DNA of 37,600 nucleotides from Methanocella sp. PtaU1.Bin125 (GTDB lineage Archaea; Halobacteriota; Methanocellia; Methanocellales; Methanocellaceae). The stretch spans positions 1 through 37,600 of the forward strand of contig MVRA01000186.1 in the NCBI GenBank assembly GCA_002067315.1. Reading direction: 5' to 3'. The notes under the pieces are model-generated. The model was not told the DNA's origin. It saw only the letters and a list, made by a program, of their open reading frames with translations, and made no database searches. A program made the translations under genes and the position numbers. This document shows, one piece after another, positions 1 to 37,600 of this stretch. Every line of letters starts with the position of its first letter. Positions within the stretch are counted from its first letter, which is position 1.

Positions 1-30
1 TAACCGATAACCCGCAATATTATCATTCTT

Positions 31-102
31 AGAAACGTCGCGCCCGTCGCGTTTCGTTGCGATCGTCGCGAGAACGTAGAGAAACGTCGCGATCGTCGCG
101 AG
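31..102. repeat. short GC-rich direct repeats downstream of the reductase gene
   Basis: The 14-mer GCGATCGTCGCGAG occurs at 59-72 and again at 89-102, exactly 30 bases apart, and AGAAACGTCGCG occurs at 31-42 and 80-91. GAAACG (32-37) can also pair with CGTTTC (50-55). The rest of 1-261 has no convincing gene. It is the 3' flank of the minus-strand reductase, and the left neighbour lies outside the window. Function unknown. Confidence 0.6.
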
Positions 103-261
103 TATGCAGTCCCGCGCCCTTGCGTGCTCATCACAGGACGCCTGAACGGCAAACCATCAGAGACATCCGGCCACCGCCCTTCGATCCCAACCATGCAGAA
201 GAGTCTTTTTTTACTGTCATTCATGAGTCATTTTAACGGTTTGAGCCCCATACAATTTGGC

Positions 262-1356
262 TTATCGGTTCATTAAAAGGCCCGGGTAGTCCGTATAGCC
301 CTTCGCCCCGCCCGCGTAGAAGGTCGAGACGTCCGGCTCGTTGAGCGGCGCGTTCAGCCGGTAGCGTTCCGGCAAATCGGGGTTCGCCAGGAACGGCACG
401 CCATAAGCGATCAGGTCCGCGTCGCCCCGGGCGATGGCCGCGTTTCCGCTGTGGAGATCATAGCCGCCGTTCAGGATGAACGTCCTCCCGAAGATCCTGC
501 GCAGGGCGGCCCCCAGCCGTTCCCCGGGGGGCACGAATCCCATCCGGCCCCCGAGGGGTTCGATGAGATGGAGGTAGCCCAGGCCGGTTTTGTACAGCTC
601 TTTCGCGAGATAATAATAGGTTTCCAGGGGGTTGGCGTCCGACATCGAGTACCCGGTGCCATATGGCGAGATACGGTAGCCGACCCGGTCACCGCCCCAG
701 ACGTCGATCACGGCCCGTGTGACCTCCAGCGGCAGGCGGGCCCGGTTCGCCACACTGCCCCCGTACTCGTCCGTCCGCCGGTTGGAACCGCTCCGCAGGA
801 ACTGGTCCAGTAAATACCCGTTCGCGCCGTGGATCTCGACGCCGTCGAACTTAGCGTCCCGGGCGAAGATGGCGGCCTGCCGGAACTGCCTGACGATATC
901 GGGCACCTCGTCCGTCCCGAGGGCCCGGGGCACCGGGACGGGCTTTTTACCGTCCGGCGTGTGGACGTAGCCTTCCACGGGCAGCGCGGACGGCGCGACA
1001 GGCAGCTCTCCGTCCAGGAAGTCGGGATGGGAGACCCTCCCCACGTGCCACAGCTGGATGAATATCCGGCCCCCTGCCTTGTGGACGGCGTCGGTCACCT
1101 TCCTCCAGCCCACGACCTGCGCGGCCGAGTGGATGCCCGGGGTCCGCTCGTAGCCGACGCCCTGCGGGCTGACCTGCGAGCCCTCGGAGATGATCAGTCC
1201 GGCGGAGGCACGCTGCGCGTAGTAAGTGATGGCCAGCGGGCTCTGGACGTTGCCCTCCTCCGCCCGGCAGCGGGTCATCGGCGCCATCACGATGCGGTTC
1301 GGCAGTACGAGCCTGCCCATCCTGTACGGCGAAAAGAGATCCTGCACCCGTGCCAT
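262..1356 (-). CDS. Old Yellow Enzyme family NADH:flavin oxidoreductase / ene-reductase
   Basis: A 364-residue cytosolic FMN-dependent TIM-barrel oxidoreductase of the OYE family, which reduces activated C=C bonds or related electrophiles with NAD(P)H. The start MARVQDLFSPYRMGRLVLPNR and the following APMTRCRA are typical of the family N-terminus. The central HGANGYLLDQFLR with the downstream NRRTDEYGG block are the hallmark OYE motifs around the active site, and the Gly-rich LNGGYD near the C-terminus fits the FMN phosphate site. Length matches the 350-370 residues usual for the simple (non-FeS) subfamily. A TATA-like TTTTATC on the minus strand lies about 26 bases before the ATG and no Shine-Dalgarno is visible, which suggests a leaderless transcript. 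The natural substrate cannot be told from sequence; the OYE fold assignment is firm. Confidence 0.93.
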   Translation of the reverse strand: MARVQDLFSPYRMGRLVLPNRIVMAPMTRCRAEEGNVQSPLAITYYAQRASAGLIISEGSQVSPQGVGYERTPGIHSAAQVVGWRKVTDAVHKAGGRIFIQLWHVGRVSHPDFLDGELPVAPSALPVEGYVHTPDGKKPVPVPRALGTDEVPDIVRQFRQAAIFARDAKFDGVEIHGANGYLLDQFLRSGSNRRTDEYGGSVANRARLPLEVTRAVIDVWGGDRVGYRISPYGTGYSMSDANPLETYYYLAKELYKTGLGYLHLIEPLGGRMGFVPPGERLGAALRRIFGRTFILNGGYDLHSGNAAIARGDADLIAYGVPFLANPDLPERYRLNAPLNEPDVSTFYAGGAKGYTDYPGLLMNR

Positions 1357-1403
1357 GATCGGGACAACGAAGGACGGGGATAAAATGATTATTACGGGTT
1401 TAC

Positions 1404-1488
1404 GCTATCCTGCGGGAATCCCGGGCGATACTGTCCCTGGTGTACAGAGGTGGCATCTCTGTGGCCTCTGTATACACCACGGGATAGC
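1404..1488. other. strongly structured intergenic stretch (nested inverted repeats)
   Basis: In the 142 bases between the response-regulator stop and the reductase start, several inverted repeats are nested. GCTATCC (1404-1410) pairs with GGATAGC (1482-1488), CGGGA-A-TCCCG (1413-1423) is a small palindrome, and 1435-1450 pairs imperfectly with 1465-1483 with ACAGAGG/CCTCTGT as its core. It may be a terminator for the upstream gene or a structured leader. It lies upstream of the TATA-like element of the reductase, which favours the terminator reading. Confidence 0.45.
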
Positions 1489-1498
1489 CTGAAACCAC

Positions 1499-3586
1499 TC
1501 ACTCGTCGAACTCTTTCATCTCGGTGAGCAGGATGTGGTACTGCCGGTCGTCCATCGTGGCGGGGTCGATGCAGCAGATGACCATGCAGTCGCTGGTCAT
1601 CACCCGGTCGTTCAGGAAGTGGACCAGCTTCAGCACCGCATCGTAGCCGTTGCGGGTCATGATGTACTCGAGGCCGTCCAGCAGGATGATCCCGTTCTTC
1701 GACTGGGTCAGGAACTTGCCCAGCGTCGCGCCCAGGCCGGTCAGGTTGTCGGGCTTCATGTGGATCTCGCCCTGCAGCCCGTCGCCGCCGGTGAGCCATA
1801 TAATGGGTGTCTTCTCCAGCCCGTACTGCTCCCGGATCTTCTTGGGGTTCTGCCGGGTGACGCACAGGCCCTGGATGTTGTGCTTCACCTGGTCCGCGAA
1901 GACCTCGAGGCTCTGGTTGCCTTTGCGCTTGTCGAACAAATACAGGCAGCCCTTCTCGAAGTGGTAGCGCTGCGCCGTCTCGACCGCCTTTTCGGTGATC
2001 GGCATGATCTTGAGGCCGGTGATCTCCGACAGGTCCTTCAGCGTGATGATGAAGCCGTTGTTCCGGCCTTCCCTGTAGAGGGTCGACGTGGAGATGTTGA
2101 GCGTGACCACCGTCCCGTCCTTGCAGCGGAACTCCCGGACGTAGTTCTTGCGCTCCGCCAGGTCGATGTCCGCGTTATCGGGCAGCAGCGACGTCACGTG
2201 CCGTCCACGCACCTCGTCGGCCTCGTACTTGAGCAGCCGGGAGGCGCTCTTGTTGAAGGACATGATGAAGCCGCCCATGTCGACCGTGAGCACGGCGTCG
2301 GGGGACTCGTTGATAATATCCGCCAGATACCGGCTCGTGTCCTGTATGTTTTTAAACAGCCGGCCGTTCTCGATGGCGATGCCGATCTGGGCGCCGATGC
2401 CCAGCAGCATGGCCGACCACTCTTCGCCGACGGACGCGCCGGCCGCCGAGTAGAAGGCGATGATCCCGATCACGTCGCCCCGGACGGTGATCGGCACGGT
2501 GGCGGCGACCTTCGCGCCCTCGAAGATCACGACGGCCGGGTCCCCGGGCCGGATGGCGTTCATGTCCTGGGACACGTTGTGAAGCACCTGCGTGTAGCGT
2601 ATCGCCTTGCCCGCTTCCGTCCGGGCAGCGACCGCGGTGAGCTTTGCGTCGTGCATGCTCTCCTGCTCGCACAGGTACACGGCCCCGGCATCCATCTCCA
2701 GCAGCTCGAGCGAGTCGCGGAGGATCTGGTCGAGCATCTCGTCCATGCCCCGGGCGCGGTTGATCGACGAGGTGATGGAGCTGATGATCTCCAGCTCCCG
2801 GTTCTTGCGGCGCAGCGCCTCCTCGGAGCGCTTCCGCTCGGTGATGTCGCTGAAGATGAGCACCACGCCGGCGATATTCCCGTTGTCGTCCCTGATGGGG
2901 GCGGCGCTGTCGTAGACCGGCGTCTCCCGGCCGTCCCGGGAGAGGAGCATCGCGTTCGCGGACAGCCCGACGACCGTCCCTTCCCGGAGCACCCTGACCA
3001 CCGGGTTCTCCAGCATCTGCCGGTTGTCGCCGCTGGCCAGCCGGAACACCTCGATCAGGCTCTTCCCGAGCGCGTCGCTCTCCTTCCACCCGGTGAGCGT
3101 CTCGGCCACCGGGTTCATGAACTTGATGCGGCCGTCCCGGTCGGTGGCGACCACGCCGTCGCCGATGCTCTTCAGGGTGGTCGCCAGCCACCGCTCGCTG
3201 TCCTTGAGCCGCTGCTCGATACGGTACTTGTAGAGCGCCATCTCGATGGTCGTGAGCAGCTCCCGCTCCTCGAAGGGCTTCAGGATATAGCCGAACGGCT
3301 CGGTGATCTTGGCCCGCTGGAGCGTGTTCGAGTCCGCGTATGCGGTCAGGTAGATGATGGGGATGTTGTGGCGGGCGCGGATCTCGCCGGCGGCCTGGAT
3401 GCCGTCCATCTGGCCGCTGAGAAAAATGTCCATGAGCACCAGGTCCGGGTGGAGCCGGCCGGCCTTATCGATCGCCTCCTGCCCGGATGATGCCGATTCC
3501 GGCACCTCGTACCCGAGGCTTCTCAGCCGGTTCATCAGGTCCATCGCGACAATGTGTTCGTCCTCGACAACTAAAATGCGTACCAT
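1499..3586 (-). CDS. response regulator-type signalling protein REC-PAS-GAF-PAS-DUF835
   Basis: A 695-residue soluble multi-domain sensor/regulator without a kinase or DNA-binding output. Residues 1-120 form a CheY-like receiver with acidic residues E8/D9/E10, phospho-acceptor D53 (VLMDI), T81 (YLTAYAD) and K103 (LKPFE). A PAS domain follows (about 130-250, ending in the PAC-like FSDITERKRSEEAL), then a GAF domain (about 265-410), a second PAS (about 420-525) and a C-terminal DUF835 domain (about 540-690, GCLYLFDKR, GLEYIMTRNG). DUF835 is common at the ends of archaeal signalling proteins and its role is unknown. It is probably phosphorylated by one of the neighbouring HisKA_2 kinases. The gene begins 22 bases downstream of a decayed kinase remnant on the same strand, so its present promoter may lie upstream of that remnant (AT-rich 4130-4215). 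Confidence 0.92.
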   Translation of the reverse strand: MVRILVVEDEHIVAMDLMNRLRSLGYEVPESASSGQEAIDKAGRLHPDLVLMDIFLSGQMDGIQAAGEIRARHNIPIIYLTAYADSNTLQRAKITEPFGYILKPFEERELLTTIEMALYKYRIEQRLKDSERWLATTLKSIGDGVVATDRDGRIKFMNPVAETLTGWKESDALGKSLIEVFRLASGDNRQMLENPVVRVLREGTVVGLSANAMLLSRDGRETPVYDSAAPIRDDNGNIAGVVLIFSDITERKRSEEALRRKNRELEIISSITSSINRARGMDEMLDQILRDSLELLEMDAGAVYLCEQESMHDAKLTAVAARTEAGKAIRYTQVLHNVSQDMNAIRPGDPAVVIFEGAKVAATVPITVRGDVIGIIAFYSAAGASVGEEWSAMLLGIGAQIGIAIENGRLFKNIQDTSRYLADIINESPDAVLTVDMGGFIMSFNKSASRLLKYEADEVRGRHVTSLLPDNADIDLAERKNYVREFRCKDGTVVTLNISTSTLYREGRNNGFIITLKDLSEITGLKIMPITEKAVETAQRYHFEKGCLYLFDKRKGNQSLEVFADQVKHNIQGLCVTRQNPKKIREQYGLEKTPIIWLTGGDGLQGEIHMKPDNLTGLGATLGKFLTQSKNGIILLDGLEYIMTRNGYDAVLKLVHFLNDRVMTSDCMVICCIDPATMDDRQYHILLTEMKEFDE

Positions 3587-3608
3587 TCCTCTACCGCTCC
3601 ACTTCGTT

Positions 3609-3920
3609 TTATTCTATCTCTGCGAACGTTATCTTAAAGCTTGTTCCCCTCGCGAGGTCGACCTCTATCGTGCCTCCGAGCTGACCGGCCGGCGTGTTGA
3701 CCGGCTGCAGGCCCGGCGAGGCGGTATTTCGGCAGTCGAGGCCCGGGTCAGCCCCAAGCCGTCATCGGATACCGTCAGCGTGTACATGCGGCGGTCCCGC
3801 GACAGGCCGGCGAACATCACCCGGGACGGCGTGTCGGCCGCCGAGACCTCCGGCACGCCGGTCGGCGCCTGTTCGGCGGCAGCGGCCGTGCAGAGCGCGA
3901 AGTAGCGCCCTCCCGGCTCG
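3609..3920 (-). pseudogene. decayed C-terminus of a HisKA_2 histidine kinase (HATPase remnant)
   Basis: On the minus strand one frame reads RRMYTLTVSDDGLGL (the N/G1-box region of the ATPase domain). After a frame change near 3748 another frame reads PGLDCRNTASPGLQPVNTP then AGQLGGTIEVDLARGTSFK and ends ITFAEIE with a TAA at 3609-3611. This aligns almost residue for residue with the intact kinase at 4220-6166 ([19 protein letters not shown], then FRITF). The Leu-to-Pro changes and the frameshift show relaxed selection. Upstream (3920-4130) no kinase sequence is recognisable; one frame has a hydrophobic stretch that could be a residual membrane segment. It is a relic of a fourth paralogue directly upstream of the response regulator. 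Confidence 0.8.
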
Positions 3921-4219
3921 TCTCCGCTGCCAGACGTGCCAGGCGAGCCCTGCCATAGTGGCCGCAGCCAGGGCGAATGCGGCAGAAAAAGCCGGGCAGG
4001 CCCATCTCTTCCCCCGGCGCCCGAACGGGGTTATCCGTAGCCGCGCACCCGCACCTGCTGGCATTCATAGGTGTAATGTCAGGCGTTTTTATTTCGATCA
4101 CTCTCAGAGGGCCTGTATAAATTGGTTTTAAACGAAATAAATGTAACCTATTTAATGGATAATTACACAATTAGAACCAAATTTTAATGCCATTGCAATC
4201 ACAAGCCAAAAATATAGGG
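3921..4219. other. gene-free stretch; upstream part of decayed kinase and AT-rich probable promoter
   Basis: Positions 3921-4080 are GC-rich and carry only unconvincing overlapping reading frames. Positions 4085-4219 are AT-rich and include TATA-like stretches on the minus strand (for example around 4150 and 4185). They could drive transcription leftwards through the kinase remnant into the response regulator. No RNA gene was recognised. Confidence 0.4.
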
Positions 4220-6166
4220 TTATTTTTTATTTTCATCGGGGAATGTTATCCTGAACGTGGTGCCGGCCCCTTCCTCCAGGCAGACGGCCCCTTCCAGCTG
4301 GCTGACCAGCGTGTTGACCAGCTGCAGGCCCAGCGAGGCGGTGTTGCGGAAGTCCAGGCCCGGGGGAAGCCCGGCTCCGTCATCGCCTACTATTAGCAAA
4401 TATCTGCCCCCCTCCCGGGCCATGCTGACGCGGACATGCCCCGTACGACCGCCGGGGAACGCGTACTTGAGCGCGTTGGAGACCAGCTCGTTGATGATCA
4501 GGCCGCAGGGGATGGCCTTGTCTATGTCCAGGTAGATGCCGTCGATGGCGATGGCGATCTCCACGCCGGGGCCCGTGATGTAAGACCGGGCCAGGTAGGC
4601 GGTCAGGCTGCTGACGTACTCGGCGAAGTCCACCCGGGAGATGTCCCGCGCCCGGTAGAGCTTCTCGTGGATGAGGGCCATGGACCGGATGCGGTCCTGG
4701 CTGTCCCGGAACATGCCGGCCGGGTTCTCGGTTTTCACGCTCCCCGACTGGAGGCTGAGCAGGCTGGAGATGATCTGCAGGTTGTTCTTCACCCGGTGGT
4801 GGATCTCCTTGAGCAAGACCTCTTTCTCCTCCAGCGAGCTCTGCATCTTTGCCTCGACCTTGCGGCGCTCCGCGATCTCCGCCTGCAGTGCCTCCACGGC
4901 TTGCGCCAGCTCGGCTGTCCGCTGCTGCACCCGCAGCTCGAGGGTGTCGTTGACCCTCTTCAGCGCGGCGGAGGTATGTTTCAGGTCGGTGACGTCGTTG
5001 CCGATGGCCAGTATGTCCTCGATGCGGCCGTCCGGGCCGATGACCGCCTTGTTGGTCCACGAGACCCAGACGCGCTCGCCGTTGCGGCGCACGTTCTCGT
5101 TCACGTTGATCATGTACTGGTCCGGGCGCGTCATCAGGTCCTCCATGTGTTTCCACAGGTTGCGGCCCGACGACTCGGCCGGGGGCACGATGGTGTCCAG
5201 CACGCTCGCCCCGATGATCTCGTCGCGCGAGTAGCCGAAAAAGGTGCAGGCGAACTCGTTGAAGTAGGTGATCCGGCCGCTCAAGTCGAAGCGGATGATC
5301 ATGCTGCTGGCGTTCTGCACCAGATCACGGTACCTGCTCTCGCTTTCCTGTAGCGCCCGGTTGGCCTTCTCGAGCTCGGCGGTGCGCTGCCGGACCCGGT
5401 GTTCGAGATCGTCGTAGGCCTTCTTCAGCGCTTCTTCCACCCGCTTCCGCTCGCCGATGTCCCGGGCGATGCCGCGGTACCCGGTGATCCTGCCGGAGGC
5501 GTCTGTAACAGGCAGGCCGCTGATCTCCAGCTCGGCCTTGCTGCCGTCCCGGCGTATCATGGAAAACTCCACCAGCTCGAACAATCCTCTGCGACTGATC
5601 ATGTTGGTAATGGCCGGGCCAAGCCGGGTCTTCTCCTTCGGTTCCATCAGGTCGAACGGTGTCTTACCCCTGACCTCTTCCGGCTGGTAGCCCAGGACCT
5701 CCCGCACTTTCGGGCTGACGTAGGTGAACCGCAGGTCGCTGTCCATCTCCCAGACCACGTCGTTGATGCTTTCCACCAGGCTGCGGTACTTGCTCTCGCT
5801 CTGCGCGAGCTGCTGCCGGGACGTCTCCAGCGCGTCCAGCGTACTGTTCACCATCCTGGCGAACTGTGCGGCCTCGTCATTACCGGACACCGGCACCCGG
5901 GCCGACAGGTCGTTCTCCGTCCTCACCCTGTATAATACTTCCCCCAGCTTGCGTATCTGGAAGATGCCGGCTTTTTCGACAATGAATACCGTGGCGAACC
6001 CCAGAGCCAGCCCGGCAACCCCGCTGATCAGCAGGAAGTAAACAATGCGGGCCTGCATGTCGCCGCTGCCGCCGGCGATGAGGACTTGCGCAACCGCGTA
6101 CATCAATAATAAAAGCAATGCTATGACTGCTGTAACGATGATCAGCGCTTTCGTCCGCAGTTGCAT
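4220..6166 (-). CDS. membrane histidine kinase, 2 TM-HAMP-PAS-PAS-HisKA_2-HATPase
   Basis: A 648-residue sensor kinase. Two hydrophobic segments (about 7-30 and 41-63) are separated by only about ten residues, so there is almost no extracellular sensor domain. A HAMP linker follows (about 65-120), then PAS-1 (about 125-245, ending RDIGERKR), a coiled coil, PAS-2 (about 275-395), a second coiled coil (about 400-445) and a HisKA_2 dimerisation/phosphoacceptor domain with [11 protein letters not shown] (probable phospho-His H457). The ATPase domain has the N box INELVSNALKYAF (N564) and GDDGAGLPPG (594-602). Input is probably sensed by the cytosolic PAS domains. It lies 145 bases behind the next kinase; a TATA-like TTTTATTTAG (minus strand, near 6275) suggests its own promoter. 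The catalytic region shares a 97-base identical stretch with that neighbour. Confidence 0.93.
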   Translation of the reverse strand: MQLRTKALIIVTAVIALLLLLMYAVAQVLIAGGSGDMQARIVYFLLISGVAGLALGFATVFIVEKAGIFQIRKLGEVLYRVRTENDLSARVPVSGNDEAAQFARMVNSTLDALETSRQQLAQSESKYRSLVESINDVVWEMDSDLRFTYVSPKVREVLGYQPEEVRGKTPFDLMEPKEKTRLGPAITNMISRRGLFELVEFSMIRRDGSKAELEISGLPVTDASGRITGYRGIARDIGERKRVEEALKKAYDDLEHRVRQRTAELEKANRALQESESRYRDLVQNASSMIIRFDLSGRITYFNEFACTFFGYSRDEIIGASVLDTIVPPAESSGRNLWKHMEDLMTRPDQYMINVNENVRRNGERVWVSWTNKAVIGPDGRIEDILAIGNDVTDLKHTSAALKRVNDTLELRVQQRTAELAQAVEALQAEIAERRKVEAKMQSSLEEKEVLLKEIHHRVKNNLQIISSLLSLQSGSVKTENPAGMFRDSQDRIRSMALIHEKLYRARDISRVDFAEYVSSLTAYLARSYITGPGVEIAIAIDGIYLDIDKAIPCGLIINELVSNALKYAFPGGRTGHVRVSMAREGGRYLLIVGDDGAGLPPGLDFRNTASLGLQLVNTLVSQLEGAVCLEEGAGTTFRITFPDENKK

Positions 6167-6311
6167 GGCTTCATACCTCGTTGGCTCTGCCGTAGACGTC
6201 CTGCCGGGCTACCGGCATCATGCCTGACCGCTTGCCCGGCATCCCCGATACGCTAAGCTATCGCTCCCAAAACTAAATAAAAGTGACTATTGCGGCGGAA
6301 AAACGAGAGGT

Positions 6312-8783
6312 CTATCCGGGCGGAGCTTTCTTCGTAAAGTCCGATCGGATCTCTTTGAAGACAATCCGGAACCTGGTCCCCTGCGAGCCGTCAAGCTCGA
6401 TGGTCCCCTCGAGCTGGCTGACCAGCGTGTTGACCAGCTGCAGGCCCAGTGACCTGGTGTTGAGGTAGTCGAGCCCGGGCGGCAGCCCGACGCCGTTATC
6501 GCCCACCGTCAGCACGTACAGGTCGCCCTCCCGGGCGAGGCCGATGCGCAGTTCCCCCGGCCGGCCGTCCTGGAACGCGTACTTGAAGCTGTTGGAGACC
6601 AGCTCGTTGATGATCAGGCCGCAGGGGATGGCCGTGTCGATGCCGAGCAGCACGTTTTCGATGTCGACGACGACGTTCACTCTCTGGCCGGTAGCGTAGG
6701 AGTGCATCAGGTACGAGGTGAGGCTGCGCACGTACCCGGCGAAGTCGATGCGGGAGATGTCCCGGGACTGGTAGAGCTTCTCGTGGATGAGGGCCATGGA
6801 CCGGATGCGATCCTGGCTCTCCCGGAACATGATCGCCGGGTTCTCGGTTTTCACGCTCCCCGACTGGAGGCTGAGCAGGCTGGAGATGATCTGCAGGTTG
6901 TTCTTCACCCGGTGGTGGATCTCCTTGAGCAGCACGTCCTTCTCGCCCAGCGAGGCGGCCATCGCCTCCTCCGACTGCTTGCGATCGGTAATGTCCTGGA
7001 TGGCCCCCAGGACACGGACGGCCCGGCGCCTGTCCCCCTCGCCCTGGAAAAAGACGCGTGCCCGCACGTAGACCCAGCGTATGGCGCTGTCGGATGCACG
7101 GATGATCCGGTATTCCATGGAGTACCCGCCGGGCCCTGCCGGGTCCAGCGCCGCCGCGATAACGGCGTCCTGCCGGTCCCCCGGATAAATGCTGCCGGTC
7201 AGGCGTTCGAAGGTCAGCGGCGTGTCCGGCGGAAAGCCGTAGATCTCGTAAGTTTCGGGCGACCAGAAATGCTGGTCGGTCACCGGGTCCCAGTCGAACG
7301 TGCCGAACCGCGCCGTCGCCGCGCACAGCCGCAGCCGCTCTTCGCTGACCCGGAGCGTCTCCTCCGCCTGCCGCCGCTCGGTGATGTCCCGCGCGATGCC
7401 ACGGTACCCGGTGATCTCCCCCGAGCCGTCGCGAATGACATTGCCCCCGACCTCGATACAGGCCAGCGTGCCGTCCGGGCGCGCGATCCAGAACTCGACC
7501 CCCGCGAAGGAGCCGTTCCGGACGTTCATCTCGTGGATGATCGACCGGATGTGGTCCCGCTCCTCCGGCTTGATCAGGTCGAACGGTGACCGGCCCTTGA
7601 GGTTCTCAGGCTGATAGCCGAAGATGTTCCGGGCCTTGGGGCTGATGTACGTGAGCAGCATGGCAGCATCCGTCTCCCAGATGACCTCGTTGATGTTCTC
7701 GACCATGCTCCGCAGCCGTTCCTCGTTGTCCTGCAGCTGCTGCCGCGACCGGTCCAGCGCGTCGAGCGCCTCGTTGATCTTGCCCGCGAACGCCGACAGC
7801 TCGTCGTTGCCGCGGTCCTCCAGCCGGCCGGAGAACTCGTTGTTGGCCCCGATCTGGCTGATCCGCGCGCTCAGCCGGACTATCCGGCTGATCACGAACC
7901 GGTCGGCCAGCAGGGCCCCGAATAACGCGGCGGGGGTGCTCAAGACGAACAGGATCGCGACGATGTACAGCATGCTCGTCTGCCATTGCGCGTAGATGGT
8001 CCGCGGCTGGTCCACCCGCAGGACCATCGCCGGGCTCCCGTACAGGTCCCGTATGACCGTATAGCTGCTCACCGTATCCCGGTCGGCCGGCACGACCAGG
8101 ATCCCGTCGCCGCCAGGCTCCTGCATGATGGCCGGCAGGTCCGGTGTGCCCGCACTGCCCGGCGGCACCAGGGACATGGCGATGCCGGTGATGTTCCTCA
8201 GCTTGTCCATCTCTTCATCGTCGAGAAAGCGGCCCATCATGATCGTGCCCCTCGACGGGCCGGTAGCCGTGCTGTCCTTCACCGGATAGGCGCCGATCAT
8301 CATCAGGCCGTCGGGCAGCGCGAGTATCCCGGTCAGCGGCTCGTCTTCCGACGACCGGAACAGCGGGCTGCCTGCGGTCAGGCTCTCGATGAGGCCTGCG
8401 GGGAGCGGGGACTCTTGCTGCGTGGAAAAGTTGACGCTTTTGCCGTAGACGATGTTGTCGTCGATGTCGGCCAGGATGACGGCGTTCAGCCGCAGGTTCA
8501 GCAGCGTCGCGTCCACGAAGTTCGTGTCGATATAGTCGGCGTTGTGATCGATCAGGAAATTGGCCGTGTCATCCCAGTTCGCGTAGTCCATCGCGATCGA
8601 GGCCAGTACCGACTGATCATAGTCGATCACCCGCAGGGCGCTGCCCACGTCGTCCCTCGCGCTCTGCGCCTCCAGGTTCATATAGCTCTGTAACAGGATG
8701 GACTGCGCTGCCACGTAGACTAAAGAGATCGTGATGATAAGAGTGATAGCGGTGATTCCCAGCGTTTTGTAGCGAACTCTCAT
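6312..8783 (-). CDS. membrane histidine kinase, CHASE4-HAMP-PAS-PAS-HisKA_2-HATPase
   Basis: An 823-residue sensor kinase. An N-terminal membrane segment (about 10-30) and a second one (about 272-298) bracket an extracellular CHASE4-type domain with typical motifs ([30 protein letters not shown]). HAMP follows (about 300-350), then PAS-1 (about 360-475, ending [14 protein letters not shown]), PAS-2 of the PAS_3 type ([19 protein letters not shown] onward) and HisKA_2 with [11 protein letters not shown] (probable phospho-His H624). The ATPase domain has [13 protein letters not shown] and [10 protein letters not shown]. It is a close paralogue of the kinase at 10214-13024, from which it differs mainly by one PAS fewer. 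Its start is divergent from radA, with 404 bases between. The ligand of CHASE4 domains is unknown. Confidence 0.93.
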
Positions 8784-9187
8784 TTTTTAACCCGTTTTGT
8801 TGATTGGGAACGATACGGCAGATCAGCGGCCAACATGATCTCCGGGATTGCTAATGCTTCCTCAATAGTTATCTCCTACCGGTATGATAAACATAACCTT
8901 AGGAAGAAGGAATTACTAATTTAATACCTGAAGCGGGAAAATATTCATACGATCGCGGCCTTCTTCACCTGAACGGCCCCGGCAGTCGCAAACGGCATGC
9001 CCCGGCCGGTTCTACGGGTCCGTGCCCCCGGCCGCGATAATACTTTCAGCGTGCTTGCGATAACGTTCTATATCCACAGGATATATGTGGCATATATCAG
9101 TGCATAGCGCACGATATGTGCTGCATATCGCTCGATATATGTAATTAATTATGCGGCCAGAAATTGGCCGAGCCGTGAGGTATCAAA
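8784..9187. promoter_or_regulatory. divergent promoter region between kinase and radA
   Basis: This holds no gene. On the kinase side, TATGATAAACATAACCTT at 8883-8900 closely matches ATAATAAACATAATCTT upstream of the paralogous kinase (13123-13139), at almost the same distance from the start codon (117 versus 115 bases). This is probably a conserved promoter element. On the radA side, 9070-9145 carries a set of ATATATG palindromes (separate entry). Confidence 0.6.
9080..9141 (+). promoter_or_regulatory. radA: palindrome cluster upstream of radA (probable operators and TATA region)
   Basis: Two inverted repeats of one type lie in series: GATATATG-tgg-CATATATC at 9080-9098 and GATATG-tgctg-CATATC at 9113-9129. 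A further half-site CGATATATG lies at 9133-9141, and GTGC/GCAC flank the middle (9100-9112). The AT-rich end (9133-9151) is a plausible TATA region for a start near 9165. A third kind of palindrome, CGGCC-agaaatt-GGCCG, lies at 9154-9170. This arrangement suggests a repressor or activator acting on radA. Confidence 0.6.
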
Positions 9188-10159
9188 ATGGCAGAAAGAC
9201 TGACAGTGGAAGATTTACCTGGCGTGGGGCCTGCTACCGCCGAAAAACTCAAAGAGGCAGGATACACATCCGTAGAGGCGATCGCTGTCGCATCGCCCGC
9301 AGAGCTGGCGTCGGCCGCGGAGGTCGGCGAGAACACCGCCGCCAAGATCGTCGCGGCGGCCAAGAAATGCGCCAACATCGGCGGCTTCGAGACCGGGGAC
9401 ACGGTGTTCGAGCGCCGCAAGGAAGTGGGCAAGCTCAAGACCAACTGCAATTCGCTGGACGAGCTGCTCGGCGGCGGCCTCGAGACGCAGTCGATCACGG
9501 AGTTCTACGGCGAGTTCGGCTCGGGAAAGACCCAGATCGGGCACCAGCTGGCCGTCAACGTGCAGCTTCCCCCCGAGGAGGGCGGGCTGGGCGGCTCCGT
9601 CATCATGATCGACACCGAGAACACCTTCAGGCCCGAGCGTATCGCCCAGATGGTGAAAGGGCTGAAGGGCGGCGAAGACCTGGACCCGGAAGAGTTCCTC
9701 AAGAACATCCACGTCGCGAGGGCGTACAACTCCAACCACCAGATCCTGCTGGTCGAGAGCGCCTCCGAGCTGGCCGAGAAGATGCGGGACTCGGACAAGC
9801 CCGTGCGGCTCATCATCGTGGACTCGCTCACCGCGCACTTCCGGAGCGAGTACGTGGGCCGGGGCACGCTGGCTGACCGGCAGCAGAAGCTGAACAAGCA
9901 CATGCACGACCTGATGCGGTTCGGCGACCTCAACAACGCCGTGGTCATGGTGACCAACCAGGTGCAGGCGAAGCCCGACGCGTTCTTCGGCGACCCGACC
10001 CGGCCGATCGGCGGCCATATCGTCGGCCATACCGCCACGTTCCGGCTCTATCTAAGAAAGAGCAAGGGCGAGAAGAGGATCGCGAGGCTGGTGGACAGCC
10101 CGAACCTGCCCGAAGGCGAGGCCATCTTCAGCGTGACGACCGAGGGACTGAAGGACTGA
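9188..10159 (+). CDS. radA: DNA repair and recombination protein RadA
   Basis: A 323-residue archaeal RecA/Rad51-family recombinase. It forms filaments on single-stranded DNA and catalyses ATP-dependent strand exchange. An N-terminal helix-hairpin-helix domain ([19 protein letters not shown], about 10-60) precedes the ATPase core with Walker [10 protein letters not shown], Walker B LIIVDS and the DNA-binding loop region around [21 protein letters not shown]. The ending [32 protein letters not shown] is typical, as is the length. The ATG is preceded by GAGGT at 9177-9181 with good spacing. No intein is present. It lies alone, opposite in direction to the surrounding kinases, and the downstream kinase converges on it after 54 bases containing T-rich runs (about 10168-10190) that can serve as an archaeal terminator. 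Confidence 0.98.
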
Positions 10160-10213
10160 ACCGGTCCCGTCCCTTTTCCCCATTTTCTGGTACAGGCAAG
10201 GCCTCGACGACAG

Positions 10214-13024
10214 CTAGTGCTCTCTGAACCGTACGACGAACGTGGCTCCAGGAGCCGGCAGCGTTTCGATATGGCCGCCAAGCTGGTCGACGAGGGCGGC
10301 GACCAGCCGCAAGCCCAGCGAAGGCCCGTTCCACAGGTTCATTCCGGGCGGCAGCCCCGGGCCGTCGTCGCTCACCGTCAGCGCGTACTCCCTGCCGTCA
10401 CCCGTCATGGCGACGCGGATGGTACCGGCCCGGCCTTCCCTGAACGCGTGCTTGAGGCTGTTCGTGACCAGCTCGTTGATGATCAGGCCGCAGGGAATGG
10501 CCGTATCGATGGCCAGCGAGACGCCCGTGACGCTGACGTCGACGGCGACGTTATGGCCGGTCATATAGGAGTCCCTCAGGTACGTGATCAGGCTGCTGAC
10601 GTACTCCGCGAAGTCGATGCGGGAGATGTCCCCCGACTGATAGAGCTTCTCGTGGATAAGCGCCATGGACCGGATCCGGTCCTGGCTCTCGCGGAGTGCC
10701 TGCGCGGTCTTCTCGTCACTGAGGCTCCCAGACTGGAGGCTGAGCAGGCTGGAGATGATCTGCATGTTGTTCTTGACCCGGTGGTGGATCTCCTTCAGCA
10801 GCACGTCCTTCTCGCGCAACGAGTCCAGCATCCGCTGTTCCGCCGCTTTGCGATCGGTGATGTCCTGGACGGCGGCCAGAACCCGGACGGCCTTGCGGTC
10901 CGTGCCCTCGCCGCTAAAGACGATCATCGCCTTTACATAGATCCAGCGGACCGCACGGTCAGACTGGCGGATGATGCGGTACTCCATCGTGTACCCGCCC
11001 GGCCCGTCGGGGTCGAGGCTGGCCGCAAGGGTCTCGTCCTGCCGATCGCCCGGATAGATGCAGTCCATGATCATCCCGGTCGTCAGCGGCGTGCCGGGCG
11101 CCACGCCATAGATCTCGTAGGTCTCGGGCGACCAGGCATGGCGGTCGTTGACGACATCCCAGTCAAAGGTGCCGAACTTTGCGGCAGCCGCGCACAGCCG
11201 GAACCGCTCCTCGCTCTCCCGCAGTGCCTGCTCGGCCCGCCGGCGATCGGTGATGTCCAGGATGACGACCAGGCCGGCCGGCCTGCCCATGTACTCGGTC
11301 AGCCCCGCCGTCATCAGATGCCAGCGTAGCTCTCCCGACTTCGTGAAGACCCTGGCCTCGTATCCCGAAGGCACCGGCTCGCCGCGCATCCTGGCCTCCG
11401 AGCGCGCTACTATCATCTTCCGGTCGTCCGGATGGAACCAGTCACCCAGGCGGAGCCCCGTTAATATCTCCTCCCGGGAATAGCCCATTTCCCGTTCCAG
11501 CGAGGGATTGACGTACACGAACCGGTCGCCCTGGTACATGAAAATGCCGGCCGGCGAAGTCTCCGCCAGCACCCGGAACTTGCTCTCGCTCTCCCGCAGC
11601 GCCTGCTCGGCCCGCTTCCGCCCGGTGACGTCGCGCGCGGTGCCACGATAGCCCGTTATCTCTCCGGACGGGCCCCGGACGGGCATCCCGCTGAGCTCGA
11701 GGTATACGACAGCCCCGTCCTTCCGCCGGACCTCAATCTCGATGAACTCTCCCAGGGTCGATTGCTCGATCAATTTACCCCGTTCGGATAACCAGTTCCT
11801 GGCGGTGATCGAGGCCAGCTCTTCCGGAGTCTTTCCGAGCGCTTCCCCCGGCTCGAAGCCGGTGACGTCCCGGACCTTCGGGCTCAGGTAGGTCAGCCGC
11901 TGGTCACGGTCCGTTTCCCAGACGATATCGCTGATGTTCTCGACCAGGCCGCGGTACTTCTGCTCGCTCGCGCGGAGGCTCTGCCGCGACCGCTCCAGCG
12001 CTTCGAGCGTCTCGTTGATCTTTTCACCGAAGGCTGACACCTCGTCGTCCCCGCTGACAGTCAGCCGGCCGGAAAAATCGTCGTCAGCGCCGATCTGGCT
12101 GATCCTCCTGCTCATCCTGACGATCTGGCCGACCACGAATTTATCGACCAGGAAGACTCCAAGGACGGCGACAGGTATGCTCAAGATGAGCAGGATCACA
12201 ATGATGTTGAGAATGCTCGTCTGCCACTGTGCGTAGATCGTCCGGGGGAGATCCACGCGCAGGCCCGTCACCGGGCTCCCGTACACGTCCCATAAGACCG
12301 CATAGCCGCTCACCAGGCTGCCATTGACCGGTGCAACCAGTACCGCGCCGTCGCCGGAACTCCGCGCAGCGTCGGACAGGTCCGGCGTGCCCTCGCTGTC
12401 CAGTGGCACCAGGGCCATCCGGATGCCCGCGATCTCCTCCAGGCGGTCGATCTCGCCACGGTCGAGGAAACGGCCCATGATGATTGTGCCCTTCGAGGGG
12501 CCCGTTGCCTCGCTGTTCTTCACCGGGTAGGCGCTGATCATCATCGGGCCGCCGGGGAGCGATATGATCCCCGATAGCCGGTCGGAATGCGACGATCTGA
12601 ACAGCGGGCTCCCGGGGCCCAAGTGATCTGTGAGACCATCGGGGACCGGGGCTTCGCCGCTCCCGGCGAGGTCGACGCTTTTGATGTAGGTCACGCTATC
12701 GTTCGCATCGGCCAGCACGACGACGTTCATGCGCAGGTTCAGCAGCGTCGCGTCCACGAAGTTCGCGTCGATGTAGCCGGGGTCGCGATCGATCAGGTAG
12801 CGGGCGGTGTCGTCCCAGTTCGCGTAGTCCGCCACCGTGGAGTCGATTGAGGACCGGTCGTTCTCTATCAGGCGCAGGGCAGTGCTCACGTCCTCTCTCA
12901 CGCTCTGCGCCTCGAGATCCGTGTAACTTTGTAATAAAACGGCCTGCGCCGCTGTGTAAACTAAAAAAATCCACGCGATGATCGTGATGGCGGCAATAAT
13001 CAGCGTCTTAGAGCGTACTCGCAT
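10214..13024 (-). CDS. membrane histidine kinase, CHASE4-HAMP-PAS x3-HisKA_2-HATPase
   Basis: A 936-residue sensor kinase and the longest of the local set. A membrane segment at about 8-30 and another at about 270-298 flank a CHASE4 domain ([34 protein letters not shown]). HAMP follows, then three PAS/PAC units (about 360-475, 485-600, 610-735), then HisKA_2 with [11 protein letters not shown] (probable phospho-His H748) and an ATPase domain with INELVTNSLKHAF and SDDGPGLPPG. Compared with the paralogue at 6312-8783 it carries one additional PAS (the MGYSREEILTG-containing unit), showing domain gain or loss after duplication. It converges on radA. The upstream flank shares a promoter-like element with the paralogue. 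Confidence 0.93.
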   Translation of the reverse strand: MRVRSKTLIIAAITIIAWIFLVYTAAQAVLLQSYTDLEAQSVREDVSTALRLIENDRSSIDSTVADYANWDDTARYLIDRDPGYIDANFVDATLLNLRMNVVVLADANDSVTYIKSVDLAGSGEAPVPDGLTDHLGPGSPLFRSSHSDRLSGIISLPGGPMMISAYPVKNSEATGPSKGTIIMGRFLDRGEIDRLEEIAGIRMALVPLDSEGTPDLSDAARSSGDGAVLVAPVNGSLVSGYAVLWDVYGSPVTGLRVDLPRTIYAQWQTSILNIIVILLILSIPVAVLGVFLVDKFVVGQIVRMSRRISQIGADDDFSGRLTVSGDDEVSAFGEKINETLEALERSRQSLRASEQKYRGLVENISDIVWETDRDQRLTYLSPKVRDVTGFEPGEALGKTPEELASITARNWLSERGKLIEQSTLGEFIEIEVRRKDGAVVYLELSGMPVRGPSGEITGYRGTARDVTGRKRAEQALRESESKFRVLAETSPAGIFMYQGDRFVYVNPSLEREMGYSREEILTGLRLGDWFHPDDRKMIVARSEARMRGEPVPSGYEARVFTKSGELRWHLMTAGLTEYMGRPAGLVVILDITDRRRAEQALRESEERFRLCAAAAKFGTFDWDVVNDRHAWSPETYEIYGVAPGTPLTTGMIMDCIYPGDRQDETLAASLDPDGPGGYTMEYRIIRQSDRAVRWIYVKAMIVFSGEGTDRKAVRVLAAVQDITDRKAAEQRMLDSLREKDVLLKEIHHRVKNNMQIISSLLSLQSGSLSDEKTAQALRESQDRIRSMALIHEKLYQSGDISRIDFAEYVSSLITYLRDSYMTGHNVAVDVSVTGVSLAIDTAIPCGLIINELVTNSLKHAFREGRAGTIRVAMTGDGREYALTVSDDGPGLPPGMNLWNGPSLGLRLVAALVDQLGGHIETLPAPGATFVVRFREH

Positions 13025-13453
13025 CGTTTCCCCGTTTTACTTTTTATTACCATGAACAAGCAGATGATTAACCAATCGAATTGCTAAATATATTGTTTAT
13101 AATTATGCGATACACGACAGATATAATAAACATAATCTTCAAAACGCGTAATTACATTTCTGAGATAAGTCCCATTTCTACCGGCGACTGGCCCTGGCGG
13201 CGATTCGACGGGGCAGTGGGGCTACGGCGTGAGGGCTTTGACCTGTGGCGGGCCCGGCGACTTAGGTTCCGGAAGCCCATGCCGGGCGGGGGCACCGGGC
13301 GCTGGTTGGCGGTCAGAGTGTATTCGCGACTATCGCGGGCCACGACGACGCGACCGTCCCGGCGTAGCCGCTATGGTACCTATGATAATAATTAGCCATA
13401 TCATATTAATTATTATAATAAAACAGCATACAGTACTAATTAATGGAGCCTGT
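13025..13453. other. gene-free stretch with kinase promoter, kinase remnant and downstream promoter
   Basis: 13025-13150 is AT-rich and contains the element ATAATAAACATAATCTT (13123-13139) shared with the other CHASE4 kinase. 13151-13360 holds a probable decayed kinase end (separate entry). 13380-13450 is again AT-rich, with TATA-like ATTATTATAATAAAA near 13412-13426, suitable for driving the plus-strand gene at 13454. Confidence 0.55.
13151..13360 (-). pseudogene. probable decayed C-terminus of a HisKA_2 histidine kinase
   Basis: On the minus strand one frame reads ARDSREYTLTANQRPVPPPG and then MGFRN, which aligns with GDGREYALTVSDDGPGLPPG followed by MNLWN of the adjacent kinase. The DDGPGL box is destroyed. 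After a frame change another frame gives SPGPPQVKALTP, interrupted by a stop, resembling SLGLRLVAAL. GC content contrasts with the AT-rich flanks on both sides. Similarity is weaker than in the remnant at 3609-3920, so this call is less certain. It lies directly upstream of the intact kinase and on the same strand. Confidence 0.55.
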
Positions 13454-13984
13454 ATGAATGTCGAAAGACCGGACTGTTTTCAGGGCCTGGACATCGTCTC
13501 CGAGCTGATCGTCAGCCGCTGCGGCTTCAACCCCGACGACCTCTTCGCCGTCAGGGCCTGCCCGGGGTGCGGCCGGCAGCCCGGGGTAGCGGGCGCCGTG
13601 GACCTCGCCGGCAACGGCAGTTTTTCCGTCCGGATCAAAGGCCCGGGCCAGGACCCGATCGAGCTGCCGGGGAGCGAGCTCCTGTACTGCCAGTGTCATC
13701 GCTGCGGCTCCATCTATTGCGTCATCGTGTTCGGGCCGGCGAATTACGAAGACGCCGTAATCACCGAATACCTGATCGTCCGGGAAGACCGGTTCCTGAG
13801 CAACGCGACCCGGCAGCTTAGAGTGCTGACCCGCGAGGGCCGCCGGCCGGCGGACGTCGGGGAATGGATCACGTCGCGGCTGACCCGCGCGATCAACGAC
13901 GCCCTCGCCGTGATGGACAGCGAGCTGTGCCTGGCCGAAGAGAGCTGGAGCGAGTCCCGGTACCGGAAAAAGTGGTTTTTATAG
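13454..13984 (+). CDS. unknown protein with two Cys-pair motifs
   Basis: A 176-residue soluble protein, not recognised. Near residue 36 it has CPGCGR and near residue 78 YCQCHRCGSIYC, which together could bind a zinc ion as a zinc ribbon. The C-terminal half (LIVREDRFLSNATRQLRVL, then SRLTRAINDALAVMDSELCLAEE) looks helical. The reading frame is open further upstream, but ATG 13454 has GGAGCC just before it and an AT-rich promoter before that, so the longer form is unlikely. A single gene between the kinase cluster and a methyltransferase. Confidence 0.75.
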   Translation: MNVERPDCFQGLDIVSELIVSRCGFNPDDLFAVRACPGCGRQPGVAGAVDLAGNGSFSVRIKGPGQDPIELPGSELLYCQCHRCGSIYCVIVFGPANYEDAVITEYLIVREDRFLSNATRQLRVLTREGRRPADVGEWITSRLTRAINDALAVMDSELCLAEESWSESRYRKKWFL

Positions 13985-14085
13985 GCCGTGCACGACTCTC
14001 CGGGACCCGGCCCGGTCTGTAGCGTCTGGCTCGGCAACTATTTTTACCTGCGGGACAATGATTCAGCCATCGCGAGGTTTGCTTT

Positions 14086-14676
14086 ATGGCTGCACAACGG
14101 TCGCAGGCTGCGACCTTCAAGGAACCGAACCGTTTTCTGGCGGCTTTCCAGGCGTTCACCTATCGCGTCATAGCCCGCTCCTATTACCGGCCATATATCG
14201 AGAGCCTGGGCCTCCGGGGCGACGAGCGGGTGCTCGAGTACGGCTCCGGCCCCGGCGTCGCGTCGCAGCTCCTGGCGCAGGCCCTGCCGGACGGCCACCT
14301 GACCTGCGTCGACATCTCCCGGGTCTGGATGGGCTACGTGAAGAAAGTGGCCGACAAATATTCGAACGTCGACCTGATGCACGGCGACGTTGCAGACCTG
14401 GACATACCATTGGAGTCCTATGACGTCGTCTTTGTCCACTACATCTTGCACGACATCCCGGCGAGATTTCAGCGGGAGAAGATGCGCATCGTCCTGAGCA
14501 AGCTCAAAAAGGGCGGCCGATGCTATATCCGCGAGCCGACGAGTCCCGCGCATGGCATCGCGCCGGAAGAGATCCGGGCCATCATGCGGGAGAACGGGCT
14601 ACGCGAGACGGGCGCGGCAACGGGGAAGAGCCCGCAGGGCGCGCCGACGTTCCAGGGCGTGTACGAAAAGCTGTAG
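14086..14676 (+). CDS. class I SAM-dependent methyltransferase
   Basis: A 196-residue protein with the Rossmann-type methyltransferase core. Motif I is VLEYGSGPGVASQLL (about 49-63), the acidic end of strand 2 is LTCVDIS, motif II/III is DLMHGDVADL, and motif IV is YDVVFVHYILHDI. This resembles small ubiE/Methyltransf_11/25-type enzymes that act on small molecules or quinone-like substrates; the substrate is unknown. It stands alone, convergent with the small gene at 14687-14983, with about ten bases between the stops. Confidence 0.85.
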   Translation: MAAQRSQAATFKEPNRFLAAFQAFTYRVIARSYYRPYIESLGLRGDERVLEYGSGPGVASQLLAQALPDGHLTCVDISRVWMGYVKKVADKYSNVDLMHGDVADLDIPLESYDVVFVHYILHDIPARFQREKMRIVLSKLKKGGRCYIREPTSPAHGIAPEEIRAIMRENGLRETGAATGKSPQGAPTFQGVYEKL

Positions 14677-14686
14677 CAGGGTAATT

Positions 14687-14983
14687 TTATTTCATCGGCG
14701 GCTTGCGCCAGTCAGGGAGGTCCCTGATCGGCTCGATGATCGGGCGGTAGTCGGGGTCTTCCGCGCGCTTCTTGCGCATGTACTCCCGCTGGTACGCGGT
14801 CCGGTCGAACGCGGTCAGGCCGGCGGAGGCTTTCAGGTCGTGGATCAGATGGTCCAGTTCCTTGACGCTGTCGCGGATGTCCGCGTCGCCGTTTGAGACC
14901 CTGGCCTTCATGGACTCGGTCAGTTTGCCGATCTCGTCCAGAAGCTTTAAAAGTTCGGCTTGACGTTGAGTTTTCTTGTTCAT
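14687..14983 (-). CDS. small charged helical protein, unknown
   Basis: A 98-residue protein starting MNKKTQRQAELLKLLDEIGK. The first 60 residues have a heptad-like pattern (LLKLLDEIGKL, VKELDHLIHDLKA) and may form a coiled coil; the end is basic and proline-rich (YMRKKRAEDPDYRPIIEPIRD). No known family recognised. A nine-residue longer form is possible, but the internal ATG is the more natural start. The upstream flank (15000-15293) carries the palindromes and GGTATAG repeats described separately. Confidence 0.6.
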   Translation of the reverse strand: MNKKTQRQAELLKLLDEIGKLTESMKARVSNGDADIRDSVKELDHLIHDLKASAGLTAFDRTAYQREYMRKKRAEDPDYRPIIEPIRDLPDWRKPPMK

Positions 14984-15293
14984 CGTAATCGGCCGTCCGG
15001 GTCCCGGCACTTCACGCCACCGGGCTGGCGACTCTTTTTATCAGCCCGATGGTATAAAGGTTTGGTCAAACAGTTTGTGGCATTGCCATTTTGGAGTATA
15101 GAGGTTGGTATAGTCTGTGTGGTATAGTTCTGTGCGGTATAGAGTCGTCAGCCTCAACATGTTAGTCTAACTATATATATTTTATTGTTAGACTAACGTC
15201 AATACTGCCCGGTAAATACATCGCGGTTACAGACCCCCGATCGAGAGTTTCTGTGCAATAATTTTTAATGCCTTCAGGGCAGCATAGGTAGTT
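14984..15293. other. divergent intergenic region with iterons and operator palindromes
   Basis: No gene. After a GC-rich start it carries a GGTATAAAG element (near 15050), GGAGTATAG (15093-15101) and GGTATAG at 15107-15113, 15121-15127 and 15136-15142 (spacing 14-15), then two 11-bp palindromes around a TATA-like run. A further TATA-like stretch (about 15255-15268) lies about 30 bases upstream of the next start codon. Confidence 0.6.
15161..15197. promoter_or_regulatory. paired palindromic operators flanking a TATA run
   Basis: GTTAGTCTAAC at 15161-15171 and GTTAGACTAAC at 15187-15197 are each perfect palindromes around one central base. Their centres are 26 bases apart and they enclose CTATATATATTTTATT. 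Two identical dyads at about two and a half helical turns around a TATA-like core are what one expects of a dimeric regulator controlling access to the promoter. The controlled gene may be the one at 15294 (plus) or 14983 (minus). Confidence 0.65.
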
Positions 15294-16031
15294 GTGAACG
15301 ACCGGACAGGGCAGGACTGTGTGATACATGGCGATTCGCGGATAGCCTATAACGTCGTGTACAGCCGCAGGAAGAGCGTCGGCATCACCGTCTTCCCGAC
15401 GGGCGAGGTGCGCGTCGCCGCTCCCGCAAGGATGAGCCAGGCCGAGGTCCGGGGGCTCGTCGCCGAAAAGGCCCGGTGGATCGATAAGAAGCTCCGCGAG
15501 TTCCGGGCGGAGGGCGGCCGGGACGCGACCAAGAAGTACGTCGACGGCGAGGCTTTTCTCTACCTGGGAAAGGAGTACCTGCTCAACGTCGCGACGGGCG
15601 ACCACGGCCCGCTGGTGACGCTGGGCGACAGCCGTTTGAACGTCATCCTGCCGCCGGGCGTCGGGGGCGAGAAGCGGGCGGAAATGGTGCGGGGCGCCGT
15701 GTTCGAGTGGTACCGTTTCCACGCCGAGATGGCCATTGATCAGGCGTTGAACGTATATTCTCCCCGGCTGGGCATTCTGCCGCTGCCGTATAAAGTCAAA
15801 AACCTGTCGAAGCGCTGGGGCAGCTGCACCGCGCAGAACCTGCTGAACTTCAACGCCAAGATCGTGATGGCCCCGCGAGAGCAGCTGGAGTACGTGGTCG
15901 CGCACGAGCTGTGCCATGCGCGCGTCAAAGACCACTCGGCCCGGTTCTGGGCGCTGATGGGCCAGGTCATGCCCGGCTACGCGGCGGCGAAAAAGGCGCT
16001 GCGGAAAGACGGGTGGAAGTACGAGCTGTGA
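15294..16031 (+). CDS. YgjP/DUF45-type putative zinc metallopeptidase (SprT-like fold)
   Basis: A 245-residue protein starting with GTG. The C-terminal part carries the DUF45 signature: KNLSKRWGSC, then the zincin motif HELCH (about 203-207) and the third-ligand region KDHSARFWALMGQVMP, ending in a lysine-rich tail. The N-terminal half contains the beta-rich SVGITVFPTGEVRVAAPARMS block typical of the family. Members are annotated as predicted metal-dependent hydrolases; a peptidase activity is inferred from the motif. Stands alone; regulated perhaps through the palindromes upstream. Confidence 0.88.
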   Translation: MNDRTGQDCVIHGDSRIAYNVVYSRRKSVGITVFPTGEVRVAAPARMSQAEVRGLVAEKARWIDKKLREFRAEGGRDATKKYVDGEAFLYLGKEYLLNVATGDHGPLVTLGDSRLNVILPPGVGGEKRAEMVRGAVFEWYRFHAEMAIDQALNVYSPRLGILPLPYKVKNLSKRWGSCTAQNLLNFNAKIVMAPREQLEYVVAHELCHARVKDHSARFWALMGQVMPGYAAAKKALRKDGWKYEL

Positions 16032-16358
16032 TTAACATTTCAGAATAACCGGGCGAGACCAGCGCTTCAGGCAAAGCGTTTATGTGCTTAAAACCATTAG
16101 CTACAAGCAGATTTGTCGCGTCGCGATGTCATGGCGGGCGTAAAAACGCAACGAAAAGGCTGTTCTTCGTCCGGGCCGCCGCGACGCCGCCATGAACGGC
16201 ACTGTCCGGGAGGCCTGGCCCGGCAATGCAATGCCGTATCTGTATTTCATGGACATGGGATTACAGCAGATTACTGTGGTCCTGGAGAGTGTCTGAACTC
16301 TTCACATGGTCGTTGAGAGAAAAAGGGCAATTTCAGCCCTGTTAAACAGGTGATATCT
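16032..16358. other. intergenic region, leader of flavodoxin-like gene with overlapping hairpins
   Basis: No gene is supported here. A TATA-like GTTTATGTGCTTA lies near 16078-16090. Just before the next start codon AGGGC (16324-16328) can pair with GCCCT (16336-16340), while CCTGTT-A-AACAGG (16338-16350) forms a competing palindrome that includes the first bases of the AGGTGAT ribosome site (16348-16354). Confidence 0.5.
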
Positions 16359-17090
16359 ATGAAAGTGCTGGCAATCAACACCAGCCCGGAGAGGGAACGG
16401 AGCGCTGTCTCGCTGCTCCTGGAACCTTTCCTGGACGGGCTGAGGGAGTCCGGGGCGGAAGCGGAGCTTTATTATGCTTGCGACCTGATAATGAGTACAT
16501 CTCCGGAATGCGACGATATTCAGTGGTTGCGGCGGAAGATGGGCAGGGCAGACATCCTCGTCCTTGCCTCGCCGCTTTACTTCGATGGCCGTACCGGCCC
16601 CGAGGGGGCGACGCCATCGCTGAAGATGTTGCTGGAAAGGCTGATCCCCGGGACACAAACGTCCACAGACATGCCTTACGAGCATGCGGCTCACATTGCT
16701 CGAGAGGATGTGGGCCTCAATAAGATCGTCATCGTCTCCGGCAGCGGATTCTGGGAGATCGGCGGCGCCGGCCCGGTGATGAGCAGCGTTGAAAAGCTCT
16801 GCAACGACACGTTTCCCGGGCTCGCGGGCGACATCGCCGCAGGCCGGGGCGTAACGCTCCGGGGCGCGATAACCCGGGGCATGCTGGACTGGGAAGTCAT
16901 CGGCAGGGCCCGGGAGGCCGGCTGCCGGCTGGCGTACGAGGAGGAGGTGCCGCCGACGGCACACGACAGAGCGCGACGGGAGGCCGTGACCCGTGACGTT
17001 TACGGTCAGATCATGAACGCTAATGCCCCCCGGAAAGCCGCATCGCAGCTGGTGCCGGTCCCGGTGAGGTGTGCACAGAAGGAGGATTAG
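16359..17090 (+). CDS. flavodoxin-fold NAD(P)H-dependent FMN reductase-like protein
   Basis: A 243-residue soluble protein. MKVLAINTSPERERSAVSLLLEPFL is the phosphate-binding loop start of the flavodoxin/FMN-reductase fold, and ADILVLASPLYFDGRTGP is the second FMN contact loop, followed by the SLKMLLERLIP helix. No Cys cluster for FeS centres is present, unlike the flavoprotein at 24861. The ATG at 16359 is chosen because AGGTGAT (16348-16354) is well spaced; a GTG three codons earlier is less likely. Its stop codon lies inside the Shine-Dalgarno sequence of the McrD gene (GGAGGATTAG), so the two are translationally coupled. A redox role linked to MCR is suggested by this coupling only. Confidence 0.85.
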   Translation: MKVLAINTSPERERSAVSLLLEPFLDGLRESGAEAELYYACDLIMSTSPECDDIQWLRRKMGRADILVLASPLYFDGRTGPEGATPSLKMLLERLIPGTQTSTDMPYEHAAHIAREDVGLNKIVIVSGSGFWEIGGAGPVMSSVEKLCNDTFPGLAGDIAAGRGVTLRGAITRGMLDWEVIGRAREAGCRLAYEEEVPPTAHDRARREAVTRDVYGQIMNANAPRKAASQLVPVPVRCAQKED

Positions 17091-17094
17091 GAAA

Positions 17095-17601
17095 ATGTCG
17101 AGGTTCAACAAACCCATCTCGGGAAAAACGGACGAGAACGGACGAATGCAGATCGAGGTCTTTCCGCAGCGGGTGCTCAACGTCGAGACCGCCCAGCAGC
17201 TGATCGACGAGCTGAACGCGATCGAGGGCATCAGCCGGATCGTGGTGTTCGGCCCCCGCCTGCCGAAGGAAAACCCGGACGACCTGCTGGACCTGAAGTA
17301 CGGCAAGGTCGAGAAAAAATACCTGAACATCAAGGGCGAGCAGGTCGAGCTCACGGTCCAGGTCGGCCGGATATGGATAGAGATCGAGGGCCCGGAGGTC
17401 GTGGAACAGGTCAGGGCCGCTGCAGAGAAGGCGCTGCCGTTCCCGTTCGAGATGTACGAGGGCCTGTACATCCGGAAACAGAAGACGGTCACCGACTACG
17501 CGCGCAGGGGCGGGAAGGTCGACAAGGTCAACATAGGGCTGTTCGACCCGAAGGACAAGCGAAACCCTGTCTGCTGCAGCGACAAGCATGAGCAGGCGTG
17601 A
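17095..17601 (+). CDS. mcrD: McrD family protein (methyl-coenzyme M reductase operon protein D)
   Basis: A 168-residue McrD homologue, with IEVFPQRVLNVETAQQLIDE at the start, GISRIVVFGPRLPKENP, VELTVQVGRIWIEIEG, and the characteristic LPFPFEMYEGLYIRKQKTVTDYAR near the end. McrD is encoded in mcr operons of methanogens and ANME archaea, is not part of the purified enzyme, and is thought to help MCR assembly or activation. Here no mcrA, mcrB, mcrC or mcrG gene is next to it. It follows a flavodoxin-like gene with coupled translation (GGAGG before the ATG). It may be a second, free-standing McrD, or the only one if this genome has a dispersed mcr set. Family assignment is strong. Confidence 0.92.
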   Translation: MSRFNKPISGKTDENGRMQIEVFPQRVLNVETAQQLIDELNAIEGISRIVVFGPRLPKENPDDLLDLKYGKVEKKYLNIKGEQVELTVQVGRIWIEIEGPEVVEQVRAAAEKALPFPFEMYEGLYIRKQKTVTDYARRGGKVDKVNIGLFDPKDKRNPVCCSDKHEQA

Positions 17602-17610
17602 GCCGCTTGC

Positions 17611-17641
17611 GCAGGCCGGCGTCCATCGCGATGCGGCCTGC
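17611..17641 (+). terminator. inverted repeat after mcrD
   Basis: GCAGGCCG (17611-17618) pairs with CGGCCTGC (17634-17641), a perfect eight-base stem ten bases after the mcrD stop. The next T-rich run comes only about 80 bases later, so termination is plausible rather than certain. Confidence 0.5.
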
Positions 17642-17737
17642 GTGCCATGGCGCGCGTGCGCATGAAGGCCGGCCGGGCGCCGTTCTCGTTATATACCTCT
17701 TTAAGCATTACTTATTTGCACTGCCTTAGTGCGTTTT

Positions 17738-17838
17738 TCTAAACGGTTACTGTAGAGTCTCCACGACGGCTTCTCGAAGGGGGCTGCAGTCAACAAAGCC
17801 TTGATTTACTGCAGTTTCCCGGTTTTTAGTTACCGTTT
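17738..17838 (+). ncRNA. candidate structured RNA or long leader upstream of the L44e-like gene
   Basis: A TATA-like GTTATATACC lies near 17688-17697. About 40 bases on, AAACGGTTACT pairs with AGTTACCGTTT at the far end with one mismatch, and inside this CTGCAGT (about 17793) pairs with ACTGCAG (about 17808). The right arm ends in a T-run (CCGTTTTT), as an archaeal terminator could. No known RNA family was recognised. It could be a small RNA or part of the L44e leader, whose next hairpin is CTCCGC-acata-GCGGAG at 17871-17887. Confidence 0.35.
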
Positions 17839-17870
17839 TTCGCCTTAGCCCTTCGTGTGTAATGACAGAT

Positions 17871-17887
17871 CTCCGCACATAGCGGAG
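17871..17887 (+). promoter_or_regulatory. leader hairpin of L44e-like gene
   Basis: CTCCGC-acata-GCGGAG is a perfect six-base stem with a five-base loop about 33 bases before the start codon. It could mimic an rRNA site for autogenous control, as known for other ribosomal protein genes, but nothing in the sequence proves it. Confidence 0.45.
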
Positions 17888-17919
17888 GCTATCGAAACAA
17901 GCGAAACGAGATGAATATC

Positions 17920-18126
17920 ATGAAAATGCCAAAGAAGATCAGGACCTACTGTCCTTTCTGTAAATCGCACCAGGAGCACGAGATCGAGAAAGTCCGGAAA
18001 GGAAAGCCTTCCACGACACACCGTATTGACCGGCAGAAACGGCGGTCGTTCGGCATCGGCAACCGCGGCAAGTTCTCCAAGCGGCCGGGCTTCAGGATCC
18101 GTGTCCTGGTACTGGTGGAAGAGTGA
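17920..18126 (+). CDS. L44e ribosomal protein homologue with internal deletion
   Basis: A 68-residue protein. [29 protein letters not shown] and the following [21 protein letters not shown] are clearly ribosomal protein L44e of the Methanosarcina type. It then jumps directly to [14 protein letters not shown], the usual last residues. L44e is normally about 92-95 residues. The missing segment of roughly 25 residues is the one with the second Cys pair (the CxxC of the zinc site), so only CPFC remains and the zinc finger is incomplete. The frame is intact and the start has an SD-like GAGATGA (17909-17915). The usual neighbour S27e is absent. It is probably an extra, diverged copy; if it were the only copy that would be remarkable. 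Confidence 0.8.
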
Positions 18127-18213
18127 TCGAGCCCCGGGACTGGCATGGACTGCTCAGCGAGGAACGATAGAGCTGCTAAGATCGCCAGGAAATATGTCCA
18201 AAGCAACGCAAGG

Positions 18214-18267
18214 TTTATATCGATAAAACGATATCTAAGTTTCGATATCGGAAATTCGATATATGCC
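18214..18267 (+). promoter_or_regulatory. promoter and probable PadR operator array
   Basis: TTTATAT (18214-18220) is a good TATA box. It is followed by repeated ATATCG/CGATAT elements: TATATCGATA (18217-18226), CGATATC (18229-18235), the palindrome CGATATCG (18243-18250) and TTCGATATATG (18256-18266). ATAT-rich dyads of this sort are typical PadR binding sites, so the downstream PadR gene is probably autoregulated. Confidence 0.65.
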
Positions 18268-18337
18268 CTGGCGTAAAAACGAATCGTCAGGCAGGCCCCC
18301 GGGCCCGCTTCAAAAAACCCGGTATCGGTGACGCGAT

Positions 18338-18814
18338 ATGTGGTGGAACAAGGACTGGATGAAAGAGAACAAGGACATGTTCAAGAACCTCGCCAAAATG
18401 CGGCGATGGGGCGGCCTGCGGTACGTCGTCCTGTACTCACTGAGCGAGGTTGCGAAGAACGGCGCCGAGATCATGGACGAGGTCGAGCGCATGAGCATGG
18501 GCGCCTGGCGGCCGTCGCCCGGGTCGATCTATCCGCTGCTGAACACGCTGCAGGAGGAGATGCTGATCCGGAAGCGGGATGACCAGCGCTACGAGCTGAC
18601 GTCCGCAGGCATGGAGGAGATCGGCTACAGCAGCCATCGCCATGACCATCACCACGGCTCGCGCTCACTGGAAGGCACGCTCGACGAGATCGACAGCTAC
18701 GTCTCGTACCTCGAAGACCTACCGCGGGACCGGCTCAAGCCGGCGGAATCGCGGCTGGCATATATCGCCGATCGGCTGCAGAAGCTGAGAGAATCGCTTA
18801 AAAACGGGACATGA
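18338..18814 (+). CDS. PadR family transcriptional regulator
   Basis: A 158-residue dimeric winged-helix repressor. The PadR domain runs from about residue 25 to 95, with LRYVVLYSLSEVAKNGAEIMDEVE, the wing/recognition helix WRPSPGSIYPLLNTLQEEMLI and KRDDQRYELTSAGMEEI. A His-rich linker (HRHDHHHGS) then leads to a C-terminal dimerisation helix region (DEIDSYVSYLEDL to RLQKLRESL). The linker could bind a metal ion. GGTGA at 18327-18331 is the ribosome site. The gene forms an operon with a small membrane protein (13 bases between), a layout usual for PadR regulators controlling a membrane protein or efflux function. Confidence 0.92.
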   Translation: MWWNKDWMKENKDMFKNLAKMRRWGGLRYVVLYSLSEVAKNGAEIMDEVERMSMGAWRPSPGSIYPLLNTLQEEMLIRKRDDQRYELTSAGMEEIGYSSHRHDHHHGSRSLEGTLDEIDSYVSYLEDLPRDRLKPAESRLAYIADRLQKLRESLKNGT

Positions 18815-18827
18815 TTAAGGAGGAGAC

Positions 18828-19079
18828 ATGATGGTCTTGAGAATATTGCTCGGCGCCTTCTTCGGCGCGCTGTTCGGGTTCCTGCTCGGATGGTTCATCG
18901 AGCTGTTCCCCCGGTTCAACGGGGCACTCGTGGACGGCCTTGGCTTCATCACCGGCATCCACGACATACGGATGGCCGCGCTGCTGGCAGCCGTCGGGTT
19001 CCTGGGGGGCATCTTCCTGGGCCTGATCGCCAGCGTCGTGCACAGCACGAGACGCCACTGGTACCACGGCTGGTACTGA
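18828..19079 (+). CDS. small two-helix membrane protein downstream of PadR
   Basis: An 83-residue protein with two Gly-rich membrane helices (ILLGAFFGALFGFLLGWFIE and MAALLAAVGFLGGIFLGLIA) joined by a short loop (FPRFNGALVDGLGFITGIHD) and a basic/aromatic tail ending HWYHGWY. AGGAGG is present at the right distance from the ATG. It is the likely target of the preceding PadR gene. Family not recognised; a Gly-zipper type oligomer is possible. Confidence 0.8.
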   Translation: MMVLRILLGAFFGALFGFLLGWFIELFPRFNGALVDGLGFITGIHDIRMAALLAAVGFLGGIFLGLIASVVHSTRRHWYHGWY

Positions 19080-19132
19080 CCCGGCGCGGAAAAGCGCCAG
19101 GTTTTTTATAGCGGTTGCTATGCTGTAGCGAA

Positions 19133-19195
19133 GGCTATAAATAGCCTGGCTGACTATTGGTTACCCCCATAACCATCGGTTAGAAATATAAATTT
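19133..19195 (+). promoter_or_regulatory. TetR-ABC operon promoter and operator
   Basis: GGCTATAAATAGCC (19133-19146) is a perfect palindrome containing a TATA box, and GGTTA-ccccca-TAACC (19159-19174) is a perfect dyad with a further GGTTAG half-site at 19178-19183. A second TATA-like TATAAATT (19188-19195) lies about 27 bases before an in-frame GTG at 19219. The dyad is the best candidate for the TetR protein's own operator. Confidence 0.6.
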
Positions 19196-19203
19196 AAGTT
19201 ACA

Positions 19204-19872
19204 ATGCTGGTGACAACGGTGTCGATCAAAGAGCTGAAAGAACGGGAAAAGGAGCAGCGGCGCGAGTACATTATCGATGCGGCGGAGAAACTGTTCTTCG
19301 CACGGGGCTACGACAGCGTCTCGATGAGCGAGATAGCCTACGCAGTCGGGATGAACAAGGCCACGCTCTACCTGTACTTCGAGAACAAGGACGCGCTCTA
19401 CTTCGCCATCGTGCGCCGCGGCGTCCGGATCATGCACGGGCTGTTCCGGGAGAAGATCGAGAAGGCAGCCACCAGCATTGAAAAAATCAGGGCCTCGGGC
19501 GACGCATTCCTGGAGTTCAACCGGCAGTATCCCCACTACTACCGCATGTTCCGCCACGCGGGCTCCGGGCGCTTCGATGCCCCGGGCAGCGCGGACGCGG
19601 CCGAGGTCGCCCGGCTGTCCGGCGACATCTTTGCCATGATGGGCAGGGCCGTCGTCACCGGCATGGCCGACGGCACGATCCGGAAGGGCCTGGACCCGAC
19701 GGTCGTCGCCATCTACCTGGCCGTCGCCTCCGAGGCCGTCGTCAACCTGCCCTCGAACTTCGTCGACACCCTCGCGAGCCAGGGCATCAGCCACGAGCAG
19801 TTCATCGAAAGTACCATGGAGCTCATGCAGTCCTCCATAGCGACGCAACCGCAGACCAAGAAGAGTGATTAA
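19204..19872 (+). CDS. TetR/AcrR family transcriptional regulator
   Basis: A 222-residue one-component repressor. The N-terminal helix-turn-helix is clear: YIIDAAEKLFFARGYDSVSMSEIAYAVGMNKATLYLYFENKDALYFAIV (about 21-70). The remaining all-helical part is the ligand-binding/dimer domain. The ATG at 19204 has no Shine-Dalgarno site; a leaderless start at GTG 19219 (VSIKELKERE) fits the nearby TATA-like box and would shorten the protein by five residues. The stop codon is directly followed by the ATG of the ABC ATPase gene, so it is the first gene of a three-gene exporter operon that it most likely represses. Confidence 0.93.
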   Translation: MLVTTVSIKELKEREKEQRREYIIDAAEKLFFARGYDSVSMSEIAYAVGMNKATLYLYFENKDALYFAIVRRGVRIMHGLFREKIEKAATSIEKIRASGDAFLEFNRQYPHYYRMFRHAGSGRFDAPGSADAAEVARLSGDIFAMMGRAVVTGMADGTIRKGLDPTVVAIYLAVASEAVVNLPSNFVDTLASQGISHEQFIESTMELMQSSIATQPQTKKSD

Positions 19873-20802
19873 ATGACAGAGAACGTCATCGAGGTCAGAT
19901 CCCTCGTGAAGAAATACGGCAGCTTCACCGCCGTCGACGACATTTCGTTCGACATCCGGAAGGGCGAGGTCTTCGCCTTCCTGGGGCCCAACGGCGCCGG
20001 CAAGACGACGACCGTGGAGATTCTGGAGTGCCTGAAGTCGCCTACGTCGGGCAGTATCAGCGTCCTGGGCCACGACATCAGGAAGGACGAGCTGAAGATC
20101 AAGGAGAAGATCGGCGTGATGCCGCAGAGCTTCTGTGCCTTCGAGTGGCTGACCGTGCGGGAGAACGTCGACTACTTCGGCCAGATGTACCGCAGGCACG
20201 AGGATGTCGACCGCCTAATTGACATGTTCGACCTGAAGGACAAGCGGAACACGCTGTTCAAGAACCTGTCGGGCGGCCTGAAGCAGCGGGTGGGCATCGC
20301 TATCGCGCTGGTCAACGACCCGGAGATCGTGTTCCTCGACGAGCCGACCACCGGGCTGGACCCGAGGGCCAGGCGGGACGTGTGGGACGCCATCAAGGCG
20401 CTAAAGGCTAAGGGCAAGACGGTGTTCCTGACCACCCACTACATGGACGAGGCGTACTATCTCGCGGACCGCGTCGACGTCATTCACAGGGGCAAGATCA
20501 TCGCCGACGGCTCCCCCGAGGACCTGATCAACCGGTACGGCGGCGGCAACACGCTCATCATCCGGGAGTGCAGCGCCACGGCCCGGGACCGGCTGCTTAA
20601 AGAGATACCCGGCAGCCGGGCGTCGGGCAACGACGTGCTCGCGTCGCTCCCGCACGGGAACGGCATGGGCAGCATCATGAAGGCAGTGTCGGCCATCAAC
20701 GGGGGCGGCCTCGCCTGCAAGGAAATCTACGTGAAAAAGTCGACGCTGGAGGACGTGTTCCTCAACCTGACCGGCGAGACCCTCGCGCAGGAGGCGAACT
20801 AG
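19873..20802 (+). CDS. ABC-2 type exporter, ATP-binding protein
   Basis: A 309-residue ABC ATPase. Walker A is GPNGAGKTT (38-46), the signature is LSGGLKQRV, Walker B is IVFLDEPTTGLDP and the switch His lies in FLTTHYMDEA. The long C-terminal domain, ending KSTLEDVFLNLTGE, is typical of DrrA/CcmA-like drug or lipid exporters of the ABC-2 class. It acts at the inner face of the membrane with the permease encoded immediately downstream (stop and ATG adjacent). Confidence 0.95.
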   Translation: MTENVIEVRSLVKKYGSFTAVDDISFDIRKGEVFAFLGPNGAGKTTTVEILECLKSPTSGSISVLGHDIRKDELKIKEKIGVMPQSFCAFEWLTVRENVDYFGQMYRRHEDVDRLIDMFDLKDKRNTLFKNLSGGLKQRVGIAIALVNDPEIVFLDEPTTGLDPRARRDVWDAIKALKAKGKTVFLTTHYMDEAYYLADRVDVIHRGKIIADGSPEDLINRYGGGNTLIIRECSATARDRLLKEIPGSRASGNDVLASLPHGNGMGSIMKAVSAINGGGLACKEIYVKKSTLEDVFLNLTGETLAQEAN

Positions 20803-21903
20803 ATGGTCCGGCTGCTCACCGAGGTCAAGTACAGCCTCCTGTCGTTCTTCCGGAACAAGGGCGCCGTCTTCTGGACGCTGCTCTTCCCCATCGTGATCCT
20901 GCTGCTGCTCGGCTACGTGATGGGCGGCGGGGACGGCTCGTACGTGCTGTACTACAATGACTCGGATAATTCTCAGACATCCCGCGGCATCCTCCAGGCG
21001 CTGAACAACACCACGGTCATCGAGCTGAAGGACGGCGCGGGCATGGACCTGCAGCAGCAGCTGAAGGACGGCAAGATCAGCATATACCTCGAGATCCAGG
21101 CGGGATTCGAGCAGGGCATCGTGCAGGCGAAGATGGCCGGCGGCAACGCCACCGCTCCCGCGCTGCAGATCTACTACGACAAGTCCAGGCCCTCCTCGCT
21201 GGCGCTGATCTCCATCCTGAACGAGGTGATCAACGGGCTCAACATGCGGCTGGCCAACGCCGTGCCCGTGGTCGGCGCGCAGGCCCACGACGTCGCCACC
21301 CAGAGCGTCAGCTACTTCGCCTTCCTGCTCCCCGGCATCATCGGCATGTCCATCATGTCGTCGGCCGTCAACGGCACCGTGGGCATGATGGCCCACAACC
21401 GGGCCACCGGGGTCTTCCGGAAGCTGGCGACCACGCCGATCTCCCGGGTCGTCTGGAACGCGGGCCGCATCATCCAGATGACGATCATCCTGATGATCTC
21501 GACCGCGATAGCGATGGTCGCCGGCTACATGGCCTTCGGGGTGGTGCCGAACGTCAACCCGATGATGGTCGTCATGATCGTGGCCGGCGGCGCCGTGTTC
21601 TCGGGCCTGGGCATGATCATCGCCAGCTTCATCAAGGACGAGGAGACGGCGGCCAACGCGGCCAGCGCGCTGACCTTCCCGCTCATGTTCGTCTCGGGGT
21701 CGTTCTTCCCGGTCGAGCAGATGCCCTGGTTCCTCCGGTACCTGGCGATGGTCTCGCCGCTGACCTACCTGAACGACGGCCTGCGAAGCTCGATGATTAC
21801 GGGCAACAACGAGGTGGCATTGTTCAGCCTCGCCGTCGTCGGCGCGGTCGGGGTCGTGCTGTTCGTGGTCGGGGTGCTCGTGATGAAGTGGAAGGAAGAT
21901 TAA
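20803..21903 (+). CDS. ABC-2 type exporter, permease
   Basis: A 366-residue membrane protein. One N-terminal helix (FWTLLFPIVILLLLGYVMGG) is followed by an extracytoplasmic domain of about 130 residues (residues 40-165) and then five helices, with the ABC-2 landmark RATGVFRKLATTPISR before helix 3 and the FPLMFVSGSFFPVEQMPWFLRYLA block near the end. This is the YhaP/DrrB-like topology. The exported substrate is unknown; TetR control suggests a toxic or signalling compound. Confidence 0.94.
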   Translation: MVRLLTEVKYSLLSFFRNKGAVFWTLLFPIVILLLLGYVMGGGDGSYVLYYNDSDNSQTSRGILQALNNTTVIELKDGAGMDLQQQLKDGKISIYLEIQAGFEQGIVQAKMAGGNATAPALQIYYDKSRPSSLALISILNEVINGLNMRLANAVPVVGAQAHDVATQSVSYFAFLLPGIIGMSIMSSAVNGTVGMMAHNRATGVFRKLATTPISRVVWNAGRIIQMTIILMISTAIAMVAGYMAFGVVPNVNPMMVVMIVAGGAVFSGLGMIIASFIKDEETAANAASALTFPLMFVSGSFFPVEQMPWFLRYLAMVSPLTYLNDGLRSSMITGNNEVALFSLAVVGAVGVVLFVVGVLVMKWKED

Positions 21904-21916
21904 GCACTGGACAATG

Positions 21917-21943
21917 AGGGCACGAAGGATAGGGCCGTGCCCT
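21917..21943 (+). terminator. terminator-like hairpin after the ABC operon
   Basis: AGGGCACG (21917-21924) pairs perfectly with CGTGCCCT (21936-21943), followed by a pyrimidine-rich run. A second hairpin, CCCGGCAT/ATGCCGGG, follows at 21959-21985. Confidence 0.6.
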
Positions 21944-22024
21944 TCTCTCACGCCGTTGCCCGGCATTGCATTGCTGCATGCCGGGTGCGGTAAAGGTTAG
22001 GCGGCGCCACAGGGAAGCCATTAT

Positions 22025-22102
22025 GGATACGGAGTTTGCTGCTTCCTCTGCCTCATACTCTTCGTCATCGGCGTAGCAATCCTTATGGCAAAAGAAGACT
22101 GA
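22025..22102 (+). other. tiny hydrophobic reading frame without a clear start
   Basis: One frame encodes GYGVCCFLCLILFVIGVAIL followed by MAKED and a stop, a plausible single membrane helix with a charged tail. No ATG, GTG or TTG lies upstream in this frame before a TAG; the nearby ATG at 22023 is in another frame. It may be the relic of a small membrane protein gene or chance. Confidence 0.25.
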
Positions 22103-22129
22103 TTATCAGGAATTACCGGAGATATGGCA

Positions 22130-22756
22130 ATGTCAGGCACTGATGATTTTGGCTATCTAGAAAAGCTCGCCCGTGACCTCGGCGCCGTCGACGCGAAAGT
22201 CATCCCGGCGGACCGGGTGTTCGTCGAGGACCGGGTGGTGCTCAAGTGCCGGTCGGGCTGCGTCGGCTACGGCAAAAAGCTCACCTGCCCGCCGCACGCG
22301 CCCACGCCGGCCGAGTTCAGGAAAATCCTGGGCGAGTACGGCCATGTGATGCTGGTCAAGTTCAGGTCCCCCGCAAGCGCCAGCGGCGACGTGGTGCGAT
22401 CGATCTACAAATACTGGCTCGACCCCGCCGCCCCCGGGGACAAAAAGAGGGAAGCCTCGAAGTTCTGGGCCGACTACTTCGAGTACAGCAAGACCATGCA
22501 CGGCATCATGCTGGAGCTGGAGAAGGCGGCCTTCAACCGGGGCAACACCTTCGCGCTGGCCCTGGTGAACGGCTCCTGCCGCCTGTGCGAGAAGTGTAAC
22601 GTGGAGAACGGCATCTGCCTCCACCCGACGCAGGCCCGCATCCCCGAGCACGCCGTGGGTATCAACATGAAAAAGACGGCGGAGCAGGCGGGCATGGGGC
22701 TGAAGTTCCCGGTGGAAGGGCACCCGGAGCCGATGGCCGTGCTGCTCATCGACTGA
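22130..22756 (+). CDS. DUF2284 predicted metal-binding protein
   Basis: A 208-residue soluble Cys-rich protein of the DUF2284 family. It has CRSGCVGYGKKLTCPPHAPTP near residue 40 and a C-terminal CRLCEKCNVENGICLHPTQARIPEHAVGI, the typical cysteine set thought to bind an FeS cluster or metal. The family is common in methanogens and strict anaerobes; its reaction is unknown. Start: ATG 22130 is preferred over ATG 22124 because GGAGAT at 22118-22123 abuts the first but is six bases from the second. Confidence 0.87.
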   Translation: MSGTDDFGYLEKLARDLGAVDAKVIPADRVFVEDRVVLKCRSGCVGYGKKLTCPPHAPTPAEFRKILGEYGHVMLVKFRSPASASGDVVRSIYKYWLDPAAPGDKKREASKFWADYFEYSKTMHGIMLELEKAAFNRGNTFALALVNGSCRLCEKCNVENGICLHPTQARIPEHAVGINMKKTAEQAGMGLKFPVEGHPEPMAVLLID

Positions 22757-22809
22757 CGTCCTTCAGGACGTCGTTTGCCAGGACGTCGTCCGCAAGGACG
22801 TCGCCGGCC
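22755..22809. repeat. 15-bp tandem repeat and hairpin after the DUF2284 gene
   Basis: Three 15-base units begin with AGGACGTCG (22765-22779, 22780-22794, 22795-22809) and diverge in their last six bases. The first unit, together with the preceding GACGTCCT, makes the perfect hairpin GACGTCCT-tc-AGGACGTC (22755-22772), overlapping the stop codon region, and may terminate transcription. Confidence 0.7.
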
Positions 22810-22895
22810 GGTACCGCCCTGTGGCGCCGCGAGCGTAGCGTAAAGGCTTTATCGGAATATGCGGATGAGAGTGAGAATCTGACGGAGATGCTTCA

Positions 22896-23243
22896 ATGAA
22901 CATGGACAAGCTGGAGCAGGAAGAGACCGCGGCCACGGTATTCTCGTACCTCATCCGGGGCCTCTCCAACGGCAACCGTGAAACTGTCAGGGCCGAGCTC
23001 ATGGAAAAGATGAAGCCGATCAAGGAGCTGTACGGCCTATCCGACGAGGTGTACCCGCTCTACGTGGATGCGTGCATCGAGAAGCGGCGGTTCCTCAAGG
23101 TGCAGGATACCCTCGAGGCTTTCGGCGAGGCCCTCGAAAAGGGCGACCTCCGCTGGGAGGATGAGCGCGCCATGATGGGCTGGGTCAGCGAGATCATGCG
23201 GCAGAACAAGACCACGGGCAACGTCAAGACCAAGCGCAGGTAA
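22896..23243 (+). CDS. small helical protein, unknown
   Basis: A 115-residue acidic/basic all-helical looking protein (EQEETAATVFSYLIRGL, ELMEKMKPIKELYGL, DTLEAFGEALEKGDL) ending in a lysine/arginine tail (VKTKRR). No signal peptide, Cys pair or known motif. GGAGATG (22884-22890) is a well-placed ribosome site and TTTATC near 22847 may be the TATA box. Alone between the DUF2284 gene and the DUF389 gene. Not recognised. Confidence 0.75.
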   Translation: MNMDKLEQEETAATVFSYLIRGLSNGNRETVRAELMEKMKPIKELYGLSDEVYPLYVDACIEKRRFLKVQDTLEAFGEALEKGDLRWEDERAMMGWVSEIMRQNKTTGNVKTKRR

Positions 23244-23417
23244 GCGGCGGGATGTCATTTACCGCCGTTGTCGCTCCCTTTTTCGTCCTTTTTCACGTCA
23301 ACAGTTATACTCCGTGCTTCCGATTTACTTACCATCAGCCAGACGATGTGCCCGGACGACGATTGAGATATCGCTGTTCCATATATGGCATTATCACAGT
23401 GCCGGGCAGGGATTTTC

Positions 23418-24704
23418 ATGCGCCAGCTTACTGTTGACGTCCCTCAGGGCAAAGGCAAGGACGTACTTGACATAGCCCGAAAACATCACGGAGTGAACCT
23501 TTCTCTGACGCAGTCCACGGTTTCGGGAGAGACCAGGGATCTGGCCGCGGTCAACCTGCCCAATGCCCGTATCGAGAGCTTCATCGCCGTGGTAGACGAT
23601 ATCCCGGACGCACGCATAACCCTGGCGCCGACAGGCGTCGTGCCCATGTACCCGCCCGAGGAACGGGTGGAGAACCAGGCCACAGATATCAGTTCCCTGA
23701 GCCCGCTGGAAGTATACCTCTACGGGCTTATGAGTGTCGGCTCGTGGCACAGCTTTATAGGTTACGCGATCGCCGCGGGCATCATTGTCTGGGTCGGCCT
23801 GTACACTAACACGGTATACCTGCTCATTGCCGCCATGCTGGTCGCTCCGTTCGCCGGCCCGGCCATGAACACGGCGATTGCCACGTCCCGGGGCGATTTC
23901 AGGCTATTGTGGCGCAGCCTCTTCCGGTACATTGTCTCCCTTCTTGTCGCCATTGCGGTCGCCGCCGTGCTGAGCCTTGCTTTACGGCAGCAGATCGTTA
24001 CGAGCATGATGATATCGGTCAGTAAACTGTCGATCATTCACCCTCTGCTGATGGTGGCTGCCGGGGCCGCCGGCGCACTCAACCAGACCCAGTCCAAGCA
24101 TAACAGCCTCGTATCTGGGGCGGCTGTCGGGATGCTCGTATCCGCATCCCTGGCCCCGGCGGCCGGCCTGATCGGGATGGCCGCCGTCATCGGCCGGTGG
24201 GATCTGGTGGACAACGGCCTGTTCTCGCTGCTGCTCACCATTTTGGGCATTAACCTGGGTGGCACCGCGGTATTCCGCCTGTCCGGGCTCACGTCCCGGG
24301 GCGCCCGCTATCTCCGGGGGAAACCAAAGGTGTTCTACCTTATCATCGCGCTGACCGTTATTGCTATGGCCGGCCTGATTGCCTGGCAGTACCTTGACGT
24401 CCCGGACCTGCAGATGTACAGCCGGGAACAAAAGGCATCTTCCTTGATTCAGGAGACGGTCGATCAGAGCGGTATGGCGATATTCGTTGATGGTAACGTG
24501 CGCTTCCCCCCATCGAGCACGCAGGAAAACCGTATACTGCTTGCCGAAGTCTACGTAAAACGGGCGAACGGCGTTGCGGCTTCGCCTGCCGAGATCCGGC
24601 AGCGCCTGAACCGGGCGATATCCGGCCGTCTGTCGAGCGAGGGGTTCGAAGTAGAGCCGCTGATCGACATCACCGTGCTGGAGGGGTCGGATCAGCTGTC
24701 ATAG
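23418..24704 (+). CDS. DUF389 family membrane protein
   Basis: A 428-residue integral membrane protein. A soluble N-terminal domain (about 1-85, MRQLTVDVPQGKGKDVLDIA) is followed by the DUF389 membrane core of about six helices (GYAIAAGIIVWVGLYTNTVY, LLIAAMLVAPFAGPAMNTAI, LVSGAAVGMLVSASLAPAAG, LLLTILGINLGGTAVFRLSG, VFYLIIALTVIAMAGLIAWQ). The IAAMLVAPFAGPAMN motif is diagnostic. A C-terminal soluble domain of about 110 residues follows. Function unknown in the family. ATG 23418 is chosen rather than an upstream ATG at 23385 because family members start at the MRQL/MRxV strand. Confidence 0.88.
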   Translation: MRQLTVDVPQGKGKDVLDIARKHHGVNLSLTQSTVSGETRDLAAVNLPNARIESFIAVVDDIPDARITLAPTGVVPMYPPEERVENQATDISSLSPLEVYLYGLMSVGSWHSFIGYAIAAGIIVWVGLYTNTVYLLIAAMLVAPFAGPAMNTAIATSRGDFRLLWRSLFRYIVSLLVAIAVAAVLSLALRQQIVTSMMISVSKLSIIHPLLMVAAGAAGALNQTQSKHNSLVSGAAVGMLVSASLAPAAGLIGMAAVIGRWDLVDNGLFSLLLTILGINLGGTAVFRLSGLTSRGARYLRGKPKVFYLIIALTVIAMAGLIAWQYLDVPDLQMYSREQKASSLIQETVDQSGMAIFVDGNVRFPPSSTQENRILLAEVYVKRANGVAASPAEIRQRLNRAISGRLSSEGFEVEPLIDITVLEGSDQLS

Positions 24705-24860
24705 CCCGCTCGTCTCGGCTCCACGACAAACCGCCACGCGGGGTGACTGTCGTGATATTATGTCACAGGAGCACCGTCAACCCACTTATGCGAAGTTTTA
24801 TTGCTCTCCCGCCCATACCTATTTTTTAACGATCCGGCGTAACAGTCCGGCGAGGTTCTC

Positions 24861-25463
24861 ATGAAGGTGTTCGGCATCTGCGGCAGCCCGCGCCTGGGCG
24901 GTACCGACTATGCGGTGAACTACGCGCTCAACCTCCTCAAAGAGAAGGGGTGCGAGACGAGATATTTCCACGTCAGGGGCAAGGACATCCGGTTCTGCAT
25001 CCACTGCGATTATTGCGTCCGGGAGCAGAAGGGCTGCGTCCACAAGGACACGCTCACGCCCGAGTTCTACGAGGGCATGATGTGGGCCGACGGCGTCGTC
25101 ATCGGCACGCCCTGCTACCAGGGCACGCTGAGCGGGCAGACGAAGACGCTGATGGACCGGTGCCGGGCGGTCCTCGCGAAAGACCCGCTCATCCTGAAAG
25201 GCAAGGTCGGCATGGGCCTGGCCGTCGGCGGCGACCGCAGTGGCGGCCAGGAGATCGCGCTGACGACGATCAACAACTTCTTCATCCTCAACGAGATGTA
25301 CCCGTGCGGCGGCGGCTCGTTCGGCGCGAACCTCGGCGGCTCCCTCTGGTCCCACGATAAGGGAAAAGACGGTATCGCCGCCGACGAGGACGGCCTGCGG
25401 ACGGTACGGAAGACGGTGAAGCGGTTCTACGACATGATGGAAAAGGCCAGGAGTGGTACCTGA
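24861..25463 (+). CDS. iron-sulfur flavoprotein (Isf-type FMN reductase)
   Basis: A 200-residue flavodoxin-fold protein with FMN loops GSPRLGGTDYAVNYAL at the N-terminus and GTPCYQGTLSGQTKTLMDR in the middle. Between them CIHCDYCVREQKGC (C-x2-C-x2-C-x6-C) is the compact Cys motif of the Isf family that binds a 4Fe-4S cluster. Isf proteins in methanogens accept electrons from ferredoxin and are implicated in oxygen or peroxide reduction. Its stop overlaps the start of the AfpA gene (TGATG), so both are made together. GAGGTT precedes the ATG. Confidence 0.92.
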   Translation: MKVFGICGSPRLGGTDYAVNYALNLLKEKGCETRYFHVRGKDIRFCIHCDYCVREQKGCVHKDTLTPEFYEGMMWADGVVIGTPCYQGTLSGQTKTLMDRCRAVLAKDPLILKGKVGMGLAVGGDRSGGQEIALTTINNFFILNEMYPCGGGSFGANLGGSLWSHDKGKDGIAADEDGLRTVRKTVKRFYDMMEKARSGT

Positions 25464-26020
25464 TGGTAAAGATCGCATGGGGCATAACCGGCTGCGGCGA
25501 CAAGATCGAGGAGATCGCCGCCACGATGATCGAGCTCAAGAGGCAGTACGACCTGAAAGTCGACATCTACGTCTCGAAAAGCGCGATGATGGTGCTGAAA
25601 TGGTACAAGCTCTGGGATAAGCTGAAGGACGAGTTCTACGAGCTCCGCCCGGAGGTGAACTCGAATTCGCCGTTCCTGGTCGGCAAGCTCCAGACCGGGC
25701 ATTACGACATGTTCATCGTCGCCCCGGTGACCGCGAACTCGGCGGCCAAGATCGCTTACGGCATATCGGACACGCTCATGACGAACGCCGTCTCCCAGGG
25801 CGCCAAGGCCAACGTGCCCATCTACCTGTTCCCGCCCGACAACAAGCCCGGCGAGCTGGAGACCATCCTGCCCGGCGGCAAGAAGCTCACCCTGTACATC
25901 CGGGACGTCGACGTGGAGAACGTGGATAAAATCAGGAAGATGAAGAGCATCACCGTGCTGGACAGCGTACAGGACATCCGCCGGGTCGTCGAGGACTACG
26001 TGAAGACGCACCCGCAGTAG
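25463..26020 (+). CDS. afpA: archaeoflavoprotein AfpA
   Basis: A 185-residue flavoprotein of the archaeal AfpA family (flavoprotein/decarboxylase-like fold). MVKIAWGITGCGDKIEEIAATM begins the FMN-binding Rossmann-like fold, and YDMFIVAPVTANSAAKIAYGISDTLMTNAVSQ is the signature block. The archaeal AfpA is reduced by ferredoxin and can pass electrons to a partner flavoprotein. The overlapping Isf gene upstream is the natural partner, so the pair likely forms a short ferredoxin-to-acceptor electron chain, perhaps for oxidative stress defence. Confidence 0.93.
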   Translation: MVKIAWGITGCGDKIEEIAATMIELKRQYDLKVDIYVSKSAMMVLKWYKLWDKLKDEFYELRPEVNSNSPFLVGKLQTGHYDMFIVAPVTANSAAKIAYGISDTLMTNAVSQGAKANVPIYLFPPDNKPGELETILPGGKKLTLYIRDVDVENVDKIRKMKSITVLDSVQDIRRVVEDYVKTHPQ

Positions 26021-26476
26021 ACTATGGTGGAATCGTAGACAACAGTCATCCGTGAAAAGTTGTATACGCATACAAGGTATCTGACACAGAGTTCACAGAG
26101 TTCACAGGGTACACAGAGTGTGTTTGAAGAACAGGCCACCGTAGCCTCTTCAGATCAAGACTTCGCATACTCCGTGTCCCATGGAATTTTCAGGTTTTTA
26201 TCTGATAACCGCTGTACTGATCGTCCTTGGCGCTCTTGGCTACCTGGCGTTCTTGGCGAGCGTGACAGGAGTCGCATAGCCTTTACCACAACAGCGACGC
26301 AGGCTCTGTTATGTCAACACGACTACTGTCACGAGCGCCAGGAGCGCCAGGTAGCCAAGAGCGCCAGGTAGCCAAGAGCGCCAAGACGATTATAAAAAAC
26401 CGCATAATCTTTTTTCTGTAGTATAGATTTGAATAACCATTATCTATATCATTTTCTGATGCTTTCTCTGATCAGC
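26021..26476. repeat. repeat-rich intergenic region with large inverted repeat
   Basis: No convincing gene. 26086-26121 has four 9-base tandem units of the ACAGAGTTC type. The CTTGGCG/CTTGGCT element at 26220-26274 is repeated in inverted orientation at 26320-26390, and the right arm has an extra 17-base tandem duplication (AGCGCCAGGTAGCCAAG). A third copy, in the direct orientation, is at 28251-28307. AT-rich 26391-26460 probably contains the promoter of the next gene. Confidence 0.8.
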
Positions 26477-27169
26477 ATGCGCGCCGACTTTAAAGACATC
26501 AAAGCGATCGTCGTCGATATCGACGGGACATTGACGGACATGAAACGCCTGATCAGCCTGGAAGCCGTACAGGAGATGCGCCGGATGCCGATCCCCGTCA
26601 TATTGTCGAGCGGCAACGTGGTCTGCTTCGTCCGCGCGGCCGCCAAGCTGCTGGGCGCCAGCGACCTGATGATCGGCGAGAACGGCGGCGTGGTGCAGGC
26701 AGGGTTCGACGCGAAGCCATTCGTGCTCGCCGATATTGAGCAGTGCCGCCGGGCCCGGGACGTGCTCCTAAAAGAGTTCCCGGGCCTGGAGCCGCTGGAC
26801 GAGACCTACCGGAAATCAGAACTCGCCTTCCGCCGGAACATCGACGTCGGCCGGGCCCGGCAGGTGGTGGCGGAGAGCTACCCGGAGCTGGAGATCGTCG
26901 ACACGAAGTTCGCGCTGCACCTGAAGCACCGGAATGTAAACAAAGCCACCGGCATGCTGAAGCTCGCTGCTGTCATGGGCATCGGGCCGGAAAACTTCGC
27001 CGCCATGGGCGACTCCGCGAACGACCTGCACATGCTCAAGGCGGCAGGCATCGGCATCGCCGTGGGCAACGCCGGGCCCGAGGTCAAGGCCGCCGCCGAC
27101 TACGTGACTAAGGCCAGCTACGGCGAAGGCGCCGCCGAAGGCTTCGCCTGGCTGCGCCGCCAGCTATGA
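26477..27169 (+). CDS. HAD-superfamily phosphatase, archaeal phosphoglycolate phosphatase/SPP-like
   Basis: A 230-residue Cof-type HAD phosphatase. Motif I is IVVDIDGTLTD near the N-terminus (nucleophile and acid Asp), motif II lies in VILSSGNVV, motif III Lys is in NKATGMLKL, and motif IV is AAMGDSANDLHML. The C2 cap domain and a total length of about 225-230 match the archaeal phosphoglycolate phosphatase family (TIGR01487 type). The likely reaction is hydrolysis of 2-phosphoglycolate or a sugar phosphate. ATG 26477 is chosen because family members start a few residues before FKAIVVDIDGT. Longer starts at ATG 26459 or TTG 26429 cannot be excluded. Confidence 0.88.
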   Translation: MRADFKDIKAIVVDIDGTLTDMKRLISLEAVQEMRRMPIPVILSSGNVVCFVRAAAKLLGASDLMIGENGGVVQAGFDAKPFVLADIEQCRRARDVLLKEFPGLEPLDETYRKSELAFRRNIDVGRARQVVAESYPELEIVDTKFALHLKHRNVNKATGMLKLAAVMGIGPENFAAMGDSANDLHMLKAAGIGIAVGNAGPEVKAAADYVTKASYGEGAAEGFAWLRRQL

Positions 27170-27492
27170 GCTGCCCCATTCTGTTTAACAGGGTATGCGT
27201 AGCGGAACGCCCTGAATGGTTAAAGGCCGCAGAGACCGCAGAGGAGCGTGCTACGCACGCTGCAGAGCGCAGAGACCGCAGTTTCCTTTTTTGACAGGGC
27301 AAGTGGAAATCTAAATAATAACTGCGGTCTCTGCGGCCTTAACTGTGCTGCCGTTCCTTCACGCTTAGCATGACCACAGCCCGATTTTCATTATCTTATA
27401 CCTGACCAGGACCACGGTCATCCGCCGACTCTCTGCGGTCTCTGCGGTCTCTGCGGCCTTTTATTGTTCCGAGTGTACGATACGCATTCCGG
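27170..27492. repeat. intergenic region with CTCTGCGGTCTCTGCGG repeats
   Basis: AAAGGCCGCAGAGACCGCAG (27222-27241) recurs as CGCAGAGACCGCAGTTT at 27269-27284 and in the opposite orientation at 27320-27341 and 27430-27462. GCGTGC-tac-GCACGC (27246-27260) is a hairpin inside. 27378-27431 (GCCCGATTTTCAT ... CGGTCATCCGCCGACTC) is matched along its length by 28612-28668. No coding sequence is seen. Confidence 0.75.
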
Positions 27493-27996
27493 CTAATCCT
27501 CCTCTGTTATCGCCCGGTTATAGTCTACACGAATAACTGCGATCGCATTCTCGTTCCTTAGCGTGCTGTAGCCCGGGGCCGAGACCTCCATGGTCATGTA
27601 GCCTGAGTTCTGGTTGGAGTTCAGGTTCACGTTGTTGGTCTTCGAGAGGTATGCTATGCCATACCGATCTGTGACGTCGCTGCCGGCGCCCGAGAGGCCG
27701 TGCACGATCACGCTGGCGCCTTCGATGGCATCGCCATTTGCGTCAACCACCTTCACCCGGCACGTCCAGTTGTGCTCCACCGGTCCGAAGCCCGCTTTGG
27801 GAATCATGAGCATGTTACCGTCCTTGCCGCCGACCTCGTAGACAGTGGCGCTGAGTGTCTTTTGTGGCTTGAACCCGTTCAGCGCCGCCACCATCGCCGC
27901 CAGCGCGATCACGCCCACGACCAGGACTACGATGAGCCTGACCGGCAGGCCCTCCACCGCATCGTCATTCTTCCGGAAACTTTTATCGCCTTTCAT
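27493..27996 (-). CDS. pilin-like protein with Ig-like/CarboxypepD-regulatory domain
   Basis: A 167-residue secreted or surface protein. After a charged leader (MKGDKSFRKNDDAVEGLPVR) comes one hydrophobic helix (LIVVLVVGVIALAAMVAAL, about 20-39), followed by an extracellular part whose RVKVVDANGDAIEGASVIVH and DVTDRYGIAYLS strands look like a Cna-B/carboxypeptidase-regulatory Ig-like fold. The N-terminal layout, with a short charged leader directly before a single helix, is that of type IV pilin-like proteins and resembles the start of the protein at 36717 (DRAADTIPIALV). The open frame extends 20 codons upstream, but the ATG at 27996 has a GTGATG site in front. It lies near the TadA/TadC pair and on the same strand, inside repeats. 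Confidence 0.72.
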   Translation of the reverse strand: MKGDKSFRKNDDAVEGLPVRLIVVLVVGVIALAAMVAALNGFKPQKTLSATVYEVGGKDGNMLMIPKAGFGPVEHNWTCRVKVVDANGDAIEGASVIVHGLSGAGSDVTDRYGIAYLSKTNNVNLNSNQNSGYMTMEVSAPGYSTLRNENAIAVIRVDYNRAITEED

Positions 27997-28250
27997 AAGC
28001 ATCACTTTCATTTTGGTGTAAATAAGTAAGCGCTTATTGTATTTATAAATTTTCATTTAGATGCAAATAACGCTGATGTGATTGATTTATTACTGAAGCG
28101 TAGATGCCAGTTGGGCCAGGAGCGCCAGCGTAGACACTATAGATGTATGGACGCCAAGAGGGCCAGGCACGCCAGGATAGATGCCGCCAGGACGCCAGGA
28201 CGCCAAGTTTTGTTCATAAAAAGGCAATTCTCTCCATAATTTCCCAAAAA

Positions 28251-28307
28251 ATCCTTGGCGCTCTTGGCTACCTGGCGCTCCTGGCGAGCGTGACAGTAGT
28301 CGCATAG
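28251..28307 (+). repeat. third copy of the dispersed CTTGGCG element
   Basis: TCCTTGGCGCTCTTGGCTAC and the following CTGGCG...GAGCGTGACAG-AGTCGCATAG match 26222-26279 with few differences over more than 50 bases. In the opposite orientation the same unit is at 26320-26390. Confidence 0.85.
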
Positions 28308-28340
28308 CATGAACAAGGCCCAATTTTCATCAGCCTTCTC

Positions 28341-28462
28341 ATGAAACGCTGATGTGCCTGCTGCACAGGCATATACGATGAAAATCCTGAAAGTCTTTAG
28401 TATGAAAAACGTTCAGAATTTTCATTGTATATGCCTGTGCATCAGGCACATTAGCGTTTCAT
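28341..28462. repeat. long inverted repeat, 51-bp arms with 20-bp loop
   Basis: 28341-28391 is the reverse complement of 28412-28462 at 47 of 51 positions. Each arm itself contains the smaller palindrome TGCCTG...CAGGCA. Two of the four mismatches become G-U pairs in plus-strand RNA. There are no transposase fragments and no terminal direct duplications that I can establish. It may be a MITE-like element or a very stable RNA hairpin. Confidence 0.9.
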
Positions 28463-28760
28463 ACGAAAAATGTGTTCATGCCGATCAGGCCTGCGACGTC
28501 GAAGCCTGTGCGCTGGCTTTCGTCGCATTCCCGCCTATCGACGGAGGCTGCGAACTGCCCGCCCTCCCGCCCATGGCGCACACGCGCGCGACAGGTCTAC
28601 TAACGATTTACCGGCCCTGGTTTTCATCATAAATACCTGACTAAAAACCCCGGTCATCCCCCGACTCACATATAAATGTCCATTTTCATCTACGAGTCCT
28701 GGCGGCATCTACTCCGGCGGTCTTAGCATCCCTGACGCTCTTAGCTTCCCTGGCGACTTC

Positions 28761-30650
28761 TCACATCATGCCGCTGAATACCGTCGTAGACACCGCGGTC
28801 GTGACGCTGAACACGGCAACGGCAACCGGCAGCGTCCGGCCCACGCTGTACATGAACTCCTGCACGTCGTCGCCGTGCTCGATGCCGTCCACGAAGCGGA
28901 GCAGGATGATTACGAGCAGGATGACGTAGACGCCGACGATGAGGGTGAATTCCGCAGTGGAAACGGTGGGGGCGGTGAACTGGGGTACCATGGGAAAATA
29001 GGGCCTCGCGCTCTCCGGGAGGCCCCGCATGTCCGCCGCCGTTTTGGCTACGATCTCGGCGACGGCCCCGGACAGCGCCAGCGTGACGCCGGCGATGAAG
29101 GGGGCGAAGACCACGCAGGTCATCTTGAGCATGCTCGTCATGGTATAGAGCATCTTTTTAATCTCCTCCTCGATCCCCTGTAGTTCCTTTAAGTGATCGG
29201 CGATCCGGATGATCGAGCCGCCGGCGACCTCGCCGCTCATGGCCGATGTCTCGATGAGCATACTGATGGTGGCCCGGATCCGGTCCGAGTACACGTCCGC
29301 GAAGGCGCCGTAGCCCGGGTCGAGCACCGCGTCCCGCAGCGTCGATCGCAGGCAGCTGATGTTGAACGCGGCCCTGGCATAGGCCCTGCCAATGGCGGTG
29401 CCCGAGACCATGCGGGCGGTATAGGCGAACCCCTCCTCCGGCGGGCGCCCCTCGGACATGCGGCGGCCGAGGACGAACAGCGAGTCGGCGAACTCCGCCT
29501 CCATGGCCGTGATCACGTCCCTCGCCTTCTTGTACGGGAGGCAGGTGCAGTAGCAGTAGATCGCGATGGCCCCGGCGATGCCCCAGATGACGAAATCGGC
29601 CTGCTGGAAGGGCAATACGCCCGGCGGCAACGCCATGCCCAGCGCGCAAGTCCCGCCGCCTGCTCCTATCGCGATCACCGCCCAGGCCGGGCCGGGCAAC
29701 GCTGTTGGCATCCTCCGGTCGTCCGGTATGTCGGGCGGGGCGAAGGCCGCCGGCCGTTTCATCAGGATGGAGTGGGCGTAAAGCAGGGTGACCAGCGGGA
29801 AGAGCAGGTCGTACAGCAGGAACAGCTGTACTGAGTTGATCCTCAGGCCGACGACGGCGGCGGCCGGGAGCATGGCCACCAGCGCGAGCGGGACCATGAC
29901 GAAGATCGAGTAGAGGATGAGCGTCGGCGCGTGCAGGGTGGCCATGAACCCGCTCATCAGCGTCTTGGTCCCGGTGAGGACGACGTCCAGCGCCCGGTTC
30001 AACGCGATGGTGCGCATGGCCTCGTCCCGCTCGCAGGTGGAGCTTTTCACGATGAACATGGCCCGCTTGAAGTGGTCGCCGTACGCGCCGCACTGGTCGG
30101 CGAAGGCGGCCAGCGCCTCGTCCAGGCTGTCGTACGCGCGGATCTGCATGTCCCACATGAGCTTTCGCACGTCCCGGGCCAGCTGGCGCCTGGAGTTTTT
30201 GACGGTAAAGGCCAGCGCCCGCTCCATGTTGGGATTGAGCTTCATGGACATGACGATGTAGCTGACCACCTCAGGGACGTCGCCCAGCGAGTGAACCCGC
30301 ATGTATGCCGCGTGGCGCTTCGGGTATTCGCTGACGTACACGAAGGTCAGCATGGGCGCGGCGCCCGCGGCGACGACCAGCAGGACCATGGTGGCCTCGT
30401 CCAGCATGCCGGCCGCCAGCGCCGTGCCGCCCGCGGCCAGGACCAGCAGCGAAACCACGGCGGCGGACGCAATGGCGAGCGACAGTACCTCGACGGCCTC
30501 CATCTCCATCCCGGTAAAGCCGAGCGACGCGGTGAGGTCCCGGCTGTAATGCCTCCCGGCATAATTGTCCAGCCGCCGGCTGCCCGCGATCGCCGACAGG
30601 GCGCGGTGTGAGATACGGCCGGCGTGTACGTAGGCCCCTTCAACGCTCAC
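28761..30650 (-). CDS. TadC/FlaJ-like type II/IV secretion membrane protein with two T2SSF domains
   Basis: A 629-residue polytopic platform protein. Each half has a T2SSF unit flanked by helices: the first around residues 130-265 (DVPEVVSYIVMSMKLNPNME, then helices LHAPTLILYSIFVMVPLALVAML and QLFLLYDLLFPLVTLLYAHS), the second around 390-515 (EFADSLFVLGRRMSEGRPPEEGF, then MTCVVFAPFIAGVTLAL and later helices to the C-terminus). Such proteins anchor the assembly ATPase in archaeal type IV pilus-like systems. The GTG start has AAAGGGGGT in front, and the gene overlaps the 3' end of the ATPase gene by 11 bases, so the two are coupled. This size, with duplicated domains, is usual for archaeal TadC. 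Confidence 0.88.
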   Translation of the reverse strand: MSVEGAYVHAGRISHRALSAIAGSRRLDNYAGRHYSRDLTASLGFTGMEMEAVEVLSLAIASAAVVSLLVLAAGGTALAAGMLDEATMVLLVVAAGAAPMLTFVYVSEYPKRHAAYMRVHSLGDVPEVVSYIVMSMKLNPNMERALAFTVKNSRRQLARDVRKLMWDMQIRAYDSLDEALAAFADQCGAYGDHFKRAMFIVKSSTCERDEAMRTIALNRALDVVLTGTKTLMSGFMATLHAPTLILYSIFVMVPLALVAMLPAAAVVGLRINSVQLFLLYDLLFPLVTLLYAHSILMKRPAAFAPPDIPDDRRMPTALPGPAWAVIAIGAGGGTCALGMALPPGVLPFQQADFVIWGIAGAIAIYCYCTCLPYKKARDVITAMEAEFADSLFVLGRRMSEGRPPEEGFAYTARMVSGTAIGRAYARAAFNISCLRSTLRDAVLDPGYGAFADVYSDRIRATISMLIETSAMSGEVAGGSIIRIADHLKELQGIEEEIKKMLYTMTSMLKMTCVVFAPFIAGVTLALSGAVAEIVAKTAADMRGLPESARPYFPMVPQFTAPTVSTAEFTLIVGVYVILLVIILLRFVDGIEHGDDVQEFMYSVGRTLPVAVAVFSVTTAVSTTVFSGMM

Positions 30651-32871
30651 AGGAACCCCCTTTCAGCTCTCTGCTGAACCATTCCTCCCATGCCTGCAAG
30701 GCGCCGGCATAGTCCGGCCTGCCCCGGCCGTCGCATGCCACGCGAAACACGTTGATGCACCGGGCATAGCTTTCCACTTCCATGGCGGTGGGAAGTTGTC
30801 GTCCTGCATCCGCCACCGCCGCGATCATCCGGCCTCTCGCCGCGGCGGCGTTGTTAATCTCTTCGATGGAGAGCCCCCACCGCTTCGCGATGTTCTTGAG
30901 CGCTTCAGAGCGGCCGGTGTCGATGCGGTCGGTGGCCCGGAGCAGGTCGTACGAAGCGTCGTATGCCAGGAGGTCGTCGAACGCGCCCTCCGGGTCGTCG
31001 CCCCACTCGCCCTTCTCCACCTCGGCGATCTCGATGAGCCGCCGCTCCCGCTGGCTGCCCCCGCCCGGCCGGACGGTCGAGCAGACGACGACGACGTCAG
31101 TCGCCTTGAACGAGGCGGGCGGGACGCCGATGTCCTGCACCACGCGCTCTAAGACGTCGCGACAGGAGGCCCCGTGGATGGTGCCCATGACCGAGTTGCC
31201 CGACGCGCCCACGCGCATCGCCTCGTAGAGCGATTTCGCCTCGACGCCCCGCACCTCGCCGATGATCAGCGCCGACTCGCCCAGCCGCAGCGCGGCCCGC
31301 AGCGCGTCGGACGCCTGGAACTCCGCCTCTGAGCCGGACACCGCCGCCCGCGTCCCGATGCCCTGTACCTTCCAGCCGTGCCGCTGCATGTCCTCGACCG
31401 GCAGCTCCGGCGTGTCCTCGATGGCCAGAATCCGGTAGCTCTGGGGGATCTCCAGCATCAGCGCGCTGAGGAGCGAGGTCTTACCCGCGCCCCGGGTGCC
31501 CGTTATGAGCATAGAGGCGTGGCCGTCCACCAGTAGCGAGAGTAGCCCCGCGGCATACGGCGACAGCATCCTGTGGCTGACCAGCTGGGGCAGCGTCCAC
31601 GGCGTCTTCTTATGCCGCCGGAACGCATACGCCAGCCCCCGGGATAGCGGGCTGCCGATGACGGAGACGCGCGTGTGGAACTGGCCCAGGTCCATGTCCA
31701 GCACCGGGCTGGCCTCGGAGAACGGGCGCCCCGAGATGGCGCGCAGCCGGGAGATCATCGACTCCACGTCGCTCTCCGACAGGTACAGGTTGCTCGTGCA
31801 CTCCTCGCCGTCGACCACCACGTGGAGCGGCGTGGCGCCGACCGGGGCGTTCACGTAGGCGTCCTGTATGTGGGGGTCGGCCAGCACGTCTTCCATGATG
31901 CCCAGGCCGGACGTGTACTTGACGAACGTCATCGCCAGCCGTTCCAGCCGCCCTGTCTCCATCCGGATGCCGCGGGCGGCGGCCGCGCCCATGATGGAGC
32001 TCTTCGCGTGCCGGGCGAAAAAGGCCCGGGCGCCGTTCACGTCCAGGAACTCCTCGCCGTCCGGCCTCCGCCGCAGCAGCCGTTCCCGGGCCCCGACGAT
32101 CAGCGAAAGGTCCTCCCGGTCGATGGAGTATTCCCACGGCATGGCGAAGTACAGCTTTTCCGGGCTTTCCGGCAGGCCATAGATCGCCACGTGCATCGCC
32201 GGGCAGCCGTTGCCCGGCTCCACCTCGTAGGACCGCAGGAAGGCCGCCCCGGCCGGCGGCTGTCCGATCACCCGGGACCGGGAGAAGCGCGGCATGACAT
32301 ACGGGACCAGCGCACTGTAGTCGATGTCCCTCACCTTTGCGGCGGCTATGGCCATGTCGCCCGCCAGCGAGGCGAAACGCCGCTCGCAGTCCCGGCACCC
32401 GGGCCGGTTGCTGCCACTATAGCATTCCAGGAACAGCCGGTCGATGGCGTCGGCGGCTGTTTCATGGCCGGCCCGGGACAGCTCGACGACCGCCCCGATC
32501 TTCTCTTTCCGCCGGGCGTCGCATTTCCCGCACCCGAACTGCCGGAGCCCCGCCGCCCGCAGGCTCAGGTCGCTGCAGAACGATGCCAGTGCCCTCAGCC
32601 GGACAAGCGTGTCGCCACTATACTCGCGAACGAGGTCCCGCTCCAGCAGCAGCCTTTCGGCGTTGCCGTGATCGGCCAGCGCCCCGATCACACAGCGCCT
32701 GCATGTCGGGTCGGCCATGCTGGAGACGCCAGCGTCGCAGGCAACGCAGTCGATCGCGAGCTCGGTCCCGGCGACGCCCTGCCGGACCTTCAGCCTGTGC
32801 AGCGTCGCTGTCGGTCTCTTTTTAAAGAATGTCTCTTTGATACTGTTAGCGGTAAGGGCGAGATCATACAT
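30640..32871 (-). CDS. TadA/CpaF-like secretion ATPase with Cys-rich N-terminal extension
   Basis: A 743-residue type II/IV secretion ATPase that powers pilus assembly or secretion at the membrane. The C-terminal half has Walker A GTRGAGKT (458-465), ILAIEDTPELPVED, the Walker B region LIIGEVRGVEAKSLYEAMRVG, and the His box GTIHGAS; this is a VirB11/TadA core. The first 200 residues hold four CxxC pairs (CVAC 42-45, CRRC 57-60, CGKC 114-117, CRDC 159-162), likely two zinc-binding sites, in place of the usual N-terminal domain. ATG 32871 is preferred over an upstream TTG because GTGATG precedes it. The gene overlaps the TadC-like gene and is divergent from msrB. Confidence 0.9.
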   Translation of the reverse strand: MYDLALTANSIKETFFKKRPTATLHRLKVRQGVAGTELAIDCVACDAGVSSMADPTCRRCVIGALADHGNAERLLLERDLVREYSGDTLVRLRALASFCSDLSLRAAGLRQFGCGKCDARRKEKIGAVVELSRAGHETAADAIDRLFLECYSGSNRPGCRDCERRFASLAGDMAIAAAKVRDIDYSALVPYVMPRFSRSRVIGQPPAGAAFLRSYEVEPGNGCPAMHVAIYGLPESPEKLYFAMPWEYSIDREDLSLIVGARERLLRRRPDGEEFLDVNGARAFFARHAKSSIMGAAAARGIRMETGRLERLAMTFVKYTSGLGIMEDVLADPHIQDAYVNAPVGATPLHVVVDGEECTSNLYLSESDVESMISRLRAISGRPFSEASPVLDMDLGQFHTRVSVIGSPLSRGLAYAFRRHKKTPWTLPQLVSHRMLSPYAAGLLSLLVDGHASMLITGTRGAGKTSLLSALMLEIPQSYRILAIEDTPELPVEDMQRHGWKVQGIGTRAAVSGSEAEFQASDALRAALRLGESALIIGEVRGVEAKSLYEAMRVGASGNSVMGTIHGASCRDVLERVVQDIGVPPASFKATDVVVVCSTVRPGGGSQRERRLIEIAEVEKGEWGDDPEGAFDDLLAYDASYDLLRATDRIDTGRSEALKNIAKRWGLSIEEINNAAAARGRMIAAVADAGRQLPTAMEVESYARCINVFRVACDGRGRPDYAGALQAWEEWFSRELKGGSCER

Positions 32872-33037
32872 ATTTACATCACAATGCAAATTAGTCTCTA
32901 TGCTTCAATGGATAAATAACTTTAGCCTGTGCGCTGAGAAAGAAATGTCTCGCCATTGCTCCCTCGTTGCAGATCGATGAAAAAGATGCAAATGTAGATA
33001 CATGGCCTCGTTTGATCATCTATGAGGAGCAGGAATT
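32872..33037. promoter_or_regulatory. divergent promoter region between tadA-like gene and msrB
   Basis: AT-rich, with TATA-like GGATAAATAAC (about 32911-32921). ATGCAAAT occurs at both ends (about 32884 and 32987). No further gene. Confidence 0.4.
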
Positions 33038-33553
33038 ATGCAGGACGAACAGGCCAGAAACCGAAAGCCTTCTAAGGAGGAGTTGCGAGAGCGGCTGAAC
33101 CCCATGCAATATCACGTGACCCAGGAGCAGGGCACGGAGCCCCCGTTCCGCAACGAGTTCTGGGACGACCACCGGGAGGGCATCTACGTCGACGTCGTCT
33201 CGGGCGAGCCGCTGTTCAGCTCCCGGGACAAGTTCGACTCCGGCTGCGGGTGGCCCAGCTTTTCCCGGCCGATCCGGAAAGAGGAAGTCGTCGAGCGGCA
33301 GGACCGGAGCTACGGGATGGTCCGGACCGAGGTGCGCAGCAGGGAGGCGGACTCACACCTCGGCCACGTCTTCACGGACGGCCCCGGCCCGGAAGGGCTG
33401 CGGTACTGTATCAACTCGGCGGCGCTGCGGTTCATCCCCAAGGAGGACCTGGAAAAAGAGGGCTACGGCGAATATCAAAAGCTCTTCGAGGGCCCCGGGG
33501 CCGGCGAAAAGCAGAAATCCCCGTCCGGGCGGGAGAACTGCGATATTTGCTGA
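33038..33553 (+). CDS. msrB: peptide-methionine (R)-S-oxide reductase MsrB
   Basis: A 171-residue enzyme reducing methionine-R-sulfoxide in proteins. Motifs: [53 protein letters not shown] and [13 protein letters not shown], whose Cys is the catalytic residue. The two CxxC pairs of the zinc-containing MsrB type are missing (VSGEPLF and READSHLGH replace them), so this is the zinc-free form; GCGW and the C-terminal CDIC may supply resolving cysteines. AGGAG precedes the ATG. It begins a plus-strand group with DJ-1/PfpI and phosphoribosyltransferase genes, a likely protein and metabolite damage repair cluster. Confidence 0.96.
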
Positions 33554-33598
33554 AATCGTTCATATAGCTGCGCTCCGACGTTTCATCGGGAATGAGCT

Positions 33599-34165
33599 AT
33601 GAATGAGCTGAAAGGAAAGAAAATCCTCATGATCGCCGGCGACGGCTTCGAGGACATCGAGCTGATGTACCCGTACTACAGGCTGGCGCATGAGGCCTGT
33701 GCCGACGTGGTCATCGCGGGAGCCAAGGCCGGCCAGGGCCTCGAGGGAAAGAACGGCCTGCAGGTGACGACGGACGTGGCCTTCGACGACCTGGACCCCA
33801 GCGACTTCGACGCGCTCGTCATCCCGGGCGGCCAGAGCCCTGATCACATCCGCATCTACCCGGAAGTGATCAGGTTCGTGCAGGACTTCGATAAGACCGG
33901 AAAGCCCGTCGCGGCCATCTGCCACGCCGTGCAGATCCTGATCACCGCCCGGCTGCTGAAGGGCAAGGACGCCACGGGCTGGAAATCGCTCGCCGTAGAG
34001 ATCGAGGACGCGGGCGCCCGGTACATCGATAAGCCGCTGGTCCAGAGCCAGCAGTACATCTTCTCCCGGCAGCCGTCGGACGTGGGGTTCTTCTGCGACG
34101 CCATCATCAACGCGCTGTCCCCGGGAGAGAGCGCGAAGGCAGCGGATATGGTGCGGGCCACATGA
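33599..34165 (+). CDS. DJ-1/PfpI family protein (putative protease/deglycase)
   Basis: A 188-residue member of the DJ-1/PfpI class I glutamine amidotransferase-like superfamily. The nucleophile elbow is AAICHAVQIL (Cys about 118), preceded by DALVIPGGQSPDHIR. The N-terminal KILMIAGDGFEDIELMYPYYRL contains the acidic residue that supports the reactive Cys. Family members act as proteases, glyoxalases or deglycases; the exact activity is not readable. Its last codon overlaps the start of the next gene (ATGA). Confidence 0.93.
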   Translation: MNELKGKKILMIAGDGFEDIELMYPYYRLAHEACADVVIAGAKAGQGLEGKNGLQVTTDVAFDDLDPSDFDALVIPGGQSPDHIRIYPEVIRFVQDFDKTGKPVAAICHAVQILITARLLKGKDATGWKSLAVEIEDAGARYIDKPLVQSQQYIFSRQPSDVGFFCDAIINALSPGESAKAADMVRAT

Positions 34166-34800
34166 TCTTCAGGGACCGTCGGGAAGCGGGGCAGAAGCTC
34201 GCGGCGAAGCTGGAGGCATACCGCTCTCAGGACCCGGTGATCCTCGCGATACCCCGGGGAGGCGTGCCCGTCGGCTGCGAGCTATCGAGAGCCTTGCGGG
34301 CGCCCTTTGACCTGATCATCCCCCGGAAACTGCCGATACCTTATAACCCGGAAGCGGGGTTCGGGGCGGTGACGCCTGACGGCACCGTGGTGCTGAACGA
34401 GGCACTGGTCCGGGACATCGGGCTCAGCAGGGCCGATATCGACAACATCGTCATGACAGTGCTCGGCGAGGTGCAGCGCCGGGTGAAAGTATACCGGCCG
34501 GGGCCGCCGCTGGAGCTCCGGGGAAAGACGGTCATCATCACCGATGACGGCCTGGCTTCCGGATATACGATGATCGCCGCCGTACGGGCCGTAAAAAAGC
34601 AGTCGCCGAAAAAGGTGGTCGTAGCCGTGCCCTGCAGCCCGCGCTCGTCGGTGGAGCGATTGAAGGAAGAGGCCGACGAGGTCATCAGCCTGACCGTCCA
34701 GGAGTACGGGTCGTTCGCGGTAGCCAGCTACTACGAGGAGTTCCCGGACCTGTCAGACGGTGAAGTACTGGCTATGCTGGGCACCTGCCCGATCAGCTGA
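34162..34800 (+). CDS. phosphoribosyltransferase family protein
   Basis: A 212-residue type I phosphoribosyltransferase-like protein. Early residues VILAIPRGGVPVGCELSRAL form a loop typical of the predicted PRTase family; the PRPP-binding signature is TVIITDDGLASGYTM, with VVVAVPCSPRSSVERLK after it. The family often carries out unknown base or nucleotide salvage reactions and is frequently next to alpha/beta-hydrolase or stress genes. Overlaps the DJ-1 gene by four bases, so probably in the same operon. Substrate unknown. Confidence 0.9.
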   Translation: MIFRDRREAGQKLAAKLEAYRSQDPVILAIPRGGVPVGCELSRALRAPFDLIIPRKLPIPYNPEAGFGAVTPDGTVVLNEALVRDIGLSRADIDNIVMTVLGEVQRRVKVYRPGPPLELRGKTVIITDDGLASGYTMIAAVRAVKKQSPKKVVVAVPCSPRSSVERLKEEADEVISLTVQEYGSFAVASYYEEFPDLSDGEVLAMLGTCPIS

Positions 34801-34820
34801 AGCCGCTCGTTGATCGGCAC

Positions 34821-34892
34821 GCCCCATCAGCGGAATCCCGATTCGCTGATTGGGACGCCCCATCAGCGGAATCCCGATTCGCTGATTGGGAC
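34821..34892. repeat. two perfect 36-bp tandem repeats with hairpins between convergent genes
   Basis: 34821-34856 and 34857-34892 are identical. Each contains ATCAGCG...CGCTGAT as inverted repeat (for example 34826-34832 with 34844-34850), so two equal hairpins lie between the phosphoribosyltransferase and the convergent gene. A degenerate third part-copy lies at about 34805-34820. The right unit encodes the last residues of the minus-strand gene (VPISESGFR and stop), and as 36 is a multiple of three, the other unit repeats the same codons after the stop. Confidence 0.9.
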
Positions 34893-35471
34893 ACCCATCT
34901 CCGACGAGTAAGAGACGACTCTCCCGTCCATTGCGTTCTCGAGGCGCCCGATCGTCCGGCCCAGGGCCGAAGCGTTGAGCGAGCCCGCTTCCGCATTGTC
35001 CTCGCCGGAGATGAACCGGTCCATCCAGAGATCGCAGTTCGTGACCAGCGTCAGCAGGTACCGGTCCTCCGACGCCACCAGGCAGAGCCGTAATGCGTCG
35101 GGGATTTCTACCGGCAGCACGGCCGTGTTCTCTTTCACGTGGATGCGGGACAGGCCGCCGAACAGGGCCGCCGGTATCCATCTGCCGGTCTCTCTGGCCT
35201 CCGCTTCCCAGGAAATGCTGAGCTCCTGCCTGATCTCCGCAGGAATAAGCTGGACATAGCTTTTCATGATCGCGTGCCCCGGCGGGCTCTCGACGTAGCG
35301 GACGGACAGCAGGTCGGCCGCTGCGTCCAGCGCCCGCTGCATGTAGTTAAAATACTCCCTGGCCGGCTCCGATCGGTCGGCGCCCGGCTCCAGCGGGTAC
35401 CGGAACAGGCTGCGGTTGGACTCGATCACCCACATGCCGACAGTTTTCCTGTGAAACCGCCAGAGTTGCAT
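34863..35471 (-). CDS. unknown soluble protein
   Basis: A 202-residue protein, not recognised. Helical parts (EPAREYFNYMQRALDAAADLL, IPAEIRQELSISWEAEARE) alternate with probable strands (RYLLTLVTNCDLWMDRFIS). No membrane segment or Cys motif. The N-terminus MQLWRFHRKTVGMWVIESNRS follows a TATA-like run (about 35494-35501) by about 27 bases, which suggests a leaderless transcript. The C-terminus is encoded inside a tandem duplication. Divergent from the HerA-like gene, so both may be controlled together. Confidence 0.7.
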   Translation of the reverse strand: MQLWRFHRKTVGMWVIESNRSLFRYPLEPGADRSEPAREYFNYMQRALDAAADLLSVRYVESPPGHAIMKSYVQLIPAEIRQELSISWEAEARETGRWIPAALFGGLSRIHVKENTAVLPVEIPDALRLCLVASEDRYLLTLVTNCDLWMDRFISGEDNAEAGSLNASALGRTIGRLENAMDGRVVSYSSEMGVPISESGFR

Positions 35472-35545
35472 ACGTAGTCATCCGGGCTGCGAGGATATAA
35501 TCGTTCATGCTAACATTTATTTAGTTTCAAATTATTGTAAATAAC

Positions 35546-36736
35546 ATGGCAGAGAAACAATACCTGCTGGGCAGGCCCGACGATGCCCGGGGCGGGCGGC
35601 TCTATATCGGCCGGTACATGGCGCTGGACGGCTCGGCCGGGGCCCCGGTGTTCCTGGACGTGCTCCGGCCGCACGCCGTGGTCGTCTGCGGAAAAAGGGG
35701 CTACGGCAAGTCCTATACCATGGGCGTGCTGGCGGAGGAGTTCGCCCGGCTGCCCCTCGCGGTGCGACGTAACTTTACCGTCATCGTCATCGATACCATG
35801 GGCATCTTCGGCCAGATGTCGGAGTCAACAGAGCAATGCGATCTGGCCCGATGGGGCCTGTCCGCTGGGGGCATCCGTATCAAAACCTTTGCCCCCGTGC
35901 CGTTTCTCGAAAGGTCGCAGCCGGGTACAGCGCCGTTCCTGGTACCCACCGGCTCGCTGTCGCCTTACGACTATTGCGAGCTGCTGGGTATCGATCCGCT
36001 GAGCGGTCACGGGGCCGCGCTTATCGGCGCCATCGTCCGGCTCGGTACGTTCGAAATAGGGCAGCTGTCGGACGCGATCGCCTCATCGGACGCTCCGCCG
36101 GAGGTCCGGTCGTCGCTCTGTGGGCTGTTATCCATGGTGTCCTCCTGGGAACTCTTCTCCAGAGACGGTTCCTTCGCCGGGCTGCTCGAGCCTGGCACGA
36201 TTAATGTCATCGACCTGAGCGGCTACGGCCATGACCCCGGGATCCGTTCCTGCGCCGTCGCGTCGCTCGCCCGCGCGCTCTACGACGTGCGGGTCCGGGC
36301 CAGGCGCGATGAGGCCGACGGCGGGAGGGGGGTGCCTCTGATCTGGATGATGATTGACGAGGCCCACATGTTCGCCGGTGGCAGCGCAGGACAGGCGTTA
36401 ATCAACGAATGGCTCCGGCAGGGTCGTCAGCCCGGTCTTTCGCTCGTGCTGGCCACCCAGCGCCCGTCAGCCCTGGGCTACGACGTCCTGTCCCAGGCGG
36501 ACGTCCTGATCTCGCACCGGCTCACGCTGCGCGACGACATCGAGGCGCTGGAGCGGGCCCGGCCGATCTACGTGAAAGAGCCGATCAAAGAGGCGATGGC
36601 CCGCCTGGGCACGACGAAGGGGGCGGCGATCGTGCTGGACGACGCCACCGAGTCCTACCATATTGTCCGAATACGTCCCCGGACCAGCGCCCACGGGGGA
36701 GGGGAGCCGGAGGTCTATGGCGTCGATAGCGGGTGA
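35546..36736 (+). CDS. HerA/FtsK-like (DUF87-type) ATPase
   Basis: A 396-residue hexameric-type ATPase. Walker A is CGKRGYGKSYT (48-58), Walker B IWMMIDEAHMF (266-276), and sensor region LVLATQRPSAL (300-310). The last helical part, ADVLISHRLTLRDDIEALE, is typical of HerA-like proteins. Classical HerA works with NurA on DNA ends; no NurA or Mre11/Rad50 gene is present here, and the N-terminal barrel is short. It overlaps the downstream pilin-like gene by 20 bases. A TATA-like CATTTATTTAG (35514-35524) about 27 bases before the ATG and no ribosome site imply a leaderless message. A role in secretion or conjugation-like transport, not repair, is suggested by the context. Confidence 0.88.
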   Translation: MAEKQYLLGRPDDARGGRLYIGRYMALDGSAGAPVFLDVLRPHAVVVCGKRGYGKSYTMGVLAEEFARLPLAVRRNFTVIVIDTMGIFGQMSESTEQCDLARWGLSAGGIRIKTFAPVPFLERSQPGTAPFLVPTGSLSPYDYCELLGIDPLSGHGAALIGAIVRLGTFEIGQLSDAIASSDAPPEVRSSLCGLLSMVSSWELFSRDGSFAGLLEPGTINVIDLSGYGHDPGIRSCAVASLARALYDVRVRARRDEADGGRGVPLIWMMIDEAHMFAGGSAGQALINEWLRQGRQPGLSLVLATQRPSALGYDVLSQADVLISHRLTLRDDIEALERARPIYVKEPIKEAMARLGTTKGAAIVLDDATESYHIVRIRPRTSAHGGGEPEVYGVDSG

Positions 36737-37217
36737 CGATCGCGCAGCCGATACTATCCCGATTGCGCTGGTCGCTACTGTCCTCGTCATCGCGATCATG
36801 ACGGGGCTGGCGGCCTTCGGGCTGACCAACGCGGCTCCGGCCGTACAAATGGCCGCTGTGGACCGGCAGGTCGGCGTTATGGCCAACGATTGCCGTCTCC
36901 TGTTATCGATGGCGCCCCGCAACTTGGACGACCCCTGCTCTCCGCAGGGCGCTTTTCGCCTCATCGCGCTCGACCTGCCCGACGGCTTGGAATACCTGTC
37001 GTTCGGGTATGATCCGGATTCAGGCGGGGGCCATCGCGGGACGATTTACTACGCTGTTTGTGGAACGAAGAAGGCGCTGATCGTGGATGAGTCTGCGGTG
37101 TTCAGGACAGCCGGCAGCGGGCGCACGATGCCGGGACCGGGCAGGTACGAGCTATGCATCGAGTATGCCCGCGACGCGCCCGGCCATCGCTATCTGCTCG
37201 TTTCGGCAGCGGCATAA
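36717..37217 (+). CDS. pilin-like membrane-anchored protein
   Basis: A 166-residue protein with the layout of a type IV pilin-like protein: short leader MASIAGDDRAADTIP, one hydrophobic helix (IALVATVLVIAIMTGLAAFG, about 16-35), then an extracytoplasmic part with four Cys (DCRLLLSM, DPCSP, VCGTKK, ELCIEYA) that may form disulfides. The leader resembles that of the protein at 27493-27996 (DDAVEGLPVRL versus DRAADTIPIAL). GGAGGT lies immediately before the ATG, inside the HerA-like gene, which it overlaps by 20 bases. Precursor processing by a prepilin peptidase is inferred, not shown. Confidence 0.72.
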   Translation: MASIAGDDRAADTIPIALVATVLVIAIMTGLAAFGLTNAAPAVQMAAVDRQVGVMANDCRLLLSMAPRNLDDPCSPQGAFRLIALDLPDGLEYLSFGYDPDSGGGHRGTIYYAVCGTKKALIVDESAVFRTAGSGRTMPGPGRYELCIEYARDAPGHRYLLVSAAA

Positions 37218-37421
37218 TCGGGAATGCCCGGCGGTCGGCCCAAGCACGCATGCGCACGCGTGCCGATACGTCGTGACATTGGCCATGATTTTATATTGCA
37301 CACATACACCGGTCATATACAGCCTTCGGCTGAGAACCCGTCGCCCCACCCTCCCACCCCCGTGCGCATTCGCGCCCGACGCCGATGGTCCTGAGGTCAT
37401 GGAAAAATAGAAGAAAAGAGG

Positions 37422-37440
37422 GACGGCCAGGCAGGCCGTC
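37422..37440 (-). terminator. probable glnA terminator
   Basis: GACGGCC (37422-37428) and GGCCGTC (37434-37440) form a perfect stem with a five-base loop. On the minus strand it follows the glnA stop by 12 bases and is followed by a T-rich tract (37404-37420). GCACGC/GCGTGC (37244-37263) is another hairpin, closer to the plus-strand gene end. Confidence 0.65.
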
Positions 37441-37452
37441 GGGATAAACTGC

Positions 37453-37600
37453 CTAATATACGCCCAGATACTGGTCCAGTTCCCACCTGTGAACCTGGGT
37501 CCGGTACTCGTCCCACTCGATCCGCTTGGCGGTCATGAACCGGTCGTAGATGTGCTCGCCGAGGGCGCTCTTGATCACGTCGTCGGCCTCGAGCTCGTCC
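37453..37600 (-). CDS. glnA: glutamine synthetase, C-terminal end (partial)
   Basis: The minus strand reads DELEADDVIKSALGEHIYDR and continues FMTAKRIEWDEYRTQVHRWE to the end LDQYLGVY with a TAG at 37453-37455. This is the well-known C-terminus of type I glutamine synthetase (ALGEHIYxxF, EWDEYRxxVxxWExxxYL). It converts glutamate and ammonia to glutamine. The gene runs out of the window on the right, so only 48 codons are visible. Confidence 0.93.
   Translation of the reverse strand, partial: DELEADDVIKSALGEHIYDRFMTAKRIEWDEYRTQVHRWELDQYLGVY

Follow-up and report, generated by a model that had tools for sequence, protein, structure and literature searches.

Work on McrD has so far dealt almost exclusively with the protein in its mcr operon context, and the present locus raises the question of why a gene for this protein stands directly behind a flavodoxin-like gene, and whether the two act together. 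The window, that is the whole stretch of 37,600 nucleotides analysed here, is an entire contig (C186) of a 3.24-Mb genome (G000). Our comparisons within its family, which we take to be Methanocellaceae, rest on four genomes, G000 and its relatives G001, G002 and G003. The gene order at the locus is Fpr (the flavodoxin-like protein), McrD2, a partial L44e gene, PadR, a small membrane protein, TetR, two ABC transporter genes and DUF2284, with the following features:

16359..17090, + strand: Fpr, a divergent FMN_red/flavodoxin-fold protein of 243 aa (Pfam PF03358, E 6.6e-9)
17081..17090, + strand: GGAGG (Shine-Dalgarno) and then the stop codon TAG of Fpr, with the McrD2 start 4 nt further on (read from the sequence)
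17095..17601, + strand: McrD2, an orphan second McrD copy of 168 aa (PF02505, E 1.7e-46; TIGR03260 over cut-off)
19151..19201, no strand assigned: three 13-bp palindrome-like sites, TGACTATTGGTTA, TAACCATCGGTTA and TAAATTTAAGTTA (the third weak), 19 bp apart, a putative TetR operator array (read from the sequence)
19204..19872, + strand: TetR-family regulator (PF00440, E 6.8e-18; TetR tree 99/99)
19873..20802, + strand: ABC transporter ATPase of the drug-efflux type, DrrA-like (PF00005; TIGR01188 at 281.8 bits, under its cut-off of 312)
20803..21903, + strand: ABC-2 type membrane subunit (PF12698, E 2.3e-37)
22124..22756, + strand: DUF2284 predicted metal-binding protein (PF10050, E 1.7e-42; homologue in L012)

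McrD2 matches PF02505 over the full domain with 158 bits (cut-off 25) and TIGR03260 with 122.6 bits (cut-off 100), a full-length match above both curated cut-offs, and it also matches the solved McrD structures 8gf5/8gf6 and 8w33 (phmmer E 7e-33 for 8gf5). Unlike McrD as otherwise known, it is a duplicate specific to the family, follows a flavoprotein gene and belongs to no mcr or mrt operon. The initial annotation had placed this McrD away from mcr genes and proposed looking for a second copy in an mcr operon. Both points are borne out, as the neighbours of McrD2 in the window are not mcr genes and the other mcrD of the genome (McrD1) lies on contig C205 within a complete mcrB-mcrD-mcrC-mcrG-mcrA operon. 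All four Methanocellaceae genomes contain exactly two mcrD genes, one operon copy and one orphan. In a tree of 50 McrD proteins, the eight proteins of the family form one group (100/100) within which McrD1 and McrD2 are set apart (100/98), and by this topology a single duplication inside Methanocellaceae appears to fit best, the root within the group not being fixed (G001 McrD2 is the first branch in the tree as drawn). Judged by its substitutions, McrD2 is still under purifying selection, with a divergence close to that of McrD1 (window versus G002: dN 0.18 and dS 0.62 for McrD2, dN 0.18 and dS 0.90 for McrD1). In most Methanocellaceae McrDs of both copies, a Cys-Cys pair is present near the C-terminus (17563-17598 for McrD2 of the window); none was seen in the compared McrDs of other families.

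An mcrD gene is found in 188 of 393 genomes of the phylum. Most second copies in the sample opened outside Methanocellaceae are part of mcr operons or of mrt operons that often lack mcrC. Such mrt-type second operons (mcrBDGA without mcrC) of other methanogen families likewise supply a second mcrD, which, unlike McrD2, remains with mcrB, G and A. Further orphans in this sample occur in G384 (very divergent), G336 and G363, none of them beside a flavoprotein. The orphan of G336 lies upstream of three same-strand genes for iron-sulfur proteins that by eye are of the HdrB/HdrC type (L032, 2849-6043, minus strand). In addition, three genomes of family f8 show short, weak second McrD-like matches outside mcr operons (L078 at G010:C3:190663, L079 and L080; E 1e-13 to 5e-7). 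Two f22/g43 genomes have an FMN_red gene divergent from an mrt-type operon lacking mcrC (L017, 3121-3933, minus strand; L018, 8089-8916, plus strand); these genes match the profile strongly and fall in a distant subgroup, again placing a flavodoxin-fold protein beside mcr genes.

The translational coupling of McrD2 to the flavodoxin-like gene, as described initially, is evident at the junction (AGGAGGATTAGGAAAATG). GGAGG stands immediately 5' of the Fpr stop codon (17088-17090), at normal spacing from the McrD2 ATG at 17095, and the genes are separated by 4 nt. Since tight junctions are ordinary in the window (0-nt gaps at TetR/ABC, 19872/19873, and at ABC/ABC, 20802/20803), we take the coupling as evidence for cotranscription within an operon rather than as a special device. 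Our comparison reveals that conservation of the pair is partial, with a shared operon in three of the four Methanocellaceae genomes. Fpr and McrD2 are adjacent on the same strand in the window and in G001 (gap of 18 nt), and in G003 an MFS efflux gene lies between them on that strand (gaps of 1 and 16 nt). The order in G001, all on one strand, is ABC genes, DUF2284, ABC ATPase, TetR, Fpr and McrD2, so that the DUF2284 gene belongs to the same island there; in G003 it is TetR, Fpr, MFS and McrD2. In G002, which is of the same genus as the others, McrD2 is found alone between unrelated genes, with neither a flavoprotein nor an operator beside it. McrD2 is the constant part of the arrangement, and the flavoprotein is the weaker partner, which has been selectively lost.

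Fpr shares its N-terminal domain and its tree grouping with the NADPH-dependent FMN reductase family. Its PF03358 match reaches 35.9 bits against a cut-off of 24 and covers residues 1-80 only; a Flavodoxin_2 match (E 3.4e-4) falls under its cut-off, no other Pfam family and no NCBIfam family matched, and the profiles of both collections gave no homology to McrC, Mmp3, Mmp7, Mmp17 or A2. A sequence search for solved relatives gave only 7d38, with an alignment to the first 94 positions, and AlphaFold modelled the window protein alone, from a single sequence, with a mean pLDDT of 53.8, which does not suffice for a fold search. Full-length homologues are present in G001 (43% identical) and G003 (39%). 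G002 has no Fpr, its best match being a different FMN_red gene (E 1.7e-14, first 109 positions only).

The Halobacteriota subgroup of PF03358 carries a PCxGEFNCW..GKC cysteine loop, which an 11-residue deletion takes out of the window protein. The phosphate-loop GNT, the SNC motif and the RPHG stretch are lost as well; at the flavin site, S9 and P10 are kept, and N16, T17, D101, N136, C137 and the RPHG stretch are changed. By comparison, G003 Fpr retains the phosphate-loop GNT and the loop cysteines, and the phosphate loop of G001 Fpr is shorter by four residues. In 21 canonical relatives, 75 columns are conserved, and G003 keeps 58 of these, G001 48 and the window 44. The FMN-binding character suggested for the flavodoxin-like protein thus stands as a family assignment above cut-off, while binding by the window protein is doubtful with several flavin-site residues changed. 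The window protein evolves fast, and no other end branch within the main group of the flavoprotein tree is as long as its own (1.42). Its codon-position differences still resemble those of a protein under selection, and we therefore call it probably eroded or repurposed, not a pseudogene.

Specific features of the promoters point to TetR control. The Fpr promoters of G001 and G003 each carry three 13-bp palindromes, TAACTA-N-TAGTTA, 18 bp apart and beside the TetR gene. The sites before the window TetR gene are less perfect, and the one operon of the window that this array heads is the TetR-ABC efflux operon, 2 kb downstream of Fpr-McrD2; the window Fpr-McrD2 promoter has no operator array, with one weak isolated site at 16091. 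Because the motif was derived from these three loci before the genome-wide search, its genome-wide association with TetR genes is the independent part of the evidence. The paired motif occurs at nine places in the four genomes searched, and all nine adjoin a TetR gene of the same subfamily, against one match in all for the reversed control pattern. Furthermore, none of 200 Markov resamples contained such a triple, for each of the three loci.

In the TetR tree, the G001 and G003 proteins are sisters (100/99) and belong, together with the window TetR and a TetR of G197, to a clade of five (99/99). Next to the G197 gene stand two canonical Fpr genes but no mcrD, and an operator was looked for in its vicinity and not found. 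A further locus of G003 (L082) contains TetR, operator, methyltransferase and an ABC operon without McrD2. The TetR-ABC operon of the window is therefore best seen as this second branch of the regulon, and not as a partner that Fpr-McrD2 has lost. Further TetR paralogues of this subfamily stand directly before flavodoxin-domain genes at L085 (7515-8653) and L086 (5962-7682), so the link between TetR and flavodoxin recurs in these genomes. The regulation is not conserved with McrD2, since the window Fpr-McrD2 promoter lacks the array and McrD2 of G002 has neither flavoprotein nor operator beside it.

TetR-controlled flavoreductase or efflux regulons exist in bacteria, for example NemR-NemA, where a TetR regulator and a palindromic operator are likewise combined with genes for flavin-type reductases or for efflux. 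The McrD2 operon differs in being archaeal, in its unrelated reductase family and in having an MCR-assembly chaperone as its last gene.

Taken together, we regard it as about evenly balanced whether McrD2 is an MCR-assembly chaperone that was duplicated and then recruited into a flavoprotein/efflux operon under TetR control, which has partly decayed in the window. McrD2 would then be a true McrD, an MCR-assembly and F430-loading chaperone born by duplication within Methanocellaceae and put at the end of a TetR-controlled operon, behind the gene for a flavodoxin-fold reductase and, in one genome, also that for an MFS efflux pump. In the relatives with the better preserved operon, the genes would stay repressed by TetR until a ligand lifts the repression, probably a toxic or redox-active compound; this compound would then be handled by flavoprotein and pump, and the extra McrD would aid MCR assembly or repair. 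In the window this arrangement would have eroded, leaving the operator only on the TetR-ABC operon and McrD2 translationally linked to an altered flavoprotein. The simplest history would be that a TetR-controlled flavoprotein operon received an mcrD duplicate, with G003 fairly intact, G001 reduced, the window off the operator with a damaged flavoprotein, and G002 left with McrD2 alone. Against recruitment speak the regulation, which is not conserved with McrD2, and the sequence of the window McrD2, which has lost seven of the 24 positions that other McrDs conserve (its McrD1 has lost four). McrD binds MCR in M. acetivorans and has a part in its assembly and in the handling of F430 (PMC11301259), while F430 is reduced by the McrC-Mmp complex (PMC12176620). 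Conditional assembly support, rather than electron transfer by the flavoprotein, is therefore the useful hypothesis.

The initial annotation had offered the pair as a unit for the reductive activation of MCR. On such a reading the flavoprotein would pass low-potential electrons for activation with McrD2 as docking partner, as the operon layout in three genomes and the binding of McrD to MCR in M. acetivorans (PMC11301259) might suggest. We consider this highly improbable and find no support for it: McrD2 persists in G002, where the flavoprotein is absent, the cysteine loop and part of the flavin motifs are gone from the window copy, the G001 phosphate loop is shortened, and members of the wider Fpr orthologue group occur in several families, among others in f5 genomes in which no mcrD matched. 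In addition, the published activation complex consists of McrC, Mmp7, Mmp17, Mmp3 and A2, with neither McrD nor a flavoprotein (PMC12176620). The tempting view of the flavoprotein as an F430 reducer is thereby corrected. A literature search for McrD together with flavodoxin found no paper.

A less probable but substantial alternative to recruitment is that the duplicate simply came to lie behind a flavoprotein/efflux operon unrelated to it and was kept for dosage, with flavoprotein and TetR having no functional link to MCR. The solitary McrD2 of G002, its retention while the flavoprotein erodes and the wide occurrence of the flavoprotein family with no mcrD beside it would all fit such chance placement, but the shared operon survives in three lineages with different flanks and operator arrays head it in two of the three. 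It is rather improbable that McrD2 has instead taken on a new job separate from assembly, for example the binding of F430 or a different tetrapyrrole away from MCR. Three changes in the window McrD2, M12F, L45I and G75L, at positions that are conserved in other McrDs and unchanged in its McrD1, speak for a new role; the overall divergence of McrD2 and the selection on it, both close to those of McrD1, speak against it. If recruitment is extended to a true protection module of Methanocellaceae, in which a TetR-type sensor would jointly induce reductase, efflux pump and spare chaperone when a compound threatens the nickel enzyme, the proposal becomes speculative, and we hold it to be unlikely.

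The conserved orphan McrD2, apparently under TetR control in two genomes, offers a natural means of separating McrD from MCR expression. Under the recruitment reading, it would tie MCR assembly to a chemical-stress response, which is relevant to the tolerance of methanogens to inhibitors.

Other features of the window concern its history. An Rfam search of the window gave no match. Between McrD2 and PadR lies a partial gene for ribosomal protein L44e (17911-18126, 71 aa, covering profile positions 1-41 of 76); as an intact L44e on contig C51 has 79% DNA identity to it over 184 bp, it would seem to be a partial duplicate of some age and a trace of rearrangement. At 24861-26020, an FMN_red gene overlaps by one base the start of a gene for the archaeoflavoprotein AfpA (TIGR02699, 257 bits against 192); G002 has a corresponding pair near its McrD2, with an identity of about 82% in both cases.
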